From NCBI RefSeq assembly GCF_000430685.1, contig NZ_AUMM01000022.1, forward strand, positions 1-64,000: 64,000 nt of DNA, read 5' to 3'. The notes below the pieces were generated by a model, which was not told the origin of the DNA, searched no databases, and worked only from the letters and a program-made list of their open reading frames with translations. Every line of letters starts with the position of its first letter. Positions within the stretch are counted from its first letter, which is position 1. The position numbers and the translations under genes are program-made. Of this stretch, positions 1 through 64,000 are shown piece after piece. This DNA comes from Tuberibacillus calidus DSM 17572 (GTDB lineage: Bacteria > Bacillota > Bacilli > Bacillales > Sporolactobacillaceae).

Positions 1-84
1 GTACAAAATAGTGGCCCTCTTTTCTTGTATTTTACCCTCCTTACGTGACCACCTTTACGAAATCTCTATCCCATTTTTCCGTCA

Positions 85-260
85 CCTTTGACCTTGTCTG
101 TGCCCGTGTTACGCTTAACGCCACAGTCTCACCGAAAAATTTAGCCTAAGCGGCTCAACGAGTGGCCAGTGTAACACGGGCAATCGATTCTAAGCATCCG
201 TCGGCGGGGCCCCGACCCCTTCCGCCGGACGCCAAGAATCGGGCGATCTGCGGTCAAAGG
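85..260. other. Structured non-coding segment, possible unknown RNA
   Basis: Three nested perfect or near-perfect pairings form a closed three-way junction. The closing stem is 85-93 with 252-260 (9 bp, cctttgacc/ggtcaaagg). Inside it are 102-112 with 171-181 (11 bp, gcccgtgttac/gtaacacgggc) and a long GC-rich hairpin 185-207 with 222-241. Another short hairpin, about 280-303, lies just outside. No convincing reading frame covers it. The strand is undetermined because an inverted-repeat structure folds on both. I could not match it to any riboswitch, SRP, tmRNA, 6S or RNase P consensus I know. It could also be a small palindromic mobile element. Confidence 0.45.
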
Positions 261-303
261 CAAGCAGCTTCGCTGTGACTCCTCTTTATACCAAAGAGTC
301 CCA

Positions 304-621
304 TTAATACCTTTCATTTCGCCCATAAAAATTTTACTCTAACCGGTCAATACCATCGAGTGGTAGGAGTTTCTGCTTGTTGGTAATCACCTAACCCACT
401 TATCATTAGATAGAAGCTTTCGAAAAAGAAACTGGTGAAACGAAAAATGGATGTGGAACCCGTTTTAGGATATCTGAAGGTTAATTAGTATTTCACTCGT
501 TTGTCAGTGAGAGGCAAAAAAAAGTGAAAAATGAATGTGGCTTTGCATGCATGGCGGTGAACCTGGGAAAGTTCACCGCCATGAATAGTTAATCAACCAA
601 AGATAAGGGAAATAACAGCAC
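304..621. other. Intergenic stretch with one perfect hairpin
   Basis: No gene is visible here. The only clear structure is a perfect 13-bp inverted repeat at 550-562 and 571-583 (catggcggtgaac/gttcaccgccatg) with an 8-base loop. It lacks a T run on either strand, so it is not a standard terminator. It could be a protein-binding palindrome or a terminator remnant. Confidence 0.4.
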
Positions 622-664
622 AAAAAAGTTCCGATTATCAAAGAGCGATAATCGGAACTTTTTT
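622..664. terminator. Bidirectional Rho-independent terminator
   Basis: Perfect 18-bp stem, 622-639 with 647-664, and a 7-base loop, with A6 on the left and T6 on the right, so it works on either strand. It lies just downstream of the leftward SLH glucosaminidase gene and should end that transcript. Confidence 0.85.
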
Positions 665-708
665 CGTTTGTTTTCGCTAGCAATGTCCTAGCCTTTTTTT
701 GATCTTCT

Positions 709-2595
709 TTATTTGGCAATCGTCACTTTATTGGCGAGCAGCCCATATGTGCCGTTATGATAGACATAAGCTTTTACCGGGCTTCGGAAATCCGACTGAT
801 CGGAAAGGATCTCATACCATGTTCCTTCCCCATTTGAAACTTCTTTCGTCACAATCATCCCAGCCCCGGAATGCGTTTCGGGATATTGGTACAATATTTT
901 AGAGCTTGTTGTCGGATTGGCGCGCACGTTTAAGGAATCGGCCGTCGCTACCGCTAACACATACTTATTAAAATCACGACCGCCGAGATATTTATCAATC
1001 TGGAACATATAGCCGGCAATCTTTTGTCCCCAATAAGGATCTGAGGCATATTTCATATTCATACCGGCATTTTTGTCACCTAACATCGCGCCAAAATAAC
1101 GCCAAGTTCCTGGAGTTAAATAGTTATCCTTAACAAACTGTCCCATGTAATCGATGCACTCTTCGTAGGTCGCAAATTGTTTTGCCCCATTATAAGGGTC
1201 ACTGTCAGCTGCGCCCAATCCGAAAAGATTATGTTTATTCTGGGCAATATCGCTTGATCCCCAAGCGCTTTCATGTATCGCGTGCGCCAAGAGATACATC
1301 GCATTGACACCATAATCATTTTGTGCCTTTATAAAGGCATTGCCGAGTTTGGCTAACGGCCCCGGACCGCCTAATTTTTTTGCGTAGGTGCTAGGGATAT
1401 TATCTTTTACAAATTGGTTGAGCTGATCCGCTGTATAAGATGTTTTGGTTTTTAACGGCAAAATATCGAAATATTGATAAGCCGTGCCGACCGGTTTCCC
1501 AGTGGCGTTCCATGTGGTATAGAAACTATGGCCGTCCCAGCTGTAATATTTGACTCCTTCAGTCATGAACCCCGGCGCATAGCCATATTGGTAGGCGGCA
1601 TATTGTCCGGACAATGGTTGGTAGACATAATGATAGAGGGTATTTCCGCTCACTTTATAATAGGATCTGCCATCAATCATACCATTAGGAATCAATGTGA
1701 CTTTTGATTGATCCACACTGCCTTTGTTCCCATTAAGTTCAATATTAACCTTATAGGCGTCGGAACCGAGATATTTCAATTCCGTATTGGATGAAACATA
1801 AGTGTCGCCGAACGTGACCATGGCACTCGTGCGAACAATGCCGCTATGCATCCAGACCACTTTGTTATTGAGTGTCACCACTTGATTGGACGCGGTCGCG
1901 TGATTACGCGCATCGGTAAAGTGCGAATATCGGGCACCGTCTTGAATTTCACCCTTAACAACCGTTCCCACGTGATACCAACCACCCGTATTTTCAATGG
2001 CGCCTAAAGCGCGGTAAATCACGACAACCGCTTCGGCGCGGATGGCATCATTTTTCGGTCGAAATGTGTTATCACCGTATCCTTCAATAATCGACCACGC
2101 CACGCAATTTTCAATCGCTTCGACATAACCTTTATTAATCTTTGACTTGTCGGCAAAAGTCAATGGTTTAGTTTCCGTCACAATCCCTTTATACTTTAGC
2201 ATCCGATAGATCATGACTGACATTTCATCTCTAGTAATATATTGATCCGGTTTGAATGTCCCGTCAGGATAACCATTAATGATACCGGCCGATGCTGCTT
2301 CATAAATTTCATTGTAAAGTGGATGATTGGGATCCACATCCGAGAAGGATTTCGTGGTATCGAAGGTCTGGAGATTCAATGCCCGTCCGACAAACGCCGC
2401 AAATTCCGATCGCGTGACTTTTTTTCCTAAGAGGAAATCTCCCGAACTGTCGCCTTTTAATATCCCGCGATCGCTTAATGCTTTAGCCGCTTCATCCGCC
2501 CACGGATAAGCGCTGGCATACGCGTCGTGATGGTTCAATAGAGTCACCGCGAACATAAATACAAACGCCACTATAGGTAATGCGATTTTTTTCAT
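709..2595 (-). CDS. SLH-anchored N-acetylglucosaminidase (GH73-like)
   Basis: Secreted peptidoglycan hydrolase of 628 residues. A signal peptide of about 27 residues (MKKIALPIVAFVFMFAV then an AYA-type end) is followed by three SLH modules (about residues 28-200; ITRDEM and IRAEAVVVI signatures) that should hold the protein to the wall polymer. A middle segment of about 200 residues is not recognised. A glucosaminidase domain follows (about 430-540) with the probable catalytic Glu in HAIHESAWG, and a C-terminal bacterial SH3 domain contains SLNVRANPTT. The enzyme is expected to cut the GlcNAc-MurNAc bond. The ATG is preceded by AAGGGGGG at good spacing. It is transcribed divergently from the SLH deacetylase gene and ends at the 622-664 terminator. 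Confidence 0.88.
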   Translation of the reverse strand: MKKIALPIVAFVFMFAVTLLNHHDAYASAYPWADEAAKALSDRGILKGDSSGDFLLGKKVTRSEFAAFVGRALNLQTFDTTKSFSDVDPNHPLYNEIYEAASAGIINGYPDGTFKPDQYITRDEMSVMIYRMLKYKGIVTETKPLTFADKSKINKGYVEAIENCVAWSIIEGYGDNTFRPKNDAIRAEAVVVIYRALGAIENTGGWYHVGTVVKGEIQDGARYSHFTDARNHATASNQVVTLNNKVVWMHSGIVRTSAMVTFGDTYVSSNTELKYLGSDAYKVNIELNGNKGSVDQSKVTLIPNGMIDGRSYYKVSGNTLYHYVYQPLSGQYAAYQYGYAPGFMTEGVKYYSWDGHSFYTTWNATGKPVGTAYQYFDILPLKTKTSYTADQLNQFVKDNIPSTYAKKLGGPGPLAKLGNAFIKAQNDYGVNAMYLLAHAIHESAWGSSDIAQNKHNLFGLGAADSDPYNGAKQFATYEECIDYMGQFVKDNYLTPGTWRYFGAMLGDKNAGMNMKYASDPYWGQKIAGYMFQIDKYLGGRDFNKYVLAVATADSLNVRANPTTSSKILYQYPETHSGAGMIVTKEVSNGEGTWYEILSDQSDFRSPVKAYVYHNGTYGLLANKVTIAK

Positions 2596-2925
2596 ATAGT
2601 CCCCCCTTCTTTTCTACTAAATTACCAAACTTATGTAATAAAATCTAGTTAAACGTTAATCGATTTTAAAATCTTTCATATTTTTGTAACCTAACTCTTT
2701 ACCGAGTGGGAATACACGTTTTGTCGTTGAGGTATGATCCCGTAAATGTCACACGGTTTTGCACCGGCGTGAATCATCGACGATTCATAAACTTCACTGG
2801 TTTCCGTGCAAGATCACTCCCGCACAGCCGCCCATTTATTGATAGAGGCGCGTAAATCGTAAACCTAAATGACGATGCTTTTTCTCAAGGATTAAAAGTT
2901 ACTACCTTATTACACTGTAATGCTA

Positions 2926-2955
2926 TTGAAATATTAAAACTGTATCGTTTATACT
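2926..2955 (+). promoter_or_regulatory. Sigma-A-like promoter of the SLH deacetylase gene
   Basis: A -35 TTGAAA (2926-2931) and a -10 TATACT (2950-2955) are separated by 18 bp, about 50 bases before the start codon at 3006. The rest of the divergent intergenic region (2596-2925) holds no gene I can see. Confidence 0.55.
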
Positions 2956-3005
2956 CAATTTGGACAACATGCCAATCATTGTCATTTAGTAGGGAGTTCG
3001 TACCA

Positions 3006-4385
3006 ATGAAACGAATCTTTATCATTTTTTTGGCTATCATGCTTTTATCATTTCTTCCTATTAAAAACTTTCTTTCTACAGCATGGGCCGCCAATTTCTC
3101 TGATGTTGGCGATCACTGGGCGAAAGAAGCGATCAATTATATTGCCGATAAAGGGCTCATAAATGGGTATTCCAATGGTCAGTTTAAACCTGACCAAACG
3201 ATTACCCGCGCGGAAATGGCGAAAATAGTTGTCACTGCGCTGGATTTACCACTTTCCTCCGCTTCATTCATAGATGTACCTAAGACGCATTGGGCAAACA
3301 AATACATTGGAGCGGCCGCTAAAGTAAACATCGTCACCGGCTATTCCAACGGCACCTTTCGCCCTAACCAGTCCATTTCCCGCGCAGAAGTGGCCGCCAT
3401 CTTAGTGAGGGCTTTTCATCTCACGACAAACAACATCGCTTTTCCCTCTTACCATTTTACCGACATCGATCGCAGCAATTGGGCGTTCCCATTTATTTTG
3501 AACCTCGTTGTGAATAACATTACGAATGGCTACACGAATCATACGTATAAACCGGAGGCCTCCATATCAAGAGCGGAAGTCGTGACCTTTATTGCGAGGA
3601 TTTTTGACGACTCGTTTAAAATTGGTATGGCTCCACCACCTTCCGTCGATACCTATATTCCCGTTTTATGCTGGCATAACTTCCCCACAAACGGAAAAGG
3701 GGACAGCTTAAATACGGATCCGAAGGCATTTGAAAAACAATTAACCTATTTAAAAGAACAAGGCTATCAAACGATTACGGTCGAAGACTTAGTGAATGGT
3801 CAGATTCCGGCCAAGCCGATCATGCTGACTGCTGATGATGGCTATTTATCGACCTATACAAATGCTTTTCCAATATTAAAAAAGCTGAATATGAAAATGA
3901 CTGTTTTTATCATTGTTTCATCTGTCGGTGAAACGCCAGGACAAAATCCGCATTTTACTTGGGAACAAGCCAAAGAAATGGAAGATTCCGGTTTGGTGGA
4001 TATTGAAAGCCATACGTTTGATCAACATAGGCGCATCAATGATGAAATCGGAAAAGAGTATTTGGTCACGCCGTTCGATACGGAAACCCATGAGGATTAT
4101 GTCAACCGGATTACCAACGATCTTGCTCTTTCAAAAAGCGAAATTGAGAGCCATCTGAACAAGGAAGTCGTCGGTTTTGCTTATCCGTTTGGCGTGTATA
4201 ATGACGAGGTGGAACACATTGCGCAAAGCATTGGATTCAAAGCGATTTTTACGACTAATTTCGGCGTCAATTCCCTATCAGACTTAAATTTGATGAGGAT
4301 AAAAAGGATCGGTGTCAACGGACGGGATTCCGGGCCTGCGCTGGTGAATAAAATCATTGATGGCGCCTATCGCTTAAATCATTAA
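3006..4385 (+). CDS. SLH-anchored polysaccharide deacetylase (NodB family)
   Basis: A surface enzyme of 459 residues. A signal peptide (MKRIFIIFLAIMLLSFLP then ...TAWA) is followed by three SLH modules (about residues 28-205) and a NodB/CE4 domain (about 220-455). CE4 motifs are visible: LTADDGY with the metal-binding Asp pair, SHTFDQH with the two His ligands, and FAYPFGVYN. This predicts metal-dependent N-deacetylation of a wall or surface polysaccharide. The start at 3006 is chosen over an in-frame ATG nine codons upstream, because GGGAG sits about 10 bases before it and the signal peptide begins there. It stands alone, between a promoter at 2926 and a terminator at 4396. Confidence 0.88.
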   Translation: MKRIFIIFLAIMLLSFLPIKNFLSTAWAANFSDVGDHWAKEAINYIADKGLINGYSNGQFKPDQTITRAEMAKIVVTALDLPLSSASFIDVPKTHWANKYIGAAAKVNIVTGYSNGTFRPNQSISRAEVAAILVRAFHLTTNNIAFPSYHFTDIDRSNWAFPFILNLVVNNITNGYTNHTYKPEASISRAEVVTFIARIFDDSFKIGMAPPPSVDTYIPVLCWHNFPTNGKGDSLNTDPKAFEKQLTYLKEQGYQTITVEDLVNGQIPAKPIMLTADDGYLSTYTNAFPILKKLNMKMTVFIIVSSVGETPGQNPHFTWEQAKEMEDSGLVDIESHTFDQHRRINDEIGKEYLVTPFDTETHEDYVNRITNDLALSKSEIESHLNKEVVGFAYPFGVYNDEVEHIAQSIGFKAIFTTNFGVNSLSDLNLMRIKRIGVNGRDSGPALVNKIIDGAYRLNH

Positions 4386-4395
4386 AAAATTTCAG

Positions 4396-4427
4396 AGACT
4401 TTTAGCTCGGCTAAAGGTCTTTTTTTA
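4396..4427 (+). terminator. Rho-independent terminator
   Basis: An 11-bp stem with one wobble (4396-4406 with 4410-4420), a 3-base loop and a T7 run directly follow the SLH deacetylase stop codon. Confidence 0.85.
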
Positions 4428-4616
4428 TATCGGAGGGATCGTTGAAACATATCGGCAAGGGTTTCAAACATTGTCTTCCATATAGAATGAGTTGGCGGGT
4501 ACCTTTTTCTATGAAAAATTCTTTCTTTTATTTCCATTATCATCCTTTTTACCGTCATGCGACTGTGTAAATTCCCTTATGGCACTTAGATAATGGTGTC
4601 AAAAAGGGGTTAGACC

Positions 4617-4877
4617 TTGAAATATAGAGACTTAAATGTCAAAAAGATAGTTGGTAAAACGGTTAGGGCCATACGAAAATTAAGAGGCATGACAATTGAG
4701 GAATTAGCTGAGAAGGCCGAAATTAATGAAAAATTTCTCGGTGAAATTGAACGAGGAGTGAAAGGTTGTGATTATACAATCTTAATCCAACTTGCCATAG
4801 CACTTAAAGTCCCAGTTGGTCAACTGCTTATCGAAGCACAAAGGTTTCTCGAACGATCTAAACAAGAAGAGGAATGA
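4617..4877 (+). CDS. XRE-family helix-turn-helix regulator
   Basis: A Cro/CI-type DNA-binding protein of 86 residues. The HTH spans about residues 20-75, with MTIEELAEKAEINEKFLGE forming the first helices and recognition helix, followed by a typical LAIALKVPVGQLL. The start is a TTG preceded by AAAGGGGT. The protein is just an HTH with a short charged tail, so no ligand-binding domain is present. It lies 170 bases upstream of a comK homologue on the same strand, so it may be co-transcribed with it or control it. That link is inferred from position only. Confidence 0.8.
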   Translation: MKYRDLNVKKIVGKTVRAIRKLRGMTIEELAEKAEINEKFLGEIERGVKGCDYTILIQLAIALKVPVGQLLIEAQRFLERSKQEEE

Positions 4878-5047
4878 CATTTTCTTCCCCTATCCTATCC
4901 TTATCCTTCATCCTTCCCATACTCATTTCCAAATGCTCATTAAAAGCTTTATTATCGCTTTAGTTATTTCCCCCATCGATATTGTCTCGTCATCCTTGCC
5001 CGACGTATCTTTCAATGGTCAGCCCCATAAGAAAGGAGATAATCTTT

Positions 5048-5557
5048 ATGACTATTCCCATCTTAGAAGATTACGATGTTCATCAAGGGACGATGGCCAT
5101 TTTACCCGCAAAAGCGATAGACTACGATTCTATCGTGCTTGAAACCAACCAAACTCTCTACATAAGAAAAACGCCTTTACAAATCATAAAGGATGCCTGC
5201 TTGGAAGGCGGCTCGACTTATGAAGGCCGACGTGAAGCGGTTATCCATCTGACGGGCGCCCAGAACAAGGTGCCCATCCCGGTCAATCCCCGAGAGCACA
5301 TCTATGCTTTCCCGACTCACTCCCCTCAGCTTTTTGAGTGCCAATGGCTCTTCTATCACCATATCCGATTCATTCAACCGAAACCGAACACACCTAGAGA
5401 ATCCATCATTACTTTTAAAAACAATCCTAATCCTCTTCAAATCGAAGTCTCCTATAACACGCTCTATAAGCAAATGCAACGAGCGGCTTATTGCATTGTC
5501 CGCTATTCATTCGGTCATATACCTCAATGGCAGAGGTCTTATGGCGGATGGAACTAA
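5048..5557 (+). CDS. comK: ComK-like competence transcription factor
   Basis: The protein has 169 residues and resembles ComK, the DNA-binding master regulator of competence genes in Bacillus. Colinear landmarks include YDVHQGTMAILP near the N terminus, PLQIIKDAC, GGSTYEGRR, VPIPVNPREHIYAFPT, ITFKNN and VSYNTLYKQMQRAAY, in the same order and spacing as in B. subtilis ComK. It is about 20 residues shorter than the 192-residue B. subtilis protein at the C-terminal end. The start at 5048 is preceded by GAAAGGAGAT; the longer frame from 4982 has no such site. It could be a paralogue rather than the main ComK. Confidence 0.82.
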   Translation: MTIPILEDYDVHQGTMAILPAKAIDYDSIVLETNQTLYIRKTPLQIIKDACLEGGSTYEGRREAVIHLTGAQNKVPIPVNPREHIYAFPTHSPQLFECQWLFYHHIRFIQPKPNTPRESIITFKNNPNPLQIEVSYNTLYKQMQRAAYCIVRYSFGHIPQWQRSYGGWN

Positions 5558-5562
5558 TAACG

Positions 5563-5595
5563 AAAAAAGAAGCCTAATACATTTTTATTAGACTT
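5563..5595 (-). terminator. Terminator of the toxin-antitoxin operon
   Basis: On the minus strand a 10-bp stem (5595-5586 with 5579-5570, one G-U pair) and a 6-base loop are followed by a T run (A6 on the plus strand at 5563-5568). It lies just after the toxin stop codon and faces the end of the comK homologue. Confidence 0.7.
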
Positions 5596-5602
5596 CAACC
5601 TA

Positions 5603-5989
5603 TTATTCATCATTATTTTGGTCCATTTGTTGGAGAAATTTTTGTATCCGTTCGGCTGCCATCCGGTAAGCCTTCCTTTTATCCCTTGGCCCGATTGCAA
5701 TGACTTCCATTCTAACTGGACTTCCTTCCACCGGCCTATAAATGATTCTAATATTTAATGACTTTGACTTTATTTTTGCAAAACCGTGCAAATCTCCATG
5801 TAATGACTCTGCTACTCCATCTGGCTTAAATAAAGGACCTTGTTTTGCTCTTCTTAATATTTCTAGTAAGACCGTTTGCCTATGACCTTTATTAATTGCC
5901 TTTATATCCTGCTTAACATCATCGACAAATCTAAGATCAACTTGATATTTTTCAAGAATAAATGCCTGTAATTCCTCTAGCGTCTTCAA
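5603..5989 (-). CDS. RelE/ParE-family toxin
   Basis: 128 residues. The central and C-terminal part (about residues 40-118) has the RelE fold pattern: a small basic core, SLHGDLHGFAKIKSKSLNIR, RIIYRPVEG and a final VIAIGPRDKRKAYRMAAERI strand-helix. Family members usually cleave mRNA on the ribosome or poison gyrase; which one applies here is not decided by sequence. The start is TTG, placed one base after the antitoxin stop, with GGAAGAG inside the end of the antitoxin gene, so translation is probably coupled to it. Confidence 0.8.
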   Translation of the reverse strand: MKTLEELQAFILEKYQVDLRFVDDVKQDIKAINKGHRQTVLLEILRRAKQGPLFKPDGVAESLHGDLHGFAKIKSKSLNIRIIYRPVEGSPVRMEVIAIGPRDKRKAYRMAAERIQKFLQQMDQNNDE

Positions 5990-5990
5990 A

Positions 5991-6380
5991 TTACTCTTCC
6001 TCTAATTGTTTCATTAATTGGTTAAGATCTATGTCTTCTTCATCAAAGACATCATGAAGAGCAAAGTTTGCCGATTTTTCCGCACGGTTTTGAGCTTCTT
6101 CTAAAGCCACTTTATCCAACGCCTCATCAAGTGCTTCCTTAATTGTGAGCAACTGCTCGAAATATTCAAGACTAACAACCGCTGCTTGGGCATTTTTCTT
6201 TTTAGCATTTTGTATTACAAATACTTCATCTGTAGGCCCTTTTGAAAATCGATCAAGAATATCTGACAGCTTATTGCTCCGAGTGACATCCGTTACTCCA
6301 AGAACGTTTTTTTTCAAAAAATCCAAAGTATTTGTGTTTAACGTAGGGTGATTTTCCTTTGCCACTGTATATACACCCAC
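5991..6380 (-). CDS. Phd/YefM-like antitoxin
   Basis: 129 residues encoded directly upstream of the toxin. The N-terminal half (about residues 25-85) has the Phd/YefM DNA-binding pattern: TRSNKLSDILDRF, then a strand VFVIQNAKKKNAQAAVVSLE and helix YFEQLLTIKEALDEAL. The acidic C-terminal tail (DEEDIDLNQLMKQLEEE) is the likely toxin-neutralising segment. The GTG start at 6380 is preceded by GGAAAGGA; a second GTG five codons in is less well served. Autoregulation is suggested by the palindrome at 6441-6466. Confidence 0.78.
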   Translation of the reverse strand: MGVYTVAKENHPTLNTNTLDFLKKNVLGVTDVTRSNKLSDILDRFSKGPTDEVFVIQNAKKKNAQAAVVSLEYFEQLLTIKEALDEALDKVALEEAQNRAEKSANFALHDVFDEEDIDLNQLMKQLEEE

Positions 6381-6434
6381 TTTCCATCAGTCCTTTCCAT
6401 TATTATATGCCAGAAATAATTATTTTTATACTCC

Positions 6435-6466
6435 ATTATATGTTGTTTTATACACATAAAACAACA
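6435..6466 (-). promoter_or_regulatory. Toxin-antitoxin promoter with palindromic operator
   Basis: Reading leftward, a -35 TTGTTT (6464-6459) and -10 TATAAT (6440-6435) are 18 bp apart. The spacer is almost filled by a perfect inverted repeat, tgttgttttat (6441-6451) and ataaaacaaca (6456-6466), with a 4-base centre. Binding of the Phd-like antitoxin here would block RNA polymerase, the usual autoregulation of such operons (inference). Confidence 0.7.
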
Positions 6467-7026
6467 CATTTAATTTTGGATGTGCCATCACCAACATAAT
6501 AATGAAGGTGAAACCCATGTGACATATTACTATAAGAGTAGTGGGGAAATTCTATCCTAGTAGCGGAATATCAACAGGCTGTTAGTTTCGGCAAGCTCTT
6601 GCTGAAAACACATTCAACCTAAAAGAAAAGGTGGAATTTCTAAAGAAAAATTCCAAGAACCTTTCCTTTTATAAAAAGTGTAACCGTCAAGTAAAAATGA
6701 ACACTTTTTAAGTGACTATACGAGTCTCCCTACTGTTTTTTTCACCATTAGTAAGGAACCCTTTGTTTTAGCCAATTTGGCCGATTCCTATATTAAAAAA
6801 GCGAATGAAAAAGATTTGAGTTCATTTATCGGCAAATCCTTAATCATGCCGAAGAAATATTATCAAAAGACACATGGCAACTCTATATCAAAGAAATAGA
6901 TGTCACCATATTTGGACCTAGCGAAATGGAGAAACCAAATGGGTGGCTTATTATCTCCAGTGTTTTTTGCAAGCAAAAAATACATAGAAGTGCAAGAAAA
7001 AATACATAGGCTTGCCGGCCAGAGAT

Positions 7027-9280
<2,254 letters not shown>

Positions 9281-9517
9281 CCTTTCGATCCTCCACTGTT
9301 TGGTTATGATTTCACAACTTCCACAGTAGAGGAAATGTTAGGGGCTGGCAAGCCTTTTTTCTTTACTTTAGGCTCTGCACTTTTTGTTGCAGAACTCTGT
9401 ATTTTTATTTTGCACTAAACACTCCAGTATTCTTGAAGGGAAATGGACAGCGTAAGATTCTAGATTTGTGAATTAAGTCATGGGAGTAGTCCCAAAGACA
9501 AGGGTTGATCGTAAAAA

Positions 9518-9546
9518 TAGGGACGTTAGCTAATTAAACGTCCCTA
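9518..9546 (-). terminator. Rho-independent terminator overlapping a stop codon
   Basis: A 10-bp perfect stem (9518-9527 with 9537-9546) is followed on the minus strand by ATTTTTAC. The stop codon of the Cys-rich small protein gene (9544-9546) is part of the stem. Confidence 0.7.
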
Positions 9547-9921
9547 CTTATCTAAAAGATTATGAGCGGCCATCCATTCGCTCAGATAGACAACTTTTTC
9601 ATCTTTTTCGCCGTTTCTGGGCCTATACGGCAAACCTAATTCTGACATGGTATGCGCATAGGCATCCTCACTATCTTTTATCCAATCCCCGCATTGGCAG
9701 CCAAGCTTTTGGAAAAATACATCACCGCAACCGCAAACACTAATTTCTTCTCCGGTCTCGGCCGTCAGCCTCTCGTACTCAATTTGTAAAAGCGCCTCAT
9801 ACAGCGCCTCCTCTTTTATCAATCCATCCCAACGGGCCTGCTTTAACTTTTGATACAAATCACGAGCAATGTCTAACATACCATTTAATGATTTTAGTTT
9901 GACCATCTCTCTATCTCCCAT
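9544..9921 (-). CDS. Small Cys-rich protein of unknown function
   Basis: 125 residues, not recognised. The first half is predicted helical (LNGMLDIARDLYQKLKQARW and following). The middle holds a cysteine cluster, CGCGDVFFQKLGCQCGDW, with four closely spaced Cys able to bind a zinc ion or be oxidised. No signal peptide or membrane segment is visible, so it is probably cytoplasmic. It is followed by a terminator that overlaps its stop, and preceded by another small unknown gene on the same strand 43 bases upstream. Confidence 0.65.
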   Translation of the reverse strand: MGDREMVKLKSLNGMLDIARDLYQKLKQARWDGLIKEEALYEALLQIEYERLTAETGEEISVCGCGDVFFQKLGCQCGDWIKDSEDAYAHTMSELGLPYRPRNGEKDEKVVYLSEWMAAHNLLDK

Positions 9922-9964
9922 TTCCTGCCCTCCACGATACGTATTTTATGTCATGACGGTTCAT

Positions 9965-10390
9965 CTAAAGCCTCACTTCAATTCGGTTTTCCCTGCATAA
10001 AGCTTTTAGAAAGTCGAGAAGCTTATTATAGCCTTTTTTGTTCTGACGAGAAAAAGGTATAATAATCGGTTCGATATTACCTTTACTTTTTAAAATAATT
10101 TCTATGCCGTATTCCCCTCCCCTTACAAGCCCGATGTTTTTCCAAGCATAGTATGTTTTCAAATTCCCAAGAGAGATCCGTATCCCTTGTTTATCTATTT
10201 TGCATTTTAATTGAAAATACTTCTCCAAATATATGTACCCTATCAAAATAGCAGCGGCGAGAACGGTTCCCCAGAAAAATTCATCCCTTTGGTAACAATA
10301 TGAAACAAAGAACATCCCTGTTAAAACCATTGGATATATCTTTTTATATAGACCTAAATAATTTCTGTACACGTATTTCAAGTTTTTCAT
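9965..10390 (-). CDS. Small membrane protein with PH-like tail
   Basis: 141 residues. Two hydrophobic segments near the N terminus (about residues 17-32 and 38-56, YPMVLTGMFFVSYC and FWGTVLAAAILIGYIYL) form a likely hairpin in the membrane. The rest (about 60-141) is a soluble beta-rich domain with CKIDKQGIRISLGNLKTYY and IGLVRGGEYGIEIIL, which resembles the small PH/YcxB-like domains on Firmicutes membrane proteins. No function can be assigned. It may share a transcript with the Cys-rich gene downstream. Confidence 0.6.
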   Translation of the reverse strand: MKNLKYVYRNYLGLYKKIYPMVLTGMFFVSYCYQRDEFFWGTVLAAAILIGYIYLEKYFQLKCKIDKQGIRISLGNLKTYYAWKNIGLVRGGEYGIEIILKSKGNIEPIIIPFSRQNKKGYNKLLDFLKALCRENRIEVRL

Positions 10391-11029
10391 TCCTTTCGTA
10401 TAGGATTGAATTTCATTGTATTGGCATTTTATTAAACAAGATCATGTTTTGTCAAATTCATCCTTTTGAATTGAACTTCTATTGCTTTATCAAAATTTAT
10501 TCACCGAGGTTTGCAGGGTTATAGATTGGTTATTATACAATGAAATGATGAGAAAATCTATTGGACGCTGGAGGGGCAAAAAAGGAGATTTGCATTTACG
10601 ATGGCACTGTGAGGATAGGTTTGCCGCCAAAATTCAGCCGGGATTGAACTGTGGCATACAAAAAGACAATAGTCGATTTAAACAAGGAGCTTCGAGTGAC
10701 ATATTAATCCCTACCAGTCTTCATGTAACCTGTCCAGAGCAGAAAAAAACAATAACAGTCCTCTGCGGACCATTATTGTCCTATCTTGTTTCACTTTAGA
10801 TTACCCAAGTTTTCTTATTTGACGATCTTAACCATAAATACCGCTTTATAATTCCAGGTAAAATCGTGGTTCAATTCACGCTAGCGCTCCCTATCTTTAA
10901 CTTGTTTATGGACCATTCAAGTTTAAAGGATATAGGAGGTTGCGTGTATTATTTTGTCTGAATTTTTCTCATACCCCAACAAATATTATAGAGCCAAAGT
11001 TCATTAGAGAACTCATATAATAAGAAACC
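10391..11029. other. Intergenic region without a supported gene
   Basis: About 640 bases between two leftward transcription units. A 105-codon open frame on the plus strand (10482-10799) has no ribosome binding site and no recognisable family character, and I do not call it. The only structure is the hairpin at 10744-10778. Confidence 0.5.
10744..10778 (-). terminator. Possible leftward terminator
   Basis: A 6-bp plus 4-bp stem with a 2-base internal mismatch (10750-10761 with 10767-10778), followed by a T run on the minus strand (A run at 10743-10749). It could back up the terminator at 11030. Confidence 0.4.
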
Positions 11030-11078
11030 AAAAAAAGCCGTCCCAATCTAGCTCCTTTCTAGGACTTTTGAGACGGCT
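11030..11078 (-). terminator. Terminator of the S-layer gene
   Basis: On the minus strand an 11-bp stem with one wobble (11078-11068 with 11046-11036) encloses a smaller internal hairpin, followed by a T7 run. It lies about 40 bases after the S-layer stop codon. Confidence 0.8.
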
Positions 11079-11115
11079 TCTCTAAAATTAAGTCTGTTTA
11101 ATACACATTTTTTAT

Positions 11116-13845
11116 TTACTCAACTACTGTAATTTCAATGGCAACAGGGGCTGATAGAAGATCTTTGTTTACTACATTTGATGAACCATCAAGTGTTTGA
11201 ACTTTAGACAATACTAAAGTAAATGTACCTGATGATTTACCTGATTGAAGCGTAATAACACCAGTAGATGGATCTACAGTTACATTATTTTCGTTAGTAG
11301 ATACCCATGTAGGTGAAACTTTTAAACCATTGTAAATACCATCAACATTAGAATCAGGTGCAGAAGAACTTGCAACATTATACGTTAATACTTTACCTGA
11401 TTGATCTTTTATTGTTAATAGAGGATTTAATGAATAGCTGGATGTACTTGAATTGTAAATACCGAATAAAAGATCACTTACATTGTCAACATTATCTTTA
11501 TCAACAACCAATGATGTCTTTAAAATGCTAGCGGATGATGCAACAGAATCGGTATTTTTATAAGTAACATTTACTGAATCAACTGCTACACCATTTACCA
11601 AAGCAGTTACTTTTACAGTACCAGATTTGGTTAGCGTTTCCTGAGCAAGTGTAGGATCAGCAAACGTTAAAGTATCATAAGCTCCAGATGCACTTAGTAA
11701 ACCAGTTGTTGTATCTTCGTTAAATAATGCTTTTTCATCATCAGTTAGAGCATTTACATCAAGTACTAACTGATTATTGGTACCATCGAGATCAACTTTA
11801 GCAACTCTGTTACCATTTGAATCAACTTGATACAATTCAAACTTCACTTCATTGTCCAATTTGTCTACTCCGGTATCATTTGCATCATTATCAGCATCAA
11901 GGTAATCAGCTGAAGTTGAAGATACAACTAAATCATATTTTGCAGCTGTTCCAAAGTCTTTAACAGTTACAGAAAATGATTTAGTGAAGATAACATTATC
12001 ATTTGCATCTTTATAATCTACATATACTGTTGTTGAGCCGTTTGCATAAGCAGTAACAGTTAAAAGTACCTTATTATCAACAGCAGTACCTTTGCTTACG
12101 TTAACAATACCAGCTTTGCTGTAACGCACAACAACCTTACTATCATCAGCAGCAATTTTATTACCATATTGATCTTTTAAGGATAATGTTACAGTACCAG
12201 TATATGATGGACTATTGGTATCAGTAGTAAGTGTTAAAGATGAAACATCTAAGTCACCAGAGGTAACTTTAGAATCAGCTACAACATTGAAAGTTACGGT
12301 TGTTTTAAATCCTCCAGCTTCAATTTGTACCTTAGCAGTACCAGGAGCGATAGCATTAACTTCAAATTCTCCGCCAGATTCTGAAACAATTGCTACTGTT
12401 GGTGTTAAATTGGTAATCTTCGCATTAGTTGCATCCAATTTCACAATATTACCTGCTGAATCTGTAACAAATACGTTTAAATATTTACCATCTTCGCTTT
12501 CTTGAAGAGTAGTATTAACTTCACCGTTTGCCTTAGCAGTCTTATAATCTGCTACAGATGCAGATGAATCTGATAAATGAATACCTTCAAGTGAAACTAA
12601 TTGGTAAGGGGCAACAGTTACTTTAACAGCACCAGTAGTTGCTACTACTTTCGAAGTATTGTTATTGATAACTTTAATTTCTACATAAGCAGAACCATCA
12701 GCATCTGCTACCACATCACCATTTGTCTCAACAATTTTAGCATCGGTGGTATAAACTGACACTGTATAATTTGTTATATCATTTAAAATTTCCGAAGTAA
12801 CATCTCTACCTTTTTCATCTTTAATTGTTACATAATCTAAAAGATTAGCAGACAAACCGGTAGATGAGTTGAAAGATGTTTGATCCAAAGAAATAGAATT
12901 TACTTCAGCAGTTTCATATGTGAAAGTGCTTGATGAAGCTTCTTTTTGAGTAACACCAGAATCAGAAGTAACACCATTAACAGTTACGGTGTAAGTTGTT
13001 TTATCCTCCAATGCTTTGTTAAACGTTATTGTAACTTTAGTTTTATCAGTTGAGTCTACTTTTGCACTTATAACAGATACACCATTGTCAACTGTAAAGT
13101 TGGAAGGATCAACATCACCAATTTTTGTATTGAATTGAACAACAGCTTGTGTACTGTTAATCGCACTTACGCTTGTAACTTGAGGCGCTTGTAAGAATTG
13201 GTGCACACGATAAGCGAGAAGTGCAAAGGAGCCGCGATCAAGATTGCCATTTGGTTCATAAGTTGTACCAGCATCGTTCGTACCTTTAACAAGACCATCG
13301 GCATAAAGCGTGTTGATGTACGGGGTTGCCCAGCCAAGGTTTTTGTCTGAAGCATCCGGAACATCAGTAAATGGTGTCTTAGCATCGGCTTTAAGTTCAA
13401 GACCGAAAGCTTTAACAAATACTTTTGCTGCTTCCGCACGAGTGATCGGTTTGTCCGGATTGAATTTGCCGGCACCGTCACCTTGGAAGACACCTGCATT
13501 AGCTGCAGCCGCAATGTAGCTGTAGTAGTAGTTGTCTTTGCTGACATCAGGGAAGCCCGGATCTTTTACATTCTTCGTGTCAAGGCCCATTACACCAGCG
13601 ATCATTTTTGCGGCTTGAGCACGGGTGATGTCGTGGTGAACACCAAATTCAGTAGCGGATTCACCGTTGGTCGTTCCTGTGCTTACGAGATAATTAACTG
13701 CATCAGCAAGTTCAGTACCTGCTTGAACATCTTTGAAGTTGTTGGAAGCCGCACTAGCCGCTACTGGAGCGATGGCAGACGCTGCAACAACCGCAGAGAC
13801 TGAAGCTGCCAAGAACTTACGGTATGACTTTGGTTGGTACGCCAT
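11116..13845 (-). CDS. S-layer protein with three SLH modules and Ig-like repeats
   Basis: A secreted protein of 909 residues, probably the main S-layer subunit. The signal peptide (MAYQPKSYRKFLAASVSAVV then ...ASA, about 32 residues) precedes three SLH modules (about 35-215; ITRAQAAKMI, ITRAEAAKVF and LDRGSFALLA signatures) that should anchor it to the wall polymer. The rest is Ser/Thr/Asp/Val-rich with several bacterial Ig-like segments, such as TKVTITFNKALEDKTTYTV and NAIAPGTAKVQIEAGGF. Cysteine appears absent, typical of S-layer proteins. The start at 13845 has GAGGAGG 10 bases upstream. Strong promoter, structured leader and terminator all point to high expression. The Ig-like part is visibly more AT-rich than the SLH part. 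Confidence 0.88.
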   Translation of the reverse strand: MAYQPKSYRKFLAASVSAVVAASAIAPVAASAASNNFKDVQAGTELADAVNYLVSTGTTNGESATEFGVHHDITRAQAAKMIAGVMGLDTKNVKDPGFPDVSKDNYYYSYIAAAANAGVFQGDGAGKFNPDKPITRAEAAKVFVKAFGLELKADAKTPFTDVPDASDKNLGWATPYINTLYADGLVKGTNDAGTTYEPNGNLDRGSFALLAYRVHQFLQAPQVTSVSAINSTQAVVQFNTKIGDVDPSNFTVDNGVSVISAKVDSTDKTKVTITFNKALEDKTTYTVTVNGVTSDSGVTQKEASSSTFTYETAEVNSISLDQTSFNSSTGLSANLLDYVTIKDEKGRDVTSEILNDITNYTVSVYTTDAKIVETNGDVVADADGSAYVEIKVINNNTSKVVATTGAVKVTVAPYQLVSLEGIHLSDSSASVADYKTAKANGEVNTTLQESEDGKYLNVFVTDSAGNIVKLDATNAKITNLTPTVAIVSESGGEFEVNAIAPGTAKVQIEAGGFKTTVTFNVVADSKVTSGDLDVSSLTLTTDTNSPSYTGTVTLSLKDQYGNKIAADDSKVVVRYSKAGIVNVSKGTAVDNKVLLTVTAYANGSTTVYVDYKDANDNVIFTKSFSVTVKDFGTAAKYDLVVSSTSADYLDADNDANDTGVDKLDNEVKFELYQVDSNGNRVAKVDLDGTNNQLVLDVNALTDDEKALFNEDTTTGLLSASGAYDTLTFADPTLAQETLTKSGTVKVTALVNGVAVDSVNVTYKNTDSVASSASILKTSLVVDKDNVDNVSDLLFGIYNSSTSSYSLNPLLTIKDQSGKVLTYNVASSSAPDSNVDGIYNGLKVSPTWVSTNENNVTVDPSTGVITLQSGKSSGTFTLVLSKVQTLDGSSNVVNKDLLSAPVAIEITVVE

Positions 13846-13888
13846 TCGTCATAATCCTCCTCGTTATGTAATCTTTTTATTTATTTCC

Positions 13889-13974
13889 ACTAATTTTAGC
13901 GAAATAGATTCATAGCACTATATTACCAAAAATAGAATGATATAGTGCCAACGTCATAAATCGCTAAAATTAGT
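13889..13974 (-). promoter_or_regulatory. Nested stem in the S-layer mRNA leader
   Basis: A perfect 14-bp outer inverted repeat (13889-13902 with 13961-13974) encloses a perfect 9-bp inner one (13915-13923 with 13940-13948). From the promoter position the transcript should begin near 13984, so the structure sits about 10 bases from the 5' end of a leader of some 139 bases. Stems in this place are known to protect mRNAs from decay in Bacillus (for example the aprE leader); that role here is inferred. Confidence 0.7.
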
Positions 13975-13990
13975 AAGGAACCTGATTAAA

Positions 13991-14019
13991 ATTATACGCA
14001 TTGGTGCGTATAACGTCAA
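13991..14019 (-). promoter_or_regulatory. Strong S-layer promoter with palindromic spacer
   Basis: Leftward -35 TTGACG (14019-14014) and perfect -10 TATAAT (13996-13991), 17 bp apart. A 9-bp perfect inverted repeat, ttatacgca (13992-14000) and tgcgtataa (14005-14013), fills the spacer and enters the -10, so it looks like an operator for an unknown regulator. The 320 bases upstream to 14343 show no gene. Confidence 0.8.
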
Positions 14020-14343
14020 TAGAAAAGCGGCTTTTAGCCCCTTGGCATCAATATACAAGAAAGGCAGATGTTTTTCAACTATTTTCCTAAAATTTATATC
14101 TATTTTCGTGCATTTGTAACCAAAATGTAATATTTACTGTCAGATCCCTGTTTCGACAATCCTATGATAAGTTAACATTTTTATTACACATCATGCAGGT
14201 CGCAACATTATCAAGGGGTCTATATTACTATTACTCTCAATGATGACCAATTTCTTCAATAAGTAAAAATGATTCTCAATCATCCTCACAAAACGTACCT
14301 CGCATTACTTTAAATGATGAACACGTTTTATTGATGATGATGA

Positions 14344-15783
14344 TCATTGGACACTCATAAAGTATTGACGCAAAGCCTCAACCAGCGCATTCCCAAATTT
14401 CGTCGCTGTTGCTGGATCTTCCAGTCTTGCCAGATCGGACGGATTCGTCAAGAAGCCGAGTTCAATTAAAACGGCCGGTACTGTATTCATTCTTGTGACA
14501 TAGAGATTGTCATCGACGACTCTTCTGGAATGCATGCCGATGGCCTGCGGGACGGTGCTCTGAATGACATTCGCGAGGATTTTGCTCTCCTTAGGATGGT
14601 CGTTGACCCCGGGATAATCCGGGTCATTAAAATCATTAAAATGCGTTTGCATGCCGTAGGCATCTTCACTTGAAAACCAGTTGCTGTGTATGGAGATGAA
14701 CAAATCAGCATGATTAGCCTTGGCGACATCGACGCGGCATTGCAGCTCCTTGTCTTTCGATGGACTGCAATCCTTATCCCGTTGGTGCGTCATGATGACA
14801 ACGGCCCCTGCTTTTTGCAGCGCCGATTGCGCGGCAACACCGAAATTATAGTTGATATACTGCTCTTCCGTCTTATCCAAAGCAATCGCACCGGGATCTC
14901 TGCCGCCATGCCCCGGATCGAGGACGATGATTTTTCCTTTCAGAAGTTCATCGGGTTCTCTCACGTATTTCAGCTTGACATACCCTTTGATCGTATCGGT
15001 GGAAACCAAGGCCCACCCGGCAACTTTTTTATATATTTTTACCTGGGCGCCGCTAGGAATCGTCCCGACATCATGATAATTGTCTGACGGACCGTATTGT
15101 GCCACTTGTGAGGCGATCATTTCCCCCGTTGAAATAACCTTCTCCGCTTCAGCGGGAGGACGAAAATTAGGATTAATGGCTCTCGCGACCATGAGCGCGA
15201 AATGGGATCTTAAAATCTTTTCACCCGGTTTGAAACTTCCGTCCGGAAAACCGTTCGTAATCCTTGCTGTCGTCACTTTATTAATAGGTTCATATTCTGG
15301 GCTGTCTTGAACAATATCATAAAACGGAAGATATTGGCTCATTTCTTGTAAAGAAAAAGCACGTGTAATAAGGTAAGCCATATCAGCCCTGCTGATTTTA
15401 TCGTCTGGATGAAATAAACCATCGGAACGCCCGGTAATAAAATTCTTTTCATAGAGTGATTGAATATAGCCCGATGCGTAGTCTTTGGCGCTGACATCAG
15501 CAAAGGCTGTTTTTCGTGGAGTTCCGTCCACACCAAGGGCCCTACCAACCATTGTCGCAGCTTCTCTCCGCGTTAGATTAGCATTTGGTTTGAAAGATCC
15601 ATCGGAGTAACCATTGACAATGCCTTGTTTCGCAAGAAACATGATTTCATCATAATAGCCGTCACCGGGTTTGACATCCTTAAATGTGACTTGTTCTGCG
15701 TGTGCTTGGAGTTGGTCAAAAAATCCCGAAAAGCCAACAGCAGCAATCATGATTAGACAAATTTTCATTATTTTCGATAACAT
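14344..15783 (-). CDS. SLH-anchored N-acetylmuramoyl-L-alanine amidase
   Basis: A surface autolysin of 479 residues. A signal peptide (about 1-29) is followed by three SLH modules (about 32-205), an SH3-like linker (about 225-275) and an Amidase_3 domain (about 285-477). Zinc ligands and the catalytic residue are visible: VLDPGHGGRDPGA, the Glu in KTEEQYINYN, SIHSNW and VLIELGFLTN. It should cut the bond between MurNAc and the stem peptide. The ATG has GGGGGGAGA upstream. It is transcribed toward the S-layer gene but ends before that gene's own promoter; a weak 6-bp hairpin with a T run (14265-14283) may terminate it. Confidence 0.9.
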   Translation of the reverse strand: MLSKIMKICLIMIAAVGFSGFFDQLQAHAEQVTFKDVKPGDGYYDEIMFLAKQGIVNGYSDGSFKPNANLTRREAATMVGRALGVDGTPRKTAFADVSAKDYASGYIQSLYEKNFITGRSDGLFHPDDKISRADMAYLITRAFSLQEMSQYLPFYDIVQDSPEYEPINKVTTARITNGFPDGSFKPGEKILRSHFALMVARAINPNFRPPAEAEKVISTGEMIASQVAQYGPSDNYHDVGTIPSGAQVKIYKKVAGWALVSTDTIKGYVKLKYVREPDELLKGKIIVLDPGHGGRDPGAIALDKTEEQYINYNFGVAAQSALQKAGAVVIMTHQRDKDCSPSKDKELQCRVDVAKANHADLFISIHSNWFSSEDAYGMQTHFNDFNDPDYPGVNDHPKESKILANVIQSTVPQAIGMHSRRVVDDNLYVTRMNTVPAVLIELGFLTNPSDLARLEDPATATKFGNALVEALRQYFMSVQ

Positions 15784-15906
15784 CTATGTATATCTCCCCC
15801 CATCTTTATGTAGAACTGTCTACTATTCTAGCATAATTTGGGAGGATAAGTATAAGACTATCGTCCTGTTTTTAAGGAATTTCGACAAAAATAAGTTAAC
15901 TCTTTA

Positions 15907-15946
15907 GGGGGCGGACATTTGGTGACATCCACCCCCGACTTTTTTT
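15907..15946 (+). terminator. Hairpin with T run, orientation uncertain
   Basis: A 9-bp GC-rich stem with one wobble (15907-15915 with 15928-15936) followed by a T7 run on the plus strand. No rightward gene ends here, so it may serve the leftward ltaS transcript imperfectly or block antisense reading into ltaS. Confidence 0.45.
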
Positions 15947-15954
15947 GAGTCAAT

Positions 15955-17841
15955 CTATTTCCGATACGGCAGCCGCGCCATATATTGGTCGGATAATTCC
16001 AGAAGTTTCAGCATTTCTCGGCTTTTGTCTTCGTAAGCCTTTTGGTCTTTCGGGGCGATCATTTGATGCGTCAAGCGGTTGTAGATCACAAGATGCGTTC
16101 GTTCCGAATCTGGAATATAAAACGTATGTTGGGTGAAATACGCTCCAGCCGTTAAATAATAACGCATGCCAAATAAGTTATCTTTGTACTCCGTCAAGTC
16201 TTGCCCGAATAAAACCATGTTTTGATCATTAATACCTAAAAGATTGATGACGGTCGGCATCATGTCGATTTGTCCGCCGGCGTTTTCAAAAATTTTCGCA
16301 TGGGTCACCCCTGGGATCGCAATGATAAATGGGATGTTAAACCGGTCAAGTAGCGTATACGGATGTTTGAGAAAATCACCGACGAGTTGTTGGTCTTGTT
16401 TTTGCATCAATTTGCCGTGCACACCGGAATGGTCCCCATAGATCACAATCATTGATTTATCCCAAAGCCCTTTTTCCTTCAATAAATCAAAGAATCTTCC
16501 AAGGGCCGCGTCAGCATAGTGTTGGGCTTCCAAATAATTACCGAAAAAGGTGCCCTGATATTTTTTAGGAAGGGAAAGGGTTTGTTTATCTTTCGGGATT
16601 TGAAACGGCGTATGCGCCGACAATGTCACGAAATCGGCATAAAACGGCTTGTTAGAAGATGTTTTTAACGCTTCAAGCGCATCAACGCCTTTTGTGTAAA
16701 GCACATCATCCGAAGCCCCGAGCCCGACTTTGTCTTCCTCCCCGAAATACGATTTGTCATAGTGTTTGTCAAAACCGAGCGCGGGGTACAGCTCATCACG
16801 ATTCCAGTAGTGGATATCATCGACGTGAAGCGTGACCGCCTGGTAACCATTGTCTTTTAATAAACGCGCAAGACTCGGGATGACGCGATTTCCGTATGTT
16901 TCCGAAGTCGGGTTATTGCCGACCGGATATAGCGAAGTATTCATGAGAAACTCGGCGTCGGAAGTATTACCCGAGCCAATTTGTTGGTACACATTATTAA
17001 AGTAAAAGCTTTCCTTGAGTAGTTTATTAAGATTAGGCGTGATTTCCTGACCGTTAATCGATTTGCCGATAATCATGTTTTGCAGTGATTCCATCTGAAT
17101 GACGATCAAGTTTCTCCCTTTGGCGATTCCGAAATACGGATGTTGATCAGAGGGCACGCGTTTCAAGTGTTTAATCTGAAAAATTTTATCCTGCGTGAGA
17201 TTAAAGCTGCCTTTTTTCGCCATTGCTTGGACAGCTCTTTCTGTATGCAGTTGATTAAACTGAAGGTTGATTAAACCAGCCGTCTTGGCATACACCGCGC
17301 TGTTTAGCACTTGATCGGTGCGATGATAAAAATAGCTGCCAATATTAAAGGCAAGTAGCCCGGCCAACCCTACGGATAACCACTTTCTAGAATACCTTTT
17401 GACCGAGGTGATTTTTGTTCTTAAAAAGAAATGAAAGAGCATCAATATAATAAGGATAATAAAATCAAAATACAATAAAAACTCCTGAGGGTGGATGAGT
17501 AACCCCAAATTGGAACTGACCGAAGGAATCTGACTGATGCTAGATAAATCATGATACGTCGGCACGTTCTCAAAGTAGTTGCTATAGATGACAATCGCAA
17601 AAAAGGCGGTCGTCAAAATGGCATCCAAGAGGATGTATAACGTCCACTTTGTCTTTTTCGGTAAAAATTCAAGCAATATAAATAGGACAGCGATCCCCGC
17701 TACATTATTTATAATAAAACCGGGATTCCAATACGTACCGTATAGCATCCGTCCTAAAAGAATCATCTTTATGAAGAAAAACCCGGTAAATATTAAAAAC
17801 GGATGATAGGCGAGTCTTAACAATTTCAACATTTTATGCAC
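15955..17841 (-). CDS. ltaS: Lipoteichoic acid synthase family protein
   Basis: 628 residues, the usual length for LtaS. Five membrane segments occupy about residues 1-200, followed by an extracellular sulfatase-like domain (about 240-590). Conserved residues of the family can be seen: Glu in VIQMESLQNMIIG, the nucleophile Thr in GSGNTSDAEF, and the Asp-His pair in VIYGDHSGVHG. The enzyme transfers glycerol phosphate from phosphatidylglycerol to the growing chain on the outer membrane face. Several paralogues (LtaS, YfnI, YqgS) exist in Bacillus and sequence inspection alone does not say which this is. It lies between SLH proteins and mnaA, in line with an envelope role. Confidence 0.9.
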   Translation of the reverse strand: MHKMLKLLRLAYHPFLIFTGFFFIKMILLGRMLYGTYWNPGFIINNVAGIAVLFILLEFLPKKTKWTLYILLDAILTTAFFAIVIYSNYFENVPTYHDLSSISQIPSVSSNLGLLIHPQEFLLYFDFIILIILMLFHFFLRTKITSVKRYSRKWLSVGLAGLLAFNIGSYFYHRTDQVLNSAVYAKTAGLINLQFNQLHTERAVQAMAKKGSFNLTQDKIFQIKHLKRVPSDQHPYFGIAKGRNLIVIQMESLQNMIIGKSINGQEITPNLNKLLKESFYFNNVYQQIGSGNTSDAEFLMNTSLYPVGNNPTSETYGNRVIPSLARLLKDNGYQAVTLHVDDIHYWNRDELYPALGFDKHYDKSYFGEEDKVGLGASDDVLYTKGVDALEALKTSSNKPFYADFVTLSAHTPFQIPKDKQTLSLPKKYQGTFFGNYLEAQHYADAALGRFFDLLKEKGLWDKSMIVIYGDHSGVHGKLMQKQDQQLVGDFLKHPYTLLDRFNIPFIIAIPGVTHAKIFENAGGQIDMMPTVINLLGINDQNMVLFGQDLTEYKDNLFGMRYYLTAGAYFTQHTFYIPDSERTHLVIYNRLTHQMIAPKDQKAYEDKSREMLKLLELSDQYMARLPYRK

Positions 17842-18169
17842 CTCAAGATGTATATTAAGGGAATGTTAAATTTATGTAAATAAATTTTTAACATTTTCAT
17901 TTGGAAGTATGTGCTAACGCAAGAAATTACGGTGCTCGTTGAAAATTTTATAGGGTGGGTCACCTTATGCCCAACCCGAACGCCTTTAAGCGGTTAAGAT
18001 ACGATATCACGTTATAGATGTTTTCGCTCTATTGGGGTGTTTTTTCCGTGAAGAAGTAAGAGGGAGCGGTAAGGAAAGACGGACTTTATACGACGAGCTA
18101 GCCAATTTAGAATATAGGAATATTCTACATCGACCTTCTATTCGAACTGAGATAAACCTTAATATGTTC
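17842..18169. other. Intergenic region upstream of ltaS
   Basis: About 330 bases with no recognisable gene. A 75-codon plus-strand frame from 18032 crosses the terminators at 18170 and 18216 and lacks a binding site, so it is not called. The region must contain the ltaS promoter, which I cannot place with confidence. Confidence 0.4.
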
Positions 18170-18205
18170 ATGCACAATAAGTCACGTAGCCTATTGTGCA
18201 TTTTT
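18170..18205 (+). terminator. Rightward terminator without an assigned gene
   Basis: A perfect 10-bp stem (18170-18179 with 18192-18201) with a 12-base loop and a T5 run. No rightward gene precedes it, so either a small RNA ends here or it blocks antisense transcription into mnaA. Confidence 0.6.
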
Positions 18206-18215
18206 CGTTCGCAAG

Positions 18216-18251
18216 TAAAAAGCTCTGCCGAGGGGATACCCAACAGAGCTT
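18216..18251 (-). terminator. Terminator of mnaA
   Basis: On the minus strand an 8-bp stem (18251-18244 with 18227-18220) is followed by TTTTT. It starts 5 bases past the mnaA stop codon. Confidence 0.75.
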
Positions 18252-18255
18252 CTTT

Positions 18256-19389
18256 CTAGATGCGTATCTTTTCCTTTTTTAAATAATGCTCTAGGATGAT
18301 TTCCACAATCCGTTCCGAAGCGCGTCCGTCACCGTAAGGATTGGCGGCCTTGGACATTTTATGATATTCCTCTTCATCGCTCAGGAGCTGTTTCGTTAGC
18401 TCATAGATATACTCCTCCGAAGTCCCCGCTAATTTCAAATTTCCCGATTCAATACCTTCGGGTCTTTCCGTTGTATTTCGCAGCACAAGAACGGGAACGC
18501 CAAAAGAAGGGGCCTCTTCTTGTATGCCGCCCGAATCAGTAAGAATCAAGTACGCGCGAGCCATAAAATTATGGAAGTCGAAGACATCGAAGGGATCCGT
18601 TAAATGAATTCTTTCATGACCTGCCAGTAGCTTATATGCAATATCCCGCACATAAGGATTTAAATGGATCGGATAGACAATATCGACATCTTCATGTTCA
18701 TCTGCGATGCGGCGGACGGCATGAAAAATATGCTCCATCGGTCGCCCGAGATTTTCCCTTCTATGTGCCGTCATTAATATCATTCTTCTGTTCCCGATCG
18801 CATCGAGCACCGGATGGCTGTAATCTTTTTGAACAGTTGTTTTTAATGCGTCAATCACGGTATTCCCCGTTACAAAAATGGACGCTTCAGGTTTAGCTTC
18901 TTTTAGAAGATTCCGTTTCGCTCGTTCCGTAGGCGCGAAATGAAAATCAGCCAGCACGCCGGTTAGCATCCGATTCATTTCTTCGGGGTACGGTTCGTAT
19001 TTATTGCCGGTTCGAAGTCCCGCCTCGACGTGTCCGATTTTGACCTTATTATAATAGGCAGCAAGGCTGGCGACGAAGGTGGTTGTTGTATCACCATGGA
19101 CGAGTATGAGATCGGGTTCTGTTCTTTTTATTATTTCATCAAGGCCGGTCAACGCCTTAACGGTAATGTCGGAAAGTGTCTGCCGATCCTTCATAATGTG
19201 CAAATCATAATCCGGTACGATATGAAACACATGCAGCACCTGATCCAACATCTCCCGGTGCTGTGCGGTCGTCACGACGATTGATTCAATAAAATGGGGA
19301 TGTTTTTGTAATTCCAGGACGACTGGTGCCATTTTAATGGCTTCTGGTCTTGTTCCGAATATAGTCATCACTTTTATGCGTTGATTCAT
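18256..19389 (-). CDS. mnaA: UDP-N-acetylglucosamine 2-epimerase (non-hydrolysing)
   Basis: A cytoplasmic enzyme of 377 residues that interconverts UDP-GlcNAc and UDP-ManNAc, the precursor for teichoic acid linkage units and for the wall polymers bound by SLH domains. Family motifs: GTRPEAIKMAPV at the N terminus, VHGDTTT, GHVEAGLRTG, PEEMNR, TAHRREN and DSGGIQEEAPSFG near the C-terminal nucleotide site. The start at 19389 is preferred: GAGG lies 6 bases upstream, and the conserved sequence begins there; an in-frame start 20 codons earlier lacks this support. B. subtilis MnaA is 380 residues long. Confidence 0.92.
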   Translation of the reverse strand: MNQRIKVMTIFGTRPEAIKMAPVVLELQKHPHFIESIVVTTAQHREMLDQVLHVFHIVPDYDLHIMKDRQTLSDITVKALTGLDEIIKRTEPDLILVHGDTTTTFVASLAAYYNKVKIGHVEAGLRTGNKYEPYPEEMNRMLTGVLADFHFAPTERAKRNLLKEAKPEASIFVTGNTVIDALKTTVQKDYSHPVLDAIGNRRMILMTAHRRENLGRPMEHIFHAVRRIADEHEDVDIVYPIHLNPYVRDIAYKLLAGHERIHLTDPFDVFDFHNFMARAYLILTDSGGIQEEAPSFGVPVLVLRNTTERPEGIESGNLKLAGTSEEYIYELTKQLLSDEEEYHKMSKAANPYGDGRASERIVEIILEHYLKKEKIRI

Positions 19390-19602
19390 CATGCACCTCT
19401 TCTGTTTCAAAACACATAACTCCATAATAACGAATTTAACTTTAACCATAAAGCTTAACCTATGTCGTTTTTAATAGTCAGTTTCCAGTTCTCTAACCAT
19501 ATTTTAATAGACCAACCAAGCAAGTGACAATTTTCCTTAAAAAGTTGCTTATTATAACATATATTAATAGATTCTAACAAAATATGTTGTTTTTAAGTCA
19601 AT

Positions 19603-19632
19603 TTACACAAACACAACGAAATGATTTATAAT
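19603..19632 (+). promoter_or_regulatory. Possible promoter of the LCP gene
   Basis: A -35 TTACAC (19603-19608) and perfect -10 TATAAT (19627-19632) with an 18-bp spacer, about 100 bases before the start codon. Confidence 0.45.
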
Positions 19633-19734
19633 ATAAAATGTTTTACCATGAAAATTGTTTTCATCTTAATTAAAATGAATGGGTTTTATTTTTCATATAG
19701 GTGGATCTGTGTGTATTAAGGAGTTGACATCATC

Positions 19735-20733
19735 ATGGAATCAAGGCTTGAACGAAAAAAGAGAAGAAAAAAGAAAAAAAGAAGGTTTAAGAAGTTCCTT
19801 TTATTTTTGATACTCATTCTTCTAATCGGCGGGGGCGTTTACTTCCTTAATGCCTATAACGCTATAAAAGCGACTGCGGAAAAAATGCATTTAAACCTAC
19901 CTGGGAAGAGAACGGATATCTCCAATGGCAACAAACCCATCAATATATTACTGCTCGGTGTTGATGAACGACCTCATGATGTCGGCCGTTCCGATACGAT
20001 TATCGTCGCTACGCTCAATCCAAAGGATCATTCGATGCTTATGACGAGCATCCCGAGGGATTCACGAACGGAAGTTGAAGGCCACGGTCTAACGAAAATC
20101 AATGCCGCGTACGCATACGGGGGATTGCCATTAGCCAAAAGCACCGTTGAGCATTTCCTTAACATAAAGATTGATTATGTAGCAAAAATCAACATGCAAG
20201 GGCTTGTGGATCTTGTAGATGCGGTTGGTGGCATTACGGTCGATAATCCGATTGATTGGTATGACAAAGGTTTTTATAAAAAAGGCTATCATTACCGAAA
20301 GGGCGAAATTGAATTAAACGGGCCTAAAGCGATCGGGTATGTGCGCATGCGCCATCAAGATCCGCGAGGCGATATTGGCCGGAACTATCGTGAACGTCAA
20401 GTCATTCAAGGTATTATTGATAAGGGCAAGAGCGTCACTTCGGTTACCCATATGCAAAGTATCTTGAAAGCGCTCGGTGACAATATTAAAACCAACCTTA
20501 CTTTTGACGACATGAAAAGCATCGCGTTTAATTACCGAACGGTGCGCGAACACATCTATAACTATCAAGTTCAAGGAGATCCGCAAATGATCGACGGCGG
20601 CTCCTATATCGTCGTTTCCGAAGAAGAAAAACAAAAGGTGCACGACATGATCCAGGATGAATTAAACGGAACACTGGACATGTCCAAATATCAAAACGAC
20701 GGTGATAACAGCAACACAGAAGCCAGCCAATAA
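19735..20733 (+). CDS. LytR-CpsA-Psr family wall-polymer ligase
   Basis: 332 residues. A very basic cytoplasmic tail (residues 1-20) precedes one membrane segment (LLFLILILLIGGGVYFL) and an extracellular LCP domain (about 65-230). Key residues include GVDERPHDVGRSDTIIVA, SIPRDSRTEV, KINAAYAYGG and the Arg-rich IGYVRMRHQDPRGDIGRNYR. Family members (TagTUV in B. subtilis) move undecaprenyl-linked teichoic acid or similar polymers onto peptidoglycan. It is divergent from mnaA, which makes a precursor of such polymers. AAGGAG lies upstream of the ATG. Confidence 0.9.
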   Translation: MESRLERKKRRKKKKRRFKKFLLFLILILLIGGGVYFLNAYNAIKATAEKMHLNLPGKRTDISNGNKPINILLLGVDERPHDVGRSDTIIVATLNPKDHSMLMTSIPRDSRTEVEGHGLTKINAAYAYGGLPLAKSTVEHFLNIKIDYVAKINMQGLVDLVDAVGGITVDNPIDWYDKGFYKKGYHYRKGEIELNGPKAIGYVRMRHQDPRGDIGRNYRERQVIQGIIDKGKSVTSVTHMQSILKALGDNIKTNLTFDDMKSIAFNYRTVREHIYNYQVQGDPQMIDGGSYIVVSEEEKQKVHDMIQDELNGTLDMSKYQNDGDNSNTEASQ

Positions 20734-20776
20734 CCTGATGTTGTTTTCAAGCGGGTGGTTATTTAAGACTGGGTAC

Positions 20777-20806
20777 AGCCGGCGTCAGTGGACGTCGGCT
20801 TTTTTA
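20777..20806 (+). terminator. Terminator of the LCP gene
   Basis: A 10-bp stem with one wobble (20777-20786 with 20791-20800), a 4-base loop and a T run. Confidence 0.85.
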
Positions 20807-21094
20807 AAGGATAAGAAAGTATAAAAATTCGGGTCTACCACAGTGGTGTAAACTGTGTATTTTTTACGCTTCTAATATAAGAAAACGTCGCGCAAATACT
20901 CGATACGCGGAATTTCCGTATCGAGAACGATAAAAACCCCACGCAACATCCAGAAATCGATAACATGTTATTCAGTTTCAGACGTTTTGCAAATCCCAAA
21001 GCGGATTAATTGGTAAGAATTATCAGTTTTCAGGCTAACAAAACAGCAATAGAGGTAGCCAAAAGGGTTGCTTTGGCAGGAAAGGGCCAACTAC
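20807..21094. other. Intergenic region with a 9-bp hairpin
   Basis: No gene is visible. A perfect 9-bp inverted repeat (20899-20907, ctcgatacg, with 20917-20925, cgtatcgag) stands out; it has no T run. The segment leads into the 146-bp repeat array. Confidence 0.4.
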
Positions 21095-21635
21095 AAAGCC
21101 ATTCATGTGTGGAAATAATATGCTTTTACCGATTACGTATCAAAACGCAAGTGCGAAAGTGTCAAAACGATATGCTTTTGTTGAAAACGAGCCAAATTGC
21201 CACCTAAAAACTTCCAATTCACCGGATTGCATATTATTTCAAGGCGGTTCGTGTACGGAAATAATATGCTTTTTCCGATTGCATATTAAAACGCTGGTGC
21301 AAAAGCGTCAAAATGATATGCTTTTGTTGAAAACGAGCCAAATTGCCACCTAAAAACTTCCAATTCGCTGGATTGCATATTATTTCAAGATGGTTTGTGC
21401 GCGGAAATAATATGCTTTTTCCGATTGCGTATCAAAACAGCCGATCGAAAAGGCCAAAATGATATGCTTTTGGCAAAAACGGTCCAAATTACCGCCTAAA
21501 AACTTCCAATTCACTGGATTGCGTATCATTTCAAGGCGGTTTGTGTGCAGAAATGATATGCTTTTTCCGATTGCATATTAAAACGCTGGTGCAAAAGCCT
21601 CAAAATGATATGCTTTTGTTGAAAACGGCCTTTAT
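21095..21635. repeat. Tandem array of 146-bp palindromic repeats
   Basis: About 3.6 units with a constant period of 146 bp; the landmark ggaaataatatgc recurs at 21111, 21257 and 21403, and as agaaatgatatgc at 21549. Each unit carries a core related to taatatgc four times in alternating orientation, so neighbouring cores pair: for example gcatattatttc with gaaataatatgc (12 bp) across unit borders and taatatgc with gcatatta (8 bp) inside. Short open frames inside the units repeat with them and are not genes. No transposase lies next to the array. Confidence 0.85.
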
Positions 21636-21920
21636 CGACTGTTTCGTAATAAAAAATAGTTCCAAAAAATCTTTAATGCCGAGCCGATCGAACATTTTAG
21701 CTTACGGTTGGCGAAAATGCTGTCAGATAAGACATACCGAGAAAAAATATAATGGATTTTCACTTCCTCCATAGGTTTCGGTCATTACTTAAAAAACCGG
21801 GCGTATGCCCGGTTTTTCTTATATCTGCGCGATCATTTGCCGTTTCATTAATCATGCTGTACGCGGTAGATGAAAGAATACAAATATTGGTTATTCTCTC
21901 CTCGAAAAGAGCAGTTTCCC

Positions 21921-22542
21921 CATTATATGTATGCTAAATGCCATTTTCACAAAGTCTCCTGCTTAAAATGGCTTTTAGAACCCCTCTAAATGCCATTTTG
22001 GACTGCATCCGATTTTAAAATGGCTAATAGAATACAGATATTGGTAAAATAACCCTCGTAGCAAGTTGGTTTTTCCAGTTAATGTATGCTAAACGCCGTT
22101 TTCACAAAATCCAAGGCGCGAAATGGCTTTTAGGACCGTTCTATATGCCATTTTAAATTGCCCACGATTTTAAAATGGTTAATAGGATACAGATAATGGA
22201 AAAATAGCCCACGTAACGAGCGGGTTTTTCCAGAAAGTGTATCCTAAATACCATTTCGAAAAATTCTTTGGCTCGAAATGGCTTTTAGAACCGCTCTATA
22301 CGCCATTTTGGACTGCCCTCGATTTTAAAATGGCTAATAGGATACAAATTTTGGTATAATGTCCCTCGTTGCAAGTGGGCTTTTCCAGTTAATGTATGCT
22401 AAACGCCGTTTTCACAAAATCCAAGGTACGAAATGGCTTTTAGAACCGTTCTATATGCCATTTTATATTGCCCACGTTTTTAAAATGGCTGATAGGATAC
22501 AGAAATTAGTAAAACACCCTCATTAAGAGCGAGTTTTCCCGG
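21921..22542. repeat. Tandem array of 155-bp palindromic repeats
   Basis: Four units; the landmark atg(c)ctaaa recurs at 21931, 22086, 22242 and 22396, giving periods of 155, 156 and 154. Each unit has gccatttt, aaaatggc, gccatttt, aaaatggc in alternating orientation (first unit at 21940, 21965, 21992, 22017), so two outer hairpins or one central hairpin (aaaatggc...tttaga with tctaaa...gccatttt) can form. The outer arms read gtatcctaaa and ctaataggatac. A second hairpin with arms ggaaaaa and tttttcc separates the units. It is unrelated in sequence to the 146-bp array but built the same way. The remaining bases to 22734 hold no gene. Confidence 0.85.
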
Positions 22543-22734
22543 AAAATGGTCACTTATCTTGCCAACATCCTTTTCCTACATTTACTTTCCAACACAATGA
22601 TCCGTCAGCTAAAACAAGAAACACTATTGATTCAGTTTTAAAACCCGTGCCACTTTTCAAACAAATTGTTCGAAAGTCGAAGGAGTTTCTTGTAAAATAG
22701 GGATGTACGGATTTTTTTAATAAAGCGAGGGATC

Positions 22735-23991
22735 ATGATGGAGACTAGCTTTTTCCAAAACAACCGGAAACGCTTCCTGGAGGGGCTTCCGGACAAATCG
22801 CTCTCTGTTTTTTTTGCAGGTGAAGCCCCAACGTCCTCCGGTGACCAAACTCACCCCTTTGTACCGAATCGAAACTTTTATTATCTCTCAGGCATTGAAG
22901 AACCAAAAATCATCCTCGTTCTTTCTAAGTTCGAAGGTAAAACCGAAGCGCGTCTTTTTGTTGAGAAACCCGACCCCGTTATGGCCCGGTGGATTGGCGA
23001 GGCGATGACAAAAGAAGAAGCCGCTCAAGCTTCAGGCATTGAAGTGAAAAATGTTTACTACTTGGATGAATTCCATGGCTTTCTCCAAGGCCAGTTCCTC
23101 CTTGCCGGATATGAACATCTGTATCTCGACCTCGAACGGCGTTCATGGGACGCACCGCAGACGACCGCACAAGTTTTTGCCAATGAAGTCAAAGCGCGTT
23201 ATCCGTTTCTTCAGATACATAACGCCTACAACGCCATTTGCGACATGCGCTTGATTAAAAGCCAAGAAGAAATCGAATACATTCGTCAAGCCGGGAAAAT
23301 CACGTCTGACGGCATTAAATATTTGATGAAAAATGCCAAACCCGGCATGAAGGAATATGAATTAGAGGCGTATTTTGATTTTGTGTTAAAATCCAACGGC
23401 GTTAAGCATCATGCCTTCCATACAATCGCTGCTGCTGGAAAAAATGCCACCATCCTGCACTATGAAAACAATAACGGCACGGCGGAAGATGGTGACCTCA
23501 TGCTCCTCGACCTCGGCGCCCAATACAAGCTTTATAATGCCGATATCAGCTACACGTTCCCGATCAACGGCAAATTCAGCGAACGGCAAAAAACGATTTA
23601 CAACATCGTTTTAAAAGCTCTGCGCGAAGTGACCGCTATGATTAAACCGGGCCTTCCGTTCAGCGAGCTGCAGGAAAAAACGAAAGCCATTTTAGCTGAA
23701 GAGTGCATTGCGATCGGGCTCATTGAAAAACCCGAGGAGCTTTCCAAATACTATTTCCATGGCGTCAGCCACCCGCTCGGTCTCGACACCCACGATGTCG
23801 GCCGCATCCGCGACCGCGAACTGAAACCGGGCATGGTGTTAACGATTGAACCCGGCCTTTACATTGAAGAAGAAGGCATTGGCGTGCGCATTGAGGACGA
23901 TGTTGTCGTCACCGAAAACGGCGTCGAAGTATTAACAACGGACTTACCGCGCACAGTCGAGGAAATCGAAGCGTTTATGGCGAATCGGTAA
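22735..23991 (+). CDS. Xaa-Pro aminopeptidase (aminopeptidase P, M24B)
   Basis: 418 residues. The N-terminal creatinase-like domain (about 1-160; PNRNFYYLSGIEEP) is followed by the pita-bread catalytic domain (about 175-410). The five metal ligands can be placed: Asp in LLDLGAQY and NADISYTFP, His in GVSHPLGLDTHD, and Glu in TIEPGLYIEE and VRIEDDVVV. It releases N-terminal residues preceding proline from peptides in the cytoplasm. The start is ATGATG after GCGAGGGA; either ATG is possible. The gene is separated by 50 bases from the aldo/keto reductase gene and may be co-transcribed with it. Confidence 0.93.
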   Translation: MMETSFFQNNRKRFLEGLPDKSLSVFFAGEAPTSSGDQTHPFVPNRNFYYLSGIEEPKIILVLSKFEGKTEARLFVEKPDPVMARWIGEAMTKEEAAQASGIEVKNVYYLDEFHGFLQGQFLLAGYEHLYLDLERRSWDAPQTTAQVFANEVKARYPFLQIHNAYNAICDMRLIKSQEEIEYIRQAGKITSDGIKYLMKNAKPGMKEYELEAYFDFVLKSNGVKHHAFHTIAAAGKNATILHYENNNGTAEDGDLMLLDLGAQYKLYNADISYTFPINGKFSERQKTIYNIVLKALREVTAMIKPGLPFSELQEKTKAILAEECIAIGLIEKPEELSKYYFHGVSHPLGLDTHDVGRIRDRELKPGMVLTIEPGLYIEEEGIGVRIEDDVVVTENGVEVLTTDLPRTVEEIEAFMANR

Positions 23992-24042
23992 AAAAAAGCT
24001 ACGGAGACAAGTTAGAAAGTCTTTTTAAGGAGGGTTTCACTA

Positions 24043-24984
24043 TTGGAATACCGCAGAGTCGGAAGATCCGGATTAAAGGTGAGCGAGATCAGCCTTGGTA
24101 GCTGGCTCACTTACGGCGGTTATGTCGCGGAGGAAAATGCCATTAACACGATTCATAAAGCTTATGACCTCGGCATTAACTTTTTTGATACCGCCAATGT
24201 CTATATGCGCGGCGAAGCGGAAAAAGTGGTAGGTAAAGCGATTAAGGCGTTTAACCGTGATTCCATCGTGCTAGCCACCAAAGTTTTTTGGCCAATGGGT
24301 GACGGCCCGAATGACCGCGGCTTGTCGCGCAAGCACATCATGGAGCAAGCCCATGCCAGCTTAAAACGGCTCGATGTCGATTACGTCGATATTTACTATT
24401 GCCACCGTCATGACCCGGAAACACCGGTCGATGAAACTTTAAGAGCTATGGATGATCTCGTCCGCCAAGGCAAGGTGCTTTATGTCGGTGTCAGTGAATG
24501 GACAGCAGAACAAATCACGGAAGCTGTGCATATCGCTGACCAAAAACTGCTTGACCGCATCATTGTCAACCAACCGCAATACAGCATGCTTGCCCGGAAA
24601 ATTGAAAGCCAAGTCATTCCCGTATGTGAAAAACATGGCATCGGTCAAGTCGTTTGGTCGCCGCTCGGTCAAGGCGTCTTAACCGGCAAATATAAAAAGG
24701 GCGAAGCGGCACCAGAGGGCAGTCGCGCCGCCTCGACCAATAACGGGATTAAAAATCTTTTAACCGATGAAAATCTGGATAAAGTGGAACAGTTGAAAGG
24801 TGTTGCCGCCGAACTTGGCATAACGGTTGCGCAACTCGCCCTTGCCTGGATTCTTCGCCAACCGAATGTCGCAAGTGCCCTTGTTGGCGCAAGCCGCCCA
24901 GAACAAATCGAAGAAAACGCGAAGGCTTCGGGCGTCAAGTTGGACGAAGAAACGCTCGAGAAAATCGAAGCGATCTTGGCATAA
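24043..24984 (+). CDS. Aldo/keto reductase (Kv-beta-like)
   Basis: An NADPH-dependent oxidoreductase of 313 residues with a TIM barrel. The catalytic tetrad is visible: Asp and Tyr in FFDTANVYMRGEAE, Lys in LATKVFWPMG and His in YYCHRHDPETPVDE. The NADP-binding end has GASRPEQIEENAKA. It matches the bacterial homologues of the potassium-channel beta subunit; the substrate is unknown. The start is TTG, with AAGGAGGG about 8 bases upstream, a strong site that supports the unusual codon. Two hairpins follow the stop, of which that at 25072 looks like the terminator. Confidence 0.9.
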   Translation: MEYRRVGRSGLKVSEISLGSWLTYGGYVAEENAINTIHKAYDLGINFFDTANVYMRGEAEKVVGKAIKAFNRDSIVLATKVFWPMGDGPNDRGLSRKHIMEQAHASLKRLDVDYVDIYYCHRHDPETPVDETLRAMDDLVRQGKVLYVGVSEWTAEQITEAVHIADQKLLDRIIVNQPQYSMLARKIESQVIPVCEKHGIGQVVWSPLGQGVLTGKYKKGEAAPEGSRAASTNNGIKNLLTDENLDKVEQLKGVAAELGITVAQLALAWILRQPNVASALVGASRPEQIEENAKASGVKLDEETLEKIEAILA

Positions 24985-25026
24985 CGTATGGTTCTTTGTT
25001 TCGACTCGGGGCGGAGGATCCCATGT

Positions 25027-25051
25027 CAAGTCAGACTCATAATCTGACTTG
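25027..25051. other. Hairpin after the aldo/keto reductase gene
   Basis: A perfect 9-bp inverted repeat (25027-25035 with 25043-25051, loop of 7) without a direct T run. Confidence 0.4.
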
Positions 25052-25071
25052 GTAGCTTTTCAGATCATAGA

Positions 25072-25098
25072 AAAAGGGTGCCGCCAGCACCCTTTTAC
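25072..25098. terminator. Bidirectional terminator between convergent genes
   Basis: A stem gggtgc/gcaccc (25076-25081 with 25087-25092) extended by A-T pairs, flanked by A5 on the left and T4 plus more T on the right. It serves the rightward reductase gene and the leftward SGNH gene, whose stop codon overlaps it. Confidence 0.75.
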
Positions 25099-25895
25099 TT
25101 TTTACTTGTAAAATAATTTGCCAAAAGGCCAGCCCAAAGGGATAATCCTTTTTCGTTTGGATACTGCCCTTTGTCATCCAAGTAAGCCTTTAAATCATCC
25201 TCTTCAGGCCATTCGGAAAAATGATCGATGTACGGGATGCCCGCTGTTTTCGCTTTGGCTTCCACTTCTTCTATTCGGTCATTGATGTATGGATTATAGG
25301 TGATGGGGTTTTGCGGCTCGATCATAAAGACTGTCTCCGGTGACTTTTTGAGTATACGGTCCTTAATTAAAAGCGGCACTTGTGAGGAATCGTTCGTGCT
25401 CACTTTCCCCGCATCGTTGATCAAAAGCGACGTAAAGATGACTAAATCCGGCGTTTGATCAGCGATTGGCGCATCTAAATCATTGTTATACACTTCCATC
25501 GATGTTTTACGATCAAAATTCAGCTCAGTGACTTTAAACAAGTTTTCACCGTATGTATGGTTAAGCTTTTCTTCTAATAATGACGCTAACCCACTTATTT
25601 CATGACCACCCGATAGAAGGACATTCACTTGTTCATGATCATTATACGCCGCCTTGATTTTCTTTTTGACTTCGTCGGGGAGCTTTGCCGTTAATTTTTC
25701 CAGATCAGTTGAATCTTGTGTTTTCTCCGAAGAGACCGCCTCTTTTTCGTCATTTGACGCTGCCATCGCATCCGTATATTCCAATGCTTGCGCCTGATTC
25801 TCATGCGCCCGAATTTCATTTTTCCAATGCCATTGTCCGATTACGATCACCGAAATAAAAGCGATTATTGATAATACCACCGCACCAATTTTCAC
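25095..25895 (-). CDS. Membrane-anchored SGNH/GDSL hydrolase-like protein
   Basis: About 266 residues. One N-terminal membrane segment (IGAVVLSIIAFISVIVIG) anchors an extracellular part. A polar linker (about 35-75) is followed by an SGNH-like domain (about 75-265): VNVLLSGGHEI takes the place of the first block, DLVIFTSLLINDAG the third, and a C-terminal DDKGQYPNEKGLSLWA the last, where the usual DGxHxN is not exact. Activity is therefore uncertain; related proteins act on O-acetyl groups of surface glycans. I place the start at the GTG 25895 after GGGTGGGGG, although a GTG four codons upstream (25907) is also possible. Confidence 0.6.
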   Translation of the reverse strand: MKIGAVVLSIIAFISVIVIGQWHWKNEIRAHENQAQALEYTDAMAASNDEKEAVSSEKTQDSTDLEKLTAKLPDEVKKKIKAAYNDHEQVNVLLSGGHEISGLASLLEEKLNHTYGENLFKVTELNFDRKTSMEVYNNDLDAPIADQTPDLVIFTSLLINDAGKVSTNDSSQVPLLIKDRILKKSPETVFMIEPQNPITYNPYINDRIEEVEAKAKTAGIPYIDHFSEWPEEDDLKAYLDDKGQYPNEKGLSLWAGLLANYFTSKK

Positions 25896-25907
25896 ATGTA
25901 CCCCCAC

Positions 25908-26364
25908 CCTTAAACACCAAAAATTTCTATTATTTTTATTTTATCCTATCCTTTCATCGTTCGACAAGCCAAAGTCAAATGGTGCCGCTCTCACAAATCA
26001 ATTTTTCGGGCACGGATCCTTATTCTTCCCTCTGTAATAGAAGCTCTATTGCGGATAGGGAACATGCCCTATAGGCGCATGCCATCTTACAACTTTACAC
26101 TTCTATCTTACACCGCCAATTAGAGGGGTAAATGCTCAAGCTTGAAAATAAATGAATCGTTTTGTATTATTCCGATGGTAAAGGTTCTGGAATGAATCTG
26201 GTAATAAGCATCCCCTTCTGCCACTATGCATTTCTTATTTTCTTCGAACATCACGTATTTAAAAGAAAACAGAAAAAAAACTTTCATTTTTTTGTCGAAA
26301 ATACTATACTTTTGTCGAATATAATAGTATTATAGTCCCAAGATGTATATAAATATTGAACATT
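25908..26364. other. Intergenic region upstream of the riboswitch
   Basis: About 450 bases with no supported gene. AT-rich sequence at 26290-26340 (repeated ttttgtcgaa and tataatag) probably holds the riboswitch promoter, but I cannot fix the -35 and -10 with confidence. Confidence 0.4.
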
Positions 26365-26451
26365 CCGAAAAGGGCAAACTTACTGAAAGATAAGTACGCA
26401 AAGCCACGGGCCTAAGGTCAATATGGCTATGGCAGCCGGGCCGCCGAGGAT
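26365..26451 (+). ncRNA. Cyclic di-GMP-I (GEMM) riboswitch
   Basis: The core of the class I aptamer is present in order: a gggcaaact block, a GAAA tetraloop hairpin with arms acttact and gataagt, then the highly conserved acgcaaagccacgggcctaa, and the second hairpin ending in atggcagccgggccgcc. These contain the A and G residues that sandwich the ligand and the tetraloop receptor. A terminator stem follows within 10 bases, so ligand binding probably controls premature termination. The downstream target is not an ordinary gene; see the entries at 26506 and 26781. Confidence 0.93.
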
Positions 26452-26460
26452 GTAGAAGTA

Positions 26461-26492
26461 TGTCTACGCCTTTTTCGGTGTAGACATTTTTT
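26461..26492 (+). terminator. Expression-platform terminator of the riboswitch
   Basis: A 10-bp stem with one wobble (26461-26470 with 26477-26486) followed by T6, placed directly after the aptamer. Its 5' arm could compete with pairing at the aptamer's closing stem. Whether c-di-GMP favours or prevents termination cannot be read with certainty. Confidence 0.8.
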
Positions 26493-26505
26493 ATGGATGT
26501 AGAAG

Positions 26506-26658
26506 GTGAAAATAATTTTACAGCGGATCATGACTGGTTCCCGAATTAATGTTCGTTTAGGGAATGATGATTGGTTGGATGATGGGGCATTACGGAAAGG
26601 CGGGCCCATGACTCTGCAAAACTTGAATCTACATCCTCATATGGCTATGAACACGTGA
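26506..26658 (+). CDS. Small open frame directly after the riboswitch
   Basis: Fifty codons from a GTG, 14 bases past the terminator T run, with GTAGAAG just before it. The peptide begins MKIILQRIMTGSRINVRLG and ends NLNLHPHMAMNT; no family is recognised and there is no signal or membrane segment. It is the first frame a read-through transcript would meet. It may simply be chance, and it overlaps a small membrane-protein frame on the other strand. Confidence 0.25.
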   Translation: MKIILQRIMTGSRINVRLGNDDWLDDGALRKGGPMTLQNLNLHPHMAMNT

Positions 26659-26736
26659 CACACCGTAACGGAAGACAGTGATGCTTCCCAGCAGGAGGAG
26701 CCCAAAAACCAAAGTAAATCCAATATATGGACCCAT
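26629..26736 (-). CDS. Possible 35-residue single-span membrane peptide
   Basis: The frame starts with ATG at 26736, with GGATAGGGG about 6 bases upstream, and encodes one strong hydrophobic span (YIGFTLVFGLLLLGSITVF) followed by a short basic tail (RYGVSRVHSHMRM). Such peptides are common in spore formers, but this one is not assigned to a family. It lies antisense to the riboswitch-controlled transcript. Confidence 0.4.
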   Translation of the reverse strand: MGPYIGFTLVFGLLLLGSITVFRYGVSRVHSHMRM

Positions 26737-26780
26737 TACACGCCCCTATCCAATAACAATCATTCAAGCATTCGCATTAG

Positions 26781-26849
26781 AAAGAGGTTGACCACCTGAG
26801 GGCGGCCCTCGTATACTTAGGGTAATCCTCAACAGATCAACCTCTTTTT
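26781..26849 (+). terminator. Long-loop terminator ending the riboswitch transcript
   Basis: Perfect 11-bp arms (26781-26791, aaagaggttga, with 26837-26847) followed by a T run; the 45-base loop itself contains a small hairpin around gagggcggccctc. It would end a transcript begun at the riboswitch after about 480 bases. Confidence 0.6.
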
Positions 26850-26925
26850 CACTCTACTGGCACGGTGTTGAACTGCCGTCCACCAATGATGACACTTAGA
26901 AGTGGAGTTTAATCGACTATTACCT

Positions 26926-27186
26926 ATGAACGAAAACAATAAACCACACAAGAACTCTTTATGCTTCAATTTATTTATGATATTTCCATTCCTACTCTTT
27001 ATCATCATATTGTTAACGGTCTTTAATCAAACTTATCTCCCATTTTCACTTGTACATGCACCTTCACGTATAGAGGTGGCGGCTTCTTACGGAGGTATGT
27101 CAAAATGGAGAGCCACTTCAATTATATTTCATCCCGTTTTAGGCAATACAAGATATATAAAGCTGAATGTTTGGGGCGCATTTTGA
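26926..27186 (+). CDS. Possible small membrane protein
   Basis: A frame of 86 residues from ATG 26926 (a GTG eight codons earlier is also open). A basic start (MNENNKPHKNSL) is followed by one long hydrophobic stretch (FLLFIIILLTVFNQTYLPF) and a soluble tail containing RIEVAASYGGMSKW. No family is recognised and no good ribosome binding site is seen, so it may be a non-functional frame. Confidence 0.3.
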   Translation: MNENNKPHKNSLCFNLFMIFPFLLFIIILLTVFNQTYLPFSLVHAPSRIEVAASYGGMSKWRATSIIFHPVLGNTRYIKLNVWGAF

Positions 27187-27325
27187 TAACAAGTCATCAA
27201 CTGTTGACCGGCTATAAGATATATCAATCGATTGCCGATTTTTTATCCAGCATTCAATTGGTAGCCGATCAGTTAAACGGTTAGGTGGAGAACCCATAAA
27301 ATATTTGAGATTTATGGAGGTAAAT

Positions 27326-27493
27326 ATGACTGAGGAAAAACGGAAGGAACGACTGATTAAGGAAATAAACAAAAAGCGCCGTCAGTTAGATGACTTCGCG
27401 AAAAAAAAGGGTTTAAACCACGATGCCACTATAAAATGCAGTCAAGAATTGGACCGATTGATTCTGGAATGGCTCAAAGTCAATCATTTTTAG
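27326..27493 (+). CDS. Spo0E-like sporulation phosphatase
   Basis: A 55-residue helical hairpin protein. The signature SQELDRLILEW near the C terminus is the Spo0E family motif, whose SQELD segment contacts Spo0A. Family members dephosphorylate Spo0A~P and so delay sporulation. The start at 27326 has GGAGG at ideal spacing; upstream in-frame starts do not. It is monocistronic as far as can be seen. This is one of the better indications that the organism forms spores. Confidence 0.88.
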   Translation: MTEEKRKERLIKEINKKRRQLDDFAKKKGLNHDATIKCSQELDRLILEWLKVNHF

Positions 27494-27737
27494 GTTCATG
27501 CATGATCTTTTAAATAAATTGGAACCACAGATTTCCAAACCAACAAAATCCCCCACGGTTTTACCACTTTTTACTGCGTATCACTGCAATTTTCCAACGC
27601 AGGTAAAAAATCCAGCCTAATTTTTTATCATTTAATCCTCATGAAATTATCTGTTAATTTGTTTGTAACATTTAAGGTTTAGGATATTCCCTAGAAAACT
27701 ATCAAACTTAGACTAGCAACAAAGGGGACTCCTGATA

Positions 27738-28712
27738 GTGAAACAACCAATGAAGAAACTTGTCATTTCATCGGTTACCGCAGCATCATTATTTATCCTG
27801 CCCCAATTTTCCGCCTCGGCTAGCGCAGCCACGTTAACCAATACCCATCAAATTTTAAATCAAGGCGACCATAATACGTCTGTGAAAATTTTGCAAGAAA
27901 AATTGCATGCTCTCAAATTATATAACAGCGCCATTGATGGTATTTACGGCGTGAAAACACGGAGTGCGGTAATTGCCTATCAAAAATCTCATAACCTACG
28001 CGTCGATGGCATCGCTGGTCCAGAAACGTTAGGTAGCTTATTCGGCACATCGTCAACAGCTCAAGTCAAATCAAAGGTGACCTATCTCCAACGCGGATCA
28101 AGTGGACAAGCCGTCAAAAACGTTCAAGCGAAGTTAAAAGATTTGGGTTACTTAAAAGGCGGTGTTGACGGGATTTTCGGACCCCAAACAGAGGCTGCGG
28201 TTAAAAGCTTTCAGCGTGCGAATCATCTCGTTGTAGATGGTATCGTTGGACCAAAAACGGAAAGTGCGCTCTCTAGTGCGAAAGCAACCGTTTCTGCTCC
28301 AACGACAAGCAAAGGAACAAATTCCTCCATTAAGCAAATGAGCAAAACCGTATCAAAAGCGGATGCTGTGATTGCCACCGCTAAGAAATATATCGGCGTG
28401 CCCTATGTCTGGGGTGGGGAATCACCGAAGGGATTTGACTGCAGCGGTTTCGTTCAATATGTCATGAGTCAAAATGGCATCTCTGTACCGCGCACGACCT
28501 CGGCACAATACAGCGGCGGGACAGCCGTCTCCACACCGCAAAAAGGGGATTTAGTCTTTTTCTCCACATATAAAAGCGGCCCTTCCCATGTCGGCATTTA
28601 CATCGGGAATGGTCAATTCATCCAAGCCAGCACCTCCAAAGGTGTAATCATCACAAACATGGACAATCCCTATTGGAAGCCGAAATATATCGGTGCGAGA
28701 TCTTATTTCTAA
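27738..28712 (+). CDS. Secreted NlpC/P60 endopeptidase with two PG-binding domains
   Basis: 324 residues. A signal peptide (MKQPMKKLVISSVTAASLFI, ending ...SASA) is followed by two peptidoglycan-binding type 1 domains (about 38-108 and 112-180; DGIYGVKTRSAVIAYQ and DGIFGPQTEAAVKSFQ), a Ser/Thr linker, and an NlpC/P60 domain (about 205-324). The catalytic Cys lies in FDCSGFVQYVM (about residue 235), and His in GPSHVGIYIG. It should cut D-Glu-diaminopimelate bonds of wall peptides. GTG start with AAAGGGGA upstream; terminator at 28719. Confidence 0.92.
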   Translation: MKQPMKKLVISSVTAASLFILPQFSASASAATLTNTHQILNQGDHNTSVKILQEKLHALKLYNSAIDGIYGVKTRSAVIAYQKSHNLRVDGIAGPETLGSLFGTSSTAQVKSKVTYLQRGSSGQAVKNVQAKLKDLGYLKGGVDGIFGPQTEAAVKSFQRANHLVVDGIVGPKTESALSSAKATVSAPTTSKGTNSSIKQMSKTVSKADAVIATAKKYIGVPYVWGGESPKGFDCSGFVQYVMSQNGISVPRTTSAQYSGGTAVSTPQKGDLVFFSTYKSGPSHVGIYIGNGQFIQASTSKGVIITNMDNPYWKPKYIGARSYF

Positions 28713-28718
28713 TAATTA

Positions 28719-28745
28719 AAAGAGGCCTCAGAGCCTCTTTTTTTA
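28719..28745 (+). terminator. Terminator of the NlpC/P60 gene
   Basis: The stem agaggc/gcctct (28721-28726 with 28733-28738), extended by A-T pairs, is followed by T8. Confidence 0.85.
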
Positions 28746-28794
28746 TGCAGGAATGAAAGCCTATCATTTTTCAAGACCGCATAAGGACATTAAA

Positions 28795-28828
28795 GGCTCT
28801 GCCTTCGCCATTTAGGCTTGGCAGAGCC
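28795..28828. other. Perfect hairpin in the NlpC-motS intergenic region
   Basis: Arms ggctctgcc (28795-28803) and ggcagagcc (28820-28828); further copies of gagcctaa and gcagagcc occur to 28872. There is no T run. The remainder of 28746-28986 shows nothing else. Confidence 0.4.
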
Positions 28829-28986
28829 AAGTTTACTTAATATGAGCCTAATTTTTTTAGCAGAGCCTAATCTCCCATTTGCTGATTCAAACTAACAGGC
28901 ACAACTAGACTTTTCTAAATAAAAATTTTTATCCCCGAGCGTATCTAGAATGATAGGCGTTGCTTAGAAGTCTTTGCCTTCGCTTG

Positions 28987-29727
28987 TTATTTCGTTACGG
29001 GTTTATCACGTAAGACGACAATGTTCACGCGCCGATTCATCGCTTGGTGGGCTTTGGTGTCATTTGGAACCCGAGGGTTGAACTCTCCGTAACTCGTAAA
29101 ACGAATCCGTTCCGGGGCGATTCCGTCCTGATTAATCAGAAACATCGCCACATTCTCGGCCCGAGCAGCCGCCAGATCCCAATTGGAATGGAATTCTGTC
29201 GCGTAACGGATTGGATTATTATCCGTATGCCCTTCGACGGATATCGGATTCTTCACAGATTGCAATATGCCACCGACCCTTTTAAGGACAGGGATGGCTT
29301 CAGGTTTAATGTCCGCCTTTCCTAAATCAAATAAAATTTCCTCTTTTAAGGTGATCTGTACACCCTGTGGCAAATTATTCAGCTCTAATTGGGTTTGTAA
29401 ATGATTTTCTTGTATGTACTTTTCCAATCGAATATACAGTTGATCCAATTGCTTTTCATTGTTTTTATCTTTTTTTTGTGCCGGAATCTCAGGTAGCTTA
29501 ATGTCCCGAGCTGGTGGGTCGATCGATCGGTCGACGATCGCTTCTCCCTGAAACGCCGTGCGCAAAGACTGAACCAGCGCATTAAAGCGTTCCTTTTCCA
29601 ACTCACTCATAGAATATAAAACGACAAAAAAGACAAGTAATAGCGTAATCAGGTCAGAATACGTGATTAACCAACGCTCGTGATTATCGTGACTCGTATG
29701 TTTTTTTCGCCGGCTTTTTCTAGCCAT
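28987..29727 (-). CDS. motS: Flagellar stator subunit MotS/MotB
   Basis: 246 residues. A basic tail precedes one membrane span, WLITYSDLITLLLVFFVVLY, whose Asp is the ion-binding residue. A plug and linker region (about 60-110) leads to a C-terminal OmpA-like domain (about 120-240) that grips peptidoglycan (VEGHTDNNPIRYATEFHSNW, NRRVNIVVL). The LVFF pattern in the span is closer to the Na+-type MotS than to H+-type MotB of B. subtilis, which is a judgement from memory of those sequences. The start overlaps the end of motP by 8 bases. Confidence 0.88.
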   Translation of the reverse strand: MARKSRRKKHTSHDNHERWLITYSDLITLLLVFFVVLYSMSELEKERFNALVQSLRTAFQGEAIVDRSIDPPARDIKLPEIPAQKKDKNNEKQLDQLYIRLEKYIQENHLQTQLELNNLPQGVQITLKEEILFDLGKADIKPEAIPVLKRVGGILQSVKNPISVEGHTDNNPIRYATEFHSNWDLAAARAENVAMFLINQDGIAPERIRFTSYGEFNPRVPNDTKAHQAMNRRVNIVVLRDKPVTK

Positions 29728-30511
29728 TCGCGCTCACACCCGGAAACTCGCTGTTTTTCCCGCTCTTCTGATCCAAAAATGCACTTAACTTGCTCTTGAG
29801 CACGGTGGGATTTTCCCCATACTGAATCGACATCAACCCTTCTGCTTGCAACTCCATTAGTAGAATTTCCTGTTGCAGGCGAGCTTTAATTTTATTAAAA
29901 ATGGGGAGATAAATGAGATTGGCACTCGACACACCGTATAAGGTGGCGACGAAGGCAACGGCAATCGATGGCCCCAGTTTGCTTGGTTCATCAAGACTTC
30001 CGAGAACGTGAACGAGTCCCATAACCGTCCCGATAATCCCCATTGTTGGAGCAAAACCACCGGCAGCTTCAAACATTCTTCCGATGGACAGGATTTCCTC
30101 TTCATACCGCTCGATTTTCCGATTGAGAATGTCTTCAATCATTTCTGCCTCAGTACCGTCGACAATCATTTGAATGCCTTCTTTTAAAAAGGCATTATCC
30201 CCCAACTTGTCGATATGGCCTTCCAATGCCAGCAAACCTTCCCGGCGTGAGATATTGGACAATGAAATTAATTGTTCAATCATTTCTTCCGGTTCAGTCC
30301 GTTTTTCTAAAAAAGCATATTTTAATATAAAAGGAAGGCGTTTTAAAGTTTTCCATGGCGTGCTGAGAATCACCGCCCCGAACGTACCGCCAAAGACAAT
30401 CATAGCTGCCGTTCCCTCAATCAAAGCAGCAAACGTTCCGCCTTCCAATAAAAAACCAATCAATAAAGATAAGATCCCGAGCACAAGTCCAATCAACGTT
30501 GTCAAATCCAT
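29720..30511 (-). CDS. motP: Flagellar stator subunit MotP/MotA
   Basis: 263 residues with four membrane spans (about 4-20, 32-50, 150-172 and 180-203). The large cytoplasmic loop contains the charged residues that contact the rotor (LISLSNISRREGLLALEGH). PTMGIIGTVMGLVHVLGSL and LGPSIAVAFVATLYG form the channel-side helices. Overall it resembles MotP of Bacillus more than MotA. With MotS it forms the ion-driven stator of the flagellum. GGAGGGTG precedes the ATG. Stator genes lie alone here without other flagellar genes. Confidence 0.88.
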   Translation of the reverse strand: MDLTTLIGLVLGILSLLIGFLLEGGTFAALIEGTAAMIVFGGTFGAVILSTPWKTLKRLPFILKYAFLEKRTEPEEMIEQLISLSNISRREGLLALEGHIDKLGDNAFLKEGIQMIVDGTEAEMIEDILNRKIERYEEEILSIGRMFEAAGGFAPTMGIIGTVMGLVHVLGSLDEPSKLGPSIAVAFVATLYGVSSANLIYLPIFNKIKARLQQEILLMELQAEGLMSIQYGENPTVLKSKLSAFLDQKSGKNSEFPGVSANG

Positions 30512-30836
30512 GTCTGTTCACCCTCCAACACCAAAGGAGCTGTATATGTTTTTTATCGACCGGAATCGAGCATTTTTTTATACTTATATGAAAGTATAAC
30601 TTTTTTTGGTAGGATAGGATTGACAGGAGCACTGCCAATACATCAATGGCCAGCAATGGCAGTATGTCATTTATCGGACCAACATACGAGCGACTGTGGC
30701 CCAGCCCTCTCTTAAAAGACATGGCAAAGTTTACTTTAAACTAAAAGAGAGTAGAGAACTTGGAACGACGAAAAGCGACGAGAATTTTTTCTTATAATAG
30801 GTACGTACACGTTGATCAAGCTGAGCTAGTCGAGAT

Positions 30837-31366
30837 GTCTTGCAAAATGGACGTTTATGCTCGGTTTTAAGCAGGAAGAACCATGAAAATAAGCGCACAT
30901 TCCATCATCCGGAATAGTCATAGCAAATTATTATAAAAAACTGGAGCATATGCGCACTTTAAAGCCTGAAACCCTTGGAAAATGCGCAAAAACCGCATTT
31001 ATGCTCATTTTTCAGCCGGAACAGCCGCGAAAATGAGCAGACACTCCATATTCTGGAAGAATCATAGTGAAATATGTAAAAAACTGGAGCATATGCGCAG
31101 TTTTAAGTCTGAAACACATGGAAAATGCGCAAAAACCGCATTTATGCTCATTTTTCAGCCGGAACAGCCGCGAAAATGAGCAGACACTCCATATTCTGGA
31201 AGAATCATAGTGAAATATGTAAAAAACTGGAGCATATGCGCAGTTTTAAGTCTGAAACACATGGAAAATGCGCAAAAACGGCATTTATGCTCATTTTTCA
31301 GTTGGAAGTGCCACGAAAATGAGCAGACACTCCATATTCTGGAAGAATCATAGTGAAATATGTAAG
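30837..31366. repeat. Tandem array of 143-bp palindromic repeats
   Basis: Landmark aatgcgcaaaa(a) recurs at 30981, 31124 and 31267 (period exactly 143), with a diverged first unit at 30846. The middle units are nearly identical, so the expansion is recent. Each unit has gctcatttt with aaaatgagc around a short GC-rich loop, and gagcatatgcgca near tgcgcaaaaaccgcatttatgctc. A related single copy lies in reverse orientation at 39112-39248. Open frames of 65 codons inside are by-products of the repeats. Bases 30512-30836 and 31367-31600 hold no gene. Confidence 0.88.
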
Positions 31367-31600
31367 ATGGCGCGATGACCTAGCTTAACGATCCAAGAAA
31401 ACGCGCAATAGAGAAAGTTCAACCCGTTTTTTAGTGCCACATAGAAATCGCCTTTCAGCTGTCATGATAGTCCTTTCTTCCCATTTTTAAATATTTTGCA
31501 TGAATTTGCAGAATTAAATCTAAATATCTGATAAAATAACTTAAAGACGAAACTTGTCACATTTTATCGAACTCGAATCAAAGATTGGAGACTCCTGTCG

Positions 31601-33283
31601 ATGCGCCGCATGAAACCCCACCAGTTAACTGCAGGACTTATACTCGGACAAGATGTGTATAAAGAACGACGCATTGTATACAGAAAAGGCTTAATCTTGA
31701 CGGATGAAGTCATTCAGAACCTTATTGAATGGCGCAAGAGCCCGGTTTATGTCGAAGATCGCTTTGAGTCAATGCTGAAAGACTCCCCCTCATCGCATGC
31801 GAAACTCTTTTACGAGCGTTTGATCTATATCGGTCAGGAAAATCGCTATGGTTTTGCCATGATGGAAGAAAGCACGTACCGCTATCTGGAAACGCTTTTT
31901 ACTACCATGCTTTCCGACAAACGAATCTACCGCTTGTTAAAACAATTGGAAAAATGGAGCCCGGACAGTTTTGACCATTCGATTGATGTTTTTGTACTCG
32001 GCACCTTGTTAGGAAGGAAACTCGGCATACCAGACGTAGAACAATTCTCAATGGGTTGCCTTTTACATGATGTTGGAAAGTTGGAAATCCCCTCCTATAT
32101 TTTGGAGAAGAAGAGCAAGCTCACCCGAGCGGAATACGAACTGGTCAAGCATCATGCGGCCATGGGCGCGACGAAGTTAAAGGAACTTGGATTTGATGAC
32201 CGGATTATTAAAATCGCTCGCTCCCATCATGAAAGGCTTGATGGGACAGGCTATCCGGACGGGTTGAGCGGAGCGCAATTGGATGTGGATTTGCAAATCA
32301 TCTCGATCGTTGATGTGTATTCCGCTTTGACACTCCCTCGTTCTTACCGAAAGCCATTGGCAGCGCCGGAAGCTTTGGAACGGATATTAGAGGATGAATC
32401 CGCCTACAATCCTAAGCTTTTATTTACATTCATCCATTTATTAAATATCTATCCGCCGCAAGCAGAAGTCCGGCTGTCAAACGGTCAAGTCGGCACAACG
32501 GTTTATCAAGAACATTGGCAGGCGAATGTCCCTACGATCCATATCCATGATTCCGGTGAAACATTGCGCTTGCCAACTGACCTCTCTTTGGTCGTAACGG
32601 AAATCTTAAATTGGAATCGTTTGAGAGTCGACCAAAGTTTTATGGATCTATGGCAGTCATTTATCCAAAGCCTAAAGGAAGGAAAAAAGGAAAATGCGCT
32701 CACCGCTTTTGAAATCCTTTCTGATGGCAAACGAGTTGAAGATATTTATATTGATATCATCGATAAAGCGGTAAGAGAAATCGAAGACGGCACGTCCACC
32801 GAAAAGGAAGTTGAACAAGCCAGGCGCATCGCTTGCGATATCCTGGGTCAGAAATTAATCGATTTTGCACCCTCCTATCAAACGACTAAGCATCAAACCA
32901 TTGTTGTCACCGCCATAAACGATAACCAACTTTTACCGACAAAGATTTTACACGATATGTTATTTGTTAATGGATGGAAAACCTATTACTTGCCTTTACA
33001 TATGAACGAACAGCGATTAAAGCGCATCATTGAGAAAAACAACATCACCCATCTCGCTTTCTATATCCCAACCGAATTCGATGCCAAAGTCACTGACAGC
33101 ATGCTCAAAGAGCTCTTAGACGTTTTTCCACACCTTTCTGCAATCGTTTACGGGGCATGTAGCCACCTAATTAGTAAAAAAGCACATATACAAGCGACTA
33201 ATGTTCGACATTTGCTCGAAAAAATCAAGAAAATAGAAGAAAATATCCCCTCATCACAAGAACAGGCGCCCTCGACTCAATAG
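31601..33283 (+). CDS. HD-GYP protein with C-terminal cobalamin-binding-like module
   Basis: 560 residues without a membrane segment. An N-terminal domain (about 1-50; GLILGQDVYKERRIVYRKG) is like those often found before HD-GYP. The HD-GYP domain (about 120-290) is complete: LLHDVGKLEIP, KHHAAMG, SHHERLDGTGYPDG and SIVDVYSAL, so it should hydrolyse c-di-GMP. Residues about 340-430 look like the helical cap of B12-binding proteins (EDIYIDIIDKAVREIEDG), and 430-545 like the Rossmann part (VVTAINDN, VNGWKTYYLP), but the cobalt-binding DxHxxG is replaced by DNQLLP, so ligand binding is doubtful. ATG after GGAG; terminator overlaps its end. Confidence 0.82.
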   Translation: MRRMKPHQLTAGLILGQDVYKERRIVYRKGLILTDEVIQNLIEWRKSPVYVEDRFESMLKDSPSSHAKLFYERLIYIGQENRYGFAMMEESTYRYLETLFTTMLSDKRIYRLLKQLEKWSPDSFDHSIDVFVLGTLLGRKLGIPDVEQFSMGCLLHDVGKLEIPSYILEKKSKLTRAEYELVKHHAAMGATKLKELGFDDRIIKIARSHHERLDGTGYPDGLSGAQLDVDLQIISIVDVYSALTLPRSYRKPLAAPEALERILEDESAYNPKLLFTFIHLLNIYPPQAEVRLSNGQVGTTVYQEHWQANVPTIHIHDSGETLRLPTDLSLVVTEILNWNRLRVDQSFMDLWQSFIQSLKEGKKENALTAFEILSDGKRVEDIYIDIIDKAVREIEDGTSTEKEVEQARRIACDILGQKLIDFAPSYQTTKHQTIVVTAINDNQLLPTKILHDMLFVNGWKTYYLPLHMNEQRLKRIIEKNNITHLAFYIPTEFDAKVTDSMLKELLDVFPHLSAIVYGACSHLISKKAHIQATNVRHLLEKIKKIEENIPSSQEQAPSTQ

Positions 33284-33303
33284 AGAGGCGCCTGATTTTC
33301 TTT
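33263..33303 (+). terminator. Terminator overlapping the 3' end of the HD-GYP gene
   Basis: Arms caggcgcc (33263-33270) and ggcgcctg (33287-33294), followed by attttcttta. The 5' arm lies inside the last codons. Confidence 0.7.
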
Positions 33304-33629
33304 ACACACAGGGCTAATCGTTGACATACTTCTTTGTGCCTATCCCCCTCCTCTTCTTTTTTGCCTAGAGTCAACAAGCGGCTGTCTAAAGTATAGGTAA
33401 TAAGTCCAATTGAATCTTTTTTACTGCCATTACATTTTTCCTAATTTTCGTAATATATTGAGATATTTGATGACAAAGCTGTCAGCGCTGTTTAATATTA
33501 AGTTAAGCATCAAAGACATGACACACATCCCATTTAGTAAAGAAGGGGGGAGATTTCGACAAAAGCTACCTATCCCTGTTTAACTGTTCCTCTGCGCTTC
33601 GGGAAAATTGTTGAAAGGGAGTGAATCGA
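33304..33629. other. Intergenic region upstream of the subtilase gene
   Basis: About 325 bases without a gene. It should contain the subtilase promoter, but no pair of hexamers with good spacing is convincing. Confidence 0.4.
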
Positions 33630-36600
33630 ATGAGGGTTAATAAAACCATCCGGCGAAATACCCTCAAACTGTTCAGTCTTTTGATGAGCACGCTCTTGGT
33701 TCTGCCACTAGGAGCGGTGACAGCCAATGCTATGGACGCGTCGGCTAAGTCTACCGCAAATACTGGCAGTAAAACATCCCTGCATCATGGCCAATCCACC
33801 AGCGATCAATCCAAAATCAGTTCCCGCCTCAAAGATCAATTCAGCAAAGACAAATATGTCACCTTCTTGGTTAAACTCAAAAGTCAAGCCGATACAACAA
33901 AAGCTGCAAAGAACGCCGCAAAAATGGCTAAAGATCAAAAACTAACCGCAGCCAAAGCCAAATACATGAAACGTTCCGCCGTCGTCAACGCTCTGCGTGC
34001 GATGGCCACTGAAACACAAGAACCGCTCCTCAAGTATTTGGAAAACGAAAAGAAAGCCGGTAACGTCAAAAACTATGAATCTTTTTATATCGTCAACGGC
34101 ATCGCTGTTACCGGCACAGAGACGGTCATGAAGAAACTCGCAACATTTTCCGAAGTAGCGAAAATTTTACCCAATGAAACACGACAATTGTTTCCAGTAA
34201 AAACCGAACCAATGAAAACCGAACCAGCGAAAAACAAAAAACAGACCACCGGCACCGTGGAATGGAACATTGAACGCGTGGGTGCTCCGGCCGTCTGGAA
34301 TATGGGCTATGACGGAACAGGGGTCGTTGTTGCCAGCATCGACACAGGCGTTCAGTGGGATCATCCAGCGCTGAAAGAAAAGTACCGCGGGTATAATCCC
34401 ACCAATCCAGATGAGCCCGACAACGAATTCAACTGGTTTGATGCCGTTCGCGGGCAAGCGACGCCCTATGATGATATCGGCCATGGCACGCATACCATGG
34501 GGACGATGGTTGGCTCAACAGATGACCGGGTCATCGGTATGGCGCCCGGGGCGAAATGGATTACAGTTAAAGCCTTTACCGAATCAGGCGGTACCGATGT
34601 TGACCTGTTAGAAGCTGGCGAATGGATTCTCGCTCCTAAAGATCGCAACAATAATCCTCATCCGGAAATGGCACCCGATGTTGTTAACAACTCCTGGGGC
34701 GGCGGACCGGGCCTTGACGAATGGTACCGGCCGATGGTGCAAAACTGGCGGGCAGCCGGCATTTTCCCTGAGTTTTCTGCCGGAAATACCGACATGTTCA
34801 ATCCCGGTGGACCAGGATCGGTCGCTTCACCAGCCAACTATCCGGAATCCTTTGCCACCGGTGCCACTGATCGTAACGATCATCTTGCCAGTTTTTCACT
34901 TCAAGGGCCTTCACCATATGGTGAAATCAAACCCGAAGTCTCAGCGCCAGGCGTGAACATCTGCTCATCCGTTCCTGGCAGCCAATACGATTGTACCTAT
35001 AGCGGCACATCGATGGCTGGACCTCACGTCTCCGGTGCAGTCGCTTTAATGCTCTCAGCCGATGCCTCGCTATCGGTTGACGAGATCGAACAAATTTTAC
35101 TCGATACGGCCACACCGAAAACGGATAGCCAATTCCCGGAATCCCCCAACAACGGATATGGATACGGGTTACTTGATGCATTAAGCGCCGTTTCATCGGT
35201 GACTACCGGTTTAGGAACGATCGAAGGACAAGTGACCACCGAAGGCAATGACGATGAAGCTCCAACTTATCAACATGAGGCTCCACCTGAAACTTACAGC
35301 GGTTTAGAGTTGCCACTTGATATCGCTGTCCAAGACAATGTCAGTGTCACCAAAGTGGAACTCTTGTATAAAGGAGCGGGCGACAGCGATTGGGAAACGG
35401 TCACTGCCGAAAGAACTGACGGCGATTATAAAAACGGTGTTTATCGGGCCGTCATTCCAGCCGATTCCGTTGTTGAACCGAACCTTCAATATAAATGGCA
35501 TATTCAAGATTTTGGCCAAAATGACGTGACCACCGATATTTATAACGTTCCTGTCCGTTCGGCGATCTCTGTCGGCTACATGCAAGATTTCGAATCCTTC
35601 CCGGCAGGTTGGCAATCTTTCGGTGACCATGATCCTTGGGAATGGGGCGTGCCGACTTCCGGACCAGGTTCGGCCTATTCGGGCGAAAAAGTCTATGGGA
35701 CGAATTTGGACGGTCAATATGACAATGATACAAACGCCACGCTCATGATGCCGCCGATCCAATTGCCAGACAGCCCAAGCAGCCTGCAGTTTAAGCAGTG
35801 GTATAATCTTGAAAACTATTACGATTACGGCCAAGTCGTCGTCTCCACTGATCGGCAGAACTGGCAAACCCTTGCCTCGTTTACGAACACTTCTGGCGGC
35901 TGGCAAACGGCAACCATTGATCTCTCCAGCTATAGCGGTCAACGCATTTTCATTGGCTTCCGCCTCAGTACCGACTATAGCGTTACAAGAGACGGTTGGT
36001 ATTTAGATGATGTGGCGCTTATTGAGAATTCGACCGAAAACATCAAGGCAAAACTTGGTGTTGAGAAAAATAACAACATCGAAGTTAACAAAGAAAAAGC
36101 TGGAAAAAGCGGCAAACAACCTGTTGATCCGAATGCCATCAAACCAAGTCCCAAAAAGGATATCAAAACGCCTGTTACACTTTCGGCAAAATCGGTAAAA
36201 ACGGAAAGCAACGTGCAATCGCTCCCGCTTTCCGCAACGGTCAGCGTTCTTGAAACAGGACGGTCGGTCCACACCAACCCTGCTGACGGACGCTATTCCA
36301 TGACACACGCCGCCGGCACCTATACGTTGAAAGCCGAAACTTATGGCTATCAATCGGCTGAACAAACGGTCAATGTGACAAGAGACGGAACAACAACCCA
36401 GAACTTTACTTTAACACCGATTCCGCAAGGCACCGTGACCGGAACCGTCACCAATCAAGCGACAGGGGAGCCCATCGCCAATGCCACCCTCATGTTGATG
36501 GAAGACGCTAACATTCAACCGGTGCACACGGATGCTAACGGATCGTTTACCATCACCGCCTATGAAGGCACGTATACGCTACATGTTTCGGCACCAAATT

Positions 36601-38261
36601 ATTACACTTCAGATGTTCAAGTCACCATCACCGGTAACGATACCGTGACGAAAGACATCGCACTCCGCCCCTTTATCGGGTATCCGGGTGAATTAGTCTA
36701 CGATGACGGCACGGCTGAAAACGCCCATGCTTTCTATGATGCCCAAAACGCTTGGGCCGTGAGAATGTCCTTACCTGAGGGACATGACCGGGCAATGGTC
36801 ACAGCTGGCAAATTCCTTTTCTGGACGCAAGATTGGCCAGTACCGGGCGGGACCGATTTCCAAGTGGAAGTTTATGATGCCACAGGCCCCGACGGCGCTC
36901 CAGGTAAAAAATTAGCCGGACCGATTAACGCGACCGCGAAGAGGGACGGAACATGGACGACGGTCGACTTGTCTTCTGAAGGCATTGTCGTCGATGGTGA
37001 TTTCTATATCGTATATGTCCAAACTCAGCCGAACCCTTATGCACCAGGTCTGGCAACGGATGAAAATGGTACGAACTATGGCCGCAGTTGGGAACGTGTC
37101 AGCGGTTCATGGGCGCCTTCACCAGAAGATGAAGGCAACTACATGATTCGCGCCGATGTCAGCTATGAAGTCGTTCCTCCGGTCATTACATCTCCGGCCG
37201 ACGGAACATTTACGAATGAAGATACTGTCACCGTGACAGGAACGGCAGCACCGACGACGACAGTCACCCTTTATAATAACGACCAAGAAGTAGGCACCGT
37301 CTCAGTCGGCGATGATGGAACATTTTCCAAAACCATCACCCTTTTACAGGGGGAAAACATCATCACAGCGACCGCGTCCACTGATAATGGGACAACCGAC
37401 CCATCGCAGCCTGTAAAAGTCATTCTCGATCAGGAAAAACCGACACTGGAAATTACCAGTCCGGCTGATGGAGCAAAAACCAATCACGAAACCATTACCG
37501 TGGAAGGCACTGTGAATGACAGCCATTTGGATACGGTGAAAGTGAACGGTCAAAAGGCAACGGTTAACGATGACGGCACCTATTCCAAACGAATCATGTT
37601 GGATGAAGGCGATAATGTGATTCGGGTCGTTGCCACCGATAAAGCTGGCAATAAAACGACGAAGCGGATCACCGTCAAAGCCAAATTTACCGCCCCAGCC
37701 ATTGAAAATTTGCAACCAACCGAGGACGTCTATCTCGACATGGGGCATACCGTCACCATCGAATTTGACAGCGAACCCGGTTTACACGCATCATTTGCCA
37801 TCCAAATGCCGTTGATTAACCCGAATGGCATTAACAGCGTCAATGAATTACCGATGGTCGAAACGTCACCTGGGCACTATGTGGGTTACTATACGGCCAC
37901 TTCGGATGTGAAAGCTGCCGGAGCGCAAATTGAAGTCCGCGCCCGAGATGATTATGGCAATGAAACCCGTAAAGTTGCTCCAGGTAAACTGTATTTAAAT
38001 ATTCCAAATGAGGAACCGGTCGCACAATTCTATGCACCGGAAACGGCCAAAAAACAACAAGACGTGACGTTTGACGCCAGTGCTTCTTATGACCCGGACG
38101 GCGAAATCGTCAAATATCAATGGCTTTTCGGAGACGGATCAGCTGCTGAAGGCAAAATCGTTCAACACCGATTTGCCAAAGGCAAGTATTCCGTAAAACT
38201 CACCGTCACCGATAACCGCGGCGCGACGAGCACGTTCACACGGAAAATCCAAATCAAATAA
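33630..38261 (+). CDS. bpr: Giant secreted subtilase, bacillopeptidase F type
   Basis: About 1543 residues. A signal peptide (ending ...TANA, about 30) and an I9-type prodomain (about 50-190) precede an S8 domain (about 205-510) with Asp in VVASIDTGVQWDHP (near 237), His in GHGTHTMG (near 285) and Ser in GTSMAGPHVSG (near 460). Downstream come an Ig-like segment, an immune-inhibitor-A-like sheet domain (about 650-795), two carboxypeptidase-regulatory-like domains (about 865-930 and 933-1010), another beta domain, two bacterial Ig-like repeats (about 1185-1350) and a terminal PKD domain (about 1460-1540). The prodomain and sheet domain match bacillopeptidase F. ATG 33630 fits AAGGGAG better than the GTG at 33621. 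Confidence 0.88.
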   Translation: MRVNKTIRRNTLKLFSLLMSTLLVLPLGAVTANAMDASAKSTANTGSKTSLHHGQSTSDQSKISSRLKDQFSKDKYVTFLVKLKSQADTTKAAKNAAKMAKDQKLTAAKAKYMKRSAVVNALRAMATETQEPLLKYLENEKKAGNVKNYESFYIVNGIAVTGTETVMKKLATFSEVAKILPNETRQLFPVKTEPMKTEPAKNKKQTTGTVEWNIERVGAPAVWNMGYDGTGVVVASIDTGVQWDHPALKEKYRGYNPTNPDEPDNEFNWFDAVRGQATPYDDIGHGTHTMGTMVGSTDDRVIGMAPGAKWITVKAFTESGGTDVDLLEAGEWILAPKDRNNNPHPEMAPDVVNNSWGGGPGLDEWYRPMVQNWRAAGIFPEFSAGNTDMFNPGGPGSVASPANYPESFATGATDRNDHLASFSLQGPSPYGEIKPEVSAPGVNICSSVPGSQYDCTYSGTSMAGPHVSGAVALMLSADASLSVDEIEQILLDTATPKTDSQFPESPNNGYGYGLLDALSAVSSVTTGLGTIEGQVTTEGNDDEAPTYQHEAPPETYSGLELPLDIAVQDNVSVTKVELLYKGAGDSDWETVTAERTDGDYKNGVYRAVIPADSVVEPNLQYKWHIQDFGQNDVTTDIYNVPVRSAISVGYMQDFESFPAGWQSFGDHDPWEWGVPTSGPGSAYSGEKVYGTNLDGQYDNDTNATLMMPPIQLPDSPSSLQFKQWYNLENYYDYGQVVVSTDRQNWQTLASFTNTSGGWQTATIDLSSYSGQRIFIGFRLSTDYSVTRDGWYLDDVALIENSTENIKAKLGVEKNNNIEVNKEKAGKSGKQPVDPNAIKPSPKKDIKTPVTLSAKSVKTESNVQSLPLSATVSVLETGRSVHTNPADGRYSMTHAAGTYTLKAETYGYQSAEQTVNVTRDGTTTQNFTLTPIPQGTVTGTVTNQATGEPIANATLMLMEDANIQPVHTDANGSFTITAYEGTYTLHVSAPNYYTSDVQVTITGNDTVTKDIALRPFIGYPGELVYDDGTAENAHAFYDAQNAWAVRMSLPEGHDRAMVTAGKFLFWTQDWPVPGGTDFQVEVYDATGPDGAPGKKLAGPINATAKRDGTWTTVDLSSEGIVVDGDFYIVYVQTQPNPYAPGLATDENGTNYGRSWERVSGSWAPSPEDEGNYMIRADVSYEVVPPVITSPADGTFTNEDTVTVTGTAAPTTTVTLYNNDQEVGTVSVGDDGTFSKTITLLQGENIITATASTDNGTTDPSQPVKVILDQEKPTLEITSPADGAKTNHETITVEGTVNDSHLDTVKVNGQKATVNDDGTYSKRIMLDEGDNVIRVVATDKAGNKTTKRITVKAKFTAPAIENLQPTEDVYLDMGHTVTIEFDSEPGLHASFAIQMPLINPNGINSVNELPMVETSPGHYVGYYTATSDVKAAGAQIEVRARDDYGNETRKVAPGKLYLNIPNEEPVAQFYAPETAKKQQDVTFDASASYDPDGEIVKYQWLFGDGSAAEGKIVQHRFAKGKYSVKLTVTDNRGATSTFTRKIQIK

Positions 38262-38266
38262 ACCAC

Positions 38267-38302
38267 AAAAGGGGACGCCCACTCACATGGGTGTCCCCTT
38301 AC
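38267..38302. terminator. Terminator between the subtilase and thioesterase genes
   Basis: A 12-bp stem with one wobble (38267-38278 with 38287-38298) and moderately T-rich flanks on both strands; it can serve both convergent genes. Confidence 0.75.
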
Positions 38303-38316
38303 CTTTTCTCAATCAT

Positions 38317-38850
38317 TTAATCTTGCATAATGTATTCTTCCCAAGGCTTTTGTGTCGTCAATGAAGCCGCTAATTCCTTGCTTGCTTGGCGGTGACGAGC
38401 GCGGTTTTCCGCGCGAATGGCAGCCATTTCATGCAGCTTTTTCTCTTCCTTCGTCTCTGGAATAACTTGCGGCACTTCGACCGGCCGTTTATTTTCATCT
38501 AACGCAACAAACGTTAGAAAAGATGTGGCCGCGATCCTGCGCTCACCGGTTTTTAAATTCTCGGCGATGACTTTCACAAAAACCTCCATTGAAGTCCTTC
38601 CGGTGGAGATGACGGTGGACTCCAGACAAACGGAATCCTCCGTAGTGATCGGGTGAAGAAAATCGACATGGTCCATCGAAGCGGTGACACAATTGCGGCG
38701 CGAATGCCGCTCCGCTGAGATGGAAGCCACGTCATCTATATAACTCATTAAAATACCGCCAAATAGCGTATCTAAATTATTCGTGTGGGTCGGGAACACG
38801 CGGCTGGTTTTAACGACGCGGGATTCCCGGGCATATTTTTTTTCTACCAT
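38317..38850 (-). CDS. Acyl-CoA thioesterase (hotdog fold, YkhA type)
   Basis: 177 residues with one hotdog domain (about 8-125). TNNLDTLFGGILMSYIDDVAS contains the conserved Asn-Thr and the active-site Asp, and CVTASMDHVDFLHPI is the second strand-helix pair. It hydrolyses acyl-CoA in the cytoplasm; chain length cannot be read. A helical, charged C-terminal tail is normal for this family. ATG at 38850 follows AAGGGTGG; the GTG three codons upstream is less likely. It lies alone between the terminator at 38267 and repeat DNA. Confidence 0.9.
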   Translation of the reverse strand: MVEKKYARESRVVKTSRVFPTHTNNLDTLFGGILMSYIDDVASISAERHSRRNCVTASMDHVDFLHPITTEDSVCLESTVISTGRTSMEVFVKVIAENLKTGERRIAATSFLTFVALDENKRPVEVPQVIPETKEEKKLHEMAAIRAENRARHRQASKELAASLTTQKPWEEYIMQD

Positions 38851-39111
38851 AAAAACCACCCTTTACTTACTGGTATATCTCAATTATGCCACGTTTTTCC
38901 CCGTTGTTTGCATAATAAGCTCAGAGCTGGTTTCTGAAAGCGGCACCATTTGTACAAAACCGCTAAATATTAATCTGTCACTTCACTAAAACTGTGAGCT
39001 GCAACGGCTTTTGGCTTTCAGTAAAAAAAGGGGTATCCGCCGCTTGTGCACGTTTTCTTGGCTCGTTCAGGTTGATCATCGTGAACGCGTTCCGAGTTTT
39101 TGTATTTATCA

Positions 39112-39248
39112 TTTCCGGCTTCCATATTATGGAGCGTCCGCTCATTTTCACGGCTCATCCAGCTGAAAAATGCGCATAAATGCGGTTTTTGCTCATTTTC
39201 TGTGCCAATCTGCCCTAAGACTGCGTATACGCTCCAACTTTTTACAAT
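39112..39248 (-). repeat. Single copy of the 143-bp repeat family, inverted
   Basis: Read on the minus strand this segment follows the array unit of 30837-31366 in order: a block like ggagcatatgcgcag, then gaaaatgagcaaaaaccgcatttatgc, the gctcattttt-like arm, aaaatgagcggac and ctccataat. It is clearly diverged. It shows that the family is dispersed as well as tandem. Confidence 0.75.
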
Positions 39249-39292
39249 TCCTTTTGGCAATGCCTTACTTTCTCTTCTGGCGATTTAAAAAA

Positions 39293-39432
39293 CGAAAAAA
39301 AATCAAGCGCCGGGAACTTAGCGCTTGATGCAATGGCTGTTGGACGCAAAGCTGACACCCTTTAAAGTGTAAGCGGCCACTGGGTAGTAGGCTGCACGCT
39401 TCTAAGGATGTTAATATGCTGAGTCCAACCAA
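39293..39432 (-). ncRNA. Possible small RNA ending in a strong terminator
   Basis: On the minus strand the terminator is a perfect 9-bp stem (39329-39321 with 39310-39302) followed by T8. Upstream of it no reading frame is convincing, but a TATAAT (about 39440-39450) and a hairpin acactttaaagggtgt lie in the 140 bases before. The terminator may instead belong to manA, whose stop is 190 bases upstream; there is only a weak hairpin nearer to manA. Confidence 0.35.
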
Positions 39433-39516
39433 GATCGTTATATCAATTATATAGCAGCCCTTTTGTAACATTTCCGTAGGGGGGTGCGTATTTGCTCGAA
39501 ATAACAGCGCCCCGTG

Positions 39517-40467
39517 TTACGGGTGTGAAACGATTAACTCGCACGTGCCGTGGATTTCAACTTCCCAAACCCCGCTAGGAATGATGAAGTGATCCCCTTT
39601 CCTTATCGGATACGTTTTCCCTTCAACGGAAAGTTCGCCATCTCCGCGGATGACGCTTGCCAGCATAAACGGTTTGTCCATCGCACGAGTGATATGGCCG
39701 CGCACATCCCAATGGTGGACCGTAAAATATTTCTCTGTCACAAGCGTTGTGACAACTCCTTTACTCTCCCTGACGACTTCATAATGCAAAGGCGAATTCT
39801 GGTCAGGAAAATGAGTGACGTTAATTGCCGAATCAAGGTGCAATTCCCGCTCGTTACCGTTTGCATCTTTACGCCCATAGTCATAAACGCGATACGTGAT
39901 ATCCGAACTTTGCTGCGTTTCAAGAATCATGATACCGCGGCCGATGGCGTGAATGGTGCCGCTTGGAACATAGAAAAAATCCCCAGGCTTCACTTTTACC
40001 CGTCTCAACAGCTTGTCCCAAGCTCCTTTTTCTACCATCGCGCGAAACGATTCTTTTGAATCCGCATGATGACCAAAGACGATTTCCGCATCTTCCTCGC
40101 AATCAATAATGTACCAACATTCAGATTTCCCGTACGGGACTTTTTCCACTTTTCTTGCATAAAAATCATCGGGATGCACCTGTACCGACAAGTCGTCAGC
40201 AGCATCTAAAATCTTCGTTAACAGGGGAAACTCATCCACATTGAGGTCACCAAACCAATCTCTTTGCTCGCGCCAGGCATCCATTAACGTCAGCCCAGCA
40301 AGCGGGCCGTTTTTTATCACAGAAGGGCCGTGCGGATGGGCGGAAATCCCCCAACATTCGCCGGTTTTGTCTGATGGAATTTCATAACCAAACTCCGTTT
40401 TCAGCCGATTTCCTCCCCAAATCCTCTCCTTAAAAACGGGTTGTAGGAATAATGGTTGTCTCTCCAC
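39517..40467 (-). CDS. manA: Mannose-6-phosphate isomerase, class I
   Basis: A cupin enzyme of 316 residues that interconverts mannose 6-phosphate and fructose 6-phosphate. Zinc ligands are seen in VQVHPDDFYA (His), GKSECWYII (Glu) and SGTIHAIGRG (His). The N-terminal FKERIWGGNRL is typical of Bacillus ManA. The start is GTG after GGGGGG. The rok kinase gene lies 125 bases upstream on the same strand; together they could feed hexoses into glycolysis or supply mannose for surface polysaccharide. Confidence 0.92.
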   Translation of the reverse strand: MERQPLFLQPVFKERIWGGNRLKTEFGYEIPSDKTGECWGISAHPHGPSVIKNGPLAGLTLMDAWREQRDWFGDLNVDEFPLLTKILDAADDLSVQVHPDDFYARKVEKVPYGKSECWYIIDCEEDAEIVFGHHADSKESFRAMVEKGAWDKLLRRVKVKPGDFFYVPSGTIHAIGRGIMILETQQSSDITYRVYDYGRKDANGNERELHLDSAINVTHFPDQNSPLHYEVVRESKGVVTTLVTEKYFTVHHWDVRGHITRAMDKPFMLASVIRGDGELSVEGKTYPIRKGDHFIIPSGVWEVEIHGTCELIVSHP

Positions 40468-40592
40468 TTAAGTTGCCCCCCTCATCAGTTTCTTTTTAAT
40501 TCCAGTTACGGTGATCCGCCGGTTACTAAATAACCCCAAACGGCGGTCATCCAAATCTGTTTCTTTAAGCGACATTCGTGAAAAAAATAACC

Positions 40593-41501
40593 TCAGACGA
40601 GAACCAAGGCTGCCGCACCGATGACGCCGGTGTCCTGAGATAATTCAGAAGGCACAATGCGCGTGGCTTTACCACTGACGGAGATGGCATGTTCAGACAC
40701 ATATTGACGCACGGCTTGAAAGAGCGGCTCGCCGACATTGGTCACGCCCCCACCGAGGACAACCATCTCCGGTTCCAAAATATTCACAAGTGATGTCACG
40801 CCGGCACCGATTTTTTGAAAAACACTTTCCACGTAAGCGGTCATTTCAGCGTCCCCTGAACGGTATAGCTCGAAAACCTCTTTCGTTGTTAGAGGCCTGC
40901 CCGCAATGGCCGAGCCGTGTTTGGCAATGGCCGTTCCTGAAGCCACGGCTTCGAAGCAACCTTTTTGGCCGCACCCGCACAGCGGGCCGTCGAACTCGAT
41001 CACCATATGTCCGATTTCTGCGGAATTGCCTTTAAAACCTGTAAATAATTTTCCGTTTGAAAAAATGCCGCCACCTATTCCTGTGCTGATGGTAATATAA
41101 ATAAAATGGTCACTGTTCTTCGCCGCGCCTACCCATTTTTCAGCGACCGCAGCGGCATTCGCATCATTTCCTAGCACGACGGGAACCGGGAACTTTTCTT
41201 GAACGAGTGGAACGATAGGTGCCCGTCGCCATTTCGGCAAATTCGGTGCAAGGACAATCTCGCCTTTCGTCATATCAATCGTCCCTGGCGCACCGATGCC
41301 GATTCCGGCCAAGGCTTCCACCGGGACCCCGGAAGCACGAATCAATTCCGCTACTTTCTCATTGATCCGCCCAATCATATCCTCTGGTGAAATGGTCGTA
41401 TCGGTCGGTAGGACATCTTTTTCTATGATATCACCATTTTCATTCACAATGGCAATCGCTGTTTTCGTCCCACCTATGTCAATCCCAATGGCTTTTTTCA
41501 T
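40593..41501 (-). CDS. ROK-family sugar kinase (glucokinase-like)
   Basis: 302 residues with two actin-like domains. The phosphate-binding IDIGGTKTAIAIV starts the protein, the catalytic Asp is in LGNDANAAA, ISTGIGGGI binds ATP, and the ROK zinc site is GHMVIEFDGPLCGCGQKGCF. There is no N-terminal DNA-binding domain, so it is a kinase and not a repressor. Glucose is the likeliest substrate, but GlcNAc or ManNAc cannot be excluded, which matters in view of the amino-sugar genes downstream. GAGGTGAAGG precedes the ATG. Confidence 0.88.
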   Translation of the reverse strand: MKKAIGIDIGGTKTAIAIVNENGDIIEKDVLPTDTTISPEDMIGRINEKVAELIRASGVPVEALAGIGIGAPGTIDMTKGEIVLAPNLPKWRRAPIVPLVQEKFPVPVVLGNDANAAAVAEKWVGAAKNSDHFIYITISTGIGGGIFSNGKLFTGFKGNSAEIGHMVIEFDGPLCGCGQKGCFEAVASGTAIAKHGSAIAGRPLTTKEVFELYRSGDAEMTAYVESVFQKIGAGVTSLVNILEPEMVVLGGGVTNVGEPLFQAVRQYVSEHAISVSGKATRIVPSELSQDTGVIGAAALVLV

Positions 41502-41617
41502 ACCTTCACCTCATTTAAAAATCTATTATAAAAATAGCATATTTTTCGAAGGAAATGGAAACGGAAACAAAAGCATTATGCTAAAATAAATGCAAATACA
41601 TAAAAGGGGGAAAAATT

Positions 41618-42850
41618 GTGACACAGTGGCAGGAACAACTGAAAAAATATGCCCTTCTGTCTTTAAAAATCGGCATCAATCTACAAAAAGGGCAAGACTT
41701 GGTTATCAGGGCGACGGTCGATGCCAAAGACTTTGTCCGTGAGGTTGTTCGAGCAGCCTACACGGAAGGCGCCAAAAATGTTTTCGTCGATTGGGATGAC
41801 CAACAAATCACGCGGATTAAATATGATTTGGCACCCATGGAAGCATTTAAAGAATTTCCTATGTGGTTAGCCAAAGGGTACGAAGAAATGGCAGCAGCAG
41901 GCGCCTCTTTTTTAAGCATCATTTCTCCTAATCCAGAGCTGCTTAAAGGGGTTGATCCGGAAAAAATTTCGCTCGCACAACAAACGGGCGGCAAAGCCAT
42001 GAAACCTTTTTCAAAATATACCAAGTCAGGTAAAGCGCGTTGGTCGATCGTTGCCGTTCCGACCAAAGAGTGGGCCGCTAAAGTTTTCCCGGATCTTGAT
42101 GAAGAAAAAGGCGTAGCCGAATTATGGGAGAAAATTTTTTATATCACGCGCGTCGATACCGAAGATCCTGTAGAAAGCTGGAAAAAGCATAATGAAGCAT
42201 TACATCGCCGCGTCGATTTTCTGAATGAAAAACAATTTCAATCCTTGCATTATACCGCCCCAGGCACAGATTTGACGATTGAATTACCGGATGGCCATCT
42301 TTGGAAGGGCGGGTCGATGGTCAACCCGGACGGGATTACTTTTACGCCGAATATCCCGACAGAAGAAGTGTTCTGTGCTCCTAAGAAATTAGGCGTCAAC
42401 GGCCGGGTCAAAAGCACGAAGCCACTGAATTATGGCGGCCAGCTTATTGAAGGCATGTCCTTTGTCTTCGAAAATGGGCGGATCGTTGATTACAGTGCCG
42501 AAAGCGGCATAGACATCTTGAAGAAGCTTGTCGAAACCGACGAAGGTTCGCATTACCTTGGCGAAATCGCTTTGGTCCCGTATGATTCGCCGATTTCCAA
42601 TACGAATCTACTATTTTACAACACCTTATTTGATGAAAATGCCTCCTGCCACTTGGCCATCGGCGCTGCTTATCCTATGAATCTAAAGGATGCCACCGAC
42701 TTGAACGATGAGGAATTGGAGGCGCGTGGCGTGAATACCAGCATCACGCACGTTGATTTTATGATTGGCTCCGCGGAGTTAAACATTGATGGAGTGACAA
42801 AAGACGGCGAGACCATCGCCCTTTTCCGCAATGGGAACTGGGTCGTGTGA
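41618..42850 (+). CDS. M29-family aminopeptidase (AmpS type)
   Basis: A cytoplasmic metallopeptidase of 410 residues. The C-terminal half contains the probable metal ligands: Glu in YLGEIALVP, His in ASCHLAIGAAYP and His/Asp in ITHVDFMIGS. PDGHLWKGGSM and ISNTNLLFYNTLFDENASC are well-conserved family segments. It removes N-terminal residues from peptides with broad specificity. GTG start after AAAAGGGGG. It is divergent from the ROK kinase gene and followed by a two-way terminator. Confidence 0.9.
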   Translation: MTQWQEQLKKYALLSLKIGINLQKGQDLVIRATVDAKDFVREVVRAAYTEGAKNVFVDWDDQQITRIKYDLAPMEAFKEFPMWLAKGYEEMAAAGASFLSIISPNPELLKGVDPEKISLAQQTGGKAMKPFSKYTKSGKARWSIVAVPTKEWAAKVFPDLDEEKGVAELWEKIFYITRVDTEDPVESWKKHNEALHRRVDFLNEKQFQSLHYTAPGTDLTIELPDGHLWKGGSMVNPDGITFTPNIPTEEVFCAPKKLGVNGRVKSTKPLNYGGQLIEGMSFVFENGRIVDYSAESGIDILKKLVETDEGSHYLGEIALVPYDSPISNTNLLFYNTLFDENASCHLAIGAAYPMNLKDATDLNDEELEARGVNTSITHVDFMIGSAELNIDGVTKDGETIALFRNGNWVV

Positions 42851-42899
42851 GCCGTTTAGATAAGTACGCGCGTTGACCCTAAATATTTATCTTTTAAAG

Positions 42900-42947
42900 A
42901 AGCCGACTTAAAACACGCTGGGCAAGCGGTTTTAAGGCGGCTTTCCT
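42900..42947. terminator. Terminator between aminopeptidase and asparaginase genes
   Basis: A 15-bp stem with one mismatch (42900-42914 with 42929-42943) between convergent genes; T-rich flanks are short on both sides. Confidence 0.6.
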
Positions 42948-42963
42948 TACACGGCGTTATGCG

Positions 42964-43980
42964 TCAATGTTTTTCAAGTTCAAAATCGATCTCGATATGA
43001 CCGATGCGGTCTTTACGCATATTTAAAACTTCGGGATAACGATATTTTTTGTAAAGGGCTTCGTCGGACACCCCTTTTACAAAGCCGAGATCCTCCAAAA
43101 TTTTTAAAGTCACAGCACTCAAGGCGCGGGGGTTGCCGTCCTCGCATTTTATAGCGATACCGATCCCCTCTTTGACAAGGCCGACACATTGCACGCCTTC
43201 CGCTCCGCCTTTGGCCACGATCTTTCCGGGGAAAAGCGTCATGACATCTGTGTCAAAGCGATCGGTGCCTGCCACCATTTCTGGATGGGCCATCATGGCA
43301 TCACGAATAATCTTCAAAGCCTCACTGTGTTCCGGATGGCTTTCGCTACTGCCAACTGCAAGCTGTGCATAGCCATAAGCCGTCTTTTCAAGCGGCAAAC
43401 GATGAACCGGCACACCGCAACCGTCGATACCGATGGCAATATCTTCAACGGGTGTATCGCAAATTTCAGAGACGACTTGCAATATTCTTTGTTGGACGGG
43501 ATGGTCCATCTCCCTGTAGCTGTCCACTTCCTCTCCCATATGAACGGCTGTCGCCAGCATTCCGGAATGTTTTCCGGAACAATTACTGTATAACGGCGTT
43601 AGCGGCTCGCCGGAACGGATTAGTTTCCGATAGTCTTCATCCCGGCGCGGCGGATGCATGCCACATTGTAAATCATCAATGCCCAAACCGATTTTCTTTA
43701 AAATGTTTAAGACCGTTTCGCGGTGAAAATCTTCGCCGCTATGAGAAGCGCAGCTAATCGAGATTTCCTTTGGGCTATAATGAAAATGGACGGCCGCTCC
43801 TGTTTCAATCAGAGGGATGGCTTGAAAAGGTTTCATGGATGAGCGGGCAAATGTCAACCTGTCTGGATTTCCATAACTATATAAAAGTTTTCCGTTTTGA
43901 TCGGTAACAGCGACGTGGATGTCGTGCGTGCTTTCGAGGTAATCTCCCCGAAAAACCTTAACGGGTTTTTGTGGCATCAT
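42964..43980 (-). CDS. L-asparaginase II family protein
   Basis: 338 residues, single domain of the thermolabile Rhizobium-type asparaginase family (not the classical AnsA/AnsB fold). Conserved blocks: FARSSMKPFQAIPL with the Ser-Ser-Lys active-site group, SCASHSGEDFH, NCSGKHSGML and GIDGCGVPVHRLPL. It should hydrolyse asparagine to aspartate and ammonia in the cytoplasm. Start ATGATG after GAGGAAGAAG. It stands alone. Confidence 0.87.
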   Translation of the reverse strand: MMPQKPVKVFRGDYLESTHDIHVAVTDQNGKLLYSYGNPDRLTFARSSMKPFQAIPLIETGAAVHFHYSPKEISISCASHSGEDFHRETVLNILKKIGLGIDDLQCGMHPPRRDEDYRKLIRSGEPLTPLYSNCSGKHSGMLATAVHMGEEVDSYREMDHPVQQRILQVVSEICDTPVEDIAIGIDGCGVPVHRLPLEKTAYGYAQLAVGSSESHPEHSEALKIIRDAMMAHPEMVAGTDRFDTDVMTLFPGKIVAKGGAEGVQCVGLVKEGIGIAIKCEDGNPRALSAVTLKILEDLGFVKGVSDEALYKKYRYPEVLNMRKDRIGHIEIDFELEKH

Positions 43981-44290
43981 GTCTTCTTCCTCTCATCGTG
44001 ATTCTTTTCCTTCGACATTCGAATTTTCCATAGTCATTATCATTGTACACGTCTCATCGCCAATGTCCATACATTTCTGCTTGGTGCCATCGTTTGTCTT
44101 CTATTCCATTTTTTTATTTACAAAAATAGACGCACCTGAAAGATTTTGCGATTTCCCGGGCAATATCGACAAAGTCGTTTTATATCTAAAGCCCCATATT
44201 TCCGATATTTCTCAACACCACTCACCAAGCGGCTTTGGACATGTTAAAATGGAACCAAGCGTATGATATTAGAAAAAGAGGTTTATCACC

Positions 44291-45403
44291 TTGAGGCTCA
44301 ATACGGAATTAGCTCAAAAAATTGTAAAAGAAGCGCGCTCATCACTTGATGAACATTTTATCATTGTGGATACGAATTTCCGAATCATCGCTTCCAGTGA
44401 CCCGAGCCGTGTTGGACAGTTCCATGAAGGGGCAAAAACAGCCATTGAAGAAGACCGAACCGTTGTGATCAAACCGGAGGATGTCCCCCGACTGAAAGGG
44501 GTGAAGCCCGGCATCAATATGCCCATTAAGCATGAAGGAGAAGTCATCGGCGTCATTGGCATTACCGGCAATCCGCAAGATGTGAGGCCTTTTGCTGAAT
44601 TAATTCGTCGGTTGACGGAGCTTTTCATCAAGGAAGTCGTCCAAGCGGAGCAGTTAGAATCACAGTCGCGAGCGATGGAAGCATTTGTTTATGAATGGGC
44701 CCGTAAAGATCGTATTGACGAAGCGCTGATCAACCAAAGCGAGATTTTGGGCTTTTCGATTCTCAAACCTACGCTTGTTATCATGGGCCATGTCAGCGAA
44801 AAGGAGCCAGACGTTTTTAAACGGCTGAGCGCTTCCCTGCTTCGCCTATTTCGCCATCCCATCCGCGTGATCCGTTGGTCTAATCAAAGATTTATCTTGT
44901 TCATTGATGCTCCGTTTTATGAAAGAAAATCACTTAAAGCTCGTTTGGAGAACGCGGTGCATTGCCTATTGAATGAAGAAAATCTACATGTCACAATGGG
45001 TGTGGCAAAAGAACCGAGAGCGAAACTCATTCGCCCATCTTTTATCGAAGCTGAAGTTGCGCTAAATAGTGCGACGCTGGACCGCCCAGTTGTTTTTTAC
45101 GAATCTCTAACATTAGAAATTTTACTCCAAGACATCACTAAAGAAAACGCCGCTGCCTTTCTGAAAAATTCGTGGCAGCCGGTTTTAGAAAACGGCGAAC
45201 TGGCTGAGACACTGGTCACTTACTTGAAGCACAATTTATCCGTCTCAAAAGCAGCAGAGGCGCTTCACGTTCATGTCAATACGCTTCATTATCGCATTCG
45301 GCGCATGGAGGAACTTACCGGCCTCTCGTTGCGGACGTCCGAGGGCATGGCTTCGGCCTATTTAGCCATCCGTTTGTATGAAAAAAGGCATTTGTATAGT
45401 TAA
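44291..45403 (+). CDS. CdaR-type sugar-diacid/glycolate regulator
   Basis: 370 residues. The N-terminal putative sugar-diacid recognition domain (about 1-130; DEHFIIVDTNFRIIASSDPS, GEVIGVIGITG) is followed by a GGDEF-like remnant region and a C-terminal PucR-type HTH (about 315-365; HNLSVSKAAEALHVHVNTL, HYRIRRMEELTG). In E. coli CdaR senses glycerate or related diacids. It is followed by a terminator and then by glcD-glcF on the same strand, so activation of those genes in response to a small hydroxy acid is likely (inference). TTG start with AGAGGT upstream. Confidence 0.85.
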   Translation: MRLNTELAQKIVKEARSSLDEHFIIVDTNFRIIASSDPSRVGQFHEGAKTAIEEDRTVVIKPEDVPRLKGVKPGINMPIKHEGEVIGVIGITGNPQDVRPFAELIRRLTELFIKEVVQAEQLESQSRAMEAFVYEWARKDRIDEALINQSEILGFSILKPTLVIMGHVSEKEPDVFKRLSASLLRLFRHPIRVIRWSNQRFILFIDAPFYERKSLKARLENAVHCLLNEENLHVTMGVAKEPRAKLIRPSFIEAEVALNSATLDRPVVFYESLTLEILLQDITKENAAAFLKNSWQPVLENGELAETLVTYLKHNLSVSKAAEALHVHVNTLHYRIRRMEELTGLSLRTSEGMASAYLAIRLYEKRHLYS

Positions 45404-45444
45404 ACAAAAAATAATAAAAAAAACACTGTCATTTTGTTGATTCC

Positions 45445-45472
45445 ACCATAGTCATCCGACTATGGTTTTTTT
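45445..45472 (+). terminator. Terminator of the CdaR-type gene
   Basis: A perfect 9-bp stem (45445-45453 with 45458-45466), a 4-base loop and T7. It separates the regulator from the glycolate oxidase genes. Confidence 0.85.
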
Positions 45473-45587
45473 ATACTGGTAAGAAAACAGATCTTTTTTC
45501 AGCTAGCATAAAGGCAAATCCGGCTCTCGCTTTGCCCAAAAGGCTGGATGAGCCATGTTATAGATTAAAGGGAAAGAAGGGGAAACC

Positions 45588-47045
45588 GTGCTGGATAAGG
45601 CTTTTAAAGAAAAGCTGATGGCGATTGTCGGCCAAGACAACGTTCTAGATTCCAAAGAGAATCAGGTCGCTTTTTCTTATGATGCCACACCAGGATTTCA
45701 ATCACTGCCGGATGCGGTCGTTTTTCCGGGGTCGACGGAAGATGTCCAAGCGATTGTGAAACTTTGTCGGGAAATGAAAACGCCGACCGTCCCCCGCGGC
45801 TCCGGGACGAACTTGTCCGCGGGCACTTGCCCGGTTCAAGGCGGCATTGTCCTCTCGTTTCAGCGGATGGATCAGATTTTAGAACTTGATGAAGAAAATC
45901 TGACGCTGACCGTGCAGCCGGGAGTTGTCACGCAAAAAATTTGTGAATACGTCGAAGCCCGCGGCTTTTTCTACCCCCCTGACCCAAGCTCCATGAAAAT
46001 TTCCACCATCGGCGGCAACATCATGGAGAACTCCGGGGGCTTGCGCGGGTTAAAGTACGGGGTGACGAGAGATTATGTGCTCGGGCTGACCGTTGTACTC
46101 GCAAATGGCGACATTCTTCACACCGGGGGAAAATTGGCAAAAGACGTCGCAGGCTACGACCTCACGCGCCTGATGGTCGGCTCTGAGGGAACTCTGGGGA
46201 TTGTGACTGAAGCCATTTTAAAACTCGTTCCCCCGCCGCCATCAAAAATGACGATGCTCTCCGTTTATGAAAGCATGGACGATGCCGCGGAAACGGTGTC
46301 GGCCATCATCGCCGCTAAAATCATCCCGGCAACGCTCGAATTTCTCGATCGGGCGACCATTGAAGTGGTCGAAGATTATGCTCATGTCGGGTTACCGACG
46401 GAAGCGGCCGCCATCCTTTTAATTGAACAAGATGGGGACCCGGAAGTGGTGAAGCGGGATATCCAGCAGATCGCCGACATTTGTCGAAAGCACGGGGCCC
46501 GTTCGGTCCAAACCGCCCAAACCGCCGAGGAAGCCCAGGCTCTCTTGACGGCAAGACGGACGGCGCTTTCCGCCTGTGCAAGAAAACGGCCGACGACGAT
46601 TTTGGAAGATGCCACCGTCCCTCGCTCGAAAGTGGCGGATATGGTAAAAGCCATTAACCGAATCGCTGAAAAATATCAGCTCACTATATGCACGTTCGGC
46701 CACGCCGGGGATGGCAATCTCCATCCAACCGTGCTCACCGATGTCCGCGATCAAGACGAAATGGCGCGGGTCGAAAAAGCGTTTCAAGAAATTTTTGCAA
46801 CAGCCATTGAACTTGGCGGCACGATTACGGGTGAACACGGCGTCGGCGCCATGAAAGCTCCCTATTTAAAATGGAAGATTGGGGACAGCGGCATCCGCAC
46901 GATGCAAGCTATAAAGACAGCCTTAGACCCGGATAATCTTTTAAATCCCGGAAAATTGTTTGTTCCTGATCACGCCAACTCTGTCGGAACAGGAAATCCG
47001 GCTTCTGCGCCCACGCAGACGGCTGAGAGGATGATGAAAAAATGA
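45588..47045 (+). CDS. glcD: Glycolate oxidase FAD-linked subunit
   Basis: A flavoprotein of 485 residues. The FAD-binding domain (about 35-220) has PRGSGTNLSAGTCPVQGG and GGNIMENSGGLRGLKYG, and the C-terminal domain (about 225-465) has FGHAGDGNLHPTVL and TGEHGVGAMKAPYL with the active-site His residues. It oxidises glycolate (or D-lactate) and passes electrons to the Fe-S subunit GlcF, whose gene overlaps by 4 bases (ATGA). No separate GlcE is present, as in other Bacilli. The last 25 residues (NPASAPTQTAERMMKK) are a tail without family match. GTG start after AGAAGGGG. Confidence 0.92.
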   Translation: MLDKAFKEKLMAIVGQDNVLDSKENQVAFSYDATPGFQSLPDAVVFPGSTEDVQAIVKLCREMKTPTVPRGSGTNLSAGTCPVQGGIVLSFQRMDQILELDEENLTLTVQPGVVTQKICEYVEARGFFYPPDPSSMKISTIGGNIMENSGGLRGLKYGVTRDYVLGLTVVLANGDILHTGGKLAKDVAGYDLTRLMVGSEGTLGIVTEAILKLVPPPPSKMTMLSVYESMDDAAETVSAIIAAKIIPATLEFLDRATIEVVEDYAHVGLPTEAAAILLIEQDGDPEVVKRDIQQIADICRKHGARSVQTAQTAEEAQALLTARRTALSACARKRPTTILEDATVPRSKVADMVKAINRIAEKYQLTICTFGHAGDGNLHPTVLTDVRDQDEMARVEKAFQEIFATAIELGGTITGEHGVGAMKAPYLKWKIGDSGIRTMQAIKTALDPDNLLNPGKLFVPDHANSVGTGNPASAPTQTAERMMKK

Positions 47046-48463
47046 GCCGGGTGACGACTGATGCAGAACGGAACGCCATCCAACAAGCGTTTCGCCAAAA
47101 ACTCGACGAAGATGAACTGCTTAATTGCATGCGCTGCGGGTTTTGTCTCCCAGCATGCCCGACCTATATCATGACAAAACAGGAAGCCGCCTCACCCCGT
47201 GGCCGGATTGCCCTTATGAAAGGCGTTTATGATGGAACGATCGCCTATGATGACGATATCGGCCGGCAACTGGATCTTTGCTTAGGTTGCCGGGCTTGCG
47301 AAACCGCTTGTCCCTCAGGGGTAAAATACGGTCACCTCTTAGAAAATGCCAGAAGCGCGATCAATGAAAATAAGCGGAAGACGCTTAAAGAAAAAGCGAT
47401 CCGCAAGCTTACGTTCAAAGACCTTTTTCCGAATCAAAAGCGGATGCGGCAAGTCACTGGTTTGGTGCGGCTTTACCAAAAAAGCGGGTTGAAAAAGTTG
47501 GCTGAGGCGACCGGTGCCATCAACATCCTGCCGGAAACACTTCGGACAATGCAGAGCATATTGCCCGAAATTCCGGATGCGAAAGCCATGCGCGAGCGAC
47601 CGGTACATCTCGCACCTATTTTTGTGGATCAGCCGAGCGCTGCCGAAACGGCTACCACTCATGCCAATATCGCAACAAACGAGGAGGCACCCATCAACCA
47701 TAATGCCGAAAATCCCGTTAAACGCGTCGCCTTTTTTGCTGGCTGTTTAATGGATACGATGTTCCTTAAGACGAACGAGGCCACTTTAAAACTGTTGCAG
47801 CTCTCAGGTTGCGAGATCTTCATCCCACCGGATCAGGCATGTTGCGGCGCTTTGCACGGGCATTCTGGTGAAGCCGCCGGAGCCCGGGAACTCGCCAAAC
47901 GGAATATCGAAGCTTTCGAAAAGCTTGACTGTGATACGATTGTGACGAATGCTGGTGGATGTGGTGCCTATCTGATCGACTATGCCCATCTTCTCGCGGA
48001 TGACCCCGAATGGTCCGAGCGAGCGGCGCGGTTTTCTTCATGCATTAAGGATCTGTCGGAAGTGCTTTTGGAATGCGGTTTTTTAGAAAAATATCACCTG
48101 TCATTGCCCAATCAAGTCGTGACGTTTCAAGACTCCTGTCATTTGCGCAACGTCATGCAGACGGCAACTGCCCCGCGCCGCCTGTTGCAGGCGATCGATG
48201 GCATTACCTATCGTGAACTCCGGGAAGCCGATGTCTGCTGCGGTTCGGCTGGCATTTATAACTTGCTGCATGAAGACATGGCGACCGGCCTCATCGATCG
48301 GAAAATGGGGCACGTCAAAAACATCATGCCACATGTCATTGTCACCGCCAATCCAGGCTGCTTATTGCAGATGAAATTTGGCATTAAACGCCACGGTCTG
48401 GAAAGCAAAATGGAAGCCGTGCATATTGCGGATTTACTTTTAAAAAGTGTGAGCGGTTGCTGA
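47042..48463 (+). CDS. glcF: Glycolate oxidase iron-sulfur subunit
   Basis: 473 residues. Two 4Fe-4S motifs lie near the N terminus: CMRCGFCLPACPTY (about 30) and CLGCRACETACPSG (about 85). Two CCG (heterodisulfide-reductase-type) domains follow, ending QACCGALHG and ADVCCGSAGIYN. It accepts electrons from GlcD and passes them to the quinone pool. A Pro/Thr-rich stretch of about 30 residues (around 205-230) between the ferredoxin part and the CCG domains is a linker. Translation is coupled to glcD. Confidence 0.92.
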   Translation: MSRVTTDAERNAIQQAFRQKLDEDELLNCMRCGFCLPACPTYIMTKQEAASPRGRIALMKGVYDGTIAYDDDIGRQLDLCLGCRACETACPSGVKYGHLLENARSAINENKRKTLKEKAIRKLTFKDLFPNQKRMRQVTGLVRLYQKSGLKKLAEATGAINILPETLRTMQSILPEIPDAKAMRERPVHLAPIFVDQPSAAETATTHANIATNEEAPINHNAENPVKRVAFFAGCLMDTMFLKTNEATLKLLQLSGCEIFIPPDQACCGALHGHSGEAAGARELAKRNIEAFEKLDCDTIVTNAGGCGAYLIDYAHLLADDPEWSERAARFSSCIKDLSEVLLECGFLEKYHLSLPNQVVTFQDSCHLRNVMQTATAPRRLLQAIDGITYRELREADVCCGSAGIYNLLHEDMATGLIDRKMGHVKNIMPHVIVTANPGCLLQMKFGIKRHGLESKMEAVHIADLLLKSVSGC

Positions 48464-48575
48464 GTTGCTGTTAGCGTTCGCAGCAGATGGCCGCGCGAGT
48501 TGATGAACAAAGGACTCGTAGCGATGAACAAATCGAGAAAGTGATGAAAAGGAAGCCTTGAAGGAGTCAAAGACT

Positions 48576-49508
48576 ATGACGAAATATTTTGTGGCGATGG
48601 ATGGCGGCGGCACAAAAACGGATGCGGTTTTATTTGATGACACTGGGCGCATCATACAACGCATGATTGGCCAAAGTTCAAGCCCGAGCGCCTTGGATGG
48701 CGCACGGCTGAGAAAACATTTTACGGAAATTTTTACAAAATTGTTTTCCAAGGAAAAACCATCGTGCGTGGCGTGTTGTTTCGCTGGCGTCTCCGGCTGC
48801 GATCACCCGCTTTTACGCGAACGTTTAACCAAGGTCCTTATGGAAACCTTACCCGTCCCCACGGAAGCCATACAGGTCGATAACGATGCGATCACCGCCC
48901 TATGGAGCGGCACGGATGGCAGCCCTGGGGCGGTCGTTATTGCCGGCACCGGCTCGATTGCCTACGGATGTCTTCCGGACGGTTCGCGATTCCGCATTGG
49001 CGGCTGGGGGCACCTTGTCGGTGATGATGGCAGCGGTTATTTTATTGGAAAAGAGGCGGCTCGTGCGGCACTCCGGGCTTATGATGGGTTGGAACCGCGC
49101 TCGCCCCTCTATGACAAAATCCAAGCGCATTTTAAAGTGGCGGCCATGCCCGACATCATCCCGATGATTTACGGGACAACTAAGACAACGCTGGCTAATC
49201 TTGCCCCGCTCGTCATCGATGCGGCTGAATCCGGCGATGCCGCAGCCATCCGTATTTTGGAAAACAGCGCGATGCATTTGAACGAACTCATCCGCGCCGC
49301 CCTTTCCCGATTTGAAGAGCCCGATGTTCCGGTTGTATTGGCTGGCGGCCTTTGGAAAGCAAAATGGCTTCGGGAAAAAGCGACGGAAGGCATCCATGCC
49401 CGCCTGATCCGGCCAGAATATCCCCCTGTCTACGGTGCGATGGTAGGGGCCGTTTCAGAGAGGGGCAACGCCACTCTATTAACCAAACTAAAGGCAGCGT
49501 TGGATTAG
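48576..49508 (+). CDS. BadF/BcrA-type amino-sugar kinase (MurK/NagK-like)
   Basis: 310 residues with the ASKHA kinase fold: FVAMDGGGTKTDAVL (phosphate 1), QVDNDAITAL with the catalytic Asp, VIAGTGSIAYG (phosphate 2), GGWGHLVGDDGSGYFIG and VVLAGGLW (adenosine). It most resembles eukaryote-type GlcNAc kinases and the clostridial MurK that phosphorylates MurNAc and GlcNAc. Placed between glcDF and, on the other strand, anmK and murQ, it would make MurNAc-6P or GlcNAc-6P from imported sugars (inference). AAGGAG at 48561-48566 favours ATG 48576 over the upstream TTG. N-acetylglucosamine kinase alone is the main alternative. Confidence 0.8.
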   Translation: MTKYFVAMDGGGTKTDAVLFDDTGRIIQRMIGQSSSPSALDGARLRKHFTEIFTKLFSKEKPSCVACCFAGVSGCDHPLLRERLTKVLMETLPVPTEAIQVDNDAITALWSGTDGSPGAVVIAGTGSIAYGCLPDGSRFRIGGWGHLVGDDGSGYFIGKEAARAALRAYDGLEPRSPLYDKIQAHFKVAAMPDIIPMIYGTTKTTLANLAPLVIDAAESGDAAAIRILENSAMHLNELIRAALSRFEEPDVPVVLAGGLWKAKWLREKATEGIHARLIRPEYPPVYGAMVGAVSERGNATLLTKLKAALD

Positions 49509-49607
49509 ATGGCCATGGAAGATGACGCTGATCTTTTTTCGGCTTGTCCTTTAGTCGCCAACGAAAATCTACCTTCATCTCACCTCCAAATGAAAGAATC
49601 TATAATG

Positions 49608-49640
49608 CAAAAAACCTCCTGCGACTTGAGGAGGTTTTCA
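49608..49640 (-). terminator. Terminator of the salvage operon
   Basis: An 8-bp perfect stem (49637-49630 with 49619-49612) followed by a T6 run on the minus strand. It overlaps the anmK stop codon, the end of the leftward gene set from 56617. Confidence 0.8.
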
Positions 49641-50789
49641 TTTCATATAAGGTGTTAAATTACCGAGCACAACCGGGCAGCTTGCCCCGGTTGCCCGTGG
49701 GACATTGGCGGGTTGACGGTTTAACATCTCGTTGGCGAGAACCGCAAACGCCACTGCTTCCTTAGCATCCGACGACAGGCCGCAATCTTCGGCGGTTTTG
49801 ATTTTTATGTCGGGTAAGAGCTTTTTGAGCCACCCCATCAGTGCTTGATTATGGCTGCCGCCGCCGCTTGCGATCATTTCGTCAATTGGGTCATTTGGTA
49901 AAATAAATGTTTTGTAATTATAGGCAATAGCCTGTGCCGTAAACATCGTTGCCGTGGTGATGAAGTCATTTGCCGGGATATGACTCCAATTCGCAAGCCA
50001 GGCTTTGACAAAATCTTTTCCGAACCGCTCGCGACCTGTTGTTTTCGGCGGTTTTTCACGAATAAACGGATCGCTCATGAGTTCTTCCAATAATCGTTCA
50101 TTAACCGATCCCGCGCGCGCATACTTTCCATTAGGATCAAATGCATCGCCGTAAAAATGGTGGACCAATGCGTCAATGATCATATTTCCGGGTCCGGTGT
50201 CAAAAGCATAGACGTCTTCAAGGGCCGCTTGTTGGGGAATGACTGTGACATTGCCAATGCCGCCGATATTCTGCAAAGCAATCGCTTGATGGGCCTTGCG
50301 GAAGAGCAAATAATCTACATAGGGGACAAGAGGCGCCCCTTGCCCGCCAGCCGCCATATCCATGACTCGAAAATTGGAAACAACTTGAGTTTTCGTTTCA
50401 AAGGCGATGACAGCAGGCTCCCCGATTTGTAAAGTGGATGGCACCACATCTGCTTCGGCTATTGGTTGATGATAGATCGTCTGCCCGTGGGAGCCGATGG
50501 CGTCTAAACGTTCCAGATCAAATTCAGCCTTTTGACATATTTGTTTGACAGCGTCAGCAAAACAATAGCCGAGCTCAAAATTTAAACTGCATATCAAGCG
50601 TACGCAAGACGTGTCAGGATGAAGGGCCTTTAATATTTTCCTTTTTATTTGAGACGGGAACGCATAAGTCTCAAACGCCAGCACTTCTACCTTTGTGGTC
50701 AGTCCACTTCCGATGATTCGCGTCAAAGCCGCATCAATACCATCTACAGACGTTCCGGACATCAAGCCGACGATAAATCGTTCCATCAT
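49638..50789 (-). CDS. anmK: Anhydro-N-acetylmuramic acid kinase
   Basis: 383 residues, the usual AnmK length. The N-terminal IVGLMSGTSVDGIDAAL is diagnostic; DAIGSHGQTIYHQP, GGQGAPLVPYVDY, NIGGIGNVT, AFDTGPGNMIID and ASGGGSHNQALM follow in order. It opens 1,6-anhydro-MurNAc and phosphorylates it to MurNAc-6P, the substrate of MurQ encoded two genes upstream. Last gene of a leftward set. The start 50789 lies 8 bases past GGGGAAGAG. A decayed second copy lies at 62631-63425. Confidence 0.94.
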   Translation of the reverse strand: MMERFIVGLMSGTSVDGIDAALTRIIGSGLTTKVEVLAFETYAFPSQIKRKILKALHPDTSCVRLICSLNFELGYCFADAVKQICQKAEFDLERLDAIGSHGQTIYHQPIAEADVVPSTLQIGEPAVIAFETKTQVVSNFRVMDMAAGGQGAPLVPYVDYLLFRKAHQAIALQNIGGIGNVTVIPQQAALEDVYAFDTGPGNMIIDALVHHFYGDAFDPNGKYARAGSVNERLLEELMSDPFIREKPPKTTGRERFGKDFVKAWLANWSHIPANDFITTATMFTAQAIAYNYKTFILPNDPIDEMIASGGGSHNQALMGWLKKLLPDIKIKTAEDCGLSSDAKEAVAFAVLANEMLNRQPANVPRATGASCPVVLGNLTPYMK

Positions 50790-50862
50790 CGTCTTCACTC
50801 TTCCCCACTGTTATTCGTACCGTACAAAATCTATCATTTATAAAGACACGTACATCAAAAGG

Positions 50863-51810
50863 CTATAGCACTTTTTTCATCACATGAAACGTCCGCGTGA
50901 TTTCAAAACCGGTTTTCTTATATAAATAGCCGGCGGCACTCTTTTCCCCCGTCCATAAAAACCATGCGCCGTGAAGCCCCTCGGACCGCATGGCATGTAA
51001 ACACAAGTTCAACAATATTTTTCCAAGCTTTTTGCCTTGTTCTTCAGGGGCTACACCAAAAGGGCCAAAGCGCTCAGGAACACCTTCGTAACCGCCGTAC
51101 AGACAAAAGCCAACGAGTTTTCGACCATGATAAGCAACAAAAATACGTTCAAGCGAGAGCCCTTGCGGAATGCCTTCACGTATCGCCCGACCCCAATCGG
51201 GATTAAAGACGGTATTGGCAAACTGGATGAGGTCATATAAATCACCATCTGTCGCCCGGCGAAAGACATACCCTTCCTTTTCTCTTTCTTTCACAAGTGC
51301 TTTGATTTCATCCGTCAAAATAAACTCTACCAGATTCCTATCCATCGCCACGCATGGATAGACCATTTGAAAGCCTTGCTTTTTTAAGAAAGATTCTCCT
51401 TCGGGATAGTGCGCCTTATCAATCCCAGGAACGATATAGTTCGGGGCATACGAGGAAAAGAAGATGTTTTTCCGCTGATGTTTTCTAAAAAAATCGAGCG
51501 CATTCTCAAGCAATTGTTCACCGATGCCTTGGCGCCGATATTCCGGATGGACGAAAAAAAACGGAATCCAACCATTTTCGTTTTCCAAATCGGTGTCAAT
51601 CATAGGCAGGCGCCTCCGCACCGCATATAACGCGCCAACAAGTTCTCCGTCATGAAAGGCGAGTTGTAAACCTTCCGGATCAAAATTCGCATCAAGAAGC
51701 ACTAAGCGGCGAAATCTTTGTAGATTAATAGGGTCATAGGGTAAGCAATTATTCCATAGCGTTACCACTTTCTGCTCATCACCCGGTTGATAATTCCGGT
51801 AAAGGATCAT
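50863..51810 (-). CDS. Tandem GNAT-domain acetyltransferase
   Basis: 315 residues with two GNAT folds: the first at about 1-150 (acetyl-CoA loop YRRQGIGEQLLENAL) and the second at about 175-315 (EEQGKKLGKILLNLC). Such double-GNAT proteins usually have one working site. It lies between murQ and anmK in the salvage cluster, so an amino-sugar or wall-peptide substrate is a reasonable guess only. Strong AAAGGAGG before the ATG. Confidence 0.85.
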   Translation of the reverse strand: MILYRNYQPGDEQKVVTLWNNCLPYDPINLQRFRRLVLLDANFDPEGLQLAFHDGELVGALYAVRRRLPMIDTDLENENGWIPFFFVHPEYRRQGIGEQLLENALDFFRKHQRKNIFFSSYAPNYIVPGIDKAHYPEGESFLKKQGFQMVYPCVAMDRNLVEFILTDEIKALVKEREKEGYVFRRATDGDLYDLIQFANTVFNPDWGRAIREGIPQGLSLERIFVAYHGRKLVGFCLYGGYEGVPERFGPFGVAPEEQGKKLGKILLNLCLHAMRSEGLHGAWFLWTGEKSAAGYLYKKTGFEITRTFHVMKKVL

Positions 51811-51836
51811 TTGCCGATTCCTCCTTTACTATTAAA

Positions 51837-52736
51837 CTAATCAATGGCCTCACGGACATAGCCATTGGATCGTTCTAATCGCTTCAAAGCGGTCTCATAA
51901 TCCACCCCGCTTTTAATCATGACGATGGCCGCTTTGACATTATTTTGGGCGGCATTTAGCATTTTTTCAGCTAATTGGCGGTCCACACCCGTTGTGAAAG
52001 TTATAATATTGATCCCGCGTTCTTTTAATTTTTTATTACTAATATGGAGGTCGACCATTAAGTTTTGGTAAACCTTACCTACCTTAATCATTGCCGTCGT
52101 TGTAATCATGTTTAAAATAAGTTTCTGGGTGCTACCAGCTTTCATTCTTGTTGACCCGCTAATGACTTCCGGTCCTGGAACAGCTTCAATTTTATAATCC
52201 GCGATCCTACCAATCACGGAGTTTTCATTACATGTTAAAGCAACAGTAATCGCATGAGCCGCTTTGGCACCGTTAAGCGCTCCGATGACATAAGGGGTTT
52301 TCCCACTGGCCGCAATGCCAATCACAATATCTTTTGCCGTTACATTTTTGGCACAGATATCCTTTCTGCCTTGTTCCTCATCGTCTTCGGCGCTCTCTAT
52401 GGATTTAAAAATGGCTTGTTCACCCCCGGCGATCATCGCTTGAAAAAGATCGGGGCTCACCCCAAACGTCGGCGGGCATTCCGCGGCTTCCAAGACACCT
52501 AATCGCCCACTTGTACCAGCACCAACAAAGAAAATTCTCCCTCCGCTTTTGATAGTGGCTACCACCGCATCGACGACTTTGGTGATCTCGGGAATGACCT
52601 TTTCAATCGCTTCCGGCACTTTACGGTCTTCTTCGTTTATAAGTTTTAAAATATCCGCCGTCTCTAAGCTATCAATATTTACCGTGTTGGGGTTTACACT
52701 CTCTGTTGTTAAAAGTTGATTATCCACATCAGCCAC
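51837..52736 (-). CDS. murQ: N-acetylmuramic acid 6-phosphate etherase
   Basis: About 299 residues with one SIS domain (about 50-210) and a C-terminal helical part. FFVGAGTSGRLGVLEAAECP carries the sugar-phosphate site, and GIAASGKTPYV, EVISGSTRMKAGSTQK and TCNENSVIG are family blocks. The enzyme removes lactate from MurNAc-6P to give GlcNAc-6P, joining wall salvage to amino-sugar metabolism. The GTG at 52736 lies 7 bases past AAAGG; a TTG one codon earlier is also possible. NamZ and NagZ upstream supply the sugar. Confidence 0.93.
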   Translation of the reverse strand: MADVDNQLLTTESVNPNTVNIDSLETADILKLINEEDRKVPEAIEKVIPEITKVVDAVVATIKSGGRIFFVGAGTSGRLGVLEAAECPPTFGVSPDLFQAMIAGGEQAIFKSIESAEDDEEQGRKDICAKNVTAKDIVIGIAASGKTPYVIGALNGAKAAHAITVALTCNENSVIGRIADYKIEAVPGPEVISGSTRMKAGSTQKLILNMITTTAMIKVGKVYQNLMVDLHISNKKLKERGINIITFTTGVDRQLAEKMLNAAQNNVKAAIVMIKSGVDYETALKRLERSNGYVREAID

Positions 52737-52755
52737 CAACCATCCTTTAAGTTAA

Positions 52756-53904
52756 TCATTGATATAGAAGATAGGGTTTGATCCGGTTTCGGAAGGCTTC
52801 CAATTCCACATCGCAGGCGGTAAGAAACTCATCCGACCTTTGTTCAAGAATCCTATTCATCAGTTCGTCCGTTCCAGCTAGCAAATTAAAATGGCATCGC
52901 ACATCCTCCGCATCCCGAAAGGAAAACTGGTCCGGATACAATTCAGCGATTGTCTCAAGCAAGTACAAGCCAGTTTTAAGACTGTGAAGTTGCGTTTTAT
53001 CCGTAATATGAATTTGCACACCATGACACAGCTCATCTTTATATTTTTGATAAAACGGAACATAACTTGTCGGGCGGGCAATGACACCCGGCAGACCCTT
53101 TTTATTAAAGCGTTTGGCTAAACGGTAGCCATCCATAAAAGGGGCACCAGCCACTTCAAACGGTCTGGTCGTTCCGCGTCCACAAGATATATTGGTTCCC
53201 TCTAAAAGACATGTTCCCGGATATAACAGGCTCATGATTTCTCCTGTTGAATTAGGGGATGGTTGCACCCAAATAAGGCCCGTATCACTGAAAAACATGT
53301 CTCTCCGCCAACCCTCCATTGGAATGACAACGAGTTCACAATCGATGCCAAACTCATGTTTATAAAGGAGGGCGATTTCTCCTATCGTCAGACCATGCCG
53401 ATTCGGAAGCGAATAGTTGCCGACAAAAGAACGAAACCCTTCTTTCACGAGGTTTCCTTCGCGAGAATGACCATTGATCGGATTGGGGCGGTCGAGGATC
53501 ACCACTTGCTTTCCATACTCCTTACAAGCCTCCATCACATTGGCGACCGTGTAGATGAATGTATAATAACGTGCGCCTATGTCCTGGAGATCGATGACGA
53601 TCACATCGACATCCGAAAGCATGTCACCCGTCGGTTTGCGGGTTTCTCCATATAAGCTGTACACCGGAAGCCCCGTATATGGATCGATACCCGAAAGAAC
53701 GGTTTCTCCTTCTTTGGCATCCCCGCGAATGCCGTGTTCCGGTCCATATAAAGCGGTTAAGCGGATATCTGGATGTTCGTAAAACAAGTCGATAGTCGGC
53801 ACAAGTTTTTGGTTGACACCGGTCATGTTCGTCACTAAACCGATCCGCTTCCCTTTAAAGGATGCGACATGACGCTCCAAAAAGATCTCTATACCTAGCT
53901 TCAT
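52756..53904 (-). CDS. namZ: Exo-beta-N-acetylmuramidase NamZ (DUF1343, GH171)
   Basis: 382 residues, full length for the YbbC/NamZ family. GLVTNMTGVNQ, LYGPEHGIRGDAKEGE, SLYGETRKPT, VIDLQDIGARYYTFIYT, DRPNPI and EGTNISCGRGTTRPFE are characteristic. B. subtilis NamZ releases MurNAc from the non-reducing end of wall fragments. No signal peptide is visible in the predicted start, as in NagZ here, so the site of action is unclear. Its start overlaps the nagZ stop by 4 bases (ATGA). Together NagZ and NamZ would break muropeptide glycans into monosaccharides. Confidence 0.92.
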   Translation of the reverse strand: MKLGIEIFLERHVASFKGKRIGLVTNMTGVNQKLVPTIDLFYEHPDIRLTALYGPEHGIRGDAKEGETVLSGIDPYTGLPVYSLYGETRKPTGDMLSDVDVIVIDLQDIGARYYTFIYTVANVMEACKEYGKQVVILDRPNPINGHSREGNLVKEGFRSFVGNYSLPNRHGLTIGEIALLYKHEFGIDCELVVIPMEGWRRDMFFSDTGLIWVQPSPNSTGEIMSLLYPGTCLLEGTNISCGRGTTRPFEVAGAPFMDGYRLAKRFNKKGLPGVIARPTSYVPFYQKYKDELCHGVQIHITDKTQLHSLKTGLYLLETIAELYPDQFSFRDAEDVRCHFNLLAGTDELMNRILEQRSDEFLTACDVELEAFRNRIKPYLLYQ

Positions 53905-55505
53905 GATCTATACCTTCTTTCTCCACCAGGAGAAAAGGTTACCGGCATTTTCCCTGTAATCTTACTTTTTCCGAAAAGCGCATCGAGTGCCGCATGGATT
54001 GCAGTGGCCGAATCATCAAAGACACATAACGCATCAAGACAGCCACCGACCGGAAGCAGGCTAAACGGTCCTCTTAATGAAATCAGATAAGTATTTTCTA
54101 AAGCGCGCAACGCCTTAACCATCTGACTGTATTTATCCTCTTTAAAGGAGAGCGTAAATAATAAGACATAATCATAGTTTTGCGATTTTTCCTTTAGCGT
54201 CTGCATCGTCGCTTCGATGTCTATCTTTGAATCATCAATGCATTCGTGCTCTATTGATAAAGGGTAAAGTGACAGGGCTTCACCAATTTTTGTATCGTAA
54301 ATCCTTTCTTCCACTTGAAGATGCGTTTTCTTCCCAGGATAGACGGCTAAAACTTTTGCATCGCCCGTGATCGGGAGCGTCTTTGGCTTTCCAATAACAC
54401 AAACGCTTTCCCTGTAGGCTTTCTCAGCCAACTCTTGATGCTCAACACAGCCAAAATAAGTGAAGCTTTCCTCCGAACCTTTTTGGTCAGGGACTTGCGC
54501 GTATTTTTCTTTCAAATGATATATGCGGTCGCGGGAGTGCTCAAGCTGATCCAGCGGAATCTCTCCCGACTGTGCTGCATCCAATAAACCTTCGATTGCT
54601 TCAATTTGGTGATGATAGGTATGCGAAACCATCGCTACATCCGCACCCGCTTGAATCGCATAAACGGCGCCTTTTGCTACCCCCACGGTTTTGACAATCG
54701 CATTCATTTCGAGACAATCTGTTGTGATCACACCTTTAAAGCCTAGTCGATCACGGAGCAATCCCGTCATGACATTTCTTGATAAGGTGGCCGGCCAATC
54801 AGGGCGTTCAATCAAGGCAGAAAAATAAATGTGTGCGCTCATAATCGTATCCGCCCCATTTTTTATCCCTTCCATAAACGGCACAAGTTCAACTTTGCTA
54901 AGCCTTTCCAGCGAATGATGAATGACCGGCAAATCCAAATGGGAATCCGTGTGTGTATCACCGTGACCCGGAAAATGCTTCAACGTCGTGGCTACACCTG
55001 CTTCCTGGCACCCTTTCATCCAGGCAAGCATCAATGTTGCTACCTTTTCAGGAGATTCCCCGAACGAGCGAACATTGATGACCGGGTTATCGGGATTATT
55101 ATTAACATCAGCCACAGGAGCCAAATTCCAGTTAATCCCGACTTCCTTTAGTTCCAACCCCGTGGCCTTGCCGATTTGAAAGGCAAGCTCGCTGTCATCC
55201 GCCGCACCGATTGCCATGGCACCGGGAAAAGTAACTGCCGGCGGCTTTAATCTTTGCACCACGCCATTTTCCTGGTCGGTGCAGATTAAGAGCGGATACT
55301 GATGCCCAGCTTTTCGCGCTTCTTCTTGCAAGGACGAGGTTAAAGCTAGCACTTCTTCGCCGCTGCCAATGTTGCGGCCGAATAAGATAAAATTTCCGAT
55401 CCGGTAGTCATGAATCAATGTTTTCACTTCATCCGTGACGGTTTTACCGTTAAACCCAACGACAAAAAGTTGCCCTAAAAGATCTAGCCATTCCTCTTGA
55501 TTCAT
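53901..55505 (-). CDS. nagZ: Beta-N-acetylglucosaminidase NagZ (GH3)
   Basis: 534 residues. The TIM-barrel GH3 domain (about 1-345) has FILFGRNI, CTDQENGVVQRL, the active loop KHFPGHGDTHTDSHLDLP and the nucleophile Asp in TTDCLEMNAI. The C-terminal alpha/beta domain (about 365-530) is typical of Bacillus NagZ. It removes terminal GlcNAc from wall fragments. The start at 55505 is chosen because GGAAAGGA lies 7 bases upstream; the open frame extends 41 codons further into the neighbouring GNAT gene without family support. Unlike secreted B. subtilis NagZ, no signal peptide is seen. A decayed copy lies at 63421-64000. Confidence 0.92.
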   Translation of the reverse strand: MNQEEWLDLLGQLFVVGFNGKTVTDEVKTLIHDYRIGNFILFGRNIGSGEEVLALTSSLQEEARKAGHQYPLLICTDQENGVVQRLKPPAVTFPGAMAIGAADDSELAFQIGKATGLELKEVGINWNLAPVADVNNNPDNPVINVRSFGESPEKVATLMLAWMKGCQEAGVATTLKHFPGHGDTHTDSHLDLPVIHHSLERLSKVELVPFMEGIKNGADTIMSAHIYFSALIERPDWPATLSRNVMTGLLRDRLGFKGVITTDCLEMNAIVKTVGVAKGAVYAIQAGADVAMVSHTYHHQIEAIEGLLDAAQSGEIPLDQLEHSRDRIYHLKEKYAQVPDQKGSEESFTYFGCVEHQELAEKAYRESVCVIGKPKTLPITGDAKVLAVYPGKKTHLQVEERIYDTKIGEALSLYPLSIEHECIDDSKIDIEATMQTLKEKSQNYDYVLLFTLSFKEDKYSQMVKALRALENTYLISLRGPFSLLPVGGCLDALCVFDDSATAIHAALDALFGKSKITGKMPVTFSPGGERRYRS

Positions 55506-55537
55506 AATAATTATCCTTTCCAATTCCCTAAAGTTGT

Positions 55538-56617
55538 TTAAATATAATTCAAACCGTTTGGCCAAGGCGGCGTGATGTATGAAAAAACCCATTGGGCGAA
55601 CTGTTCTTCCATTCCTTGCCAACGACATGCATGGCCTTCGTAAAGTGAATACATCCCCGTACTTGGATCATAACGGAAAACCGAATCCGCGTTATTAAAG
55701 CATAAAATATCCTTAAATTTCAGCCAAAAACGTCGGGGATTTAGAAGTTTCATCGTTCCTGGGTATGGCAAGCTGTTGCTTTTCGTTATACCTAAGGTTT
55801 CAAGGCATCTGCACAATGGGTCTTGCTTAAGTACCGGCACTATCATTTCTGATAATGTTTCATAGTTGTTATAAAGCTGTAAAAGTCCAACAGCGACAGC
55901 TTTACGATCCCCATGAAATTCAATAATGTGCGCCTTTTCGCGGTTACCTTTGATTTCCTCAAAACCTAGGATAAAATAGGCAACCGTTTGATGTTGAGTC
56001 TGAACAAAATAAGCTTCTTGCCGCCAAGGGAAGATTCGGCAATAACCAGCCGCCTCATATAATTGCCGAAATTCTTTTGGAGTCCGTAGAAAGCGGGTTC
56101 GCTCCCCTTTTTCAAGATCAATGAAAGTTTGACTAACGCATGATGTCATTTGGTTGGCTTTTTTCAATGCGTATCCGCCCATTGGTTCAGCCCTTTCTTT
56201 CATAATAAAGAAATACATCGTGCCTGCCTGATAACAACCGTTACGAAAATAAAGTCCTCTATTACCGGAGACAAGAACGATATCGACCTGCTCTTCCCGC
56301 AATTGTTTCCAAGCCATTTGTAAAAGGCGGCTACTCAACCCCCGGCCACGATAGGAAGTCGCCGTCGCTACTGACCCAATAGAAGCAATGGTCACAGGGA
56401 CTCCCTCAACGAGTGCCTCAGTAACAAAAGCCCCCACGTGACTGACAATTTGCCCCTCATCATCTGCCACCCAAAGATGCTTCACGTTGTCTTCACTAAA
56501 CAAAAGTGGAAATTGGCTCCCCATCGTTTCTGGCTTCTGATTAGCGCGGCAAAATACAGTATTGACTAACTCTAAAATACCAGGTAAATCCGATTTCATT
56601 GCTTGACGAATGTTCAT
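55538..56617 (-). CDS. GNAT acetyltransferase, YbbJ/Eis-like
   Basis: 359 residues. The N-terminal GNAT domain (about 1-150) has GSVATATSYRGRGLSSRLL, the acetyl-CoA loop; a second, weaker GNAT-like part (about 160-280) and a C-terminal sheet resembling the sterol-carrier-type tail of Eis-like enzymes follow. An acetyltransferase gene (ybbJ) is also found by the wall-salvage genes of B. subtilis, which supports a shared role whose substrate is unknown. First gene of the leftward set. The ATG follows AAGGTTGGGG. Confidence 0.8.
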   Translation of the reverse strand: MNIRQAMKSDLPGILELVNTVFCRANQKPETMGSQFPLLFSEDNVKHLWVADDEGQIVSHVGAFVTEALVEGVPVTIASIGSVATATSYRGRGLSSRLLQMAWKQLREEQVDIVLVSGNRGLYFRNGCYQAGTMYFFIMKERAEPMGGYALKKANQMTSCVSQTFIDLEKGERTRFLRTPKEFRQLYEAAGYCRIFPWRQEAYFVQTQHQTVAYFILGFEEIKGNREKAHIIEFHGDRKAVAVGLLQLYNNYETLSEMIVPVLKQDPLCRCLETLGITKSNSLPYPGTMKLLNPRRFWLKFKDILCFNNADSVFRYDPSTGMYSLYEGHACRWQGMEEQFAQWVFSYITPPWPNGLNYI

Positions 56618-56689
56618 ATTTCCCCAACCTTTTAGGGCTTGAAATAACTTACAAACTTCGTGTTGCTATAGAGAAAAACTTAGAATTTC

Positions 56690-57295
56690 AAAGCCCTTCC
56701 GCATATTTTCGCCTTCCGAAAGTTTCAACGTTTACGCGTACTCTGTTCCATTCAGAAAGTCGCATATTGCCCCGAATATTGGTAATAGTCATAGTATCTG
56801 GACTCCTTGGTATTCATCACAAACCAAAAGTTTGTAATAATTTCCGGATATGTATCAATCCCGTCAAGAACCCCCACATAGATACGTGAGTGTAGTCTTC
56901 CATTTCATCCTAATTTCTACTGTGTAAATAGCCCCTGAACCGTGCACCTGCAAGCTACCCAATTCAAAACTCTAAAGTGTAGAGTTCAACCATGCCTTAT
57001 CAAGAAATAATGAGCATATAGCGTAATCAGGAAAAATACAATTCACAAAATGCTTAATCACCTAATCTAGTTTGAGTTTTCTGAAATATTTAGCAACTGT
57101 TGTAATTATTTCATCATCCAAACGCAGTTCGGCCTCTTTATAAACTATAGTGATCGATTTCGTCCTTAAAACTTTCTGGGCAGTCTTGATTTCACGAATC
57201 TTTTGCCCCCAATAGACTACCCACCTAAACAAGCGACGGATTCTCCTTCTCCCCACCGATCAGATGCAAAAAGCCGTAAATAATAATTGCCTAAA
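56690..57295 (-). pseudogene. Decayed PIG-L deacetylase gene
   Basis: Fragments in several frames follow the intact PIG-L gene at 61715-62428 in order: FLHLIGGEKENPSLV near 57270-57225, QKIREIKTAQKVLRTKSITI and YKEAELRLDDEIITT at 57205-57070, then VMNTKESRYYDYYQ at about 56820-56779 and TLKLSEGENMRK with an in-frame stop before it near 56730. The first 30 codons with the AHxxD motif are missing, and the middle third is shortened. At least two frameshifts and one stop are present. Confidence 0.8.
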
Positions 57296-57354
57296 AAGAA
57301 CTTAGTCTGAGCTTCACCTCAAATCACTACTTTCAAAATATATTTTTTAGAAAA

Positions 57355-57957
57355 CTATTTTAAAAAAGATCTCATAGAAACACTTGTTAGTGTTATACTA
57401 ATAAGCCCACCAGCTAAGAATAAAACTAAGATAGGTGAAAATCTTATTATTAAAACGATTGCTAGAAAACTAACCACCATCATAATAGTTTGTAAAGGTT
57501 TTGCCAGCGCCATAATTAATGAATATTTTATATATTCAAGGACTCTAAACTTATAATGTGCATGGATCGGGAAAACATATAGTAAAATCACAAAGTACAA
57601 AATAAAAAATATTAAAAATGTAAATGTAAGAAACCGGAAAAATAATAAATCCGATTTCAAAGAAATTTTTAAATCAAAGTACAAAAAGATGCCAATAAAA
57701 ATCAAAACATATCCAAGTATATTCGTTTGAATAAAATCTTTCTTAAAATATCCCCAAAATGCTTTTATAATTGGTATATCCCGTTCCCCAATAACCCATT
57801 TTCTTGAGACTGAAAACATGGCTGCAGTGGCGGGAAAGAATCCAAACATTCCACCACCCACCACTGTAAATAGGATCCATAAAAAATTTAAGTACATGAT
57901 GTGAGTGATCCATTCAAATACGTGATATAGCTTCCACACCATTCCTTCAAATGTCAT
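57355..57957 (-). CDS. DUF624 (YesL-type) membrane protein
   Basis: 200 residues, mostly hydrophobic, with about five membrane segments (around 20-45, 75-95, 103-130, 145-165 and 170-190). FGFFPATAAMFSVSRKWVIG near the N terminus is the DUF624 hallmark. These proteins are regularly encoded with ABC importers of the LplABC/YtcQP type, where they may help assembly or regulation; their function is not established. The gene is very AT-rich. It lies downstream of the binding-protein gene. Confidence 0.82.
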   Translation of the reverse strand: MTFEGMVWKLYHVFEWITHIMYLNFLWILFTVVGGGMFGFFPATAAMFSVSRKWVIGERDIPIIKAFWGYFKKDFIQTNILGYVLIFIGIFLYFDLKISLKSDLLFFRFLTFTFLIFFILYFVILLYVFPIHAHYKFRVLEYIKYSLIMALAKPLQTIMMVVSFLAIVLIIRFSPILVLFLAGGLISITLTSVSMRSFLK

Positions 57958-58052
57958 TCATACATCATCCCTTAGAAAAAGGAAAATTTGCTTTTAGCTA
58001 TAGGGTGTCCTTTAAACATTGGACACCCTTATAGCTGGCTTTAAAAATAATT

Positions 58053-59642
58053 TTACTTTGCTGCTTTTTCGTAACGATCATACGCAGCTTGGTTAATTTT
58101 CACCAACTTATCAACACCAAGGTTATTTAAAGTTTTAACAAATTTATCCCAATTATTGAAGGATTCATCACCCTTGACAAACTTTGCTTCCATTTGCTCA
58201 ATGTACTTGTCAATATCTGGCTGTAGCTGATTAATTTGATCTTGTTCTTCTGTTGTGTAGTGGACATCCGGAAGTGGCAGTTTGGCATATGGAACTAATT
58301 CATCACTGATCCATTTTTCAATAAGGTGAATCGTTGGATTATCTTCTTTTGACATAAAATCTGTTCGTATTACATAAGGTGTCGGTGAAGTTGAACCTGG
58401 TGCTGCCTGAGCGGATGCCTGTGTCGTATTCATGCCTTTCGGGGGCGTGAGAACCCATTTGGATTTTGAATCGTCCGTCCATTTCCAGTCTTTATTTTCT
58501 AAACCAAATTGAACTTGAATTGAACCTTCAGGCGAATAAAGATAATCCAACCACCGCATGGTTGCCGCAGGATGTTTATTAGCACTGGTTATCGCTGCCC
58601 GACCACGATAAACTTTTGATGTGGCTTGTACTAATTTTTTGTCATTTACTGAACTTGTCATTGGCGGTAATAAAGGATAATTGGCTGCTTCAGATGGATC
58701 CTTAAATCCTACCATTACAATTGGCCAAGTTGGATAAACCCCTACGCGTTTTTCGGCTCCTTTAGCAACATATTGATCCCAGGTATGAGAAAATATTTGT
58801 TGGTCCATTAACTTTTCTTTATATAACTTGTGCAGAAATTCCAAAAGTACTTTATAATTATTAGATGTAAATGCATACTTTATTTTTCCGTTTTCTTCAT
58901 AAATCCCGTTACTTTGAACAATCCCAAAGTCAGGGAAAAGGGCATTTCTTAATGTCGCAAGATCCGGAGCCGAAATGGGTATTTCATCAGCTTTTCCATT
59001 TCCGTTCGGATCTTCATTTTTAAACTTTACGAGTAAATTGTAAAACTCGTCGATGGTTGATGGACGTTTAGCACCTACTGCCTTGAGAAAATCACCATCC
59101 ATCCAAGTTAAAGGTATATAATTACGGATGGTATCATCATAGGCAGGGAGTGAATATATATGACCGTCAGGTGAAGTAATTGAAGGTTTAATTTCAGGAT
59201 GTTCTGCCATTAACTTTTTTAAATTTGGTGCATATTTATCAATCAAACCTTCTAATGGAATGAGCATACCTTGAGAACCGTATTCGGCTTCCTCCCCAGG
59301 TGTTAAGTTTGCAGCAAAGAATAAATCAGGTAACTCATTACTACCGAATGCAAGCTGTTTCTTTTGTTGATAATCCTCCGATGTACTCATCTTAAACTTA
59401 AATTTGATATTAGTTTTTTCTTCCATAAATTTAAAGAAATTCATTTTATCCCATGAAGGTTGTAACGGAGAACTCATACCCATCATCGTTAGGGTAATTG
59501 GTTTATCAACGATTGGGAAACCTGTTTTGTTGAAGTTTTCATCCGGTTGTGTGCTTACCGTAGATTCCTTTTTATCCGAGCAACCAACCGTTAATGAAAG
59601 TACGATAATTAACGAAAGGATTGATATCCAAAACTTTTTCAT
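58053..59642 (-). CDS. Sugar ABC transporter binding lipoprotein (LplA/YtcQ type)
   Basis: 529 residues. The lipobox LTVGC puts the lipidated Cys at residue 21. The mature part is a large extracellular solute-binding protein of family 1, with DLFFAANLTPGEEAEYGSQG, GNGKADEIPISAPDL and AAITSANKHPAATMRWLDYL. It delivers substrate to the two permeases encoded upstream (59795-61693). No ATPase gene is present, as is normal for systems sharing a housekeeping MsmX-type ATPase. From its surroundings the ligand may be a wall-derived amino-sugar saccharide (inference). Good GGAGGAG before the ATG. Confidence 0.9.
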   Translation of the reverse strand: MKKFWISILSLIIVLSLTVGCSDKKESTVSTQPDENFNKTGFPIVDKPITLTMMGMSSPLQPSWDKMNFFKFMEEKTNIKFKFKMSTSEDYQQKKQLAFGSNELPDLFFAANLTPGEEAEYGSQGMLIPLEGLIDKYAPNLKKLMAEHPEIKPSITSPDGHIYSLPAYDDTIRNYIPLTWMDGDFLKAVGAKRPSTIDEFYNLLVKFKNEDPNGNGKADEIPISAPDLATLRNALFPDFGIVQSNGIYEENGKIKYAFTSNNYKVLLEFLHKLYKEKLMDQQIFSHTWDQYVAKGAEKRVGVYPTWPIVMVGFKDPSEAANYPLLPPMTSSVNDKKLVQATSKVYRGRAAITSANKHPAATMRWLDYLYSPEGSIQVQFGLENKDWKWTDDSKSKWVLTPPKGMNTTQASAQAAPGSTSPTPYVIRTDFMSKEDNPTIHLIEKWISDELVPYAKLPLPDVHYTTEEQDQINQLQPDIDKYIEQMEAKFVKGDESFNNWDKFVKTLNNLGVDKLVKINQAAYDRYEKAAK

Positions 59643-59794
59643 TTCTTTACTCCTCCAGTTATTTCAAAATTGGAATTTGCATTAATTATTTTTTTATTGA
59701 TCCCCCCTTTTCGTTCAACATGGTGCGAATTTTACTAACTTATGAATCTTACCTCCCTCACTTAAATATGTTTCCTTAATTTATTTAAAGTTGG

Positions 59795-60691
59795 CTAACC
59801 TTTAATTGAGCCGATAAGAACCCCTTTTAAGAAAAAACGTTGTAAAAAGGGATACACAATAAGTAATGGAGCTGCAGATACAATCATAACGGCATACTTG
59901 ATAATGCTAGCTATTTTAGCTTGCTCACCAATTGCCGCAACATCCGTACCCTGAAGGTTAACTGTTTGAGCTGCAACTTCTTGCATTATCAATATTTTTC
60001 TTAATATTAGTTGTAACGGAAAGAGATTCTCATCAGATAAATAAATAAGTGCATTAAAATATTGATTCCAATGACTGACACCGTAAAATAAACCCATGAC
60101 CGCAATAATAGGCGCCGAAAGCGGAAGAACAATTTGAAAGAAAATCCGAAAAGTTGATGCACCGTCGATTTCTGCCGCTTCTTCTAGCCCCTTAGGTATA
60201 GTCACTCTAAAGAATGTTGTTGTTACAATGACATTCCATACGGCTAAAGCATTAGGGATAAGAAGTGCCCATATTGTATTGGTCATGTGTAAATTTTTAA
60301 CCAACAAATATGTCGGGATAAGTCCACCTTCAAAAAACATGGTAAAAACCATGATCCCCATAATTATTCCTCTGCCTTTTAAATCATTACGAGATAATGC
60401 ATAAGCACAAGGCAATGTGAATGCCAAATTGATGAAAGTACCGAAGAGTGTATAGAAGATAGTATTTCGATAACCGATCCATATTTCTTTATTTTCAAAA
60501 ACTCTTCTAAAGCCTTCGAATGTAATATCTCTCGGCCATAACCACATGGCACCTGAGTTCACATATGTAGGATTACTGATTGATGCACTGATTATATAAA
60601 TTAGTGGATATATAATTATTAAAATAAAGAACCAAACTAAAATTTTATTACAAATATCAAAAATCCGGTCAGACTTTGAAGGCTTTATCAT
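59795..60691 (-). CDS. Sugar ABC transporter permease (LplC/YtcP type)
   Basis: 298 residues with six membrane spans. The EAA loop that contacts the ATPase reads EAAEIDGASTFRIFFQIVLP (about 190-209). The N-terminal ILVWFFILIIIYPLIYIISA is the first span, and the C terminus LQRFFLKGVLIGSIKG is the family's usual end. It forms the channel with the LplB-type permease whose gene lies 12 bases upstream. AAGGATG precedes the ATG. Confidence 0.9.
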   Translation of the reverse strand: MIKPSKSDRIFDICNKILVWFFILIIIYPLIYIISASISNPTYVNSGAMWLWPRDITFEGFRRVFENKEIWIGYRNTIFYTLFGTFINLAFTLPCAYALSRNDLKGRGIIMGIMVFTMFFEGGLIPTYLLVKNLHMTNTIWALLIPNALAVWNVIVTTTFFRVTIPKGLEEAAEIDGASTFRIFFQIVLPLSAPIIAVMGLFYGVSHWNQYFNALIYLSDENLFPLQLILRKILIMQEVAAQTVNLQGTDVAAIGEQAKIASIIKYAVMIVSAAPLLIVYPFLQRFFLKGVLIGSIKG

Positions 60692-60703
60692 GTGACCACA
60701 TCC

Positions 60704-61693
60704 TTACCACAAGCTTGTGCCCGTTCTTCTTGCAATACGGTTGAAGAATATGAGAATAATAAAGTTAATAACCGCATTAAATAACCCAATGGCTGTAGAA
60801 TAACTATATTGACCATTTAAAATACCAATGTCATAAACGTATGTCTGAATAACTTGTGATGAATCGAGATTCAAAGGATTTTGCATAAGTAATATTTTTT
60901 CAAAGCCAATTGACATTAAATTTCCCATATCTAATATTAAGAGGATTATGATGGTAGGAAGTATGCCAGGTAAATTAATGTGCCATATACGTCTTAACCG
61001 AGATGCCCCATCAACTTTAGCTGCTTCATGTAGTTCAGGATCTATACCAGCAAGAGCTGCAAGGTAAATGATTGCCCCCCATCCTAATTGTTGCCATTGC
61101 CCAGACCATACAAAAATGGTTTTAAACCAACCGGGTTCAGTCATAAAAGAAATGGGTCCAATCCCAAACCATCCTAATACATGATTAACAATTCCGGTTG
61201 AAGGATCTAAAAATGCGATGAGCATCCCTACAAATACTACGACAGATATAAAGTGAGGCGCGTATGTTATTGTTTGTGCAATCTTCTTAAACCTTCCATC
61301 TCTCAACTCATTTAAGGAGAGGGCAACAATAATTGGTATTGGAAATAATATCAAATTATATAAATTGATTAACAATGTATTTTTTATTAAATCCCAAAAA
61401 TAATAGGCATGAAAGAATCTCAAAAAATTATCAAATCCTACCCATGGGCTTCCAAATATCCCCTTAGAAGGCATATAATCTTTGAAAGCAAGTTGCAAGC
61501 CATACATCGGTACATATTTAAAAACAATGATATAAATGAGCGCCGGAGCCAAAAGGACATAAAGTTGCCAGTGGGTTTTCAAATATTTTAAAAAACTATT
61601 CTTCTTTGGGATCAAAGGTGTTTTTGTCTTTAAATTATTGATCCTCATACGTGTTTCTTTTTTCATAGCGATATTTGGTAAGTTCATCCTCAT
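60704..61693 (-). CDS. Sugar ABC transporter permease (LplB type)
   Basis: 329 residues. A basic N-terminal tail of about 40 residues precedes six membrane spans (first at WQLYVLLAPALIYIIVF). The EAA loop reads EAAKVDGASRLRRIWHINLP. GLQLAFKDYMPSKGIFGSPW after the first span is typical of LplB. It is the partner of the YtcP-type permease. GGAGG lies before the ATG at 61693. The PIG-L gene is 21 bases upstream on the same strand, so all five genes from 62428 to 57355 probably form one operon. Confidence 0.9.
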   Translation of the reverse strand: MRMNLPNIAMKKETRMRINNLKTKTPLIPKKNSFLKYLKTHWQLYVLLAPALIYIIVFKYVPMYGLQLAFKDYMPSKGIFGSPWVGFDNFLRFFHAYYFWDLIKNTLLINLYNLILFPIPIIVALSLNELRDGRFKKIAQTITYAPHFISVVVFVGMLIAFLDPSTGIVNHVLGWFGIGPISFMTEPGWFKTIFVWSGQWQQLGWGAIIYLAALAGIDPELHEAAKVDGASRLRRIWHINLPGILPTIIILLILDMGNLMSIGFEKILLMQNPLNLDSSQVIQTYVYDIGILNGQYSYSTAIGLFNAVINFIILIFFNRIARRTGTSLW

Positions 61694-61714
61694 TTAAACC
61701 TCCAAACCTCTTAT

Positions 61715-62428
61715 TTAAAGAGGAAAACCCGGGATTTCTGTCCCCTTCCTAATATTACCTCCCACTGGAAACTTTAATGTTTGTGCATATCTGGTTCGAT
61801 TTTGGCAACCTCTTACGGTGCCTAATGCCTTATAGTAATCAAAATACCTAAAGTCCTTCGAATTCATGACGAACCAAAATTTGGAAATAGCCTCAAGATA
61901 GAGATCAAAAGTCTCCGTAACATCAACGAAGATATCTGGCACATAACCCTCCATATCTTCCCAATTCTCGCTATGTAAATAACCATAATAATGAGGTTTT
62001 AATCCGCCAAGATCAAACCCACTTAATCCTGTTTTTAACTGTGCAGCCTCGACAATTTTAGGGACAGTTGCATGATCTGAGTGAATACTATTAATCCAGT
62101 GTGTAAGAACTAGATTCGGCCGATATTTTCTTAGCAAAGTGGCAAGGTGGGTGACTATTTCCTCAGTCAAGCGCAACTCAGCATCTTTGTAATCTAAAGT
62201 GATACATTCTGCCCCTAAAATAGCACAGGCTTCCTCTGATTCTCGTATCTTTTGTTCCCTGTATTCCTCTACAGAAAGATGGGGCGGATTTCCCTTTTCA
62301 CCAGCTGTTAAATGTAAAAACGTTACTTTATGTCCAGCCTTTGCATATTTTGCAGCAATTGCTCCTACTTGTAATTCCCCATCTCCACAATGCGCATCAA
62401 TCACCATTAAATGTTTTTTGTCAGACAT
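61715..62428 (-). CDS. PIG-L family deacetylase with variant metal motif
   Basis: 237 residues. The fold is that of zinc-dependent GlcNAc deacetylases such as BshB1/MshB. The first motif, usually AHPDDE, reads AHCGDGE, keeping the ligand His, an Asp and the Glu but losing the first of the two Asp as normally spaced; the second motif is IHSDHATV (HxDH). Activity is plausible but not certain. First gene of the ABC operon, so it may deacetylate the imported saccharide. AAAGGAG before the ATG. A decayed copy lies at 56690-57295. Confidence 0.82.
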   Translation of the reverse strand: MSDKKHLMVIDAHCGDGELQVGAIAAKYAKAGHKVTFLHLTAGEKGNPPHLSVEEYREQKIRESEEACAILGAECITLDYKDAELRLTEEIVTHLATLLRKYRPNLVLTHWINSIHSDHATVPKIVEAAQLKTGLSGFDLGGLKPHYYGYLHSENWEDMEGYVPDIFVDVTETFDLYLEAISKFWFVMNSKDFRYFDYYKALGTVRGCQNRTRYAQTLKFPVGGNIRKGTEIPGFPL

Positions 62429-62521
62429 ACTTACAGCTCCTTTTAAAATTATTATTCGGGAATGGACAAAAACTTCTGAATTTTTATTTCAAAAAAATAA
62501 GAACAGTGCAAGCACCCAGCG

Positions 62522-62535
62522 TGTAAGCGCTTTAT
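62522..62535. promoter_or_regulatory. Possible CcpA-binding (cre) site
   Basis: tgtaagcgctttat matches the cre consensus at about 12 of 14 positions. It lies about 90 bases upstream of the PIG-L start and just upstream of a weak leftward promoter (TTGCAC, 17 bp, AATAAA; about 62510-62482), where CcpA would be expected to repress or modulate a sugar importer. Confidence 0.45.
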
Positions 62536-62630
62536 ATCACAATTATGTGTTAAATGAATAATTATGTCAATATATATTTGATTTTAATGAAAAAATTTTT
62601 TACTGATAGTGAATGTTTATACTTGTTAAT

Positions 62631-63425
62631 TCAAACTCTTGGCCATGGTGTTAAATTCCCTAATAGGACATATTGTTTTGCACCCGTAGCTCTTTTAAAA
62701 TTTGTTGGATTGCCATTTAACCAATCATTTGCAAGAATCGCAAAAGCGACAGCCTCTTTGGCATCTGGTGAAATTCCATAGTCAATAGTTTTTATTTCTA
62801 CCTCTGGCCACTCATCCTTTAACCATTTAATAAGAGTTTTATTATGAACACCTCCTCCGCTCACTATTTATTGATCAATTTTATGGAAGGGGTATATATA
62901 ATGCTTATAGTTATAAACCATGGAGTTAACCGTAAATTTTGTGGCAGTAGCAATGAGATCATTCGGCGGAAGGTGTCTCCATTTATATAAAAGTCTCCCA
63001 ATATAATTTAAACCAATACGTTCTCTCCCTGTGGTCTTTGGTGGTTTTTCCTTAAGAAATGGATCAGCCATCAACTCATTAAGCAAATCGGTATTTATTT
63101 TTTCCCCAATCCACTATAATAACTGTTCGGGTCAAAGGGGATATGATAATAATGGTTAACAAATCTATCTATAACCATATTCCCCGGTCCTGTATCAAAT
63201 GCGTAGACATCATCTAATTTTCCGTTACTGAGCAAAATAGTGATATTCGCGATTCCCCCAATGTTTAGTAAAGCCAGGTTTTTTTCGGGATTGTTAAAAA
63301 GTAAATAATCAACATAGGGAACTAGAGGTGCACGTTGCCCTCCTGCTGCCATATCCATCACTCTAAAATTTGAGATGACAGGTGTTTGTGTTTCAAAGGC
63401 GATGACAGCTGGTTCTCCAAATTTC
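62631..63425 (-). pseudogene. Decayed anmK copy lacking its 5' part
   Basis: Compared with the intact AnmK, the sequence begins at KFGEPAVIAFETQTPV and runs through MDMAAGGQRAPLVPYVDY, AFDTGPGNMVIDRFVNHY, PPKTTGRERIGLNYIGRL, then SGGGVHNKTLIKWL and GISPDAKEAVAFAILAND. There is a frameshift near 63090 and an in-frame TAA near 62865, just before the SGGG block. The N-terminal third, with the ATP-site GLMSGTSxDG, is deleted; the deletion joins it to the nagZ copy. Confidence 0.88.
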
Positions 63426-64000
63426 CAATTTCAGAAACAGATTTTTCATACACGTTTATAGCTAATTCTTCGTGATCCTTACACCTAAAATATTGAAATA
63501 ATTGACAAGAGGATATTTTTGGAGGGCTTGCATAAAAAGCTTTTAATTTTTTTATTCTCGCGACGGAATTATTGACTTGTTCAAAGTTTAGTTCATTCTT
63601 TTGAATCGCTTTTAACAATAAATCTACTGCATCTACTTGGTAAGAGTAAGTATGTGAAATCATTACCATTTCCGCTACAGCTTTAACTGCCTCCAAAGCG
63701 TCTTTTACGGTTCCAACCGTATTAGCAATTGCATTCATTTCTAAAAAATCAGTTACCATAATCCCATTAAACCCTAATTTTTTTCAACAAACCCGTAAGC
63801 ACCGATTTAGATAATGTTGCTGGCCATAAATGTCTTTCTTCCAAAGCGGGAAAATATATATGGGCTGTCATTATAGTATCAGAGCCCGCCCTAATCCCTT
63901 CTATAAATGGTCGAAGCTCCACATTATATAATCGTTCTAGCGGATGGTTAATCGTGGGCAAATCAGAATTTGAATCAATATTTGTATCACAATGTCCTGG
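63421..64000 (-). pseudogene. Decayed nagZ copy truncated at its 3' end
   Basis: Colinear with the middle of NagZ: the PTINHPLERLYNVELRPFIEG block, ADTIMTAHIYFPALEE-like sequence, LLKK then (after one extra A in an A run near 63780) FNG and MVTDFLEMNAI, and finally the KDHEELAINVYEKSVSEIGN block, where similarity stops abruptly. The rest of the C-terminal domain is missing and the anmK copy begins, out of frame. The 5' part runs off the window end. Confidence 0.88.

Follow-up and report, generated by a model that had tools for sequence, protein, structure and literature searches.

What does a c-di-GMP riboswitch control when no normal gene follows it? This question is raised by a locus in the 64-kb stretch of Tuberibacillus calidus DNA analyzed here (the window), which belongs to an assembly of 3.24 Mb in 81 contigs. 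The first-pass annotation had described the locus as a c-di-GMP riboswitch heading a short transcript without a normal gene, and this is the right description, as no recognizable gene lies between the two terminators, T1 and T2 (Table 1). The feature is real and is a known class, the c-di-GMP-I riboswitch, in an unusual state. Of the readings considered below, the best supported is that the element once served a stand-alone gene for an EAL c-di-GMP phosphodiesterase (PDE) and is its orphaned leader, the gene having been lost or replaced and the leader left intact; we regard this as somewhat probable. Several features had been missed at first pass: the Spo0A boxes, the homology to EAL leaders, the missing stand-alone EAL gene, an insertion sequence (IS) relic and a Spo0E gene.

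Table 1. Features of the riboswitch locus in the window, and the SinI loci of related genomes
Feature	Position	Strand	Basis
Spo0A box 1, exact TTTGTCGAA	26291-26299	+	motif match
Predicted promoter	26305-26333	+	-35 TATACT 26305-26310, 17-nt spacer, -10 TATTAT 26328-26333; sequence and alignment with three EAL-gene leaders
Spo0A box 2, exact TTTGTCGAA, within the -35/-10 spacer	26311-26319	+	motif match, conserved in EAL leaders
c-di-GMP-I riboswitch aptamer	26363-26448	+	RF01051, 78.8 bits vs gathering score 35, all 87 model positions (1-87)
Antiterminator 5′ arm CCGAAAAGGGC	26365-26375	+	pairs with 26468-26478
Intrinsic terminator T1	26460-26487	+	11-bp stem, then T6
Antiterminator 3′ arm GCCTTTTTCGG (terminator loop and upper stem)	26468-26478	+	pairs with 26365-26375
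50-codon GTG frame, unlikely to be a gene	26506-26658	+	start-site energy -4.0, no relatives
35-codon hydrophobic frame, unsupported as a gene	26629-26736	-	start-site energy -7.7, codon score -0.4, no relatives
Second terminator-like hairpin T2	26779-26849	+	13-bp outer stem, U-rich 3′ arm, -30.1 kcal/mol, z -3.6
Degenerate IS200/IS605-type end	26870-26905	+	matches end of pBM19/phiOH2 elements; score 29 vs best of 300 shuffles 22
Degenerate IS200/IS605-type opposite end	27029-27107	+	77% identity with phiOH2 and pBM19
Spo0E-like Spo0A~P phosphatase gene	27326-27493	+	PF09388, 4.2e-14; ATG with GGAGG; start-site energy -9.9
Aptamer-SinI loci	G009:C1:663843 (L198), G003:C5:78330 (L197), G010:C9:84421 (L177)		PF08671

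The annotated order of aptamer and terminator, followed by a 50-codon frame and a second terminator before any larger gene, is borne out by the features in Table 1. The RF01051 match is the sole Rfam match in the window, and from it the aptamer is predicted to bind c-di-GMP. The area around T1 folds better than shuffled sequences (z -2.8 and -4.0). The 11-nt antiterminator pairing has an energy of -18.3 kcal/mol, is the strongest among the leaders shown, and was equalled in 0 of 300 shuffles. When the growing transcript is folded, the aptamer helices form first, the alternative pairing of CCGAAAAGGGC with GCCTTTTTCGG next and the terminator last. In the predicted fold the antiterminator arm overlaps the 5′ strand of the aptamer, making the expression platform and the aptamer mutually exclusive; therefore, ligand should favor T1. 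With c-di-GMP bound, the aptamer 5′ strand would be held, T1 would form and transcription would stop near 26487. With no ligand, CCGAAAAGGGC would pair with GCCTTTTTCGG and transcription would continue past T1, to end at T2 around 26849 as an RNA of about 0.5 kb carrying no well-supported frame. Modeled in this way, the element would be an OFF switch, with termination at high c-di-GMP and readthrough at low c-di-GMP.

The predicted promoter, for which an alternative -10 (TATAAT) exists at 26320-26325, contains one of two exact Spo0A boxes, so that a 0A box (TTTGTCRAA) is found within the core promoter, as in Spo0A-controlled promoters. Judging from random 130-nt stretches of the same loci, exact matches to this motif are expected at 0.0034 per 130 nt. 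Of the 44 upstream regions of c-di-GMP-I riboswitches examined in the family, the only ones to contain exact boxes are the present one and those of two EAL genes, in genome G003 and Pullulanibacillus camelliae. Moreover, box 2 and its position are conserved in the EAL leaders of G078, G003 and P. camelliae, where the alignment shows that both the TTTTGTC core and the distance to the -10 are kept. By its binding-site motif, the promoter is a candidate Spo0A target, and Spo0A~P bound between -35 and -10 would be expected to repress it. Such a layout, with the Spo0A box lying in the core promoter of a c-di-GMP-I leader, recurs in other genera and would link the control of sporulation with the turnover of c-di-GMP.

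The similarity is not confined to the box. In the same three relatives, stand-alone EAL phosphodiesterase genes have leaders that can be aligned with the present one across promoter, Spo0A box, aptamer and terminator; of these relatives, P. camelliae is a species of Sporolactobacillaceae and G078 belongs to a different family. When whole leaders (promoter, aptamer and terminator) are scored within the family, four of the five closest precede EAL genes and one precedes sda, an EAL-likeness that partly reflects the terminators present in all EAL leaders. When only the aptamer is compared, the sda leader ranks first within the family (126.5 vs at most 117 for the family EAL leaders). An EAL relic downstream was considered and rejected, as neither an EAL gene nor a relic of one was found in 26488-27330. 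A stand-alone EAL gene is also absent from the assembly, whose sole EAL protein is a PAS-GGDEF-EAL fusion (the fusion being read from sequence) on another contig, C6. The locus thus combines an EAL-type leader with the absence of both a stand-alone EAL gene and an EAL relic; therefore, we read it as an orphaned PDE leader. The EAL gene would have been lost from the locus, and the RNA would no longer have a dedicated protein product. Against this, the very well kept platform argues that something is still regulated. It is also possible that the leader has moved, or that a shared ancestral leader was reused, because the neighboring genes differ from those at the EAL loci of the relatives. An orphaned PDE leader would be a plausible case of a riboswitch outliving its gene, and could show the pace at which RNA switches decay or are reused.

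Three outputs had been proposed at first pass: a tiny protein, a small RNA, or an antisense RNA against a 35-residue membrane peptide of the opposite strand. A genuine tiny protein in the 50-codon frame would be in keeping with the family, whose c-di-GMP-I riboswitches often lie before very small proteins, among them SinI and membrane proteins of about 50 aa, and the codon score of the frame, 6.1, is 1.8 sd above wrong-frame windows, between coding and non-coding values. However, its start-site energy of -4.0 kcal/mol (median for genes, -8.5) indicates a poor ribosome site, no relative was found at E <0.01 in 196 genomes, and neither Pfam nor NCBIfam gave a match. As the homologues and the good ribosome site of a small-protein gene are both missing, a tiny protein is very unlikely. 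In the same frame, a relic of a GlnQ-type ABC ATPase was tried on the strength of a collinear 41-residue match (GlnQ profile 4.6 vs at most 2.1 in 100 shuffles); at about 4 bits, picked post hoc and covering one short internal stretch, it is a weak lead and was not retained. A DNA match between 26555-26587 and contig C4 is due to chance, the C4 site being an unrelated coding region.

The antisense proposal fared worse still. It draws on the overlap of the two frames and on the fair ribosome site of the 35-codon frame (-7.7 kcal/mol), but the codon use of this frame is neutral (-0.4), its best match among the 196 genomes (E 0.011) does not qualify as a relative, and no promoter-like site was found on the minus strand there. 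A conserved peptide with its own promoter, as in a type I toxin-antitoxin-like antisense pair, was thus not found, and we consider it highly improbable that the transcript acts against such a peptide. The remaining proposal is the small RNA. In this reading, a functional small RNA with its end at 26849 would now be under the control of the riboswitch, and would be produced at low c-di-GMP when Spo0A~P permits. The transcript is indeed bracketed by two terminators, and the promoter, aptamer and antiterminator are intact; on the other hand, the interior (26520-26780) has no unusual or excess structure, and nothing downstream of the leader has a sequence relative in 196 genomes, plasmids or phages. 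A functional small RNA therefore seems unlikely, if less so than either of the other two outputs.

Beyond T2, the region 26870-27107 is, by its sequence, a decayed, non-autonomous IS200/IS605-type relic. Both of its ends, characteristic of such elements, score better than shuffled sequences. In plasmid pBM19 the counterpart of the 27029-27107 end adjoins tnpA, and phiOH2 is a phage; no similarity to tnpA or another transposase gene was found within 26870-27107. A 94-aa frame lies inside the relic, and the idea that it is a permease relic was dropped, as the profile gave nothing. A separate 59-aa frame (27105-27284), whose ribosome site is strong, begins within the IS end and extends as far as the Spo0E gene.

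The next convincing gene on the plus strand is this Spo0E-like gene, 839 bases past T1. Readthrough of both T1 and T2 into it would mean that low c-di-GMP leads to more dephosphorylation of Spo0A~P, and that Spo0A exerts feedback on the phosphatase that acts on it. Consistent with this, the gene is the next real one on the strand, no canonical promoter was found just before it, and Spo0A boxes lie upstream; a rough, post hoc estimate for this genome gives a probability of about 0.0006 that a Spo0E gene would fall by chance in the 1 kb downstream. Nevertheless, T2 and the IS relic intervene, promoter-like sites are present at 26788 and 26977, and no Spo0E neighbor was found for any other riboswitch in the family, leaving such readthrough a low probability. 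A broader version, in which the element is a live two-signal gate, with Spo0A~P acting on the promoter and c-di-GMP on the riboswitch to set jointly whether the RNA of about 0.5 kb, or readthrough into the Spo0E-like gene, is produced, is tentative and slightly less doubtful. If true, it would give c-di-GMP a direct input to the sporulation phosphorelay via a riboswitch. Elsewhere within 7 kb of the riboswitch, the window carries MotA/MotB-type genes (28987-30511) and an HD-domain protein (31601-33283) with an HD-GYP-like motif, a possible c-di-GMP phosphodiesterase.

The genes that follow c-di-GMP-I riboswitches in relatives include EAL genes and those for secreted and SH3-type, CheY-like and STAS-like proteins, SinI and others; except for SinI and Sda, these names were read from sequence with no profile match behind them. 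In three family members, SinI antirepressor genes directly follow the aptamers (E 1e-9 to 5e-12), apparently as translational switches, and our literature search found no report of a link between a c-di-GMP-I riboswitch and SinI. In P. camelliae (G010:C1:604392, L165), a riboswitch with a terminator is followed, about 330 nt past the aptamer, by a gene for the sporulation inhibitor Sda (PF08970, 2e-18), the only such sda case in the relatives. The genome studied here has two c-di-GMP-I riboswitches, and the second (C10, L033:5458-5979) precedes a 70-aa frame similar to a 63-aa frame that follows a riboswitch in P. camelliae (G010:C34:12273, L191); neither frame belongs to a Pfam family. Two further riboswitches (L186 and L195, at G009:C1:874804 and 834453) stand directly before look-alike membrane proteins of about 50 aa, again with no Pfam family. 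In Neobacillus niacini strains (L218, L226), a Spo0A box and a c-di-GMP-I aptamer precede a 45-46-aa membrane protein, and the same pattern of box and aptamer is matched by the N. niacini records L231 and L233.

Comparison with known systems may help to place the element. With the RF01051 class it shares the aptamer over all model positions and a platform built on a transcription terminator, and it differs in having no identifiable regulated gene. The stand-alone EAL leaders of P. camelliae, G003 and G078 share with it the promoter spacing, the Spo0A box in the spacer, the aptamer and the terminator, whereas here the EAL gene is missing and an extra Spo0A box lies upstream. The Bc1 riboswitch of Bacillus thuringiensis also has two terminators in tandem after a c-di-GMP-I aptamer, the second of which masks the ligand response (PMC11218506). 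In Bc1 the terminators are 28 bp apart and genes follow, whereas here they are about 290 nt apart, with a gene neither between them nor close after. By analogy, T2 could mask the ligand response here for anything beyond 26849. At high ligand, transcription ends early at the c-di-GMP-I riboswitches of Clostridioides difficile (PMC3649979). Cdi1_9 and Cdi1_12 are of the same class, with ligand-driven early termination as predicted here; they have defined target genes, while the direction of the present switch is a prediction. Finally, according to a 2021 paper, none of the c-di-GMP riboswitches of C. difficile seemed to act on genes related to sporulation, the conditions used not being favorable to sporulation (PMC8653836). 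Therefore, a link between a c-di-GMP riboswitch and Spo0E or sda would be new if shown.
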